A DNA stretch of 38,357 nucleotides from Candidatus Woesearchaeota archaeon. GTDB taxonomy: Archaea > Nanobdellota > Nanobdellia > Woesearchaeales > GW2011-AR15. Shown in pieces: positions 1-38,357 of this stretch; the first letter of the stretch is position 1; every line of letters starts with the position of its first letter. A program made the translations under genes and the position numbers. Below the pieces are notes generated by a model. That model was given only the letters and a program-made list of their open reading frames with translations, ran no database searches and had not been told where the DNA came from. Location of the stretch: positions 1 to 38,357 of the forward strand of contig JAFGJW010000009.1 of assembly GCA_016928835.1 (NCBI GenBank), written 5' to 3'.

Positions 1-87
1 ATAGCTTCTGCTCCTTGGAACATTTGCAATATCTGAGAGCTCGCCTGCTGTTGAGACCCCTCTTGAAAGTAAGGCAGCCCAAATCTT
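1..87. repeat. Left copy of an 87-bp inverted terminal repeat
   Basis: Bases 1-87 are the exact reverse complement of the last 87 bases (38271-38357). Both copies lie within TrmB-like reading frames and cover 29 whole codons including all third positions. Beyond base 87 the two genes diverge at DNA level but remain alignable as protein. Confidence 0.95.
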
Positions 88-153
88 GACCTCATACAAG
101 TTCAGGTTAAAATATCTTCTTAATTTACTCAAAAATTCGTCTTTAACAATCAT
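1..153 (-). CDS. TrmB-like transcriptional regulator, 3'-truncated at window edge
   Basis: Only the first 51 codons are in the window; the gene runs off the left edge. The visible part is the N-terminal winged-helix region typical of the TrmB family: a helix with LNLYEVKIWAALL followed by TAGELSDIANVPRSRSY, the expected helix-turn-helix of these sugar- or metabolite-responsive archaeal regulators. The ATG at 153 has a strong ribosome binding site (GGAGG, 8 nt ahead), and a TATA-like element lies near 207-220 on the same strand. The last 29 codons visible are base-for-base identical to those of the second TrmB-like gene at the right edge, while the first 22 codons differ, so these are paralogues. 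Divergent to the acyl-CoA synthetase operon, so it may regulate it (inference). Effector unknown. Confidence 0.75.
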   Translation of the reverse strand, partial: MIVKDEFLSKLRRYFNLNLYEVKIWAALLSRGVSTAGELSDIANVPRSRSY

Positions 154-288
154 TTTGAAAACCTCCTTGTAGTTATGTAATTATTAGAGGCTGTACTAAA
201 TTCACCCCTTTTATAGAAATACAATATAAGTACTACTATTAATATGTTACGGTTTTTTGCTATGGGACAGTAAGTTAAAAAAATAGGA

Positions 289-299
289 AATTATTTAAA
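289..299 (+). promoter_or_regulatory. TATA-like box for the acyl-CoA synthetase operon
   Basis: An attatttaaac element lies about 31 nt before the ATG at 330, inside the 176-nt divergent gap between the TrmB-like gene and the operon. The rest of the gap shows no obvious further gene. Confidence 0.55.
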
Positions 300-329
300 C
301 ATACTAAAACGAAGTTAAGGGTGTACAAA

Positions 330-980
330 ATGAAATTGCTGGATCAAGAAAAAGTCAAAAATTTAGTAAGAAAATACGGACTTACAACACCCAAGACATT
401 TTTGATAAAAAATAAAACCGAATTGAAAAAGATTAAAAAAAAATATTTTCCCGTTGTTATTAAAATTGATTCTCCGGACATTGTTCATAAAACCGATGCG
501 GGCATGGTAATCAGGGCAATTAGTAATAAGCAAGAATTACTTAATGCTTTTAATAGGCTAGAGGCAAATGTGAAAAATAGATTTCCAAAAGCAGAAATCA
601 CAAATTATGTTATCCAAGAACAAATAAGGGGGTATGAAACAATAATTGGCATGAAACGAGACCCCCAGTTTGGTCCGGCAATTATGTTTGGTGTCGGCGG
701 TATCTTTGTAGAAGTATTGAAAGACGTTTCTTTTAGAATTGCTCCCATAAATAAGAAAGATGCTTATGAGATGATAAGGGAGATAAAAGGATACAAAGTA
801 CTCAATGGCATACGTGGAAACAGGCCAATTAATTTCAAAGCACTCATTGATATCTTGATCAAGATTTCAAAGATTTCAATGGAAAACAAGAACTTTAAGG
901 AGATTGACCTCAATCCTGTGTTTGTTAATGAAAAAAATGCAAAAGTTGTAGATATAAGGATCATGGTTGATGAAACATGA
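330..980 (+). CDS. acdB: ADP-forming acetyl/acyl-CoA synthetase, beta (ATP-grasp) subunit
   Basis: Beta subunit (216 aa) of the archaeal ADP-forming acyl-CoA synthetase, which converts acyl-CoA, ADP and phosphate to acid, CoA and ATP. It carries the ATP-grasp fold: PVVIKIDSPDIVHKTDAG near residues 41-57 with the swinging-loop contact His53, then VQEQIRGYETIIG-type strand residues and GPAIMFGVGGIFVEV, and a C-terminal EIDLNPVFVNE metal/ATP site. A GTG at 321 is in frame but the ATG at 330 is chosen because AAGGGTG sits 6 nt upstream as a ribosome binding site. The stop overlaps the start of the alpha subunit gene by ATGA, which implies translational coupling. Substrate (acetate, branched or aryl acids) cannot be told. 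Confidence 0.9.
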   Translation: MKLLDQEKVKNLVRKYGLTTPKTFLIKNKTELKKIKKKYFPVVIKIDSPDIVHKTDAGMVIRAISNKQELLNAFNRLEANVKNRFPKAEITNYVIQEQIRGYETIIGMKRDPQFGPAIMFGVGGIFVEVLKDVSFRIAPINKKDAYEMIREIKGYKVLNGIRGNRPINFKALIDILIKISKISMENKNFKEIDLNPVFVNEKNAKVVDIRIMVDET

Positions 981-2368
981 ATGCTCTGGATGGAATCTTA
1001 AATCCGAGAAGTGTCGCTGTAATTGGTGCTTCCCGTCGCAGAGGCTCTGTTGGAAGAGGTGTAATGAAGAGTCTTCTTACAGGCTGTGTTTTTAAAACTC
1101 GGCTATGCAAGCCATTTTCTGGTCGAGTCTATGCAATAAATCCCAATGCAAAAAAAATTTTGGGAAGGAGGTGCCATGCAAGCCTTCTTGATGTTAGAGG
1201 CAACGTTGATCTCGCTGTAATCTGCGTTCCAGCTAAGATTGTTCCTTCTGTTATTAAGGATTGTGCAAAAAAACAGGTGAAAGGGGCCATAATAATCTCC
1301 GCGGGTTTCGCAGAGATAGGAAAATCAGGAGAAGAACTGCAAGATAAGGTAATTAAAATTGCTAAAAAAACTAATATTAGACTCGTTGGTCCAAATTGTC
1401 TCGGCATTATAAGGCCGCCTATTAATTTAAATGCAAGTTTCGGCCCAAGCATGCCGCCGAGAGGGGAAATTGCTTTTATAAGTCAGTCAGGTGCTCTTGC
1501 TGACAGCATAATTGACTGGTCAATTGAAGAGAGATATGGTTTTAGTCTCATAGTAAGCTATGGTAACCAAGCAGATCTTGAGTTGAGTGATTTTATGGAA
1601 TGGTGTGAGAAAGATAAACATACAAAAGCCATTACACTATATATTGAAGGTATCAAGGATGGCAGAAAGTTTATGAAAATAGCAAAAAAGATGACTAAAC
1701 CGATAATAGCAATAAAATCTGGAAGAACTGAAGCTGGAACAAAAGCTGTAAGCTCGCATACTGGTAGTCTAGCTGGCTCCTTTGAGATATACAAATCTGC
1801 TTTTAAACAATCGGATGTGATTCTTGTCGATACTGTTGAAGAGCTATTTGATGTGGCAAAAGCAGTTGCCACCCAACCACCATGCAAAAAAAATAATATA
1901 GCAATAATAACAAATGGCGGTGGCTGCGGAGTTTTGGCTGCTGATTATTGTGAAATGCTTGGAGTTAGACTTGCGAAATTAACTAGAAAGACGATTCAGA
2001 AGTTAGAGGGGAGTGGAAAGATGCATCCTGCATACTCAAGAAGAAACCCGCTAGACATAGTCGGTGATGCTCTTCCAGAGAGATATGAAGTAGCAATAAA
2101 CACACTTCTGGAACAAAAAAATGTTCATGGGTTGATTGTTATTCAGACACTACAGACCATGACCGGTTCTGAAAAAGATGCAAAAATTGTTATTAAAGCC
2201 AGAAAAAAATTCCCTGACAAACCAATTGTATGTACCTATATGGGGGGAAAGTTCAGCAGAAAAGGTATTAAATTATTAGAAAAGCATAGAATCCCTGATT
2301 TCAATGACCCATATAAGTCTGTAATGGTGATGAAATCTCTTATTGACAGAGGAGAGAAGTTTAACTAA
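977..2368 (+). CDS. acdA: ADP-forming acetyl/acyl-CoA synthetase, alpha subunit
   Basis: Alpha subunit (463 aa, usual length). An N-terminal CoA-binding Rossmann domain starts at NPRSVAVIGASRRRGSVG, followed by two succinyl-CoA-ligase-like domains. SQSGALADSIIDW (about 169-181) and SSHTGSLAGS with His261 are visible; this His matches the phosphorylated catalytic histidine known in the family. Together with the beta subunit it gives an ATP-yielding step at the end of peptide, sugar or pyruvate fermentation. In some archaea alpha and beta are fused; here they are separate and ordered beta-alpha. It overlaps the convergent hydrolase gene by 8 bp at its 3' end. Confidence 0.92.
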   Translation: MNALDGILNPRSVAVIGASRRRGSVGRGVMKSLLTGCVFKTRLCKPFSGRVYAINPNAKKILGRRCHASLLDVRGNVDLAVICVPAKIVPSVIKDCAKKQVKGAIIISAGFAEIGKSGEELQDKVIKIAKKTNIRLVGPNCLGIIRPPINLNASFGPSMPPRGEIAFISQSGALADSIIDWSIEERYGFSLIVSYGNQADLELSDFMEWCEKDKHTKAITLYIEGIKDGRKFMKIAKKMTKPIIAIKSGRTEAGTKAVSSHTGSLAGSFEIYKSAFKQSDVILVDTVEELFDVAKAVATQPPCKKNNIAIITNGGGCGVLAADYCEMLGVRLAKLTRKTIQKLEGSGKMHPAYSRRNPLDIVGDALPERYEVAINTLLEQKNVHGLIVIQTLQTMTGSEKDAKIVIKARKKFPDKPIVCTYMGGKFSRKGIKLLEKHRIPDFNDPYKSVMVMKSLIDRGEKFN

Positions 2369-3086
2369 CATCTGTTTTAATCCATTCAATTAACTTGGGA
2401 ATTACTTTTTTGTCAACAGTATCTGTACTAGAGAACCTGTGATTCTCTCCTTTAAAAAATAAAAATTTTTTCTTTACCTTTAGACTTTTTTTAAGTTTTA
2501 TTGCCTGTTTATGAGGGACAACTTTATCATCTAAAGACTGAACAAGGAAAACAGGACAAACAATTTTTCTTGATTCTCTGTATAGATTATATCTAACAGC
2601 ATCGAAAAAAAACCTTAACTTACTCACCAAGCTTCTTTTCTTATGTTCTTTTGTAAATTTAGACAACCCTTCACTAGTTTTTTTGCTAAATATGAGAGGG
2701 AGAATGTCCAAAACCGGGCTGAAAAGTATAATCCCTAAAATATTCTTATTTTTAGAAGCCTCCAAAAGAACAGGATATGCGCCAAAGCTGTAACCTACCA
2801 GGTAAATTTTATTAGAAAGACTTATAGAATAATTCATAATTAAATTTTTATTTTGAAGGATTTTTGAGATTGTAACTTTGTCAATATGTCCTTTACTCCT
2901 TCCATGACCTGAATAATCAAAAGACAAGACATTATATTTGTGTTTTACCAATGCGTTTTTTATCCTGATAATATTAATGTCTTTTATTGAACCAAAAAGA
3001 CCGTGAAAAGAAACAAACAAGGGTTTTCTTTTGTTTTTTAATTCGAGTTCGCAATATAAATTCTCTAAATAGAATTGTTTTTTCAT
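2361..3086 (-). CDS. Alpha/beta hydrolase (serine hydrolase, BAAT/S9-like)
   Basis: A 241-aa single-domain alpha/beta hydrolase. The nucleophile elbow is GYSFG with Ser100, the acid is probably Asp187 in SLDDKVVP, and the histidine is His216 in GENHRF. An oxyanion-type segment HGLFGS lies near residue 28. No signal peptide, so it is probably cytoplasmic. It starts one base after the pelota stop codon, so both are likely co-transcribed and coupled, though no functional link is evident. Substrate unknown; esterase, lipase-like thioesterase or peptidase are all possible. Confidence 0.8.
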   Translation of the reverse strand: MKKQFYLENLYCELELKNKRKPLFVSFHGLFGSIKDINIIRIKNALVKHKYNVLSFDYSGHGRSKGHIDKVTISKILQNKNLIMNYSISLSNKIYLVGYSFGAYPVLLEASKNKNILGIILFSPVLDILPLIFSKKTSEGLSKFTKEHKKRSLVSKLRFFFDAVRYNLYRESRKIVCPVFLVQSLDDKVVPHKQAIKLKKSLKVKKKFLFFKGENHRFSSTDTVDKKVIPKLIEWIKTDVS

Positions 3087-3087
3087 T

Positions 3088-4152
3088 TTAATAGTTCAAC
3101 TTATACCTCAGCAAAGCAGCAATTCCTCCTAGACCATCTAATTTCTTGCCGCCTTCATGCTCAGAAGTGATTATATGAACTCTGGCGTTTATCTTCTCAG
3201 TTTTTTTCATCAATTCATCAACCTCTTCAAACTGCGCTTCTTGCCTTTTTCCGTGTATAAATGCGTCACTAATCAGTAGATCAGAAACCGCGCCAGCTTC
3301 TATCGCGACTCTAACTTCATTAAAACCATAGACTGCCAAGTTATCTTTTGCTATCTCTTCTAGTAATTTCTCAACAAGTGAAATTTCTTTTGAAAATCTC
3401 TCCATTTTCAACACAGTCTTAACTTCAGGCCTTTTCATGAGTTCGTTAATGCCTGTTTCTCCAACACATGAACATGTTGCCACTACAATTCGCTCCTGCA
3501 GAGATTTTTCTGTAATTTTCTTCATTAAATACTCTCTCCAAAAACTAGGAGAAGCTATGACGATATTAGTAAAATTATACTTTTTGTCGTATTCTTGGAT
3601 GATTTTTTTAACATGAGAATAAAAATCCTCTGATTTGGTGTTTGCATCAGCTTTTTTTGTAACATCTCCTTTTATGTGCGTCAATAATTCGTAACCATAT
3701 CTTTTTAATAACGCAAAATACGCTTCTTCACGGTCATGAACACAAATTAAAATATTGGATCTTGTGCCTTGAGTTGCTTCTTTTATTTTTTCTATTTGGT
3801 AATTAAGAAATTTTTCTTTCTGCAACTCGAAGATTGTGTTCTCTTCCAAATTAATTGTATGGTAACTTCCTAGCGGAATGTCTTCTGGTCCGCTAATAAT
3901 GGTGCCAGAAACACGCAGGACATTATTGTATTTATGGAACTCAGCCTTCTCAACCTTAATTGTAAGAAAAACTGGTTTTTTTAGTATCTTTGTTGCTCTT
4001 TCATGTTCTTTCCCAATTTTTATCTTGCGCAGGGTTCGTGCTTTAATAACATCAGATTTCTCAATAATATAACTTAAATACCACAAATCATCCAGAGAAG
4101 TTACCTCTAATTTGATAGTGTTTTTTTTCAAATTTTGGAAGATTGTCCTCAT
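3088..4152 (-). CDS. pelA: mRNA surveillance protein pelota
   Basis: Archaeal pelota/Dom34 (354 aa, usual length), an eRF1 relative that enters the A site of stalled ribosomes and, with aEF1A and ABCE1, splits them. The N-terminal SL-like domain is recognisable from LEVTSLDDLWYLSYIIEKSD and the basic stretch KARTLRKIKIG. The central and C-terminal eRF1-like domains follow, with NIVIASPSFWREYL and AGAVSDLLISDAFIHGKR. It lacks the GGQ peptide-release motif, as expected for pelota. The start is 25 nt from the centre of a TATA element shared with the divergent gene at 4204, suggesting a leaderless mRNA. Confidence 0.95.
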   Translation of the reverse strand: MRTIFQNLKKNTIKLEVTSLDDLWYLSYIIEKSDVIKARTLRKIKIGKEHERATKILKKPVFLTIKVEKAEFHKYNNVLRVSGTIISGPEDIPLGSYHTINLEENTIFELQKEKFLNYQIEKIKEATQGTRSNILICVHDREEAYFALLKRYGYELLTHIKGDVTKKADANTKSEDFYSHVKKIIQEYDKKYNFTNIVIASPSFWREYLMKKITEKSLQERIVVATCSCVGETGINELMKRPEVKTVLKMERFSKEISLVEKLLEEIAKDNLAVYGFNEVRVAIEAGAVSDLLISDAFIHGKRQEAQFEEVDELMKKTEKINARVHIITSEHEGGKKLDGLGGIAALLRYKLNY

Positions 4153-4167
4153 AAGGAAAAAAGAAAA

Positions 4168-4185
4168 AGATTTATATATATAATT
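4168..4185. promoter_or_regulatory. Shared bidirectional TATA element
   Basis: The element gatttatatatataat is nearly symmetric. Its centre is about 25 nt from the pelota ATG on the minus strand and about 27 nt from the ATG at 4204 on the plus strand, so one TATA region could serve both leaderless genes. Confidence 0.6.
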
Positions 4186-4203
4186 ATCTGTTTTCGTATA
4201 TTA

Positions 4204-5385
4204 ATGGGATTGAATAAAAGAGGAGACAACTGGACTGCGTTGCTCATCGCAATGATTGCCGCCGTAATCATCTTATATGTCCTAATGTTGCCGCCCGAAT
4301 ACCGGGCTGAACTTCTTGAAGAAAACTTTACTCCGGTTTCTGGGGAGGAATATTCAAATATCAGTATCCTCATGTCCAAAGCACCAGGCACATTAAGTTT
4401 TCTGGCAAGTGACCAGATAGACATTGACTTGTCCTCATTTACACTCTACACAAAGAAAGAAGCAGAAATACTATTCAATTTAAATTCGTTGTATATAAAA
4501 AAATCTTTATTTGACGAAGAATTCAAGAATATATCTTTTAGCCTACAAAATATAGAGTTTCTTGAGAATATCATGCTCTCATTCACTGCAAGTAAATACT
4601 CCGGCCGCCTAGCAATTAAGCTAAATGGCAATACTATTATGGAGCAGGAACTGACTACAGCAAGTCCGCCGCCATTGGAACTACCTAAGGCGCTGTTAAA
4701 AGAGGAGAATACATTAGTTTTCGAAGTATCTGGGCCGGGAATGGAATTCTGGAAAGCCAATGAGTATAATCTCATAGATATTAAAATAACTGGCGACACA
4801 AAAGACATCAGCGGCCAGGAGAACAAACAAATCTTTGTGGTGACTGAACAAGAAAAGAATAACCTACTCTACGGCGAGCTGACATTCATTGTGGAATGTT
4901 CCCAAACAGAATCAAGCCCAATGGAGATATACTTAAATAAGCGGCAGATTTATGTTGGAATTCCAGATTGCAGCCTGAGATTCTCGCCATTAAAGATTGA
5001 AGAAGACAAGATAATTGAAGGAGATAATCATTTAAGGTTTAGATCTGAAAATGGGAATTACCAGGTTTATCAAGGAGAATTCAGATTAAAGCTTAAGGAG
5101 CCCGTTTATCCAACCTACTATTTTAATCTGCCCGAAGAGAGCTACCAAAAAATAAGGGAGGGGGATGCTGATATTAACATAAGCCTTGTTTTCCCGAATT
5201 CTATTGACTATAAAAAAGGCGTAATCTTTATTAACAGCTATCAAACAGAAATTGAAACATACGATGATTATTATTCAAGGAACATTAACACATTTATAAG
5301 AAAAGATAACAATGCTGTTGAAATCAGGCCAAAAAAAGATAAACTTGAGATAACGCAGCTAGAGATTGTATACGCTGTTGAGTAA
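4204..5385 (+). CDS. Membrane-anchored extracytoplasmic protein, unknown function
   Basis: A 393-aa protein with one N-terminal transmembrane segment (NWTALLIAMIAAVIILYVLML, residues about 9-29) preceded by a short positively charged start, so the rest should face outside. The remainder looks like repeated beta-sandwich material: alternating short hydrophobic strands, KLNGNTIMEQEL and EIYLNKRQIYVG stretches that resemble each other, and no catalytic motif I can recognise. An earlier in-frame ATG exists at 4135, but the ATG at 4204 is chosen because it follows the TATA box by the correct spacing and begins a clean signal-anchor. It heads a block of five membrane or surface genes and may belong to one cell-envelope complex with them (inference). 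Confidence 0.75.
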   Translation: MGLNKRGDNWTALLIAMIAAVIILYVLMLPPEYRAELLEENFTPVSGEEYSNISILMSKAPGTLSFLASDQIDIDLSSFTLYTKKEAEILFNLNSLYIKKSLFDEEFKNISFSLQNIEFLENIMLSFTASKYSGRLAIKLNGNTIMEQELTTASPPPLELPKALLKEENTLVFEVSGPGMEFWKANEYNLIDIKITGDTKDISGQENKQIFVVTEQEKNNLLYGELTFIVECSQTESSPMEIYLNKRQIYVGIPDCSLRFSPLKIEEDKIIEGDNHLRFRSENGNYQVYQGEFRLKLKEPVYPTYYFNLPEESYQKIREGDADINISLVFPNSIDYKKGVIFINSYQTEIETYDDYYSRNINTFIRKDNNAVEIRPKKDKLEITQLEIVYAVE

Positions 5386-5400
5386 AAACCTGTTCTAAGA

Positions 5401-5412
5401 AAGATTTATATA
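5401..5412 (+). promoter_or_regulatory. TATA box for the polytopic membrane protein gene
   Basis: aagatttatata lies about 31 nt before the ATG at 5438, a typical archaeal leaderless arrangement. Confidence 0.65.
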
Positions 5413-5437
5413 GAGATAAACTAATAGAGATAAGAGT

Positions 5438-7192
5438 ATGACAGAAACAACACAGACAGCTACTCTAACTCAGCGAATGCCCAATTCTCTTGGTGTGTTG
5501 TTGGCAGTGTTAGCAATAGCACAATATATACTGGACATTACCTGGTGGATGTTCGACGGCTTTGATTATAGAGTAATTTTCAGCAAAGGATTTTTTCTCA
5601 TCTTGGTAAATTTTATCATGCCTATTTTAATTTGGGTGGTGGCATTAGGCACAATTGTTCTGCACAGAGATAAGAGAACCTTGTTATGCGATATTTTAAC
5701 AGGCGTGGCTGTGGGCATCCTTATGCTGCTTGGTGCCTTTCATGACCCTGCATCTTTTGGCCACATGTTCTTTATCATCATCTATTTTATACTTTTAAGG
5801 AACTACGCTGAAGACAAGGTCGAATTTAGATATGCTTTTCTTTTACTTCTCTTATTTGATTATTTTGGTTTTGGCCTTTTCTCCTCATTCCTGAACTTTG
5901 GTTTATCTGGGTCCTTAAAGGCAGTATTTTGGAGCAGGGCTTTTATTCCCATATGGACCCTATGGGTACTGTACAGCTGCAGTCGATTAACCGGAAGACC
6001 TTTATTTGCCATATTATTGTCAATTATTTTTGCCATATACATAATTGTTCTTGTGGGGGACAATATTCCAAATGTTTATAGCGGTCATGCTTCAAGGCTT
6101 AGCAGAAACACAGTAAGGCAAGTATTAAATATGGGGTGGAATGCAATAAAACTTTTATTTTGGGAGGGTCCGAAATCTGTAATCACAGGAACAGGGCAGT
6201 GGTTCAATAGGCAAATCTCTGAAGCAACAGGCTATGACTATTATACAAGCCAGGTAGAAGAAAACAAAGATGAACCGTTGGGAGTATATTTAGATGATGT
6301 TGAAACCATGGATCCTGTTTATCACCAAGGTGACTCTGTTACAATAAGGGGATTCATCAAAGCAAGAACTCTTGAGGACAAAGAGATACCTATCACAATA
6401 AGTTGCTATTATGAAGATAATGAGAAGATTAAACATTTTGCTGATGAAGTCTCCCCAAGCACGCAACTCCAGCTAAGAGATTTTAATGAAAAGTTTGTAA
6501 CATGCGAGTTTGACAATTTAGCTGAGGGCACATATGATATAATAATGCATGTAGAATTTGATTTCAGAACATTATCCTATGTAAGGACATATTTTATGGA
6601 CAGCAACAGCCTCCTTGCTAAAAGGAAGGAGCTAATGGATAATGGCCAGGATTATTCAAATTCCGGCATACTAAGTTCCTTTAATTTAAAGCAGCCCCTT
6701 ACTGTTTATACTAACGGCCCTATAGAACTTGAGCTTGGTTCAAATGAGCCGCCAATTAATGTCGGGCAGGATGAATCTATATATTATAGTGTTAAGATAT
6801 CTAATCTGTGGCGGGGCCAAATAAAAAGCATTAATGATCTATATATGCTTGTCCCAGAACCTCTGTGGTTGCGGGGCAGTGGCACAGAGAGCAGGCCAGG
6901 AGAATTCAGTTGTGGAAATGACCAGTTTAAAAAGATTAGTTCATCTGGAGAAGGAGAAGAAGGTTTTAATAAATTTGGTATGGTTGGGGCCGGGTCACCA
7001 GAGAAAGTGCAAGACATAGAATGGGACGAGATTGAATTTGCATGTTTTATGGAAGTCCCAAAAAGTTATGGGGGCGTAGAGACACTGGAAGAAACTGAAG
7101 CACCTACTGCAAAGACCCTCAAAGCAACAGTGGAATACACTTATTCAATTGAAAAGAAAGTATATGTGGATGTGTTACAAGCATTATCATAA
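5438..7192 (+). CDS. Polytopic membrane protein with large C-terminal extracytoplasmic domain
   Basis: A 584-aa protein of unknown function. The N-terminal ~210 residues hold about seven hydrophobic spans (around residues 18-35, 48-72, 80-97, 105-122, 131-152, 162-178, 187-207). The C-terminal ~370 residues are soluble, beta-rich and probably outside, with Ig-like stretches such as GDSVTIRGFIKAR and SIYYSVKISNLWRG and paired cysteines (ISCYYED/VTCEFDN; FSCGNDQ/FACFMEV). No enzymatic motif is seen. The stop is one base before the first lipoprotein gene, so they are translationally linked. The shared Ig-like and cysteine style suggests it is the membrane base for the lipoproteins that follow; that is inference. 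Confidence 0.75.
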   Translation: MTETTQTATLTQRMPNSLGVLLAVLAIAQYILDITWWMFDGFDYRVIFSKGFFLILVNFIMPILIWVVALGTIVLHRDKRTLLCDILTGVAVGILMLLGAFHDPASFGHMFFIIIYFILLRNYAEDKVEFRYAFLLLLLFDYFGFGLFSSFLNFGLSGSLKAVFWSRAFIPIWTLWVLYSCSRLTGRPLFAILLSIIFAIYIIVLVGDNIPNVYSGHASRLSRNTVRQVLNMGWNAIKLLFWEGPKSVITGTGQWFNRQISEATGYDYYTSQVEENKDEPLGVYLDDVETMDPVYHQGDSVTIRGFIKARTLEDKEIPITISCYYEDNEKIKHFADEVSPSTQLQLRDFNEKFVTCEFDNLAEGTYDIIMHVEFDFRTLSYVRTYFMDSNSLLAKRKELMDNGQDYSNSGILSSFNLKQPLTVYTNGPIELELGSNEPPINVGQDESIYYSVKISNLWRGQIKSINDLYMLVPEPLWLRGSGTESRPGEFSCGNDQFKKISSSGEGEEGFNKFGMVGAGSPEKVQDIEWDEIEFACFMEVPKSYGGVETLEETEAPTAKTLKATVEYTYSIEKKVYVDVLQALS

Positions 7193-7193
7193 A

Positions 7194-8150
7194 ATGAATA
7201 TCAAATTAATAATTGTCCTGTTATTATGCTGCTTTCTGTTGAGCTGCGACGATTTAGGTATTGGCAACAATAAAAACCTGCAAGATGCGGAAATCTACAA
7301 AGGTAAAGAGGGCGTAGCCATTGAAATAATTGATAATGCACTGCCAAGTAATGTTTTTGAAAACGAGAATTTTGAATTATTGGTTAGGGCCACAAACAAA
7401 GGGCCAATATCCACCAGTGTTAAACTAAGTGTAGCTACAGAGAAGCCCTATCTTACTTTTATTACTGGTTCTTACTTCCAACAAAGAGAAGTTCAGTTAG
7501 AAGGAAAGGAGCCTTTTCAGCAGATTGACGATTTTGAAGTTGAAGTATTTAACATTAAGGGCGGCCAGATAGATCCTCTTAGTGAAACACATACAGGATT
7601 AGTTATTGTAAGTGCATGCTATGATTACATATCAAAAACATTTAGTGATGTGTGTATAGACACCGACCCGCACAATTTGCGCCCAATTGTAAAAACGTGC
7701 TCTCAAAGTATTTTGTCGCTAACCGAAGGCCAGGGCGGACCACTTGTAATAACAAGTATTGAACCGAGAATGTTACTTCAAGGAGATTACATCAAACCAC
7801 AATTTAAGATCTATCTTGAAAATCAAGGCCCTGGTTCTGTAACCACTTATGGAAACACCAATAAGATGTGCTCAAATCAAGAAAAGGACATAGAAGACTA
7901 TAATACGCTTGACATATCAGATTTAAAACTTAATGTTGCCGGATATACAGAAAATCTGTGGTCATGTGTCCCTGAGATGATAAGATTGCGGAGCAAACAA
8001 GACTATGTGATATGTTCCTTAAAAGAAAATGTACAGGGGATACCTAAAGACAGAGACCCTTTTCTAACACCATTAAAGATAGAGTTAAAGTATGGCTATG
8101 CATTAACACAAACAAGGGAGGTAGTAATTGAGAAAGTGTTGAGCCACTAA
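7194..8150 (+). CDS. Putative lipoprotein, paralogue 1 of 3
   Basis: A 318-aa protein with a short signal peptide ending in a lipobox-like FLLSC (lipid-anchored Cys expected near residue 18). Mature part: an N-terminal CARDB/Ig-like strand set (VAIEIIDNALPSNVFENENFELLVRATNKG) and a second domain. It shares with the next two genes a pattern of six cysteines: one after SA at an ACYDY site, one in DVCID, one in KTCSQS followed by EGQGGPLVITSIE, and three in the C-terminal half (MCSNQ, WSCVP, VICSL). In-frame upstream starts at 7149 are rejected because ATG 7194 directly follows the upstream stop and opens a signal peptide. Function unknown; probably surface-exposed. Confidence 0.75.
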   Translation: MNIKLIIVLLLCCFLLSCDDLGIGNNKNLQDAEIYKGKEGVAIEIIDNALPSNVFENENFELLVRATNKGPISTSVKLSVATEKPYLTFITGSYFQQREVQLEGKEPFQQIDDFEVEVFNIKGGQIDPLSETHTGLVIVSACYDYISKTFSDVCIDTDPHNLRPIVKTCSQSILSLTEGQGGPLVITSIEPRMLLQGDYIKPQFKIYLENQGPGSVTTYGNTNKMCSNQEKDIEDYNTLDISDLKLNVAGYTENLWSCVPEMIRLRSKQDYVICSLKENVQGIPKDRDPFLTPLKIELKYGYALTQTREVVIEKVLSH

Positions 8151-8166
8151 CCTCACAAAACAAAAA

Positions 8167-8178
8167 TATTATATATTA
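8167..8178 (+). promoter_or_regulatory. TATA box for lipoprotein 2
   Basis: attatatatta lies about 28 nt before the ATG at 8200 in the 49-nt gap, so this paralogue can be transcribed on its own. Confidence 0.6.
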
Positions 8179-8199
8179 CTACTGTCCATAATTTGATTC

Positions 8200-9105
8200 A
8201 TGAAAAGGTTTGCTATATGTGCTCTTGTTTTTGTTGTACTTATTGGTTGTCAGCCGGTCCAGACCGGGAACAGAGAGATATCTGAGGAATATAGAAAAGG
8301 AACCCAGGGCCTGGTAATGTCCTTTGTTCAGGGAAATCCGCCCCAGCAATTATTCAAAAGCTCTCCCTTTATTGTAATGGTGCAATTGTGGAATAGAGGA
8401 GCAGAGGATATTGAGGGAGGAAAAATTTATCTTACGGGATATGATAAAAAATATGTCTTTGGTGAACACCAGAAAGAGATGTCTTTCTCCATAGAGGGCA
8501 AGTCCCCATTCAATCCGGAGGGAGACATGACGGAGCTGGTAGAATTCAAGGATCCAAGTATTGAGGCCATTCCTGATGATATTGATACTTTTGCTCAAAG
8601 TATAAAAGTAAGTGCTTGCTATTATTATCGAACTGTGGCAAGCCCAGAAATATGCATTAATCCAAGGCAATATTCAGCAGACGCAAGTGAAAGCGTGTGC
8701 CAGGTAAAAGACGTCAGTTTAAGCGGAGGGCAGGGCGCCCCGATTGCTGTCACCAAAGTGGAGCAAGAATTAATGGACAATAAAATCTTTCTTAAAATTT
8801 ATATCCAGAATTCTGGTGGCGGAACACCTTTCGAAGTAAACAAAGGCATTACTGATTGTCATAAAAACCTCCAAATTACAGACATAGACAAGATAAATAT
8901 TGAAGAGGTCGGCTTTTCAAACTTCCAGTTGACTAGCGGTTGTAAGCCTAACCCCATACGACTTGTGAACAATCAAGGATTCTTTATATGTAGTGCCGAG
9001 CTAGATAATCTTGGGGACACCGCTTTTGTCACCCCCTTAGAGATTAGAGTAGGCTATAATTATCGTCAAACTTTGACTAAAACAGTAAAGATTGTGAATA
9101 TATAA
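8200..9105 (+). CDS. Putative lipoprotein, paralogue 2 of 3
   Basis: A 301-aa protein with signal peptide and lipobox-like VLIGC (Cys17). It is homologous to its neighbours: GTQGLVMSFVQGNPPQQLFKSSPF matches the GTRGLSIQFSEGAPPEEVF stretch of paralogue 3, and SACYYY, EICIN, SVCQVKDVSLSGGQGAP and the later DCHKNLQ, SGCKPN, FICSAEL carry the six shared cysteines. The domains look like two Ig-like beta sandwiches. No enzyme motif. It has its own TATA box. Its role is probably structural or binding at the cell surface, inferred only from export signal and fold style. Confidence 0.75.
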   Translation: MKRFAICALVFVVLIGCQPVQTGNREISEEYRKGTQGLVMSFVQGNPPQQLFKSSPFIVMVQLWNRGAEDIEGGKIYLTGYDKKYVFGEHQKEMSFSIEGKSPFNPEGDMTELVEFKDPSIEAIPDDIDTFAQSIKVSACYYYRTVASPEICINPRQYSADASESVCQVKDVSLSGGQGAPIAVTKVEQELMDNKIFLKIYIQNSGGGTPFEVNKGITDCHKNLQITDIDKINIEEVGFSNFQLTSGCKPNPIRLVNNQGFFICSAELDNLGDTAFVTPLEIRVGYNYRQTLTKTVKIVNI

Positions 9106-9110
9106 AGAAA

Positions 9111-9120
9111 GATTTAAATA
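9111..9120 (+). promoter_or_regulatory. TATA box and Shine-Dalgarno of lipoprotein 3
   Basis: gatttaaata lies 37 nt before a GGAGG-containing site (9145-9150), which is 6 nt before the ATG at 9157. Unlike its two paralogues this gene has a leader with a clear ribosome binding site. Confidence 0.6.
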
Positions 9121-9156
9121 AATGTATTCTCATGTAAATTAAATGGAGGTTTTAAA

Positions 9157-10110
9157 ATGAAAAAAGTTATTTTAATCTTAATATGCTTGAGCATGCTTTT
9201 ATTAACTGGTTGTCCTGAACAAAATACAGTTGCATCTAATGTGAATCCATTCCTCGGTGGAACAAGAGGACTATCAATCCAGTTCTCTGAGGGCGCTCCA
9301 CCAGAAGAAGTCTTTGACGCTGATTCCTACCCCTTTGAAGTGGAAGTTAAACTATTGAATATTGGAGAAACAGATGTACCAAAAGATAAAGTTGAGTTAA
9401 GACTTAGTGGTATTAATCCGGTTGATTTTGGAAAACAAGAACAGGATTTCATAAAAAGTGGAATTAGTGAGGACATAATCGCAACAATAATTGACTCTGA
9501 GGGGAATACAATTGAGCCTCCTCCGGTGTTTGTCAGTTTTAATGATTTGAGCTACATAGATGTTCTGCCAGGCAACAATCAGTTCCCGCTCCGGGCAGAT
9601 GTTTGTTACTGGTATAGCACAATTGCATTCACTGATGGCTGTATAAGAGCAGATGTTCTTTCAAGGGACGAAGATGCAGTCTGTCAGGTACAGGAAGAAA
9701 AGACTGTTTTTAATTCTGGTGCGCCAATTCATATTGTAGAATTTAGTGAACAACCAAGCGGTTCAGACAAAATTCGATATATATTCAAGATACAGCACAA
9801 AGGCTCAGGCAGATTCTACCTGCCGGACGACTCTACAAAATGCCCTGTTAATCTCCAGACATCAAGATTAAAGGAGAATAGAGTGCACTTTAAAATCGAA
9901 TCAAAGGTAGAGGACTTGCAGTGCAGTGGACTTAAAGATGGAACTGGTAAAGAAGGAGACGTGATGCTGATAAATGGTGAAGCAACGCTTCACTGCACCC
10001 AACAGACAACAAGCCAGCTTGATTTTGTAGATAAAATAAAGATAACACTTACTTATTATTATAAAGAGAACACGGAAACCTTTTTATTAGTCAAAAAAAC
10101 TATAAATTAA
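9157..10110 (+). CDS. Putative lipoprotein, paralogue 3 of 3
   Basis: A 317-aa protein with a signal peptide ending in LLTGC (Cys19). Strong internal similarity to the previous gene in GGTRGLSIQFSEGAPPEEVF and in the cysteine frame: DVCYWYS, DGCIRAD, AVCQVQE, then KCPVNLQ, LQCSGL and LHCTQQ. Length and domain order match the two upstream copies, so this is a tandem triplication that has diverged. It overlaps the last four bases of the convergent coiled-coil gene. Function unknown; an extracellular anchored protein, probably disulfide-stabilised. Confidence 0.75.
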   Translation: MKKVILILICLSMLLLTGCPEQNTVASNVNPFLGGTRGLSIQFSEGAPPEEVFDADSYPFEVEVKLLNIGETDVPKDKVELRLSGINPVDFGKQEQDFIKSGISEDIIATIIDSEGNTIEPPPVFVSFNDLSYIDVLPGNNQFPLRADVCYWYSTIAFTDGCIRADVLSRDEDAVCQVQEEKTVFNSGAPIHIVEFSEQPSGSDKIRYIFKIQHKGSGRFYLPDDSTKCPVNLQTSRLKENRVHFKIESKVEDLQCSGLKDGTGKEGDVMLINGEATLHCTQQTTSQLDFVDKIKITLTYYYKENTETFLLVKKTIN

Positions 10111-10712
10111 TCAAGAAGGGATTGGAGTTTTTGTCTTAATTCTTCTTTTTCTTTTATTCTTTTTTGTTGCTCCTCAAATAATAGCTCTGTTTTATCATTC
10201 AGCTCTGATTCTAATTTATTTATTTTTGCATTAAGCTCAAGCTCTTTATCCATTGCACTTCTCGTTAGTGTGGCAATCTGTGACTTGAAGTTTCTTTTTT
10301 CTTGTTCAAGTCTTTCAGTATAGTCCCTTGCATTCTGCACTATTTCCCCCCTCATTCCACCTAAGATGCCGGCTAATTTCCTGTTGTCAGCTTCTAGCTT
10401 CTTATTCAAATTCATTAGATTTCTGCCAACACCATAATAGTGCTTGAATTTTTTTTTATATAGTTTGACAAGAGTTCCTAATTTAAGTGCCTTTTTCTTA
10501 AGTTCATGCAGCTCAACTTGGTACTCTTCCGACTGTGCTATGTTCAATTTGGCCTGGTTTTTTATATCTGTAAGGTTCTGAATTACTGTAGTTAATAGCT
10601 GTTCAGTTCTTTGTAGCTTATCATTATGAAAAGAAAGTGTTTCGTGTTGTTGCTTTCTGTCTGTAGAAATTGAAAATTCAATATCCTCTACTGCAGGAAG
10701 TTCTTGTCCCAA
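10107..10712 (-). CDS. Coiled-coil protein downstream of RfcS
   Basis: A 201-aa protein that is almost entirely helical and heptad-rich (about residues 18-200: LQRTEQLLTTVIQNL, LKKKALKLGTLVKLY, LEQEKRNFKSQIATL, KINKLESELNDKTELL). It starts with TTG at 10712: an in-frame stop lies two codons upstream and GGTG, overlapping the RfcS stop, is 7 nt ahead of this TTG. The nearby ATG at 10716 is in another frame. The 10-nt gap to rfcS suggests one transcript. It may be a structural or chromosome-associated protein, but there is no diagnostic motif. Confidence 0.65.
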   Translation of the reverse strand: MGQELPAVEDIEFSISTDRKQQHETLSFHNDKLQRTEQLLTTVIQNLTDIKNQAKLNIAQSEEYQVELHELKKKALKLGTLVKLYKKKFKHYYGVGRNLMNLNKKLEADNRKLAGILGGMRGEIVQNARDYTERLEQEKRNFKSQIATLTRSAMDKELELNAKINKLESELNDKTELLFEEQQKRIKEKEELRQKLQSLLD

Positions 10713-10722
10713 ACATCAACAC

Positions 10723-11676
10723 CTATTTGTTAATTAACGCAAACCCGGAGAGAAGAGTCTCAAGCTGTATGAATTCATCGCTTCCCTCAACCAATCTAAA
10801 TTCAATCTCTCCGCATAGTTTTATCATTTCCAGCTTTTTATTCTTTTCTGTTTCTAAATCCCATATCTGCTTCTGAATCTGCTTAATGATATCCAGACCA
10901 GACAAACCTTTATCAAGCATTGTGTTAAGAAGTTTATCTCTTGCATCAATAAATTTACCTTCTACAGCAAAGCCCAGTATTTGCTTGATCTCTTGCGGAA
11001 CTGCAAGAGACGCCATAGTATAGATTGTTTTATTGTCAATATGTGTAGAAATCGCTGCTGCGCTTTGCAAAACATTTTCAACTCTTCGTGCATCTCCTCC
11101 GCTTATTGAGTAAAGTGCTTCTTTTGCTACCTTGTCAATTTTTAGGTTTTCTTTCTCTGAAATTGTATCAACTATTCTATATACCTCTTCTTTGCTTAGT
11201 GGTTTAAATTTGAAGACTGCGCATCTGCTCTGTATCGGGTCAATAATCTTTGAGGAGAAATTGCAGCTTAACACAAACCTACAGGTCCGGGTATACTTTT
11301 CCATTGTCCTTCTAAGTGCTTGCTGCGCCTCTTTAGTAAGGGCATCGCATTCATCTAAGAAGATTATCTTGAAGGGCTCGTTTCCCAGTGCTTTAGTTCT
11401 GGCAAAATCCTTCACCTTTATTCTAACCACATCTATGCCTCTCTCATCAGAGGCGTTGAGCTCTAGAAAATTTTTCTGCCACCCTTCACCAAATAACTCC
11501 CTAGCAATAACTAATGCCAGAGAAGACTTACCGACACCAGCAGGGCCCGCAAACAAAAGGTGAGGCATATTCTTCTGTTTCACAAATGCTTTAATCCGTT
11601 TTACAATATGCTCCTGGCCCATTAGTTCATTAAAATTTTTTGGCCTATATTTTTCTGTCCACAGTGCTAATTCCAT
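10723..11676 (-). CDS. rfcS: Replication factor C small subunit (clamp loader ATPase)
   Basis: AAA+ clamp-loader small subunit (317 aa, usual length), which loads PCNA on primed DNA together with RfcL. Features in order: RFC box WTEKYRPKNFNELMGQ near the N-terminus, Walker A GPAGVGKSS (44-52), Walker B FLDECDALT (about 108-116, a DECD variant of the common DEAD), sensor 1 VLSCNFSS, and the arginine-finger SRC motif in IQSRCAVFKF. The C-terminal collar follows. RfcL is not in the window. A TATA-like tract at 11695-11710 lies about 27 nt before the ATG, so the transcript is probably leaderless. It leads a short operon with the coiled-coil gene. Confidence 0.95.
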   Translation of the reverse strand: MELALWTEKYRPKNFNELMGQEHIVKRIKAFVKQKNMPHLLFAGPAGVGKSSLALVIARELFGEGWQKNFLELNASDERGIDVVRIKVKDFARTKALGNEPFKIIFLDECDALTKEAQQALRRTMEKYTRTCRFVLSCNFSSKIIDPIQSRCAVFKFKPLSKEEVYRIVDTISEKENLKIDKVAKEALYSISGGDARRVENVLQSAAAISTHIDNKTIYTMASLAVPQEIKQILGFAVEGKFIDARDKLLNTMLDKGLSGLDIIKQIQKQIWDLETEKNKKLEMIKLCGEIEFRLVEGSDEFIQLETLLSGFALINK

Positions 11677-11769
11677 AGTGATTAAGAATTATGAAAAATA
11701 TAAAAAACTATTCATTAAAAATTAATTTATCTCAAAAAAAGGGTCTGTGTAATAAGAGAAACCAGTAGA

Positions 11770-12036
11770 CTAAATAATATCTTCTTCTGCAATAACCATA
11801 AAATCTCCCATAGCTATAACCGCGCTAAAGGGGATTAATATTCGTCCTTGCTTATCCTTTTCTAGCTCTAATTTTTCTGTATATGAAGTTGGATTGGAAA
11901 CAACCATGTGAATTAATTCTCCGGATCTCGTCTCGAATACCAAATCGCCGACCTCACCAAATCTTTTTCCATTTTTACTCACAATTGTCTTACCAATTAA
12001 TTGTCTTGAGAATTTCTTATTTTCTTCTTCAGCCAT
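11770..12036 (-). CDS. PRC-barrel domain protein
   Basis: A small protein (88 aa) consisting of one PRC-barrel: FSRQLIGKTIVSKNGKRFG, EVGDLVFETRSGELIHMVV and ILIPFSAVIAMGDFMVI. Such stand-alone PRC-barrels are common in archaea and have been tied to RNA processing and cell division (CdpB-like) functions, but which applies here cannot be told. The start at 12036 is chosen because AAGGAG stands 9 nt upstream; ATG 12042 is only 3 nt from it. A TATA element at 12080-12092 lies some 45 nt upstream, leaving a leader with a real ribosome binding site. Confidence 0.8.
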   Translation of the reverse strand: MAEEENKKFSRQLIGKTIVSKNGKRFGEVGDLVFETRSGELIHMVVSNPTSYTEKLELEKDKQGRILIPFSAVIAMGDFMVIAEEDII

Positions 12037-12121
12037 GACCATCAACTCCTTAAAAGTTATAACTTCAAGATTGTTTTGGTTATATATAAAGATTTCTATT
12101 GAGGAAAAAATAAATATTTTA

Positions 12122-12922
12122 CTAGTAACACTGCCCGTATAACTCACATATTTTGCATTTGTTTTCTTGTTTTATTGGCTCTGGCGCATTATCTCGGTTA
12201 AATAATTCAATGACCTTGTTTTTAGTTGTATGCACCTCGTGCTCAAGAAAAGGATTAAGTATGACTTCTCTTATTTCCTTCGTGTCTAAATAATTAATAT
12301 ATCCTATATCAATCTTGTTGCCAAGAACCTCGCCAAGAAGAAGTAGATAGGCCGCCATCTGTAATTTGTGCCCGGGCCATACTCCTTTTCTAGGAGTTTT
12401 TCCTGTCTTTAACTCATAGGGGACTATTTTGTTTTCATATACCTCAATCTGATCTACTATGCCTTTCAGTCTCAAGTTTTCTGATTCTAAGCGGTACTCT
12501 GACTTAATTTTGGGTGATAGATTTAACCACAACTCTTCTCCTAAAAGACCAGTTTTTTTGATAAAACTGTATATGTTTTTTACTCGTTGTTCTGACTCAT
12601 ATAGTATAAGCGGCCATGTGCTTTTGAAAGTTTCGCTCAACTCAAGATTTACTTCATTAAGTGCGCCTTTATTCCTGATAATAATGGACCTGGTAATTTC
12701 AGCATATTTTTGTTTGAAGGTATCTAAAATGCTTTTAAAGTCTTTTGTAGTTATTGCTCTTACCAATGGCTCCTCTGCCTTATTGATATTATCATGAATT
12801 TCGTGTCTTATCTTTCCCTTTACCAAGACCTCTTTTGGGGGAACAACAACCTTCATCACTTGTGTCAAGTAAAGTTTTCTTGGGCAGTATTCATAAGATG
12901 AAAGAAAGGTAACAGATATCAT
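12122..12922 (-). CDS. Cas4/RecB-like PD-(D/E)XK nuclease with Fe-S cysteines
   Basis: A 266-aa Cas4/Dna2-type exonuclease. Cys13 in YEYCPRKLYL and Cys256, Cys259 and Cys265 in CKICELYGQC make the four-cysteine [4Fe-4S] set. The nuclease core shows an early GKIRHEIHD (motif I-like His), LKGIVDQIE with the catalytic Asp, and YELKTGK with the E-x-K pair, followed by the QMAAYLLLL helix. ATG 12922 is chosen: a TATA box at 12942-12954 is about 26 nt upstream and the family start is M-x-x-T-x-L-x-S-Y-x-x-C-P. There are no cas genes or CRISPR repeats nearby, so a general DNA-repair or recombination role is at least as likely as adaptation. Confidence 0.85.
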   Translation of the reverse strand: MISVTFLSSYEYCPRKLYLTQVMKVVVPPKEVLVKGKIRHEIHDNINKAEEPLVRAITTKDFKSILDTFKQKYAEITRSIIIRNKGALNEVNLELSETFKSTWPLILYESEQRVKNIYSFIKKTGLLGEELWLNLSPKIKSEYRLESENLRLKGIVDQIEVYENKIVPYELKTGKTPRKGVWPGHKLQMAAYLLLLGEVLGNKIDIGYINYLDTKEIREVILNPFLEHEVHTTKNKVIELFNRDNAPEPIKQENKCKICELYGQCY

Positions 12923-13000
12923 AATAAAGCTGAATTGACCATACTTTAAAAAGCTTATGCGGAAATGTCCAGTGAAAAAGCGGGTGATGTTTTTGGAAAG

Positions 13001-13010
13001 TTTTATAAAA
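13001..13010 (+). promoter_or_regulatory. Promoter of the tRNA-like gene
   Basis: ggaaag followed by ttttataaaa forms a BRE/TATA pair about 26-30 nt before the predicted RNA 5' end at 13035, the correct spacing for a stable-RNA start. Confidence 0.6.
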
Positions 13011-13034
13011 AAAATATCTTTCCCAGAGGATATT

Positions 13035-13277
13035 GGGCCCATAGCTTAGTCTGGTGGAGTGCCCGTTACGTGAAAACGTAGGCAAGACTGATATTGGCCA
13101 GATAGGCTATTTGAGATCGGGTGAAGAGTTTGAAAGGAGCTCTCTCGAAGTCCTGAGTTCAAATGAAAGCATAAAAATCTGAAATGATTTTTAGCTCCCA
13201 AAAACCTTTGGTTTTTGAGGAATCGGGGATTTTCAAATCGCAAAACCCCTGTTTTTACGAAAATCTCAGTGGGCCCA
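13035..13277 (+). tRNA. tRNA-like gene interrupted by large insertions (isotype undetermined)
   Basis: A 7-bp acceptor helix GGGCCCA (13035-13041) with TGGGCCC (13270-13276) encloses tRNA signatures: TA plus a D arm (GCTT 13044-13047, loop AGTCTGGTG, GAGT 13057-13060), and a T stem CTGAG (13153-13157) with T loop TTCAAAT, whose partner CTCAG (13265-13269) lies about 100 nt further on, directly before the acceptor. A73 would be the discriminator. CCCG (13062-13065) can pair with CGGG (13118-13121) as anticodon stem, leaving about 50 nt between them. A third excess segment lies between 13122 and 13152, flanked by GAAG repeats. The T-loop insertion folds into hairpins. Introns at several sites are the simplest reading; the anticodon cannot be called safely (GAG or TGA are possible outcomes). 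A different structured RNA with a tRNA-like frame is the alternative. Confidence 0.5.
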
Positions 13278-13321
13278 TTCCTTTCATAAACTTAAAATAT
13301 TCTCACTCATTCTATTAATTT

Positions 13322-13684
13322 ATGAAACAATTAAAACCAGCACCAATAAAGCCAACAATTAAATACAGCGATTTAGACAAAGTTGACATTAGGGTGGGAA
13401 CAATGGAAAAAGTAGATAATATAGAAAAATCAGAAAAACTAGCAAAGTTAATAGTAGATTTTGGCGACAGAAAAAGCAACATTATTGTTGGAATGAAAAA
13501 GGAAAGGGATAGTCCTAAAGAGATAGAGGGAATGCTGGCGCTGTTTGTAGTTAATCTTGAGCCAAGAAAGATGAGGTATGGGCTGTCAGAGGGCATGTTG
13601 TTTGATATTGGCTACGCAGACAAGATTATTCCGGTACTTGCTGTTCCTGAAAAACCTATCCCCAATGGAGCAAGAGCAGGATAA
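13322..13684 (+). CDS. tRNA-binding OB-fold protein (Trbp111/MetRS-beta-like)
   Basis: A 120-aa protein containing essentially one tRNA_bind OB-fold: YSDLDKVDIRVGTMEKVDNIEKSEKL at 19-45, LIVDFGDRKSNIIVGMKK, then VVNLEPRKMRYGLSEGMLF. This domain binds the tRNA elbow in Trbp111, CsaA, EMAPII and the C-terminus of MetRS. As a free protein in archaea it can be a separate MetRS beta-like subunit or a tRNA chaperone. A TATA-like acttaaaatatt is about 25-30 nt upstream. It lies 45 nt after the interrupted tRNA-like gene. Its TAA overlaps the next ATG by one base (TAATG), so translation is coupled. Confidence 0.85.
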   Translation: MKQLKPAPIKPTIKYSDLDKVDIRVGTMEKVDNIEKSEKLAKLIVDFGDRKSNIIVGMKKERDSPKEIEGMLALFVVNLEPRKMRYGLSEGMLFDIGYADKIIPVLAVPEKPIPNGARAG

Positions 13685-14826
13685 TGACAGTAATTAAGCA
13701 AGCATATAAAATTGCGGTTAGGGATTTAAGAAGCTGTTACTCTAAACATGGTATCTTAACAGGATTAGACCACTTTACTGATTACTGGGCAAGAGACAGC
13801 ATGTATGCCTGCCTGGGAGCATTAGAGTTAGGAGAAAAAAAGGACTTAGAGCATGTTAAAAAAAATTTAGTGCTTCTTGCTGATAAACAGAGCAAAAACG
13901 GACAAATTCCTTTCCGCGTCGGAACAAGATTAATTTTCTTGAAAATGCTCGGAATTAAAAATAATAACTCGCTTGGCGCAAGATACAGACAGGATAAGTC
14001 ACTTTCAAAACCAACTGATCCTAACCCCTTATTTATTATTGTGGCACAAAAATATATAGAAAAGACACAAGATAGGTTTTTTATTAAAAAATATTTCAAA
14101 AGCATAACGCTTGCTATGCAATGGAGTATTTCTTTGGCGGGCAAAGATGGCCTAATCCAAGAGGCTGTTTATTCAACCTGGGCAGATACTATGAGAAAAA
14201 AGGGGCGTGTTCTTTATACAAATGTTTTATATTATGCCTCATTAAAGGCATTTGTTGAAATATGTAAAGGAATGAAGGTAAAATATAAAAGATATGATGT
14301 GCTTTCTGAAAATGTCAATACAACATTAAATAAGGAGTTCTGGTTTAAAGAACATTATGTTGATTGGGTTAATACGAGGGAATACACAAATTTTGCATCT
14401 GGCGGCAACCTATTTGCCATAGTCTTTGGGATAGCAGATAAGACAAAGGCAGTGGCAATTCTAGATTACACAGACACAAACAGCATAAATTCGCCTGTGC
14501 CATCAAAAGCACATTTTCCTGCATACAGAGATAGTGAGATAAGTCTATTAAATAGGTTTCTTGGAATGGGTAACTATCATAACAGATGGCATTGGCTTTG
14601 GGTCGGGTGTATGAATGCCGTGGCAAATCAGAAGATTAGCAGGAAGGTGAAGGCGAAAGAAATATTGGGGGATGTAGCAAGAATTATTGTGAGAGACAAA
14701 GTTTGTCATGAAGTTCATACAGAAAAAGGCACTCCATTAAATCTAGGCCGCCGCTTCCGATCTGAAGCGCCCTATGCATGGACAGCCGGGTTTTTTGTCT
14801 ATGCATATCATCAAATAATAAAGTAA
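13684..14826 (+). CDS. Six-hairpin (alpha/alpha-toroid) glycosidase, GDE/GH100-like
   Basis: A 380-aa protein resembling the alpha/alpha-toroid catalytic domain of glycogen-debranching amylo-1,6-glucosidases and neutral invertases. Clues are DYWARDSMYACLGALELG near residue 33 (the RD motif at the first hairpins), KNGQIPFRVG, EAVYSTWADT, EYTNFASGGNLFAIVFG, and the C-terminal SEAPYAWTAGFFVYAYHQ. There is no signal peptide, so it is cytoplasmic. Catalytic residues are not assigned with certainty; Asp in YWARD or TWAD and Glu in SEAPY are candidates. Coupled to the tRNA-binding protein gene, an odd functional pairing. Substrate unknown. Confidence 0.65.
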   Translation: MTVIKQAYKIAVRDLRSCYSKHGILTGLDHFTDYWARDSMYACLGALELGEKKDLEHVKKNLVLLADKQSKNGQIPFRVGTRLIFLKMLGIKNNNSLGARYRQDKSLSKPTDPNPLFIIVAQKYIEKTQDRFFIKKYFKSITLAMQWSISLAGKDGLIQEAVYSTWADTMRKKGRVLYTNVLYYASLKAFVEICKGMKVKYKRYDVLSENVNTTLNKEFWFKEHYVDWVNTREYTNFASGGNLFAIVFGIADKTKAVAILDYTDTNSINSPVPSKAHFPAYRDSEISLLNRFLGMGNYHNRWHWLWVGCMNAVANQKISRKVKAKEILGDVARIIVRDKVCHEVHTEKGTPLNLGRRFRSEAPYAWTAGFFVYAYHQIIK

Positions 14827-14838
14827 GGGCAATGCGAT

Positions 14839-14850
14839 ATTTTATATATC
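14839..14850 (+). promoter_or_regulatory. TATA box for the zinc-ribbon/HExxH gene
   Basis: attttatatatc stands about 29 nt before the ATG at 14874; leaderless spacing. Confidence 0.6.
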
Positions 14851-14873
14851 CCTCTAAATTTTATTGAAATTCC

Positions 14874-15722
14874 ATGAGATGTCATGAATGTGGTTCTGAA
14901 GAAACCATTAGTGATTCTGGAGGGACATACTGCAAAAAATGCGGTCTTGAGTTGGAGAGCTCAATTATATACCAGAAAGGATACGGCTTAAGGAGAGATG
15001 CTGAAAAAATTGCTAGAGTACCAAAGGTATTATTTAGAATTGAACCAAAAAAAGAGCTATATGCATTGAAATTGGGGCTAAAGAATAACAAATTAACAAA
15101 AGACTGGTCCATGCTGCTTGGTTTTAAGATAAAGGATTCTTTGCTTAGGTCGGAATTAAAAAAGAGCGCGCTTATTCTTATAAAAAAAGCATTTGAAAAA
15201 CATCAGCTTGTACTTGAAGATTCAAAAAAAAGGATTGAAGAAAACTGGCTAAAAATAACAAATAAATATTTCAGGGAGATGGAAAAACTCTTTAAGTATG
15301 ACTGGCAAAGTTATGAATATAAATGTTACCTCAGTTTAATTTGCAATGGAGGTTTTCATAACTCCTCAAAAAATTTTATCGTTCTTCAACACAAATGGGA
15401 TAATGCAAGTAATTATGTAATAGCGCACGAACTTTTTCATATTATGTTCCGTAATTATATAACGCGGTTCTTTAAAGACAGATATGACGATTTCGACGAA
15501 ACCATATCAGAAGTGTTGGTGAATTTTATTTTGTTGACACAAGCAAACCTAAGGAATTTGTTTCCTGAAATCAAATTTTCCTTGGATATGTATGCACTAG
15601 ATGAACACAGAGAAATGGCAAAAAGATTGTGGCCCCTGTGGCGAGAGCAGAAACCGTTTAAGGAGATTATGATTGAATTATATAGGTTGTTTGGCAGGGA
15701 GAAAGTATGGGTAAGTTATTGA
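14874..15722 (+). CDS. TFIIB-type zinc ribbon fused to HExxH metallopeptidase-like domain
   Basis: A 282-aa protein with two recognisable parts. Residues 3-23 form a zinc ribbon (Cys3, Cys6, Cys20, Cys23, CHEC and CKKC), followed by a linker resembling the TFB N-terminal ribbon context (GLELESSIIYQKGYG). The C-terminal half contains YVIAHELFHIMF with His185, Glu186 and His189, a zincin active site, and Glu213 in ISEVLVNF as a possible third ligand. The middle is basic and helical. No membrane segment or signal peptide. It could be an intracellular protease or a regulator targeted to nucleic acid or to protein; no close named family is recognised. Confidence 0.65.
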   Translation: MRCHECGSEETISDSGGTYCKKCGLELESSIIYQKGYGLRRDAEKIARVPKVLFRIEPKKELYALKLGLKNNKLTKDWSMLLGFKIKDSLLRSELKKSALILIKKAFEKHQLVLEDSKKRIEENWLKITNKYFREMEKLFKYDWQSYEYKCYLSLICNGGFHNSSKNFIVLQHKWDNASNYVIAHELFHIMFRNYITRFFKDRYDDFDETISEVLVNFILLTQANLRNLFPEIKFSLDMYALDEHREMAKRLWPLWREQKPFKEIMIELYRLFGREKVWVSY

Positions 15723-15761
15723 TGAGTTCTAAAAAACTTATCTAAACTAACAAATAAGAAA

Positions 15762-15791
15762 AGTTTAAAAGCTGTGTTACCTAAAACACAG
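15762..15791 (+). promoter_or_regulatory. TATA-like box and 7-bp dyad before the DUF4190-type gene
   Basis: agtttaaaag at 15762-15771 is followed at once by CTGTGTT (15772-15778), a 6-nt spacer and AACACAG (15785-15791), ending two bases before the ATG. The dyad covers the expected transcription start and could be an operator. Confidence 0.45.
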
Positions 15792-15793
15792 TA

Positions 15794-16681
15794 ATGGTTG
15801 ATGAAGAATTAAAAAGGTATATTGAACAAAATATTCAAACCCAACCCAAAGCAGCAATTAGAAAGAAATTGATTGAAAGCCGATGGCCAGAAAGGGAAAT
15901 TGATGAGGCCTTCTTGGAACTAAGTAAAAAAGATTTATCCAATAAAAAAGCATCTGTATTGGCAATTATTTCTTTGATAACAGCTTTTCTAATTCCTGTC
16001 TTAGGAATTGTGTTAGGTGTCATTGCTTTAATTAGAATTAACAACAATAAAAATCTTAAAGGAAAAAATCTTGCAATTGCCGCGATTATCCTCTCTTGCT
16101 TGATGGTCATTGTTTATTCATTATCCCTAATTGCCTTAAGTATGTTTTTTAGCTTCTTAAATAAACCAATTGTTACAATAAAACCGGATTTAGAGAACTA
16201 TGCTAAACCTGCTGCTCTAGAATTGGCATTAACTGAATGCGAAGAGCTTTGTAGAAGAGCAAATGATACTACTACAATAATGGACTTTTGTAGCCGGATT
16301 TACAAAGTGGATTGGAATAAGGACGGGATAATTCGGGGTGCGGCCCAATATGGTAATTGGTGGTTCTGTGAAGAAAAGATTCCGTGTTTTGTCTTGGTGT
16401 CTGATTGTAAGGGTATATACGACGGTAACTATTGTAGAGATATTCTGGCCCAATATGCCAAACATAAATATTATCCTCTTTACTTGGATTCAAATGAAGA
16501 ATTGCCTTCAAATAGTTCAGATTATTCTGATGGTTGTGATCTGCCAGATTCAGCTACTAATGACCCAATAAATGGCTTATACGCAACAGAATATAACTGG
16601 AAAGAAAGATTCTGCTTCAGTTCTAGCTATTATGATGTACTTATCCATAACTTTAAATGTCAAAACATATCAATTTCTTAA
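15794..16681 (+). CDS. DUF4190-like membrane protein with cysteine-rich exterior domain
   Basis: A 295-aa protein. Residues 1-50 form a small helical, UBA-like cytoplasmic domain (RKKLIESRWPEREIDEAFLELSKK). Two transmembrane segments follow (about 54-76 and 95-122) separated by ALIRINNNKNLKGKNLAIAA, the layout of DUF4190 proteins. The C-terminal ~165 residues are outside and contain about ten cysteines (ALTECEELCRR, WWFCEEKIPCFVLVSDCKG, YCRD, GCDLP, RFCFSS, FKCQN), suggesting disulfides. Function unknown. It stands alone, between the zinc-ribbon gene and the helicase gene, each with its own promoter. Confidence 0.7.
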   Translation: MVDEELKRYIEQNIQTQPKAAIRKKLIESRWPEREIDEAFLELSKKDLSNKKASVLAIISLITAFLIPVLGIVLGVIALIRINNNKNLKGKNLAIAAIILSCLMVIVYSLSLIALSMFFSFLNKPIVTIKPDLENYAKPAALELALTECEELCRRANDTTTIMDFCSRIYKVDWNKDGIIRGAAQYGNWWFCEEKIPCFVLVSDCKGIYDGNYCRDILAQYAKHKYYPLYLDSNEELPSNSSDYSDGCDLPDSATNDPINGLYATEYNWKERFCFSSSYYDVLIHNFKCQNISIS

Positions 16682-16694
16682 ATAACTAAAAAAT

Positions 16695-16702
16695 CTTTTA
16701 AA
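16695..16702 (+). promoter_or_regulatory. TATA-like box of the Hel308-like half gene
   Basis: cttttaaac is about 28 nt before the ATG at 16727. Its presence supports an intact gene start rather than a 5'-deleted remnant. Confidence 0.5.
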
Positions 16703-16726
16703 CATAGTCCTCATTCTTAGTAAAGT

Positions 16727-18298
16727 ATGTCAAAACCTCTAAAGATAGATGGAGTAACAGAAGATCCTATAATAGACTTAGTTTTGGACACAATTAAAAG
16801 AAAAAAACAGGCAATTATCTTTGTAAATACAAAAAGAAGTGCAGAATCTGTGGCTGAGAGAATTGCGCTTAAATTGAAAACTGCAACTCAGGAAGTGTTG
16901 TCAGAACAGGTCCTTAAAGCATTATCCTCCCCAACAAGACAATGTAAAAGATTATCTTATTGTGTTAGTAGAGGCGTTGCCTTTCATCATTCTGGTCTTG
17001 CCTCAAAACAGAGATCATTGGTTGAAAACAGTTTTAGAAATGGAGAGATAAGGATAATAGCTGCCACCCCGACTTTGGCAATGGGAATAGACCTTCCGGC
17101 CTTTAGGACAATAATCCGCGATTTGAAGAGATACGGCGGAAGCTGGGGGATGTCGTGGATTCCAGTGCTTGAGTACCACCAACAGGCGGGGCGGGCGGGA
17201 AGACCGAAGTTCGATAAGTATGGTGAATCAATCTGTTTAGCAAAATCCGAATCAGAAAAAGAGGAGATAGTTGAAAAATTTCTTTTGGGAGATCCTGAGC
17301 CGATTTATTCTAAACTCGCAGTCGAGCCAATATTAAGAACGCATGTACTTAGCTTAATTGCATCCGGGTTTGTAAACACAAAAAAGGAGTTATTAGAATT
17401 TTTTGAGCAGACATTCTATGGCTTTCAATACAAAGATATTGATGAGCTTGACAAGATATTGTCTAAGATCATTCGTTTGCTGGAAGAATGGGGTTTCGTG
17501 GAAAGCATAACAATAGACAATGATTTTGTGGCAGCAAATCAGATTAACGAGTTCAAGATAATGCCTACGCAAATTGGAATCCGGGTCTCGCAACTTTATC
17601 TTGACCCGTATACTGCAGATTATATAATAACCTCCCTTAAAAGGGCAATGCAAAAACAACTTATTGAGTTTTCATTTTTGTCAATGATTACAAACACCCT
17701 AGAGTTAAGGCCACTATTCAGCGCAAGGGCAAAGGAGATTGCAGATATCCAGGAAAAGCTAGCGGAATATGATTCTAATTTGATTGTGCTTGAGCCTACA
17801 ATCTATGACCCCGCATATGACAATTACATGAGTGCAATTAAAACAGCAATTGTTTTTGAAGAATGGATGGAAGAGAAAGGCGAGGATTTCCTGTATGAGA
17901 AATATGGAGTTACACCAGGAGAACTAAGAGTGAAATTAGCCCTGGCAGACTGGCTCTTATACGCAACTGAAGAGTTAGCAAGTCTCTCCGAACAAAAAGA
18001 ACAGATAAAATACATTAGGAAAACAAGATACAGATTAATGCATGGTGTTAAAGAAGAGCTTCTACCATTGACAAAATTAAGGGGCATAGGAAGAGTAAGG
18101 GCAAGAAGATTATTCAGAAATAAAATAAGAGATCTGGGTGATATTAGAAAAGCAGACATTGCGTTGCTGAGCCAGATTGTTGGCAAAGAAACCGCCTTAA
18201 AAATAAAAGAACATGTCGGAGAAAAAATTGAAAAAATACTTGATGGGAGAAGGAAAGGTCAGCTTAATTTAAGAAGATATAAGAAAAAGATTAAATAG
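16727..18298 (+). CDS. Hel308/Ski2-like helicase lacking the first RecA domain
   Basis: A 523-aa superfamily 2 helicase part. It begins at the linker before the second RecA domain: DPIIDLVLDTIKRKKQAIIFVNTKRSAESVAERI (motif IV), ATPTLAMGIDLPA (motif V) and QQAGRAGRP (motif VI). The winged-helix, ratchet and C-terminal helix-hairpin-helix parts follow, with LTKLRGIGRVRARRLF near residue 445. Walker A and DExH, normally in the ~200 residues before this point, are absent, and upstream sequence is an unrelated membrane protein gene plus a promoter. Hel308 normally unwinds lagging strands at stalled forks. This product cannot hydrolyse ATP alone; a partner half elsewhere is expected, or it has a regulatory role. 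Confidence 0.85.
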   Translation: MSKPLKIDGVTEDPIIDLVLDTIKRKKQAIIFVNTKRSAESVAERIALKLKTATQEVLSEQVLKALSSPTRQCKRLSYCVSRGVAFHHSGLASKQRSLVENSFRNGEIRIIAATPTLAMGIDLPAFRTIIRDLKRYGGSWGMSWIPVLEYHQQAGRAGRPKFDKYGESICLAKSESEKEEIVEKFLLGDPEPIYSKLAVEPILRTHVLSLIASGFVNTKKELLEFFEQTFYGFQYKDIDELDKILSKIIRLLEEWGFVESITIDNDFVAANQINEFKIMPTQIGIRVSQLYLDPYTADYIITSLKRAMQKQLIEFSFLSMITNTLELRPLFSARAKEIADIQEKLAEYDSNLIVLEPTIYDPAYDNYMSAIKTAIVFEEWMEEKGEDFLYEKYGVTPGELRVKLALADWLLYATEELASLSEQKEQIKYIRKTRYRLMHGVKEELLPLTKLRGIGRVRARRLFRNKIRDLGDIRKADIALLSQIVGKETALKIKEHVGEKIEKILDGRRKGQLNLRRYKKKIK

Positions 18299-18320
18299 TG
18301 AGTATTTTATTCTTCATAAT

Positions 18321-19019
18321 ATGCCCAGAATATCAAAAGAAGAGTGGAAAGTATATAAGAATGTGTTTGATAAATTCACAATTCACACTTTGTTTAAGCT
18401 AATTTCTCAAGGTCATTTTGATGGGCTTCATGGCCCCCATAAAATTGGCAAAGAATCTAATATCTATCTTGCTGAAAAAGATAAAAGATTTGTCATTGTT
18501 AAGATATATAGATTAGAGACCTGTAATTTTAACAAAATGTATAGTTACATTAGATCTGATCCACGATATATTGGGTTGCAAAAAAAAAGGAGAAAAATAA
18601 TTTTTGCCTGGGTTCAAAGAGAGTATAGGAATTTACTGAAAGCAAGAGAGGTTATTAATGTTCCAACCCCGTATGTCTTCCTAAATAATGTATTAGTTAT
18701 GGAGATGATTGGTGATAGTGGGCCTGCATTAATGATTAAAGACCATGTTCCGAGCAACACAAAACTCTTTTTTAACCTCACAATTGACTCCATTAGAAGA
18801 CTGTATAAGGCAGGACTAATACATGCTGATCTCTCTGAATTTAATATTTTGAATTATCATGAAAAACCTTATTTTATAGATTTTTCACAAGGCACTTCTG
18901 TTAATGATAGTTGGGCCGAGGAATTACTTAAAAGGGACATTGGTAATGTCTGTAGATTCTTTGCTAAGTGGGGAATAAAAAAAGACCCGGATAAGCTAAT
19001 AAAGGATGTTGTGGTATAA
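18321..19019 (+). CDS. rio1: RIO1-type serine protein kinase
   Basis: Archaeal Rio1 (232 aa), an atypical kinase/ATPase involved in small-subunit maturation. The ATP loop is KIGKESNIYLAEK (replacing a P-loop), the lysine is in VIVKIYRLET, and the RIO1 flexible-loop signature CNFNKMYSYIRSDPRYIG follows. The catalytic loop is LIHADLSEFNIL (HxD and N) and the metal-binding aspartate is in YFIDFSQGT. The hinge is VLVMEMIGDSG. It starts 22 nt after the helicase stop, so it may share that transcript. All catalytic residues are present. Confidence 0.93.
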   Translation: MPRISKEEWKVYKNVFDKFTIHTLFKLISQGHFDGLHGPHKIGKESNIYLAEKDKRFVIVKIYRLETCNFNKMYSYIRSDPRYIGLQKKRRKIIFAWVQREYRNLLKAREVINVPTPYVFLNNVLVMEMIGDSGPALMIKDHVPSNTKLFFNLTIDSIRRLYKAGLIHADLSEFNILNYHEKPYFIDFSQGTSVNDSWAEELLKRDIGNVCRFFAKWGIKKDPDKLIKDVVV

Positions 19020-19087
19020 TATTTTCAGATAGGGCACATTCAAGATTATCCCCCGCCAATATTTAGCTAATAGAGAAAACAAGAAAG

Positions 19088-19096
19088 TTTATAAAA
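19088..19096 (+). promoter_or_regulatory. TATA box of the 46-aa small gene
   Basis: tttataaaa sits about 26 nt before the ATG at 19120. Confidence 0.55.
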
Positions 19097-19119
19097 GACA
19101 GACAACCTAACTATGATAA

Positions 19120-19260
19120 ATGAATGAAGAAGAATATAAAACATTAAAGAAGTATGTTGATAAAATCAAAAAAGCATTTAATGATAAGGATTATTTTGAG
19201 CTAGTCAACAACCTTCATTTGTTGGAGCAATCTCTTGATTATTACAGCAGAAAAGGATAA
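19120..19260 (+). CDS. Small acidic/basic helical protein, 46 aa
   Basis: A short open frame starting MNEEEYKTLKKYVDKIKKAF and ending in YYSRKG, rich in charged residues and aromatic/leucine positions spaced as in two amphipathic helices. Support: a TATA box at the leaderless distance, a codon composition similar to the neighbours, and the following gene's TATA box beginning directly after its stop. No family recognised. It sits between rio1 and the transporter gene. Confidence is moderate because of size. Confidence 0.55.
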   Translation: MNEEEYKTLKKYVDKIKKAFNDKDYFELVNNLHLLEQSLDYYSRKG

Positions 19261-19270
19261 AAATTTAAAT
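19261..19270 (+). promoter_or_regulatory. TATA box of the EamA transporter gene
   Basis: aaatttaaat is about 26 nt before the ATG at 19292, immediately downstream of the small gene's stop codon. Confidence 0.55.
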
Positions 19271-19291
19271 GCCCTCAATTCTCAATGATAG

Positions 19292-20155
19292 ATGCAAATC
19301 TCTGTAGGGATACTCTCTGCACTTGTCGCAATGTTGTGCTGGGGGATAGCTGATTTTTTAACTTCAATCCCCTCAAGAAAAATCGGCTCATTAAAGACCC
19401 TGTTTTGGTCCAACATACTTAGTCTTATTCCTGCTGCAGTTATGCTCATAATATTTTCAGAACAGCTTAATATCTCTATTACCAATGTTTTATTATTAAC
19501 ATTTGGGGCGCTATTGCTTACGTTTGGCTCTTCCAATTTTTTGAGATCATTAGAAGTTGGCGAGATTAGTATTGTAACGCCAATCTCCGCCTCATTTTCA
19601 ATTGTTACCATAATGCTTGGAATTCTTATACTTAGGGAACGCTTATTTGTCCACCAGTTTGTAGCTGTCTTTACTATTGTCCTTGGAATAATATTGGGTT
19701 CAACGAACCTAAGAAAATTCAAGAATCTCCACACAGTCAAAGGCGTAAAAGAATCTCTTGTTGCCCTAGTTTGCTGGGGGATTTACTTCTTTATCCTTGG
19801 CCTTGTTTCAAAAACCATGGATTATATCAGTCTGTTTGTTTTCTCAGGATTAATAGCTTCTCCTTTTCAAATAGGTTATCCGCTAATAAAACAGGAAAAG
19901 CCTCGGTGGACAGACTTAAAAACTAAAAATATTTTAGTCATTCTTCTTTTTAATACTTTAATTTATACGCTTGCCTGGTCAGCTGTAACCTATGGTGTGA
20001 ACCATGAGAAGATTTCGCTAGTAACTCCCGTCAGCTCCCTCTATCCGCTGATTACAGTAATACTTGCGACAATATTCTATAAAGAGAAACTAGTTCTGAA
20101 CCAGAAAATCGGAATTTTAATTATTCTTCTTGGCCTCTTTATCATCAATTTATAA
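19292..20155 (+). CDS. EamA/DMT-superfamily transporter
   Basis: A 287-aa integral membrane protein with about ten hydrophobic spans in two repeats of five, as in the drug/metabolite transporter superfamily. The first repeat starts VGILSALVAMLCWGIADFL and the second VKESLVALVCWGIYFFILG; each ends with a conserved stretch (EVGEISIVTPISASFSIVTIMLGILILRERL and HEKISLVTPVSSLYPLITVILATIFYKEKL), where Pro and Glu/Lys-Leu are family hallmarks. Probably moves a small organic metabolite across the cytoplasmic membrane; substrate cannot be inferred from sequence or from the neighbouring genes. Confidence 0.88.
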   Translation: MQISVGILSALVAMLCWGIADFLTSIPSRKIGSLKTLFWSNILSLIPAAVMLIIFSEQLNISITNVLLLTFGALLLTFGSSNFLRSLEVGEISIVTPISASFSIVTIMLGILILRERLFVHQFVAVFTIVLGIILGSTNLRKFKNLHTVKGVKESLVALVCWGIYFFILGLVSKTMDYISLFVFSGLIASPFQIGYPLIKQEKPRWTDLKTKNILVILLFNTLIYTLAWSAVTYGVNHEKISLVTPVSSLYPLITVILATIFYKEKLVLNQKIGILIILLGLFIINL

Positions 20156-20187
20156 AAAATCCTTAACTCTCGTGTATCTCAAATCCA

Positions 20188-20200
20188 AAAGATTTATATT
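20188..20200 (+). promoter_or_regulatory. TATA box of the hydrogenase operon
   Basis: aaaagatttatatt lies about 30 nt before the ATG of the beta subunit gene and is the only strong promoter seen for the five-gene cluster. Confidence 0.65.
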
Positions 20201-20229
20201 AGCACTTTAATTTAGTAAAAGCTTGAAAA

Positions 20230-21198
20230 ATGAGTGGCTATATTCTTAAAAAAGAGGACTTTGGTAAGTTTATTGAGAGCCTAAAAGAAGAGTATGAGAT
20301 ATTTGCTCCGGTTAAAAAGAAAACCTATTTTGTTTTTGGTAAAGTAGACTCTGCGGAAGAGATTGCCTTTGAATTTATTAATACAGAATATTCCCCAACA
20401 AATCTGTTTTTCCCGAAAAAGGAGGTATTGTTTGATTATAACAATACAAAGATAAACAATAAAAAAGAAGACATAACAAGAGTTATCTTTGGGATACGCC
20501 CTTGTGATGTGCACGCGCTTATTATAATGGATACACTTTTTCTAGAAGCAAATTTTGAAGACACGTATTATAGAAAAAAGAGGGAGAACACCTTATTAAT
20601 CTCTCTGAAATGCAACTCTGCTGGAGAGAATTGCTTTTGTGAAAGCATGGGCACAGATAAACTGGAGCGAGGTTATGATCTAATGTTTTGTGAGCAAGGG
20701 GGCTCGTATGTTGTTGATATTGGTTCACAAAGGGGCCAGAAATTAATAAATGAGCTTTTCAAATCAACAGACGAAGAGTGTATAAAAGAGTTGCATTGCA
20801 ATAAAAAACTTGATATGCAAAAGGTAAACCAATTAGAGCAGTTTGCCGAACACGAAGGTTGGAAAAAAGAGTCTGAAGCGTGCCTAAGCTGTGCTGCCTG
20901 TACAATAACCTGCCCCACGTGCGGTTGTTTTGATGTTGTTGATGTGCCCAATCTTAATATGGCTGCTGGTAAGCGATTGCGAGTGAATACTTCGTGCCAG
21001 CTTAAAAATTTTTCAGAAGTTGCTGGCGGCCACGTGTTTAGAGAAACTAGAGATAAGAGATTCAAGCATAGAATCTATCATAAATTAGTTTATTTTAAAA
21101 AACAATTTGATACATTTATGTGCGTGGGCTGCGGCAGATGCATCACGAATTGCCCTGCTGGAATAGATATGGTCAGCATAATAAATTCATTAAAATGA
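20230..21198 (+). CDS. hydB: Group 3b-like [NiFe] hydrogenase beta subunit (Fe-S)
   Basis: A 322-aa iron-sulfur subunit like HydB/ShyB of archaeal sulfhydrogenases, carrying electrons between the gamma flavoprotein and the delta subunit. The N-terminal half holds FGIRPCDVHAL and SLKCNSAGENCFC. The C-terminal half has two [4Fe-4S] motifs: CLSCAACTITCPTCGC and CVGCGRCITNCPAGID. First gene of the operon; its TGA overlaps the next ATG (ATGA). Known enzymes of this class couple NADPH with H+ (or sulfur) reduction, reversibly; direction here is unknown. Confidence 0.92.
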   Translation: MSGYILKKEDFGKFIESLKEEYEIFAPVKKKTYFVFGKVDSAEEIAFEFINTEYSPTNLFFPKKEVLFDYNNTKINNKKEDITRVIFGIRPCDVHALIIMDTLFLEANFEDTYYRKKRENTLLISLKCNSAGENCFCESMGTDKLERGYDLMFCEQGGSYVVDIGSQRGQKLINELFKSTDEECIKELHCNKKLDMQKVNQLEQFAEHEGWKKESEACLSCAACTITCPTCGCFDVVDVPNLNMAAGKRLRVNTSCQLKNFSEVAGGHVFRETRDKRFKHRIYHKLVYFKKQFDTFMCVGCGRCITNCPAGIDMVSIINSLK

Positions 21199-21983
21199 AA
21201 AATCTATATGTGCCTGAGTTTGTTGAAATTGATAAAGTTGTTAAGGAGACGAAGGACATTATTACAATGGGTTTCAGACACCCAATGCGTGCCCTTCCCG
21301 GACAATTTATAGAAGTGAGTTTACTAGGAATAGGCGAAGCGCCTTTTGGAGTTGCCTCTTATAGAGAGGGGTATATTGAGTTTACAGTAAGAAATGTAGG
21401 TAATCTTACGCGTGCTTTGCAGAGCAGAAAAAAAGGGGACAAGATTGGTGTAAGGGGTCCGTTTGGAAACGGGTTTCCGATGACAGATTTTGTTAATAAC
21501 GATCTCATCATTATCGGCGGCGGAACGGGTGTCGCACCAGTTAGAAGCGTCATTATATACGCAGAAAAGCATAGAAATCAATTTGGCGAAGTTCATTTAT
21601 TTTTTGGTTTCAGAAGCCCAGAAGAATTTCTTTATAAAAAAGATCTTGAAAACTGGAAGAGGAAATTTCAATTCAATATCACAATAGATAAACCGCACAG
21701 GGGTTGGAAAGGCAACGTGGGCTTTCTTAACCAACTTGTAGAAAAGTCTCGACTAAATAATACAAGAAAAATTGTCATTATCTGCGGGCCCCCCATTATG
21801 ATTGAAGTATGCGCAGCATCTCTCCAGAAATTGGGTTTTAATAACGACCAGATTTTCGTCTCTCTAGAAAGGCTGATGCAATGCGGCCTAGGAAAATGTG
21901 GACATTGTATGATTAATGACAAATATGTATGTAGGGACGGCCCAGTATTCCGTTATGATAAAACAATTAACCTAAAAGACTAA
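21195..21983 (+). CDS. hydG: Group 3b-like [NiFe] hydrogenase gamma subunit (FAD, NAD(P)-binding)
   Basis: A 262-aa ferredoxin-NADP reductase-type subunit. An FAD-binding beta barrel comes first (MRALPGQFIEVSLLG), then the nucleotide-binding fold with IIIGGGTGVAPVRSV and VIICGPPIM, and a C-terminal [2Fe-2S] site MQCGLGKCGHCMINDKYVC. It exchanges hydride with NAD(P)H. The start at 21195 is preferred to the longer in-frame start at 21120 because the latter would read back through the conserved cysteine region of hydB and because ATGA coupling is present. Confidence 0.92.
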   Translation: MKNLYVPEFVEIDKVVKETKDIITMGFRHPMRALPGQFIEVSLLGIGEAPFGVASYREGYIEFTVRNVGNLTRALQSRKKGDKIGVRGPFGNGFPMTDFVNNDLIIIGGGTGVAPVRSVIIYAEKHRNQFGEVHLFFGFRSPEEFLYKKDLENWKRKFQFNITIDKPHRGWKGNVGFLNQLVEKSRLNNTRKIVIICGPPIMIEVCAASLQKLGFNNDQIFVSLERLMQCGLGKCGHCMINDKYVCRDGPVFRYDKTINLKD

Positions 21984-21984
21984 A

Positions 21985-22764
21985 ATGAAGCCAAGAGTCG
22001 CCATATTTGACATGACAAGTTGTGATGGGTGCCAGACCACAATATTGAATCTCGAAGAATATTTAGTAGATATAGCTAACGCTGTTGACATTGTTAATTT
22101 TAGGCTCGGCACTGAAAAGGTAAGTCCTGGCCCATATGATATTTCAATAGTTGAAGGCTCAATATCAAGACAAGAGGAAGTTAAGAAGATAAAATGGATA
22201 AGGGAAAATTCTAAGACTGTTATTGCGCTTGGTGCATGTGCGACCCACGGAGGCCCGCAGGCATTGTCAAATCGCCTTAATAAAAAGGACATTCACAAAG
22301 AGATCTATGGTAATATTGTTCCAAAACTAAACTCATTAGATGCAAAAGGAATTGATCAATATATTAAAGTAGACCACTATATCAGAGGTTGCCCCATAGA
22401 CAAGTTTGATTTTCTAAATATACTAAAGCAATTCCTTATTGGTAAGATACCAAAAGAGAATACAAATCCCGTGTGCGTTGAGTGCAGATTCAATGAGAAT
22501 GTCTGCCAGTTTATGGAACTAGGCGCTTGTCTTGGCCCATTTACATATGGTGGCTGCGGGGCAATATGTCCAACAAACAATTTGCCGTGCGATGGGTGCC
22601 GTGGAGCATTAGATGATTTAAATTTAGAAGCTGGAATCAGAATCATGAAGAAGAAAAATATTGGGGATGACAAGATAAAGGCATTGTTTAGAAAATATGT
22701 GCCATCTGACAAAAGATATGAAAAATTTGAGGAGATGCTAAAAAATGTCAATAATAAAACTTGA
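21985..22764 (+). CDS. hydD: [NiFe] hydrogenase small (delta) subunit
   Basis: A 259-aa small subunit holding the electron-relay clusters. The proximal-cluster ligands are Cys13 and Cys16 (TSCDGCQ), ALGACATHGG and IRGCPIDKFD. The distal and medial cluster cysteines are CVECRFNENVC, LGACLGPFTYGGCGAICP and LPCDGCRGAL. All sites are complete. It transfers electrons from the alpha subunit to the Fe-S/flavin module HydB-HydG. The gene overlaps the start of the alpha gene by 20 bp. A second small-subunit gene follows the alpha gene. Confidence 0.93.
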   Translation: MKPRVAIFDMTSCDGCQTTILNLEEYLVDIANAVDIVNFRLGTEKVSPGPYDISIVEGSISRQEEVKKIKWIRENSKTVIALGACATHGGPQALSNRLNKKDIHKEIYGNIVPKLNSLDAKGIDQYIKVDHYIRGCPIDKFDFLNILKQFLIGKIPKENTNPVCVECRFNENVCQFMELGACLGPFTYGGCGAICPTNNLPCDGCRGALDDLNLEAGIRIMKKKNIGDDKIKALFRKYVPSDKRYEKFEEMLKNVNNKT

Positions 22765-24025
22765 TCACATAACAAAGATAGAAGGCCACGCAAACCTCTA
22801 TGTTAAGATACAAAACGACAAGGTTAAAGAGCTAAGACTTGAGGCTGTAGAGGGGGCAAGATATTTTGAAGGCTTTTTAAAAGGGAGGAAATATGATGAA
22901 GTGCATCACATCGCATCAAGAATATGTGGTGTTTGCAGCCAGTCTCATCTGTTGTGCGCACTTAAAGCTATTGAAAATGCGCTGGGTGTCAAGGTTAGTG
23001 AGCAGACAACCAGACTGAGAAAGCTCATACTAATGGGCTCTATCCTCCAAAGCCATTTGCTGCACCTTTATTTCCTCGCGCTTCCAGATTATTTTGGATT
23101 TGAGAGTGCATTGGCAATGACCAAATCTCATAAAGATACAGTATTAAGGGGATTGAAGTTAAAAAAACTGGCAAATGATATTTGCACAATAATTGGCGGA
23201 AGAGATGTTCACTGTATTACGCCCATTATTGGGGGATTTTCAAAATTGCCAACACAAAAGGCACTAAATAAATTATTAGAAAGACTCAAAGAGTCTAGAC
23301 AGGACGTAATTAAAACTGCCAAGTTATTTATTTCATTTAAAAATCCGTCTTTTGCCAGAAAAAAAGACCTGGTATCGCTGAAATCAGACAAGGAATATGC
23401 TCTGTGGGAAGGCCACATTGCCTCTATTGATGGCATAAGTGTTCCTTTTTCAGAATATCATAAACATCTCCAGGAACAGAGTGTCAAGTATTCAAGTGCA
23501 AAATTTGTTACATTGAATAACAATTCGTTCATGGTGGGGGCCGTAGCAAGGATAAGCAACAACAAAGATAAATTGACTAAAAGTGCGAGAAACATTATAC
23601 AAAAAAATAAATTAACGTTCCCCTGCGATTCTCCATTTATGAACAATGTTGCACAAGCTATTGAATTGATGCATTTGACAGATACTTGCATAGCCCTACT
23701 AGAAGATCTTAAGTTAGTGACGGAGGATCCAGTTAAATATAATGTAAAAGCTGGTACTGGAATCGCCGCGTTAGAAGTTCCGCGGGGCACAGTCTACCAT
23801 GAATACGAGTTAAATGGGGTAGGTGAAGTTGTGAGAGCAAACATTATTTCGCCAACAACACAAAATTTGCTTTCTATTGAAGAGGATGTAAAGCAATTCC
23901 TCCCGACCATTTTGAAAAAACATAAGCAGAGAATAATTCTAGATTTAGAGAAATTAATCCGGGCATATGACCCCTGTATTAGTTGCTCTGCTCATTTTTT
24001 AGAGGTCGAACTTGACTATGTCTAA
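22745..24025 (+). CDS. hydA: [NiFe] hydrogenase large (alpha) catalytic subunit
   Basis: The 426-aa catalytic subunit. The Ni-Fe ligands are Cys61 and Cys64 in SRICGVCSQSH and Cys411 and Cys414 in DPCISCSAH. Nine residues follow His417, the tail removed by a maturation endopeptidase in this family; that protease and the Hyp proteins are not in this window. The N-terminal HITKIEGHANLYV segment is typical. It oxidises H2 or reduces protons. It is encoded between two different small subunits, delta upstream and delta-2 downstream, and overlaps both genes. Confidence 0.95.
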   Translation: MSIIKLDHITKIEGHANLYVKIQNDKVKELRLEAVEGARYFEGFLKGRKYDEVHHIASRICGVCSQSHLLCALKAIENALGVKVSEQTTRLRKLILMGSILQSHLLHLYFLALPDYFGFESALAMTKSHKDTVLRGLKLKKLANDICTIIGGRDVHCITPIIGGFSKLPTQKALNKLLERLKESRQDVIKTAKLFISFKNPSFARKKDLVSLKSDKEYALWEGHIASIDGISVPFSEYHKHLQEQSVKYSSAKFVTLNNNSFMVGAVARISNNKDKLTKSARNIIQKNKLTFPCDSPFMNNVAQAIELMHLTDTCIALLEDLKLVTEDPVKYNVKAGTGIAALEVPRGTVYHEYELNGVGEVVRANIISPTTQNLLSIEEDVKQFLPTILKKHKQRIILDLEKLIRAYDPCISCSAHFLEVELDYV

Positions 24026-24776
24026 ACCAAAAGCAGCCATATGTTCCTTGACCTCGTGTGCCGGCTGCCAATCAATGTTATTAAATGTTGAAAAAGCATT
24101 AGGCAATATCTTCTCAAAATTAGATTTTGTGTATTTTCCGCTTATAAAAAGAGAAAATGAATTAAAAAAATATGACTTCTGTTTTATAGAAGGGGCTGTT
24201 ACCAATAAAGAACAAGTTAAGCTTATAAAACACCTGAGAAAAAAATCAAGATTTGTTGTGGCCTTTGGCACATGTGCAACTTATGGCGGTATAGCATCAA
24301 TTCAAGATTTTGAGAATGAAACCCTTGCAGAAGAGGTTTATGGTTCAAAGATAAGTAGGATTTCTGATACAGTTCAAGGCATTGGAAATTATATTAACGT
24401 GGATTATTATATGCGTGGTTGTCCAGTGATAAAGGACGAACTGCTTAAAACTATTGACTTTTTTGAGCAGATGAAAATACCTCCTGATTACGAATTGCCT
24501 GTTTGCGTTGAATGCAGAAAAAAGGGGAATAGGTGTCTGCTTGCAGTTGATCATTTGCCCTGTATGGGGGCAATTACTTACGGCGGTTGTGACGCGCTTT
24601 GCACCTCTCAAGGGATACCCTGTCAGGGTTGCCGCGGACCCTTGCCGAGCGCGAATGTGGATGCAAGAGTCAAGGTTTTTGAAAAATTTGGTATGAGCAA
24701 AGAAGACATACGAAGAAGGTTCATCAAGTTTGCAGGCACTTCTAAAAAGTTTAGAAGAATTCTTAAGGAACTGTAA
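24018..24776 (+). CDS. Second [NiFe] hydrogenase small-subunit paralogue
   Basis: A 252-aa small subunit, paralogous to the delta subunit and to MvhG/VhuG-type partners. Ligands: Cys14 and Cys17 (TSCAGCQ), AFGTCATYGG, MRGCPVIKD, CVECRKKGNRC, LPCMGAITYGGCDALC and IPCQGCRGPL, so all three clusters look intact. The ATG at 24018 is chosen over an in-frame TTG at 24012. It overlaps hydA by 8 bp, so it belongs to the operon. Its 3' end overlaps the convergent hdrB by 14 bp. It may provide an alternative electron exit from the same large subunit, perhaps towards the Hdr complex encoded opposite (inference). Otherwise a redundant delta. Confidence 0.88.
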   Translation: MSKPKAAICSLTSCAGCQSMLLNVEKALGNIFSKLDFVYFPLIKRENELKKYDFCFIEGAVTNKEQVKLIKHLRKKSRFVVAFGTCATYGGIASIQDFENETLAEEVYGSKISRISDTVQGIGNYINVDYYMRGCPVIKDELLKTIDFFEQMKIPPDYELPVCVECRKKGNRCLLAVDHLPCMGAITYGGCDALCTSQGIPCQGCRGPLPSANVDARVKVFEKFGMSKEDIRRRFIKFAGTSKKFRRILKEL

Positions 24777-25665
24777 TATTTAGTTTCTCTTCAAATGCCT
24801 TATTTTTAATTCTATTAATAGAATTATAGCCTATCTCCTCTAAAGAAAAGCCGTTTGCCAATCCCAACAGCTGAATATAATGTAACACAGGTAAATCTGT
24901 TTTTAATATTAGCTGTGCTTTATTGTACTGTAAAAAGCATGTTGCACACCCGACTATAAGAGCATCTGCTCTAATATCATTTATCTTTTCTTTTACTGAT
25001 TCTAAAACAGAATCTTTGTAATCAGCAAAAACAGCAACCCCACAGCAAAGGGTTTTTGTTGAATAATCAATAACCTGGCAGCCCAAAATTGAGCTAAGTT
25101 CATCCAGTTTTTTTGGATTCTCAGCATCATCAAACTTTAACATCGCAGAAGGTCTTAAAAGGTGGCAGCCTGTGTGTGTTGATACTTTTAATGCTTCAAG
25201 GGGTTTTTTCACAAAGCCAGTCAACTTCTCTTTCGATTCATAAAATAGTTCAAGGATATGTTTAATCTTTACTGTGCCGTTGTACTGCACATTTATTTTT
25301 TCCAGTTCTTTATTGACTTTTAATAATAGTATTTTATCTTTGAGTAATTCATTTGCTGCTTTTAATGTCTGAGTACATTCACCGCATAAGGTTAATATGT
25401 CAAGCTTGCCTCTCTCTGCTATTGCCAAATTCCTGGCTGCTGCCACAAGCCACAAAAATCTGTTTCTGTCCCTAATATTGTAGTTAGGACAACAAGTAAA
25501 ATCCATATCAATTAACTCAACGCCCAAGTTAGTTACAAAATCTCTAGATAGTTTTTCAAATAAAGGCAGTCTTATGGGGATTAAACACCCGGGGAAAAAC
25601 GCGTATTTTTTCTGGTTATTATCCTCTTCTCTATTTCCTGCTTTTTGTTCATCCATTTTTAACAA
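24763..25665 (-). CDS. hdrB: Heterodisulfide reductase-like subunit B (two CCG domains)
   Basis: A 300-aa CCG protein. Motif 1: Cys27, Cys58-Cys59, Cys94, Cys97. Motif 2: Cys167, Cys207-Cys208, Cys240, Cys243. This CX(n)CCX(n)CXXC duplication is the signature of HdrB, which binds two noncubane [4Fe-4S] clusters and reduces a disulfide (CoM-S-S-CoB in methanogens). Both sites are complete. No methanogenesis genes are present, so the natural acceptor must be something else. An internal ATG (codon 4) is a possible start. Last gene of the Hdr operon, overlapping hdrC by 17 bp. Confidence 0.9.
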   Translation of the reverse strand: MLKMDEQKAGNREEDNNQKKYAFFPGCLIPIRLPLFEKLSRDFVTNLGVELIDMDFTCCPNYNIRDRNRFLWLVAAARNLAIAERGKLDILTLCGECTQTLKAANELLKDKILLLKVNKELEKINVQYNGTVKIKHILELFYESKEKLTGFVKKPLEALKVSTHTGCHLLRPSAMLKFDDAENPKKLDELSSILGCQVIDYSTKTLCCGVAVFADYKDSVLESVKEKINDIRADALIVGCATCFLQYNKAQLILKTDLPVLHYIQLLGLANGFSLEEIGYNSINRIKNKAFEEKLNITVP

Positions 25666-26089
25666 ATCTTAAACTTTCTTTTGGCTTAATTTCTTTCAAG
25701 CCCAGGGCCTTTCTGTTGTTGTTAACCTTTTCATCAATCAAAAAAGCATAGCCTGTTTCAATAATAATATCAGATTTCTCCCGAAAGGATTCGGGACAGA
25801 TGTTTTCCCTTACTGCAATATTTTTTAGCTTAGTCAAAACTTCATAGGGGTTAACCCCTTGCGGGCATCTTTCATCACAGGCATTGCAGGTCGCGCATTT
25901 CCATAGTTCTTTACTTAAAACTTCCTTGTCCCCGTAAAGTGCACCAAGTATTTTTTTTCTCGGACTATATGAGCCAATATATTTTTCAGCATAGCAACTG
26001 CTTACACATGTGCCGCATTGGAAGCATTTCTTTAACTCGGGAATCTCTTCAAGCACTTTTTTTCTGAACTCAAAATTTATTCTTGTCAT
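25649..26089 (-). CDS. hdrC: Heterodisulfide reductase-like subunit C (two [4Fe-4S])
   Basis: A 146-aa soluble ferredoxin-like protein, the electron wire between HdrA and HdrB. The two binding motifs are CFQCGTCVSSC near residue 22 and CATCNACDERCP near residue 65, in the HdrC spacing. It has the conserved SPRKKILGALYG stretch between them. It overlaps hdrA by 4 bp (ATGA) and hdrB by 17 bp, so the three are made together. Confidence 0.92.
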   Translation of the reverse strand: MTRINFEFRKKVLEEIPELKKCFQCGTCVSSCYAEKYIGSYSPRKKILGALYGDKEVLSKELWKCATCNACDERCPQGVNPYEVLTKLKNIAVRENICPESFREKSDIIIETGYAFLIDEKVNNNRKALGLKEIKPKESLRFVKNG

Positions 26090-28476
26090 TTTTTGTTTAT
26101 TGCATTAAGTTCATTAACTAATTCCTTTACATAATTGGCAAAGATGTTTCCTTCTGCTGCACTTATCCAGTTTAATTTTAGTCTTTCACTTGGTAAATTA
26201 GCTTTTTTTGGCAGCTCTTTTTGCAATCTTTCAATCCTTTTTTTTGCCAAAACATTTCCGCTGATGTAATGGCAATCGCTTGGAATATGGCAGCCCGTAA
26301 CCCATACAATCTGCGCCCCTTTCTTAAAGGCATAAAGCACCAGTTTTTCTGAGACACGACCAGAGCACATTACTCTAATAATTCTTATTGGAGGAGGATA
26401 TTGAAATCTTGACACCCCTGCCAAATCAGCTCCAGCATAGCTGCACCAGTTGCATGCAAAACAGAGTACTTTTTCTTTTGGATTACTGGAAAGAGCTGCA
26501 TCTATCTGTGCCATGATTTGTTCATCAGTAAAATGGTTCTGGGTTAAAACTCCAAAAGGACACTCAGCAACACATGTGCCGCAGCCATGACACTTTGCTA
26601 CTGTGTATTCAGCCTTTTTTGTATTCTTATTTACTCTTATTGCACCATATGGACAAGCTCTTTCACAAGAACCGCAGCCAGTGCATTTCTCTATGTCAAT
26701 TCTTATTGTAATACCTTCAATATTAACCTTCCCTTTGTTCATCGGAATTGCTGCGCGGGAAGCTGCTGCGCTGGCACTTGTAACACTATCTTTTATGTCT
26801 TTTGGGAACTCTCCGCTTCCTGCGAGATATATCCCGTCTGCTGGACTGTCAACTGGTCTAAGCTTTGGGTGCGCTTCTAGATAGAAACCATTTGTGTTGC
26901 GGGGTATGTGTAATTTCTCAGCAACATCTTTTGCAGTTTCTGAAGGAGTCATTCCCACAGCTAGAATTGCCATATCAGTTTCAACTTCCATTAGTTCTCC
27001 TGTCAAAACATTCTCAGTAATGACGATTGGATTTTTATCCCGCCCTTCTTTAATATGAGACGGCCTGCCTTTTATGAAGATTATGCCCTCTTCTCTAGCC
27101 CGGGTATAAAGTTCTTCAAATCCTTTTGAAAATGCCCTTATATCAATATAGAAGATGTAGACTATTGCGTCGGGTACGTGTTCTTTTATAAGCATCGCCA
27201 ATTTAATTGAGTTAAGGCAGCACACACCAGAACAATACTCGTTGCCACAAGTAACATCCCTAGAGCCAACGCACTGTATAAATGCGAACCGTTTTGCATG
27301 TTTTCCATCTCTCCTAAGCAATTCGCCTCCCGTGGGGCCGCCGGCGCACACAATTCTTTCAAACTCAATGCTTTCCACAACATTATCGTATATGCCATAA
27401 CCATATTCTTGTTTTTTGGCAGCATCAAATGAATTGCAGCCAGTTGCCACAATTATTGTTCCAATCTCAAATTTTGTTAATTTTTCTTTCTGTGTAAAGT
27501 CAATTGCTCTTCTGTCGCCGCACGCTTCAGCACATTTGTAACACTTTATGCAGTTATCTGTGTCTATTTCGTATCTTAGGGGAACAGCTTGAGGAAAAGG
27601 CGCATGTATTGCTTTTAATGACTTTAAATTTCTCTCAAACTTGCTCGGCACATAAACCGGGCAGACATCAACACATTCTCCGCAGCCAGTGCATTTCTCT
27701 TCAATAACATATTTTGGCTTTGTTTTTACTATTACTTTAAAATTACCAATATATCCGTCAACTTTCTCTACAGTCGTGTTGGTCATTAAGGTTATGTTTT
27801 TATGCCTTCCGACTTCAACCAATTTCGGGCCTAAAATGCAGATTGAGCAATCCATTGTAGGAAAGGTTTTGTCAAGCTGAGCCATTCTTCCACCAATAGA
27901 GGGCTCTCTCTCAATGAGATACACTTTATAGCCCATATCAGCCAAATCGAGGGCGGCCTGACAGCCTGCCACCCCTCCGCCTATTACAAGTGTGGCTTTT
28001 TTGACAGGAACAACAAAATCTTCTAAGGGTTTAAGATAGCGTGATTTAGCAACGGCCATACCTACAAGGTCTTTAGCTTTTTCAGTTGCATCTTCTTTTT
28101 CTCTAATATGCACCCAGGAATCGTGCTCCCTTATATTAGCCATTTCCATAAGATATGGGTTAAGTCCTGCTTCAGAAACACAATTCCTAAAGGTGGGTTC
28201 ATGCATTTTTGGGGAGCATGCTGCAATCACCACCCGGTTAAGATTGTGCTCCTTTATTGATTTTTTTATCTCGTTTTGCCCAGGATCAGCACAGGTATAG
28301 AAATTGTGAGATGCGTACACTACATTTGGGAGTTTTGAAGCATAGTTAGTAACCTCCTCGCAATCTATGACTCCGCCAATATTTTTACCACAATGACAAA
28401 TAAAGACACCTATCCTAGGTTCTTCTTTTTCCGCTTTAATTCCTGTTTTTTTAGTGCTCTTTTTTGATTTTGTCAT
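26086..28476 (-). CDS. hdrA: HdrA-MvhD fusion: flavin/Fe-S electron-bifurcation-type subunit
   Basis: A 796-aa protein. Order: N-terminal FICHCGKNIGG region, Rossmann FAD site VIGGGVAGCQAAL with GGRMAQLDKTFPTMDCSICILGPKL, [4Fe-4S] motifs CTGCGECVDVCP and CIKCYKCAEACG, the second thioredoxin-reductase half, then CTGCGSCERACP and CHGCGTCVAECP. From about residue 667 to the end an MvhD domain is fused: Cys672, 675, 678, 704, 729, 735 with YAGADLAGVSRFQYP and DCHYISGN. In MvhADG-HdrABC, MvhD is a separate protein linking hydrogenase to HdrA; the fusion is known in some HdrA2 proteins. The ATG at 28476 is used; an earlier TTG at 28485 is possible. It overlaps the upstream gene by 26 bp. Confidence 0.92.
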   Translation of the reverse strand: MTKSKKSTKKTGIKAEKEEPRIGVFICHCGKNIGGVIDCEEVTNYASKLPNVVYASHNFYTCADPGQNEIKKSIKEHNLNRVVIAACSPKMHEPTFRNCVSEAGLNPYLMEMANIREHDSWVHIREKEDATEKAKDLVGMAVAKSRYLKPLEDFVVPVKKATLVIGGGVAGCQAALDLADMGYKVYLIEREPSIGGRMAQLDKTFPTMDCSICILGPKLVEVGRHKNITLMTNTTVEKVDGYIGNFKVIVKTKPKYVIEEKCTGCGECVDVCPVYVPSKFERNLKSLKAIHAPFPQAVPLRYEIDTDNCIKCYKCAEACGDRRAIDFTQKEKLTKFEIGTIIVATGCNSFDAAKKQEYGYGIYDNVVESIEFERIVCAGGPTGGELLRRDGKHAKRFAFIQCVGSRDVTCGNEYCSGVCCLNSIKLAMLIKEHVPDAIVYIFYIDIRAFSKGFEELYTRAREEGIIFIKGRPSHIKEGRDKNPIVITENVLTGELMEVETDMAILAVGMTPSETAKDVAEKLHIPRNTNGFYLEAHPKLRPVDSPADGIYLAGSGEFPKDIKDSVTSASAAASRAAIPMNKGKVNIEGITIRIDIEKCTGCGSCERACPYGAIRVNKNTKKAEYTVAKCHGCGTCVAECPFGVLTQNHFTDEQIMAQIDAALSSNPKEKVLCFACNWCSYAGADLAGVSRFQYPPPIRIIRVMCSGRVSEKLVLYAFKKGAQIVWVTGCHIPSDCHYISGNVLAKKRIERLQKELPKKANLPSERLKLNWISAAEGNIFANYVKELVNELNAINKK

Positions 28477-29410
28477 TTTTGTCAAGATAAGATTTTAAAT
28501 CTGAACTTAACATAAGTGCTTCGATTTTTTTCCTTGATCTTTGGCTTAAATCAAGGTTCTTTTTTTGCACACCAAGTAATTTTTCTATCACTCGTATCCA
28601 TGCTGCTGAAAATTCTTTGCTTTTGTGTGTAAGTACATTTCGTTTAATCTCGATAATATTTTCAGGACAACTCATTTTGCATGCGCCACATAAAACACAA
28701 TCCTCTTCATTTATTTTTATGCCCTCTTTTTTTCTTATTATTAAATTCAAAGGGCATGCTGAGATACACTCCTCACAGTTATCTGGACACTTTCCACTCA
28801 CATTTATATTTCCAAGGAACATTTTTTTTATTTCAAAATCTCTAATCCTGATCTTATCCGGTAATTTGGGAATAGTTTTATCAAGTAAGGTTTGCTCTTT
28901 TCCGTTAATATATAGTTTAATGGCATCAACAGGGCAGAAAGGTACGCACAAGCCACATAAAGAACATTTCTTACTATCAATAATCTTTTTATTTTTTGTT
29001 ATATCGATTGCCTCGTGCGGACATATCTCTTTGCATATTTCACATGAAACACATTTCTCTCTGTCAAGCGCCAGCTCTATTTTCTCAGCATAAAAAGGCA
29101 AAGTGACTTTAGTAAATTCAGATTCCTTGCCAAGACCTACTCTTTTCAAGAACACAAGTCTTTGATTTAGTCTCTTGGTAAAATTCTCTTTCTGGGTAAG
29201 GTTTTTTATCTGTCTTGCCAGCTTTTTATCGCCCACAGAAAGATATATCCAGTTATAGAAATCATTTTTCTCATTGTTAACATAAATTTGAAAAGCTGCG
29301 CTACCAATTTTTTCAAGCACCGAATGAAGTTCTTGAAGATTCTTGATTGACGTGCCGTTTAGATAGAAATATTTGTTGTCTGCAACATTATTTAGAAAAT
29401 CTGTAATCAT
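28451..29410 (-). CDS. DUF5752-polyferredoxin protein at the head of the Hdr operon
   Basis: A 319-aa protein. Residues 10-75 (YFYLNGTSIKNLQELHSVL, NDFYNWIYLSV, KKLARQI) look like DUF5752. The rest has four cysteine groups: CVSCEICKEICP, CSLCGLCVPFCP, CPDNCEECISACP and CVLCGACKMSCP, so up to four [4Fe-4S] clusters, though the third has altered spacing. It is cytoplasmic and without heme sites. As first gene, coupled to hdrA, it may be the ferredoxin-type donor or acceptor of the Hdr complex. A TATA box (29449-29460) and a ribosome site (AGAGGT) lie upstream. The role is inferred from context. Confidence 0.8.
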   Translation of the reverse strand: MITDFLNNVADNKYFYLNGTSIKNLQELHSVLEKIGSAAFQIYVNNEKNDFYNWIYLSVGDKKLARQIKNLTQKENFTKRLNQRLVFLKRVGLGKESEFTKVTLPFYAEKIELALDREKCVSCEICKEICPHEAIDITKNKKIIDSKKCSLCGLCVPFCPVDAIKLYINGKEQTLLDKTIPKLPDKIRIRDFEIKKMFLGNINVSGKCPDNCEECISACPLNLIIRKKEGIKINEEDCVLCGACKMSCPENIIEIKRNVLTHKSKEFSAAWIRVIEKLLGVQKKNLDLSQRSRKKIEALMLSSDLKSYLDKNDKIKKEH

Positions 29411-29448
29411 TTTACCTCTTTTTACAAAAACTTAACAAGAACGGGTAG

Positions 29449-29460
29449 TTTAAATATTTT
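29449..29460 (-). promoter_or_regulatory. TATA box of the Hdr operon
   Basis: On the minus strand aaaatatttaaac is followed after a short leader by AGAGGT at 29414-29419 and the ATG at 29410. Only one such promoter is seen for the four-gene cluster. Confidence 0.6.
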
Positions 29461-29470
29461 ATTGATGCTA

Positions 29471-30673
29471 TTATGTTGTGGTTGGCTGTTTTACTGGGCA
29501 AGAAAGCCTATATGTAACTCTCGTTTCAATAATTTCATTAATCTCAGCTAAATGCTCAATTGTGTTTGCTAGGTATCCCGTAGGATTTTCCTTTACATAT
29601 CCCCTAGCAGCAAGTTTGTGCGGTTCTGGGGTGTTCATTCCAAGACGATGGCCACGTTTCCATTTCTTTTCTGTATTGTTGGTTTGGTCTACCATATACT
29701 TATCAAAATCATAAAGAATTGTGCTTGGCTCTAATTTATTGCCGCGTATTAATCTCCGTCTGCGCATATACCTAAAATAAAAACCTATGTGCCGTGAAAT
29801 TGCTTTTCTTGATATGCTCCCGCCTTCTAAGAGCCTATCGTCAACAAAATAGCCAAGTCCATATGCCTGTGTTAATATTAACTGAATGTCTTCTGTAAGT
29901 GTCTCTCTGTCAAGACTTGTATGATCCTTTTGAGCCATTGCCAACAGGTATGCACTTAAAACATTATCCACCATTAGAACCGCCAGTCTTGCTTGTTTCT
30001 CCTTCAATTCTTCTGTTATTCTTTTGGCATTCGTGAGTTGCTCCCTTTTAGTCATCTTTCCCAAATCTCCTTTATCTAACCTAAGAGGCGGCCCGTAGTT
30101 TACAAATAATCTTCTTAATCCGCCTTTTGGAATTAATTCTCTGGTAACAAAAATTGGGACAATAGCCTCTGCCGAAGAATTTTGATATAATATACCAATG
30201 CCTCTACTAAAATCTCCTATCCTCCCGTCATATCCACGTGTACCAGCAGGCGCAGCCCCTAGCCAAACTTGATCCTCAATCAAGGGCACAATAGTTTCAA
30301 GATAGTTCTCTTGTTCTTTTCTCCCTCTTGCCACAGGAATTGCTCTTGACCTTTCCATAACATATCTAAAAACTGGTTTTTCAAATAACTCCATTTTTGC
30401 AAGTGCAGAAATAAATTTTTTAAAATGCAGCCCAAGAGGAACAAAACCAAGATACAGGTCAAAAGTTGAGATGTGGTTAACTGCAAAAAGCAGGCGTTGC
30501 TGTGTATTTATTCCTTCTATTAACTCTTCAAGTCCAAAATAGTGTGTCTGACAGCCAAACTTAGACACAAAAGAAAGGAGACGCACAAACAATCTATCAC
30601 ACAAAGGAAATTTTCTGCTACCGATTAATGCTCCTCCTCTCCCGATTGCAAAATAATCCCCAAAGCCATTCAT
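29471..30673 (-). CDS. PlsC-like acyltransferase (glycerol-phosphate acyltransferase family)
   Basis: A 400-aa protein with a PlsC-type domain at about residues 55-200. The catalytic HX4D motif is NHISTFD (His67, Asp72). The substrate-binding motif is APAGTRG (141-147), where bacterial enzymes have FPEGTR; the usual Glu is Ala here. PVFRYVMERSRAIPVARGR is the intermediate block and EAIVPIFVT the fourth. The C-terminal ~200 residues are not assigned. No clear transmembrane span. Ester-linked acyl transfer is atypical of archaeal ether lipids, so acceptor and acyl donor are open. It may be a transferred gene, but base composition is not clearly different. Confidence 0.75.
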   Translation of the reverse strand: MNGFGDYFAIGRGGALIGSRKFPLCDRLFVRLLSFVSKFGCQTHYFGLEELIEGINTQQRLLFAVNHISTFDLYLGFVPLGLHFKKFISALAKMELFEKPVFRYVMERSRAIPVARGRKEQENYLETIVPLIEDQVWLGAAPAGTRGYDGRIGDFSRGIGILYQNSSAEAIVPIFVTRELIPKGGLRRLFVNYGPPLRLDKGDLGKMTKREQLTNAKRITEELKEKQARLAVLMVDNVLSAYLLAMAQKDHTSLDRETLTEDIQLILTQAYGLGYFVDDRLLEGGSISRKAISRHIGFYFRYMRRRRLIRGNKLEPSTILYDFDKYMVDQTNNTEKKWKRGHRLGMNTPEPHKLAARGYVKENPTGYLANTIEHLAEINEIIETRVTYRLSCPVKQPTTT

Positions 30674-30778
30674 GCATACCTAAACAACAAATAAGTTAAT
30701 TATAAAGGTGTTGGTTTTGTTGGCAAGGCCGTGATATTAGAAAAAACATATTTTATCTCTAGTAAGGCACAGTGGATA

Positions 30779-30790
30779 ATTTTAAAAATA
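30779..30790 (+). promoter_or_regulatory. TATA box of the aIF2-beta gene
   Basis: attttaaaaata lies about 27 nt before the ATG at 30811. Confidence 0.55.
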
Positions 30791-30810
30791 AGGTCTGATT
30801 CCACAAAGCT

Positions 30811-31218
30811 ATGGAGTTAGACGAATATAAGCAACTGTTAGTAAAAGCTAGAAAAGAGCTTCCTGAATCTATAAAGAAAACTGAACGTTTTGTTGTTCCA
30901 AAAGTGAGGGGACATATAGAAGGGAATAAGACTGTGCTGTCAAATTTCATGCAGATCGCTGAAAAGCTACGGAGAGACCCGAACCACCTTCTTAAATATA
31001 TACTAAAGGAACTTGCTTCTCCGGGCGAGTTCAAAAAAAATCTTGTAATTGTGGGCAGTAAAATCTCTGCAAAAAGAGTTAATGAGAAAATTGAAGAATA
31101 TGCTAACAAGTATGTTGTCTGCAAAGAATGCAACCGACCAGATACAAAGCTGTTAAAACACGACAGAATTCTCTCAATTAAGTGTTCTGCTTGCGGTGCA
31201 CGGTATCCAGTGAGCTAA
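30811..31218 (+). CDS. eif2b: Translation initiation factor aIF2 subunit beta
   Basis: A 135-aa archaeal aIF2-beta, part of the heterotrimer that brings initiator tRNA to the ribosome. An N-terminal helix binds gamma, the central alpha/beta domain is PKVRGHIEGNKTVLSNFMQIAEKLRRDPNHLLKYI, and the C-terminal zinc ribbon uses CKECNRPDTK and CSACGARY. Length and order match the family. It is followed directly by the DUF424 gene, a common archaeal pair. Confidence 0.95.
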   Translation: MELDEYKQLLVKARKELPESIKKTERFVVPKVRGHIEGNKTVLSNFMQIAEKLRRDPNHLLKYILKELASPGEFKKNLVIVGSKISAKRVNEKIEEYANKYVVCKECNRPDTKLLKHDRILSIKCSACGARYPVS

Positions 31219-31515
31219 ATGATAGTAAAAATTCATGTTTGTGAAAGGATAATTATGGCTGCATGCGATGAGTCCCTGCTTGGACAAAAAATTGTTGATG
31301 GCAAATATCAGCTTGATTTGTCTTCTAGATATTACAATGGAGAGAGAATATCTGAAGCAAATCTGCTGGGCTTAATTAAGAAAGCGGATATACTTAACTT
31401 TGTGGGTACTGAAGCTACACGCTTTCTTGTAAATAATGGAATTATCGAACAGGGAGATATTAAAAAAATAAAAGATGTCCCCTATTCGCAGGTTGTTTTA
31501 ATTAGATCCAATTAG
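31219..31515 (+). CDS. DUF424 family protein
   Basis: A 98-aa protein that begins MIVKIHVCERIIMAACDESLLG and contains the family's RYYNGERISEANL and ILNFVGTEATRFLVNNGII stretches. The start follows the aIF2-beta stop codon without gap. The pairing with aIF2-beta suggests a translation role, but its biochemical function is unknown to me. Its 3' end overlaps the convergent polymerase gene by 14 bp. Confidence 0.88.
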   Translation: MIVKIHVCERIIMAACDESLLGQKIVDGKYQLDLSSRYYNGERISEANLLGLIKKADILNFVGTEATRFLVNNGIIEQGDIKKIKDVPYSQVVLIRSN

Positions 31516-34500
31516 TAAGCCCGACCTGTGTTTCTTTCTCTTTTCCCAAAACAGAAACAATACGTCTATTTAGAAGTTCTATACTCTGTTTTAGATAAGG
31601 ATCCACATTATATTTCTCTGCTAGTTCTATTGTTGGTTTTAAATATTTTACTATGCTTCCCTCGGACACCGTAAAGATTATCCTACCCCCGCACGCAGCA
31701 CATTTTCCTGCTAGAGGCGGCCTGCGATATTTTGTATTGCAATCCACACACCTAAATTGCTGTGTTGAAAATTTCCTTAAATTTCCCTTAATGTCTTTCA
31801 GAAAATGTTTCTCGATAACCAAGGTGGCAACATCCTTTGCAGCAACTGCATGGATCTTTTCTGCCAAATCCATTTGGCTTTTTAATTTTTCCTCCATTGT
31901 CGGAAGTAATTTATAGGCTGAACACAGAACTCCAGCATTAATGTCTTCTACTTCATGGGTATACCCCTGCCCAAGGTATTGCTTGTATGTCCCCAACACA
32001 TTATCTATTTGTAATATATCTATATTCCACGGCACGGTGTATTTGGAAGCCAAATCATATAAGGTTAGAGGATAACTCCACACAATATCCATGCCATGGA
32101 CCTCATCATCTACTTCCGAAGGGATGAGTAGTGAAGTTAATACAAGTGGCGCGTCCATTGTCCTGCTTCCCCTTTTGTCTGGGAGGAAAGACCTTGAAAA
32201 ATTAAGCAATGCATCCATAAATAAGATTGCGCATGCTTCGTCGCCATCGCAGTTTCTTCTCATTGCCGCATGTAAGAGTGGGTGGGCAAACATTGCCTGT
32301 GTTTTGGAGAACCCAATAATTCTACCAACTATTCCTGCAGAAGTATGCGGTGCTAAGCCAATAATTAATTGGCCCACCAAATCTTTTTCGCTTTTCAGGT
32401 TGTAGTAGGGCTTTAGTCCGTAAAGGTAAATGAGTAACTCGTCAATGAATTTAGATACCCTATACAAAACCCTATCACAGCCTTCGTCTGGTGAGTCTGG
32501 ACAACTTGGGAGTATTACGTCTTGCGGATACAGTTCTAGAATCTGGGACCTATCAACTAGCTCCCGACCATGAATATCTTTATTATATCCTAACTCTTTT
32601 AGTTTCTCAACAGACACATTGATTTCGCTTGGCTTAAAATGTGTGATTGGCAATTCAATCATGTCATATCTTGTTGTGCCATCTTTGTTTACATATACGT
32701 TATGCTTTGCTCTTAATATTCCTTTAATCAGATGTTCTGTGATATGTGATTTGTTTGACGTTCCTCTTACCCCTTTAATTAAATCCGGAAAGATTTTTGT
32801 ATCAAGTTTTTCTAAGAAGGTATCAAAGTAATAATTAATGTTTATGCTCTGGTTCTTGTAAGTCCTGCAGAAATCGTGGCCACATTTTTTTGACAGGGCG
32901 CCACAACTATTGCAGTAATAAAGTTGGTTTGTTGGTTTATTACATTTTTCACATATTAAAAACGGGGTTTCATTTTGGCATGAATCACATCTATATAAAG
33001 GAAGGTCCGCTGTTACTTTGCCTTTTTCCATTGCTGATTGGAAACTTCTTAGTCTTCCGCCCTCGTTTCCCACCGGAAACAGAACGTGTGGTGCACCGCT
33101 CAACTTCCTCATTTTTGATTTTTCTGGTCTCCCCATTCTTGCACCAATAAAAGTTCCGCCTTTATCCATAATTGTGATCCCTATGACATTTGACAGAAAT
33201 GATGCAGCATTGGTGTCTGTAATCTCTTGTTCCGAGCAGTATTTGTGATGAGAAAAAGCAAAAAATGCCTCTGCGTGCTCTTTTTCAATAATAACATATT
33301 CATTATTTACAAGGTTGTGCTGTACGCCGATTCTCTCCAGAATCTCTTTGCATTCCTTTCTGTTGTGCAATATAATTTTGCGTATTTTGTTCTCTTCTTC
33401 TTCAATGTTGCCCTCTTTTATCCAACCCATAAGTAAAATAACTTCTGCTATGCCGCATAAATTCCAAAAATATGTGTACTCTGGATGCAAAGGAATCTTA
33501 AAAATTTTGGATAATCTGTGTGCAACCTGGAAAGACACTTTCGTTTTAATTGGATTACTAAACAAAAGGGAAAGATGCTCTTTCTTAATCTCGGCTATCT
33601 CTGCACACTTTTCAATATCAATTGTTCCGAATAAGCCAATTACAGCATTTTCAAAATGTTTGATCCACCATTCTTCACAATATCCTGCTGGCACTAATTT
33701 GTGTCCGTTTTCTGAAAAATCACCATAATTAATAAGCAAGTCTCCTAAGAACAATATCTCCTTCACCTCGTGTTGTATTTGCTTGGCTTCTTTTTCAGAA
33801 GTCAACTTAACAACACTGCCGTTTGCCAGTTTCACAATAGGTCCGTCAATAGAATCGCATACAACAATAGCAGTTGCTTTACCTGGGCGTTCAATCTTAA
33901 GCTGTGTACCTGTTGCAATAATTCTATTTAATATCTGCATTGTTGCAGGATGTATTGCTGAAGCAGCAAAACCCGATATGCGTGTTCTGCCGTATCTTAA
34001 TCTAAAACCTCCGGGTTTTAAGGGCGAAGATAAGACGGGTCTACCAGCAACCAAATCTTTGATGTAAGTATAATTGGGTGTAATTGTTGAATCAGACTCT
34101 GTTGCTTTTCCTTGAGCCTTAATCTTTTTCTGTAATTTAATAAATTCGTTTAAAAATTCCCATTCCAGACCAAATTCAGGCCCCCATTTTCTAAGTTCTT
34201 TATATAGTTTTGGTGCTTTTTGAGCAAGCCCCTCTGCAATAACAAGACAAAGTCCTCCCCTTATCCTGTTTGTTTCCACTCTTGGCAGGTCTTTATAATT
34301 GGAAACCTCCTTCTCTTCTGTCGGATCTCCGTTAACCTCGACTGGCAGATGTTTTAATAAAAAAACAACCTCTTCCTCTGAAGGAAGATATTGAAGGTTT
34401 GTGACACTATCATGATAATCTCTAATCTCAACAACAGACCGCTTTATCTCCTTCTCTTCTGGGTCGTATTTTTCGTATCCCATTTTAATACGTACATAAT

Positions 34501-35005
34501 CTGCGATTACCAGAGAAACTGCTTCTGCTGTGCCTCCTGCTGCACGAATTGGTCCCGCAAACCACGCAGATAAATATTCTTTAGTATCTAGTCTTTTTTT
34601 AATCTTCAATTCGATAAAACCTTCTAGTGGCGCCGCAATTACACCAAGGGTAATATACGCTAGTCCGACTCGTATCCCTGTTTCCATCGCCTTTAATTTT
34701 GATTCAAATTTACACAACTTCTGTTTAGCTACCTCTTCTGCGATTTTCAAAGCAACTCTCCAATCCAATGAACCAAATTCTTTTTCTAATTTTCTTATCC
34801 GTTGGGCAACGCCGCCATGCAGAATTTGTGGTGCTGCTGCACTTACAAGGCCCTCAACTCGCTCTGAAATCCCTTTTGCCAGCGGTATGTCCACTTTCTT
34901 TTCTGGGTCAATGCCGCATGCTCTTGCTTGGTTTGCTAGTTGATAACCTTGTTTAATCTGTAAATCCATTTCATCGAAATATGGTTTTATGTCTGTTTTT
35001 GTCAT
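31502..35005 (-). CDS. polC: DNA polymerase D large (catalytic) subunit DP2
   Basis: A 1167-aa catalytic subunit of the archaeal D-family replicative polymerase. The two-barrel catalytic core includes [25 protein letters not shown] with its conserved acidic residues. The zinc-finger stretches are [32 protein letters not shown] and, near the C-terminus, [21 protein letters not shown]. Inteins are frequent in DP2, but the sequence is continuous here. Slightly shorter than the Pyrococcus protein. Third gene of the operon orc1-DP1-DP2, one base after DP1; it needs DP1 and PCNA in the cell. Confidence 0.96.
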   Translation of the reverse strand: [1167 protein letters not shown]

Positions 35006-35006
35006 T

Positions 35007-36593
35007 CTAGTTTAAAAAAGATAAAAAATTTGTTTTTCTGGTATTAAGATTTACTATTGCTGCCTTTGCTGGCTGTGGTTTCAGTCCCACTTTCTCTTGA
35101 TATTTTGTTTGCGATATCCAACAGGAACAGTTAAGTATTGTAATATTTCTATAGTTGCTGTGTGTTGCTCTGTGCACGTGACCAGAAACAAAAAGATCTG
35201 GTATCTTTTCAATGAACAGCGGATCAACATCATAGCCTGGAACATAAAGTGCTGAACCGTGCGCTGGCGCTAGATGCCTTCTTTTCAATAAATATTTGGC
35301 AATTAAATCTACTCTTTCCAGACCCCCCGCCAACCTTATTGATTCGATTGTATCAGCATAATAAGTAAAAGAATAGCCATGATAAATTAAGATATTAAAA
35401 CCCTGGAAATTTTTTGTTTTTCCAATATTTATTGTAGAGGGATTTGAAACCATTACAAGGTTAGGCAAATCGTATAGTGGTTTTGCTAAATCTGTATATG
35501 GCGGCGGCTGAGGCTCTGCTATTCTAACTGCATCATGATTTCCGGAGCATACAATAATTTTAATGTTTTTGGGCACAGTAGACAGCAATTGTGCAAGAGC
35601 ACCATATTGTTCAACAATATCTTTAATCAGTAACTCTTCTTCCTGCCCAGGATAAATGCCTACCCCCTCAACTAAATCGCCCAAAATAAAAAGATATTTG
35701 ACTCTCTGTGCGAGTTCTCTTTGTTTTCTGCTGCCTAAGTTTCCCTTAATCCATTCTAAGAAATCCAAAAATTCCTTTTTTAAAAAAGCCGTAGAACCTA
35801 GATGTATGTCTGAGATAAAAACAGCATAATCCTCATTAGGAGATTTTCTCAATTCCGTATCAAGAGGGATGTCGGGCCAAATAAGATTATTAGCAAAGAC
35901 CATGGCCCCATCATGACTTGAACCAGAAACTCCGATTGTTTCATCGTAACCTATGTCTTCTGCTAAATTAAATAAGTCGGCACTATTCTTGTTGACCAAA
36001 ACATTAACCTTTCCTGTTGGATCCTCAAGCACAAGAAGAATATTGCCGTTCTTAGTTTTTATTTTGTCCATTACCGCCCCGATAAGGGAGATGTTGGTTC
36101 TTCCCTGTGTTTGACTGATGCGCCGTATAGATATTAGGTTTTGAAGTTCGGTTCTAGATCTCATTATATCAACAAACCGACGATATCTAATATTAAAATG
36201 AGATATAAAAGTTGTTACATCTATTTTTTGGGTTTTGTCCTTGAAGTTTATCTCTTTAATAATGTCTGTCTCCTTGCTATCTTCCAGAGCAACAGTTAAG
36301 TTAGTATTTGGGACATTTTTAAAATAGTCTAAAAAGGTACTTAGGAGATTTTTATCTTTTCCTTTCTGATACAAAGCCAGTGCCTTATCAAACTCTGACC
36401 AATTTATATTTGAATAGCTTTCTGTTTTTAGCGTAGATAAAACTGGAAAGGTTAAAAGCACTTGATTTGATAAATCCTCTTCTAATAACTCTTCGGCTAG
36501 CTGCCCCGGATCACCTTCAACAACCGTGGGGTCTAATAAGATACCTTTTTCTAAGTATGTTGTAACTAATTTTTTTTTGTCATCAAGATTCAT
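35007..36593 (-). CDS. polB: DNA polymerase D small (3'-5' exonuclease) subunit DP1
   Basis: A 528-aa DP1. An OB domain (NISLIGAVMDKIKTKNGNILLVLEDPTGKVNVLV) precedes the calcineurin-like phosphoesterase with FISDIHLGS, ILGDLVEG, CSGNHDAVR, YHGYSF and SGHVHRATH, all metal ligands present, so proofreading exonuclease activity is likely. The ATG at 36593 is chosen: it lies two bases after the orc1 stop, whereas the earlier in-frame start at 36638 would overlap orc1 by 44 bp. Somewhat shorter N-terminus than in Pyrococcus. Confidence 0.94.
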   Translation of the reverse strand: MNLDDKKKLVTTYLEKGILLDPTVVEGDPGQLAEELLEEDLSNQVLLTFPVLSTLKTESYSNINWSEFDKALALYQKGKDKNLLSTFLDYFKNVPNTNLTVALEDSKETDIIKEINFKDKTQKIDVTTFISHFNIRYRRFVDIMRSRTELQNLISIRRISQTQGRTNISLIGAVMDKIKTKNGNILLVLEDPTGKVNVLVNKNSADLFNLAEDIGYDETIGVSGSSHDGAMVFANNLIWPDIPLDTELRKSPNEDYAVFISDIHLGSTAFLKKEFLDFLEWIKGNLGSRKQRELAQRVKYLFILGDLVEGVGIYPGQEEELLIKDIVEQYGALAQLLSTVPKNIKIIVCSGNHDAVRIAEPQPPPYTDLAKPLYDLPNLVMVSNPSTINIGKTKNFQGFNILIYHGYSFTYYADTIESIRLAGGLERVDLIAKYLLKRRHLAPAHGSALYVPGYDVDPLFIEKIPDLFVSGHVHRATHSNYRNITILNCSCWISQTKYQEKVGLKPQPAKAAIVNLNTRKTNFLSFLN

Positions 36594-36594
36594 T

Positions 36595-37809
36595 TTATTT
36601 AAAAGAAACTCCCAGTTCACGGGACAAGATAGACTCAACTTTTGGGATCATGTTTGCAGGGAACCCAAGGGACATCTCTCTCATGCGGCCATGTCTGCCT
36701 TTAGAGATTACGTTTGCATTAATAATGCCCAACATATCAAGCTCGGCTAGAATGTCTGAAATTCTCCTCTGGGTAAGTGGTCTTAAATCGACTTTAGCGC
36801 AGGTCTCTCTATATTTTTCATAGACGTCTCCTGTAAATATTTTATTAGAATTATTTAGCAGTAAAAGTAAACCATATAATGCTGCTTGTGATTGTTTTGG
36901 TTGTGTCTTAATAACCTCCAAGATGCTATCGCATTCTATCTTTTCCTCTGCAAGATCAATGTGGGTAAGAGCCAGGGTTGATTCTCCTCTTCGCTCCACT
37001 ATCTCTCCTGCTACTCTCAGAAGTTCTAATGCTCTTCTTGCGTCCCCGTGTTCTCTTGCTGCATAAGCAGCGCATTTCTCAAGTACCCCCTGCCCCATGG
37101 TTCCTGGATGAAAGGCATCTTTAGCTCTTTTCCTTAAGATATCTTGAATCTGAATAGCATTATATGGAGGAAAAACAACTTCTTCTTCATTTAGAGACGA
37201 TTTGACTCTTGGATCCATATTTTCTGTAAAAACCAAGCTATTACTAATTCCAACAAAACAGATCTGTGAGTTGGTTAGTTCAGTATTTATTCTTGTGAGG
37301 TTATACAGAATTTCGTCGCCAGCTTTTTTAACTAATTGGTCCACCTCGTCAAGCACAATTAATAAAAGGATTTTTGTGTGGTCTACAAGTCGATAGAATA
37401 TATTATATATCTCGTCTGTAGGTAGTCCGGTGCTAGGCACAGATTTCCCAAATTGTCTAATAAGCTGAGCAACCAACCGGTATTCTGTATCTGCAATCTT
37501 CTTCAATTTGCAATTGAGATAAATAATTTTTAAGGAGACCTCTTTTTCTTTGGCTAAATTTTTAAGCATAGAGGAGAGATATTTGATTGTAACTGTTTTC
37601 CCTGTGCCTGTTTTTCCATAAATAAACAGATTGGAGGGTTTTTCAGTGCGTAATATAGGTCCTAGAATCTCGGCTATTTGTGCCATTTGTTCTTCCCTAT
37701 GTAACACGGTTTCTGGTACATATGAAGATTGAAGTACTGATTTATTTGAAAAAATGCTTTGATTAGAGAGAAATTTCTCAAAATATTTTTTTAATTCTTT
37801 TTGGGACAT
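36595..37809 (-). CDS. cdc6: Origin recognition protein Orc1/Cdc6
   Basis: A 404-aa AAA+ initiator. Walker A is GKTGTGKT (65-72), Walker B ends in LLIVLDEVDQLV, sensor 1 is CFVGISNSLV, and sensor 2 is in EHGDARRALELLRVAGE. The C-terminal winged helix (LTQRRISDILAELDMLGII) contacts the origin recognition boxes. It binds ORBs and recruits MCM. The gene is next to an AT-rich region with ORB-like elements; one of them lies between its own TATA box and start codon. First gene of the replication operon with DP1 and DP2. Confidence 0.96.
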   Translation of the reverse strand: MSQKELKKYFEKFLSNQSIFSNKSVLQSSYVPETVLHREEQMAQIAEILGPILRTEKPSNLFIYGKTGTGKTVTIKYLSSMLKNLAKEKEVSLKIIYLNCKLKKIADTEYRLVAQLIRQFGKSVPSTGLPTDEIYNIFYRLVDHTKILLLIVLDEVDQLVKKAGDEILYNLTRINTELTNSQICFVGISNSLVFTENMDPRVKSSLNEEEVVFPPYNAIQIQDILRKRAKDAFHPGTMGQGVLEKCAAYAAREHGDARRALELLRVAGEIVERRGESTLALTHIDLAEEKIECDSILEVIKTQPKQSQAALYGLLLLLNNSNKIFTGDVYEKYRETCAKVDLRPLTQRRISDILAELDMLGIINANVISKGRHGRMREMSLGFPANMIPKVESILSRELGVSFK

Positions 37810-37816
37810 GTTGAAC

Positions 37817-37830
37817 TTTCCAGAGGAAAA
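37817..37830. promoter_or_regulatory. ORB-like element 1 (mini-ORB)
   Basis: tttccagaggaaaa matches the core dyad of archaeal origin recognition boxes (TTCCAnnGGAAA type). No G-string is next to it. Between the orc1 start and TATA box, it may serve initiator autoregulation. Confidence 0.55.
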
Positions 37831-37835
37831 GTAGG

Positions 37836-37843
37836 TTTATAAA
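37836..37843 (-). promoter_or_regulatory. TATA box of the orc1-polymerase D operon
   Basis: The symmetric tttataaa is 27 nt ahead of the orc1 ATG on the minus strand; an ORB-like box lies directly between. Confidence 0.6.
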
Positions 37844-37867
37844 GATTTGTATTCTAAAACATAGGTT

Positions 37868-37896
37868 CCCCCGACCCCTATTTTTCCTATGGAAAT
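37868..37896 (-). promoter_or_regulatory. ORB-like element 2 with G-string (minus orientation)
   Basis: Read on the minus strand it is TTTCCATAGGAAA, followed by a G-rich run (GGGG, then GGGGG). Core dyad (37883-37895) plus G-string is the full ORB pattern. Confidence 0.6.
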
Positions 37897-38012
37897 AAAT
37901 AATAAAATAATATATGTAACATGAAATAATATATATTAATATGATATATTTTTATTATATTTATTTTCTATATTGAAAATAAAAAATAACAAAATGTTAC
38001 CTATATTATTTT
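37893..38012. other. AT-rich putative DNA unwinding element
   Basis: About 120 bases composed almost wholly of A and T, between ORB-like elements 2 and 3 that face in opposite directions. It also holds a spaced inverted pair, GTAACAT at 37916-37922 and ATGTTAC at 37994-38000. It sits in the 398-base gene-free region 37810-38207 beside orc1. Probably the replication origin opening region. Confidence 0.55.
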
Positions 38013-38018
38013 CTTCCC

Positions 38019-38039
38019 TTCCATACGAAACAGAGGGGG
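38019..38039 (+). promoter_or_regulatory. ORB-like element 3 with G-string (plus orientation)
   Basis: TTCCATACGAAAC followed by GAGGGGG, with the G-string on the side away from the AT-rich tract, matches the extended ORB pattern and mirrors element 2. Confidence 0.6.
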
Positions 38040-38086
38040 CAGTCCCAAATTATTTTGATGCTACTACACAATAATAAAAAAGAGAA

Positions 38087-38164
38087 ATATTTAAATATAA
38101 CTTATATTTTAGACAGATTCAAATATATTAATTTAACCTTTCGGTTGAAAATTAGTGTCTAAAA
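38087..38164 (+). promoter_or_regulatory. TATA box and nested inverted repeats upstream of right-hand TrmB-like gene
   Basis: atatttaaatata (38087-38099) is followed by a long dyad: TTTTAGACA (38107-38115) with TGTCTAAAA (38156-38164), inner TTCAA/TTGAA (38118-38122, 38145-38149) and AACC/GGTT (38135-38146). It covers the expected transcription start and leader, as for an operator of an autoregulated gene. Confidence 0.45.
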
Positions 38165-38207
38165 AAGGAGGCAGAAAAATCAACTAATCGGTTTAAAGGG
38201 ATGCAAA

Positions 38208-38357
38208 ATGATTGTGGATAAAAATTTCATAAACAAATTAAGAGATTTTGGATTGAACACATATGAATCAAAGATTTGGGCTGCCTTACTTTCAAGAGGG
38301 GTCTCAACAGCAGGCGAGCTCTCAGATATTGCAAATGTTCCAAGGAGCAGAAGCTAT
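38208..38357 (+). CDS. TrmB-like transcriptional regulator, truncated at right edge
   Basis: The first 50 codons of a TrmB-like gene, running off the window. MIVDKNFINKLRDFGLNTYE precedes the winged-helix stretch KIWAALLSRGVSTAGELS, which is identical at DNA level to the copy at the left edge for its final 87 bases. The N-terminal 21 residues differ from the left copy in about half of the positions. Start ATG 38208 has an AAGGGA element about 8 nt upstream. Together the two genes are paralogues facing outwards from this window. Confidence 0.75.
   Translation, partial: MIVDKNFINKLRDFGLNTYESKIWAALLSRGVSTAGELSDIANVPRSRSY
38271..38357. repeat. Right copy of the 87-bp inverted terminal repeat
   Basis: Exact reverse complement of bases 1-87, beginning at the AAG codon of KIWAALL. 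Both copies end at the window boundary, so their true length beyond it cannot be seen. Confidence 0.95.

What the first reader, a model, noticed from the sequence alone, without database searches (positions are those of the whole stretch)
13035..13277. tRNA-like gene interrupted at anticodon arm, variable region and T loop
Acceptor, D-arm and T-arm parts fit a tRNA and the 5' end is correctly placed after a TATA box, yet the gene is 243 bases long. About 100 bases are inserted after the T loop's TTCAAAT, and they contain three hairpins (for example TAAAAATC/GATTTTTA and CAAAAACC/GGTTTTTG). About 45 bases with a TACGT-GAAA-ACGTA hairpin are inserted in the anticodon arm, and about 25 between GAAG repeats in the variable region. 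Multiple non-canonical introns are known mainly from Thermoproteales; here they would be unusual.
Basis: partly seen in the sequence, partly recalled or inferred. Interest (0 to 1): 0.6.

Follow-up and report, generated by a model that had tools for sequence, protein, structure and literature searches.

The report
Isoleucine tRNA gene with four introns
This stretch is the genome's only detected gene for one isoleucine tRNA, cut by four separate introns that must be spliced out; it belongs to a Woesearchaeota-like archaeon in which most of the tRNA genes examined are interrupted, although the genome appears to encode only the simple kind of splicing enzyme.

Summary
Window 13035-13277 (+) is a tRNA-Ile(GAU) gene with four introns: 21 nt at 30/31, 22 nt at 37/38 (canonical), 26 nt at 45/46 and 100 nt at 59/60 in the T loop. 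The '45 bases' in the anticodon arm are two introns flanking the anticodon. Removing all four gives a 74-nt tRNA-Ile(gat) matching orthologs in four other genomes of the family at 65-68 of 74 positions. Those orthologs carry the 30/31 intron (three genomes) or the 45/46 intron (one) at identical sites, with compensatory base changes. No second Ile(GAU) gene was found. The gene is not odd in its own genome: 11 of 15 tRNA genes in 413 kb have T-loop introns, and both Glu genes also decode with four introns. T-loop introns almost always end in GAA, pairing with the invariant TTC of the T loop (12 of 14). Positions and mechanism are known from Thermoproteales and Asgard archaea. What is unusual is four introns per gene (a 2021 survey says up to three), the DPANN host, and a splicing endonuclease that looks like a single alpha-type subunit without the crenarchaeal loop linked to non-canonical introns. 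Splicing itself is inferred; no RNA data were available.

The parts
13002..13010 (+). TATA-like promoter element, centre about 29 nt upstream of the gene
   Evidence: sequence TTTATAAAA read directly; inference from archaeal promoter rules, not tested
13035..13065 (+). Exon 1: acceptor 5' strand, D arm, positions 1-30 (GGGCCCATAGCTTAGTCTGGTGGAGTGCCCG)
   Evidence: spliced product called tRNA-Ile(gat); orthologs 65-68/74 identical
13066..13086 (+). Intron 1, position 30/31, 21 nt; BHB central helix TGCC/GGCA, bulges CG^T and AG^A, inner helix TACGT/ACGTA
   Evidence: same site in G005, G001, G008 with compensatory changes (CGCC/GGCG, CACC/GGTG)
13087..13093 (+). Exon 2: ACTGATA, holds the anticodon GAT
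13094..13115 (+). Intron 2, canonical position 37/38, 22 nt; central CTGA/TTTG with one T-T mismatch, inner helix TGGCC/GGCTA, outer helix = anticodon stem
   Evidence: orthologs without it read CTGATAATCGGG directly
13116..13123 (+). Exon 3: anticodon stem 3' strand and first two variable-region bases (ATCGGGTG)
13124..13149 (+). Intron 3, position 45/46, 26 nt; central CGGG/CTCG, bulges TG^A and AA^G, inner helix AGAGTTT/GAGCTCT
   Evidence: same site in G006 with CGAG/CTCG and AGAAAG/CTTTCT
13150..13163 (+). Exon 4: rest of variable region, T stem 5' strand, TTCAAA of the T loop
13164..13263 (+). Intron 4, position 59/60 in the T loop, 100 nt; T-loop TTC pairs with intron GAA, 8-bp inner helix closes a junction with three hairpins
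   Evidence: minimum-energy folds; same-site intron with a related two-hairpin module in G002 (E = 6.7e-6)
13264..13277 (+). Exon 5: last T-loop base, T stem 3' strand, acceptor 3' strand, discriminator A

Best explanation
This is the functional tRNA-Ile(GAU) gene of a Woesearchaeota-like (DPANN) archaeon, interrupted by four BHB-type introns. The pre-tRNA is transcribed whole. The splicing endonuclease EndA cuts in the bulges flanking each intron, RtcB joins the exons, and a normal 74-nt tRNA results. Intron 4 sits in the T loop because the near-universal TTC there can serve as one strand of the cleavage helix, so an intron need only end in GAA plus three bases. Intron 2 probably matures after intron 1, because intron 1 interrupts the anticodon stem that is intron 2's outer helix. 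Shown: gene structure, helices, orthologs, presence of one EndA and one RtcB. Inferred: transcription, cleavage, ligation, order.
For: The spliced sequence is tRNA-Ile(gat), ARAGORN score 121.8; the unspliced sequence gives nothing. Orthologs in G005, G001, G008 and G006, with 1-2 introns each, give mature tRNAs 65-68/74 identical; G005 and G001 read CTGATAATCGGG uninterrupted, exactly the predicted junction. The 30/31 intron recurs in three of these genomes and the 45/46 intron in one, with central-helix pairs changing on both sides. No other Ile(GAU) gene within 3 mismatches of the 5' end; the only other GGGCCC gene is Ile(TAT). 12 of 14 T-loop introns in this genome, and 6 of 6 in relatives examined, carry GAA opposite TTC. 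One EndA (E = 1.7e-28) and one RtcB (E = 2.2e-174) are present.
Against: No RNA evidence. Intron 2 and intron 4 each have one mismatch in the central helix, and intron 4's inner helix does not abut the bulge in strict 3-4-3 register. ARAGORN alone is not decisive: 192 of 346 alternative intron sets were also called tRNAs. EndA looks like the type described as narrow in specificity.
Confidence: 0.93

Rival explanations
1. The gene is a decaying pseudogene with insertions, and Ile(GAU) function comes from elsewhere (a missed or split gene).
For: The genome is a 95% complete draft in 20 contigs, so about 5% is unseen; a split gene would escape pattern searches.
Against: All stems intact; intron helices show compensatory change across genera; no second gene found.
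Confidence: 0.03
2. Introns 1 and 2 are really one 45-nt intron, giving a different tRNA, Leu(GAG).
For: The automatic decoder, which penalises each extra intron, ranked this first, ARAGORN 118.0.
Against: It needs a weak BHB (3 of 4 central pairs, 2-bp inner helix), a lower score than Ile (118.0 against 121.8), and a Leu tRNA with a short variable arm; orthologs carry intron 1 alone followed by ACTGATAATCGGG.
Confidence: 0.01
3. Introns 1-3 are ordinary, but the T-loop insert is a mobile or guide-RNA element removed by another route, or used as its own RNA.
For: It folds into a three-hairpin junction; a two-hairpin module is shared with a T-loop intron in another genus but absent from that genome's Ile(TAT) intron. 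tRNA 3' ends are duplicated downstream in several genes of relatives, with breakpoints in the T loop.
Against: The ends fit the TTC/GAA rule shared by 12 of 14 T-loop introns here; excision at 59/60 restores an exact 7-nt loop; no Rfam match.
Confidence: 0.08

Closest known systems
Multi-intron tRNA genes of Thermoproteales (Pyrobaculum and relatives)
   Same: Several BHB introns per gene at canonical and non-canonical sites; 30/31, 45/46, 53/54 and 59/60 are listed positions (PMC4090602); similar introns recur in different tRNAs.
   Different: Those archaea use two-subunit EndA; the 2021 survey states up to three introns per gene (PMC8450103); here four, in a DPANN lineage, with one EndA subunit found.
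Intron-rich tRNA genes of Atabeyarchaeia and Freyarchaeia (Asgard)
   Same: 92-95% of tRNA genes contain introns, over half with several, often non-canonical (PMC11291895).
   Different: Different lineage; per-gene maximum not read here (supplement not available).
Nanoarchaeum equitans EndA and split tRNAs
   Same: Closest solved relative of this EndA is the N. equitans catalytic subunit, 3iey_A, E = 1.6e-36; also DPANN.
   Different: N. equitans has a second, structural subunit (NEQ261) and trans-spliced tRNA halves; here one subunit found and cis introns.
Micrarchaeum ARMAN-2 epsilon2 EndA
   Same: A DPANN archaeon able to remove relaxed introns (PMC12397907).
   Different: ARMAN-2 EndA is a fused ~390-residue protein with its own loop; this one is 191 residues.

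Membership tests
Archaeal BHB tRNA introns | Removal restores an exact tRNA | tested here: met
   74-nt tRNA-Ile(gat), score 121.8; orthologs 65-68/74 identical
Archaeal BHB tRNA introns | Two 3-nt bulges separated by a 4-bp helix at each intron, introns 1 and 3 | tested here: met
   4 of 4 central pairs, inner helices 5 and 7 bp
Archaeal BHB tRNA introns | Same motif at introns 2 and 4 | tested here: inconclusive
   3 of 4 central pairs each; intron 4 inner helix offset by one base
Archaeal BHB tRNA introns | Genome encodes EndA and RtcB | tested here: met
Archaeal BHB tRNA introns | Excision in the cell | not testable with these tools
   no RNA data
Two-subunit (alpha-beta)2 EndA | A second, structural subunit | tested here: not met
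   single hit by Pfam at E<=1 and by the protein itself at E<=10; draft 95% complete; a very divergent subunit could be missed
Crenarchaeal EndA | Crenarchaea-specific loop with K-P-R/K | tested here: not met
   YGTPLKENKIQLSL lacks the ten-residue ISKPKSAEEI stretch of S. tokodaii 2cv8; same in the relatives listed
alpha4 EndA | Homotetramer of one ~180-residue subunit | not testable with these tools
   size, domains and single copy fit; assembly not testable
Group I intron | Match to a group I covariance model | tested here: not met
   no Rfam match at gathering score nor any group I hit at E<=10

The most novel reading that the evidence does not exclude
A whole archaeal order removes many non-canonical, partly relaxed tRNA introns with a single CSL-less alpha-type EndA, breaking the accepted link between EndA subunit type and intron diversity; and T-loop introns arise from small elements that duplicate the tRNA 3' end at the T loop, the invariant TTC giving them a ready-made splice helix.
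Probability: 0.2. Interest if true: 0.75.

Novelty: new variant of a known kind. Interest (0 to 1): 0.45.

Why it matters
Standard searches see only 9 tRNA genes over the Rfam cut-off in this 95% complete genome, and 6 to 42 across 60 relatives. Such genomes would look as if they lacked tRNAs, which distorts quality scores and claims of dependence on a host. Reviews tie non-canonical introns to two-subunit or loop-bearing EndA (PMC4090602, PMC6379350). An order with one plain alpha-type EndA and many non-canonical introns would be a direct test of that idea with a single purified protein. The TTC/GAA rule offers a simple reason why the T loop is a favoured intron site, and a way to find such genes.

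Tried and rejected
Rfam over the window and at E<=10 around the locus: nothing credible. Group I intron: no match. Synteny with the neighbouring tRNA-binding protein did not lead to orthologous tRNAs, since the neighbourhood differs in relatives; the pattern search for the 5' end did. The strongest raw BHB in the window joins introns 3 and 4 (70 nt) but would delete the T arm, so I treat it as chance. An inner BHB inside intron 4 (35 nt) was considered as a nested intron; its central helix is mostly G-U and its removal does not improve the outer motif. A TTCAAATC inside intron 4 was considered as a relic of a duplicated 3' end; not supported beyond 8 bases. DNA search with intron 4 gave many weak hits to A/T hairpins; only the G002 hit was confirmed inside a tRNA T loop. 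I took one sample of about a quarter of G000 and about 390 kb each of three relatives, so the inventory is partial.

Full report
WHAT IS THERE. The window is contig C12 of a 1.53 Mb draft genome, 95% complete and 0.2% contaminated. The closest named relative of a window protein is Candidatus Woesearchaeota archaeon Zod_Metabat.833 (76% identity), so I call the organism Woesearchaeota-like; the placement rests on that protein and on archaeal genes such as DP2 polymerase. Between 13035 and 13277 lie all parts of a tRNA, but ARAGORN and Rfam see none.

THE FOUR INTRONS. I listed bulge-helix-bulge motifs computationally, with two 3-nt bulges, a 4-bp central helix and cleavage between the second and third bulge base. 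Three of the four introns come out of that list: 30/31 (21 nt, rank 3 of 222), 45/46 (26 nt, rank 6) and 37/38 (22 nt, rank 10). The fourth, 100 nt at 59/60, does not meet the strict rule. Its minimum-energy fold has the T stem outside, TTC paired with GAA, a 3-nt bulge on each side, an 8-bp inner helix (TGAAAGCA/TGTTTTTA) and three hairpins at a junction. Removing all four gives GGGCCCATAGCTTAGTCTGGTGGAGTGCCCGACTGATAATCGGGTGGTCCTGAGTTCAAATCTCAGTGGGCCCA, tRNA-Ile(gat), score 121.8. ARAGORN alone would not prove this, since 192 of 346 other intron sets also give tRNA calls; orthologs decide it.

ORTHOLOGS. A 20-nt pattern for the 5' end found the gene across relatives. In G005 only the 30/31 intron is present, and the rest reads CTGATAATCGGGTGGTC uninterrupted, which is exactly the junction predicted here for introns 2 and 3. 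G001 and G008 have the 30/31 intron plus one at 53/54; G006 has 37/38 and 45/46. Central helices change on both sides: TGCC/GGCA here and in G005, CGCC/GGCG in G001, CACC/GGTG in G008 at 30/31; CGGG/CTCG here and CGAG/CTCG in G006 at 45/46, where the inner helix changes too. Part of the change at 30/31 follows change in the exon strand, as expected if intron and exon must match. Mature sequences are 65-68 of 74 identical to this one. G002 has a T-loop intron with a two-hairpin module related to that of intron 4 (58 bases at 76%, E = 6.7e-6).

GENOME CONTEXT. In 413 kb of this genome, including the window, my finder gives 15 tRNA genes with scores above 27, and 11 have interrupted T loops; shuffled sequence of 1.13 Mb gives none at 24 or above. 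The finder needs intact acceptor and T stems, so the list is not complete. Glu(CTC) and Glu(TTC) also decode with four introns each. The same finder gives T-loop introns in 2 of 9 genes in G022, 2 of 4 in G019 (discounting one likely noise hit) and none of 11 in G004 (counts after setting aside a 3'-copy artefact). Rfam tRNA hits per genome run from 6 to 42 among 60 relatives, which suggests that interruption varies widely within the order; I did not check every low count.

WHY THE T LOOP. Of 14 T-loop introns decoded here, 12 have GAA three bases before the T stem, opposite TTC of the T loop; all 6 examined in relatives do too. The T loop's TTC is almost invariant in tRNA, so an intron that carries GAA near its end can form the cleavage helix in almost any tRNA. 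This is an inference; I found no paper stating it but did not search exhaustively.

THE ENZYME. Only one EndA is found, by Pfam and with the protein itself at E<=10; 58 of 60 relatives have at least one, nearly all exactly one. It is 191 residues with both usual domains. Its nearest solved relatives are the N. equitans catalytic subunit and the M. jannaschii alpha4 enzyme. It lacks the insertion that carries the crenarchaeal loop in S. tokodaii, as do its relatives. Reviews describe alpha4 enzymes as narrow and associate non-canonical introns with two-subunit or fused enzymes (PMC4090602, PMC6379350, PMC12397907). Introns 1 and 3 are strict BHBs at unusual places, which a narrow enzyme may handle; introns 2 and 4 are slightly relaxed. 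So the conflict with the accepted rule is suggestive, not proven. Quaternary structure was not tested, and a divergent second subunit or one in the missing 5% cannot be excluded. RtcB is present.

NOVELTY. All four intron positions are listed for archaea (PMC4090602). The 2021 survey of 217 archaeal genomes gives up to three introns per gene (PMC8450103). Asgard genomes have many multi-intron tRNAs (PMC11291895); their maximum per gene was not available to me. Searches for DPANN or Woesearchaeota tRNA introns found no report, within an open-access library only. I therefore rate it a new variant of a known kind.

Noticed in passing
L265:9630-9801 (own genome, Arg TCG); G004 L320, L326, L327; L173, L174, L177, L193: Complete tRNA genes are followed 60-120 nt downstream by a second copy of their 3' end that begins in the T loop (1 of 15 genes in this genome, 3 of 14 in G004, none in the upstream control). 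In G003 the repeat runs on into the 3' flank. The break lies at the T-loop intron site, hinting at a shared origin.
   Followed up: partly
L191:167-310 (own genome, C16 ~77.1 kb) and L194:386-470 (G007): A conserved RNA-like stretch of about 85 nt lies beside tRNA genes (45 nt at 87% and 29 nt at 97%); in this genome it holds an extra two-hairpin insert. No Rfam match.
   Followed up: partly
L313 + 19284 and L314 - 19230 (G022, Glu and Lys): Two different tRNAs in one genome carry clearly related T-loop introns, which suggests recent intron movement or duplication.
   Followed up: no
L191:325-466 (own genome, G000:C16:77224): tRNA-Ile(TAT) with a 37/38 intron and a strict BHB intron at 53/54; an uncommon Ile(UAU), otherwise noted for N. 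equitans and Korarchaeum (PMC8450103).
   Followed up: partly
L018 and L019 (own genome, C16 ~8.1 kb and C8 ~146.3 kb): Two further tRNA-like genes with several long inserts, including near positions 8-10 and in the anticodon stem, which I could not decode fully.
   Followed up: no
G002 and G044: Two of the 60 relatives have two full-length EndA genes.
   Followed up: no
window:12122-13042 (-): Cas4-like PD-(D/E)XK nuclease whose longest frame starts 8 bases inside the tRNA gene; the true start is probably further downstream on its strand.
   Followed up: no
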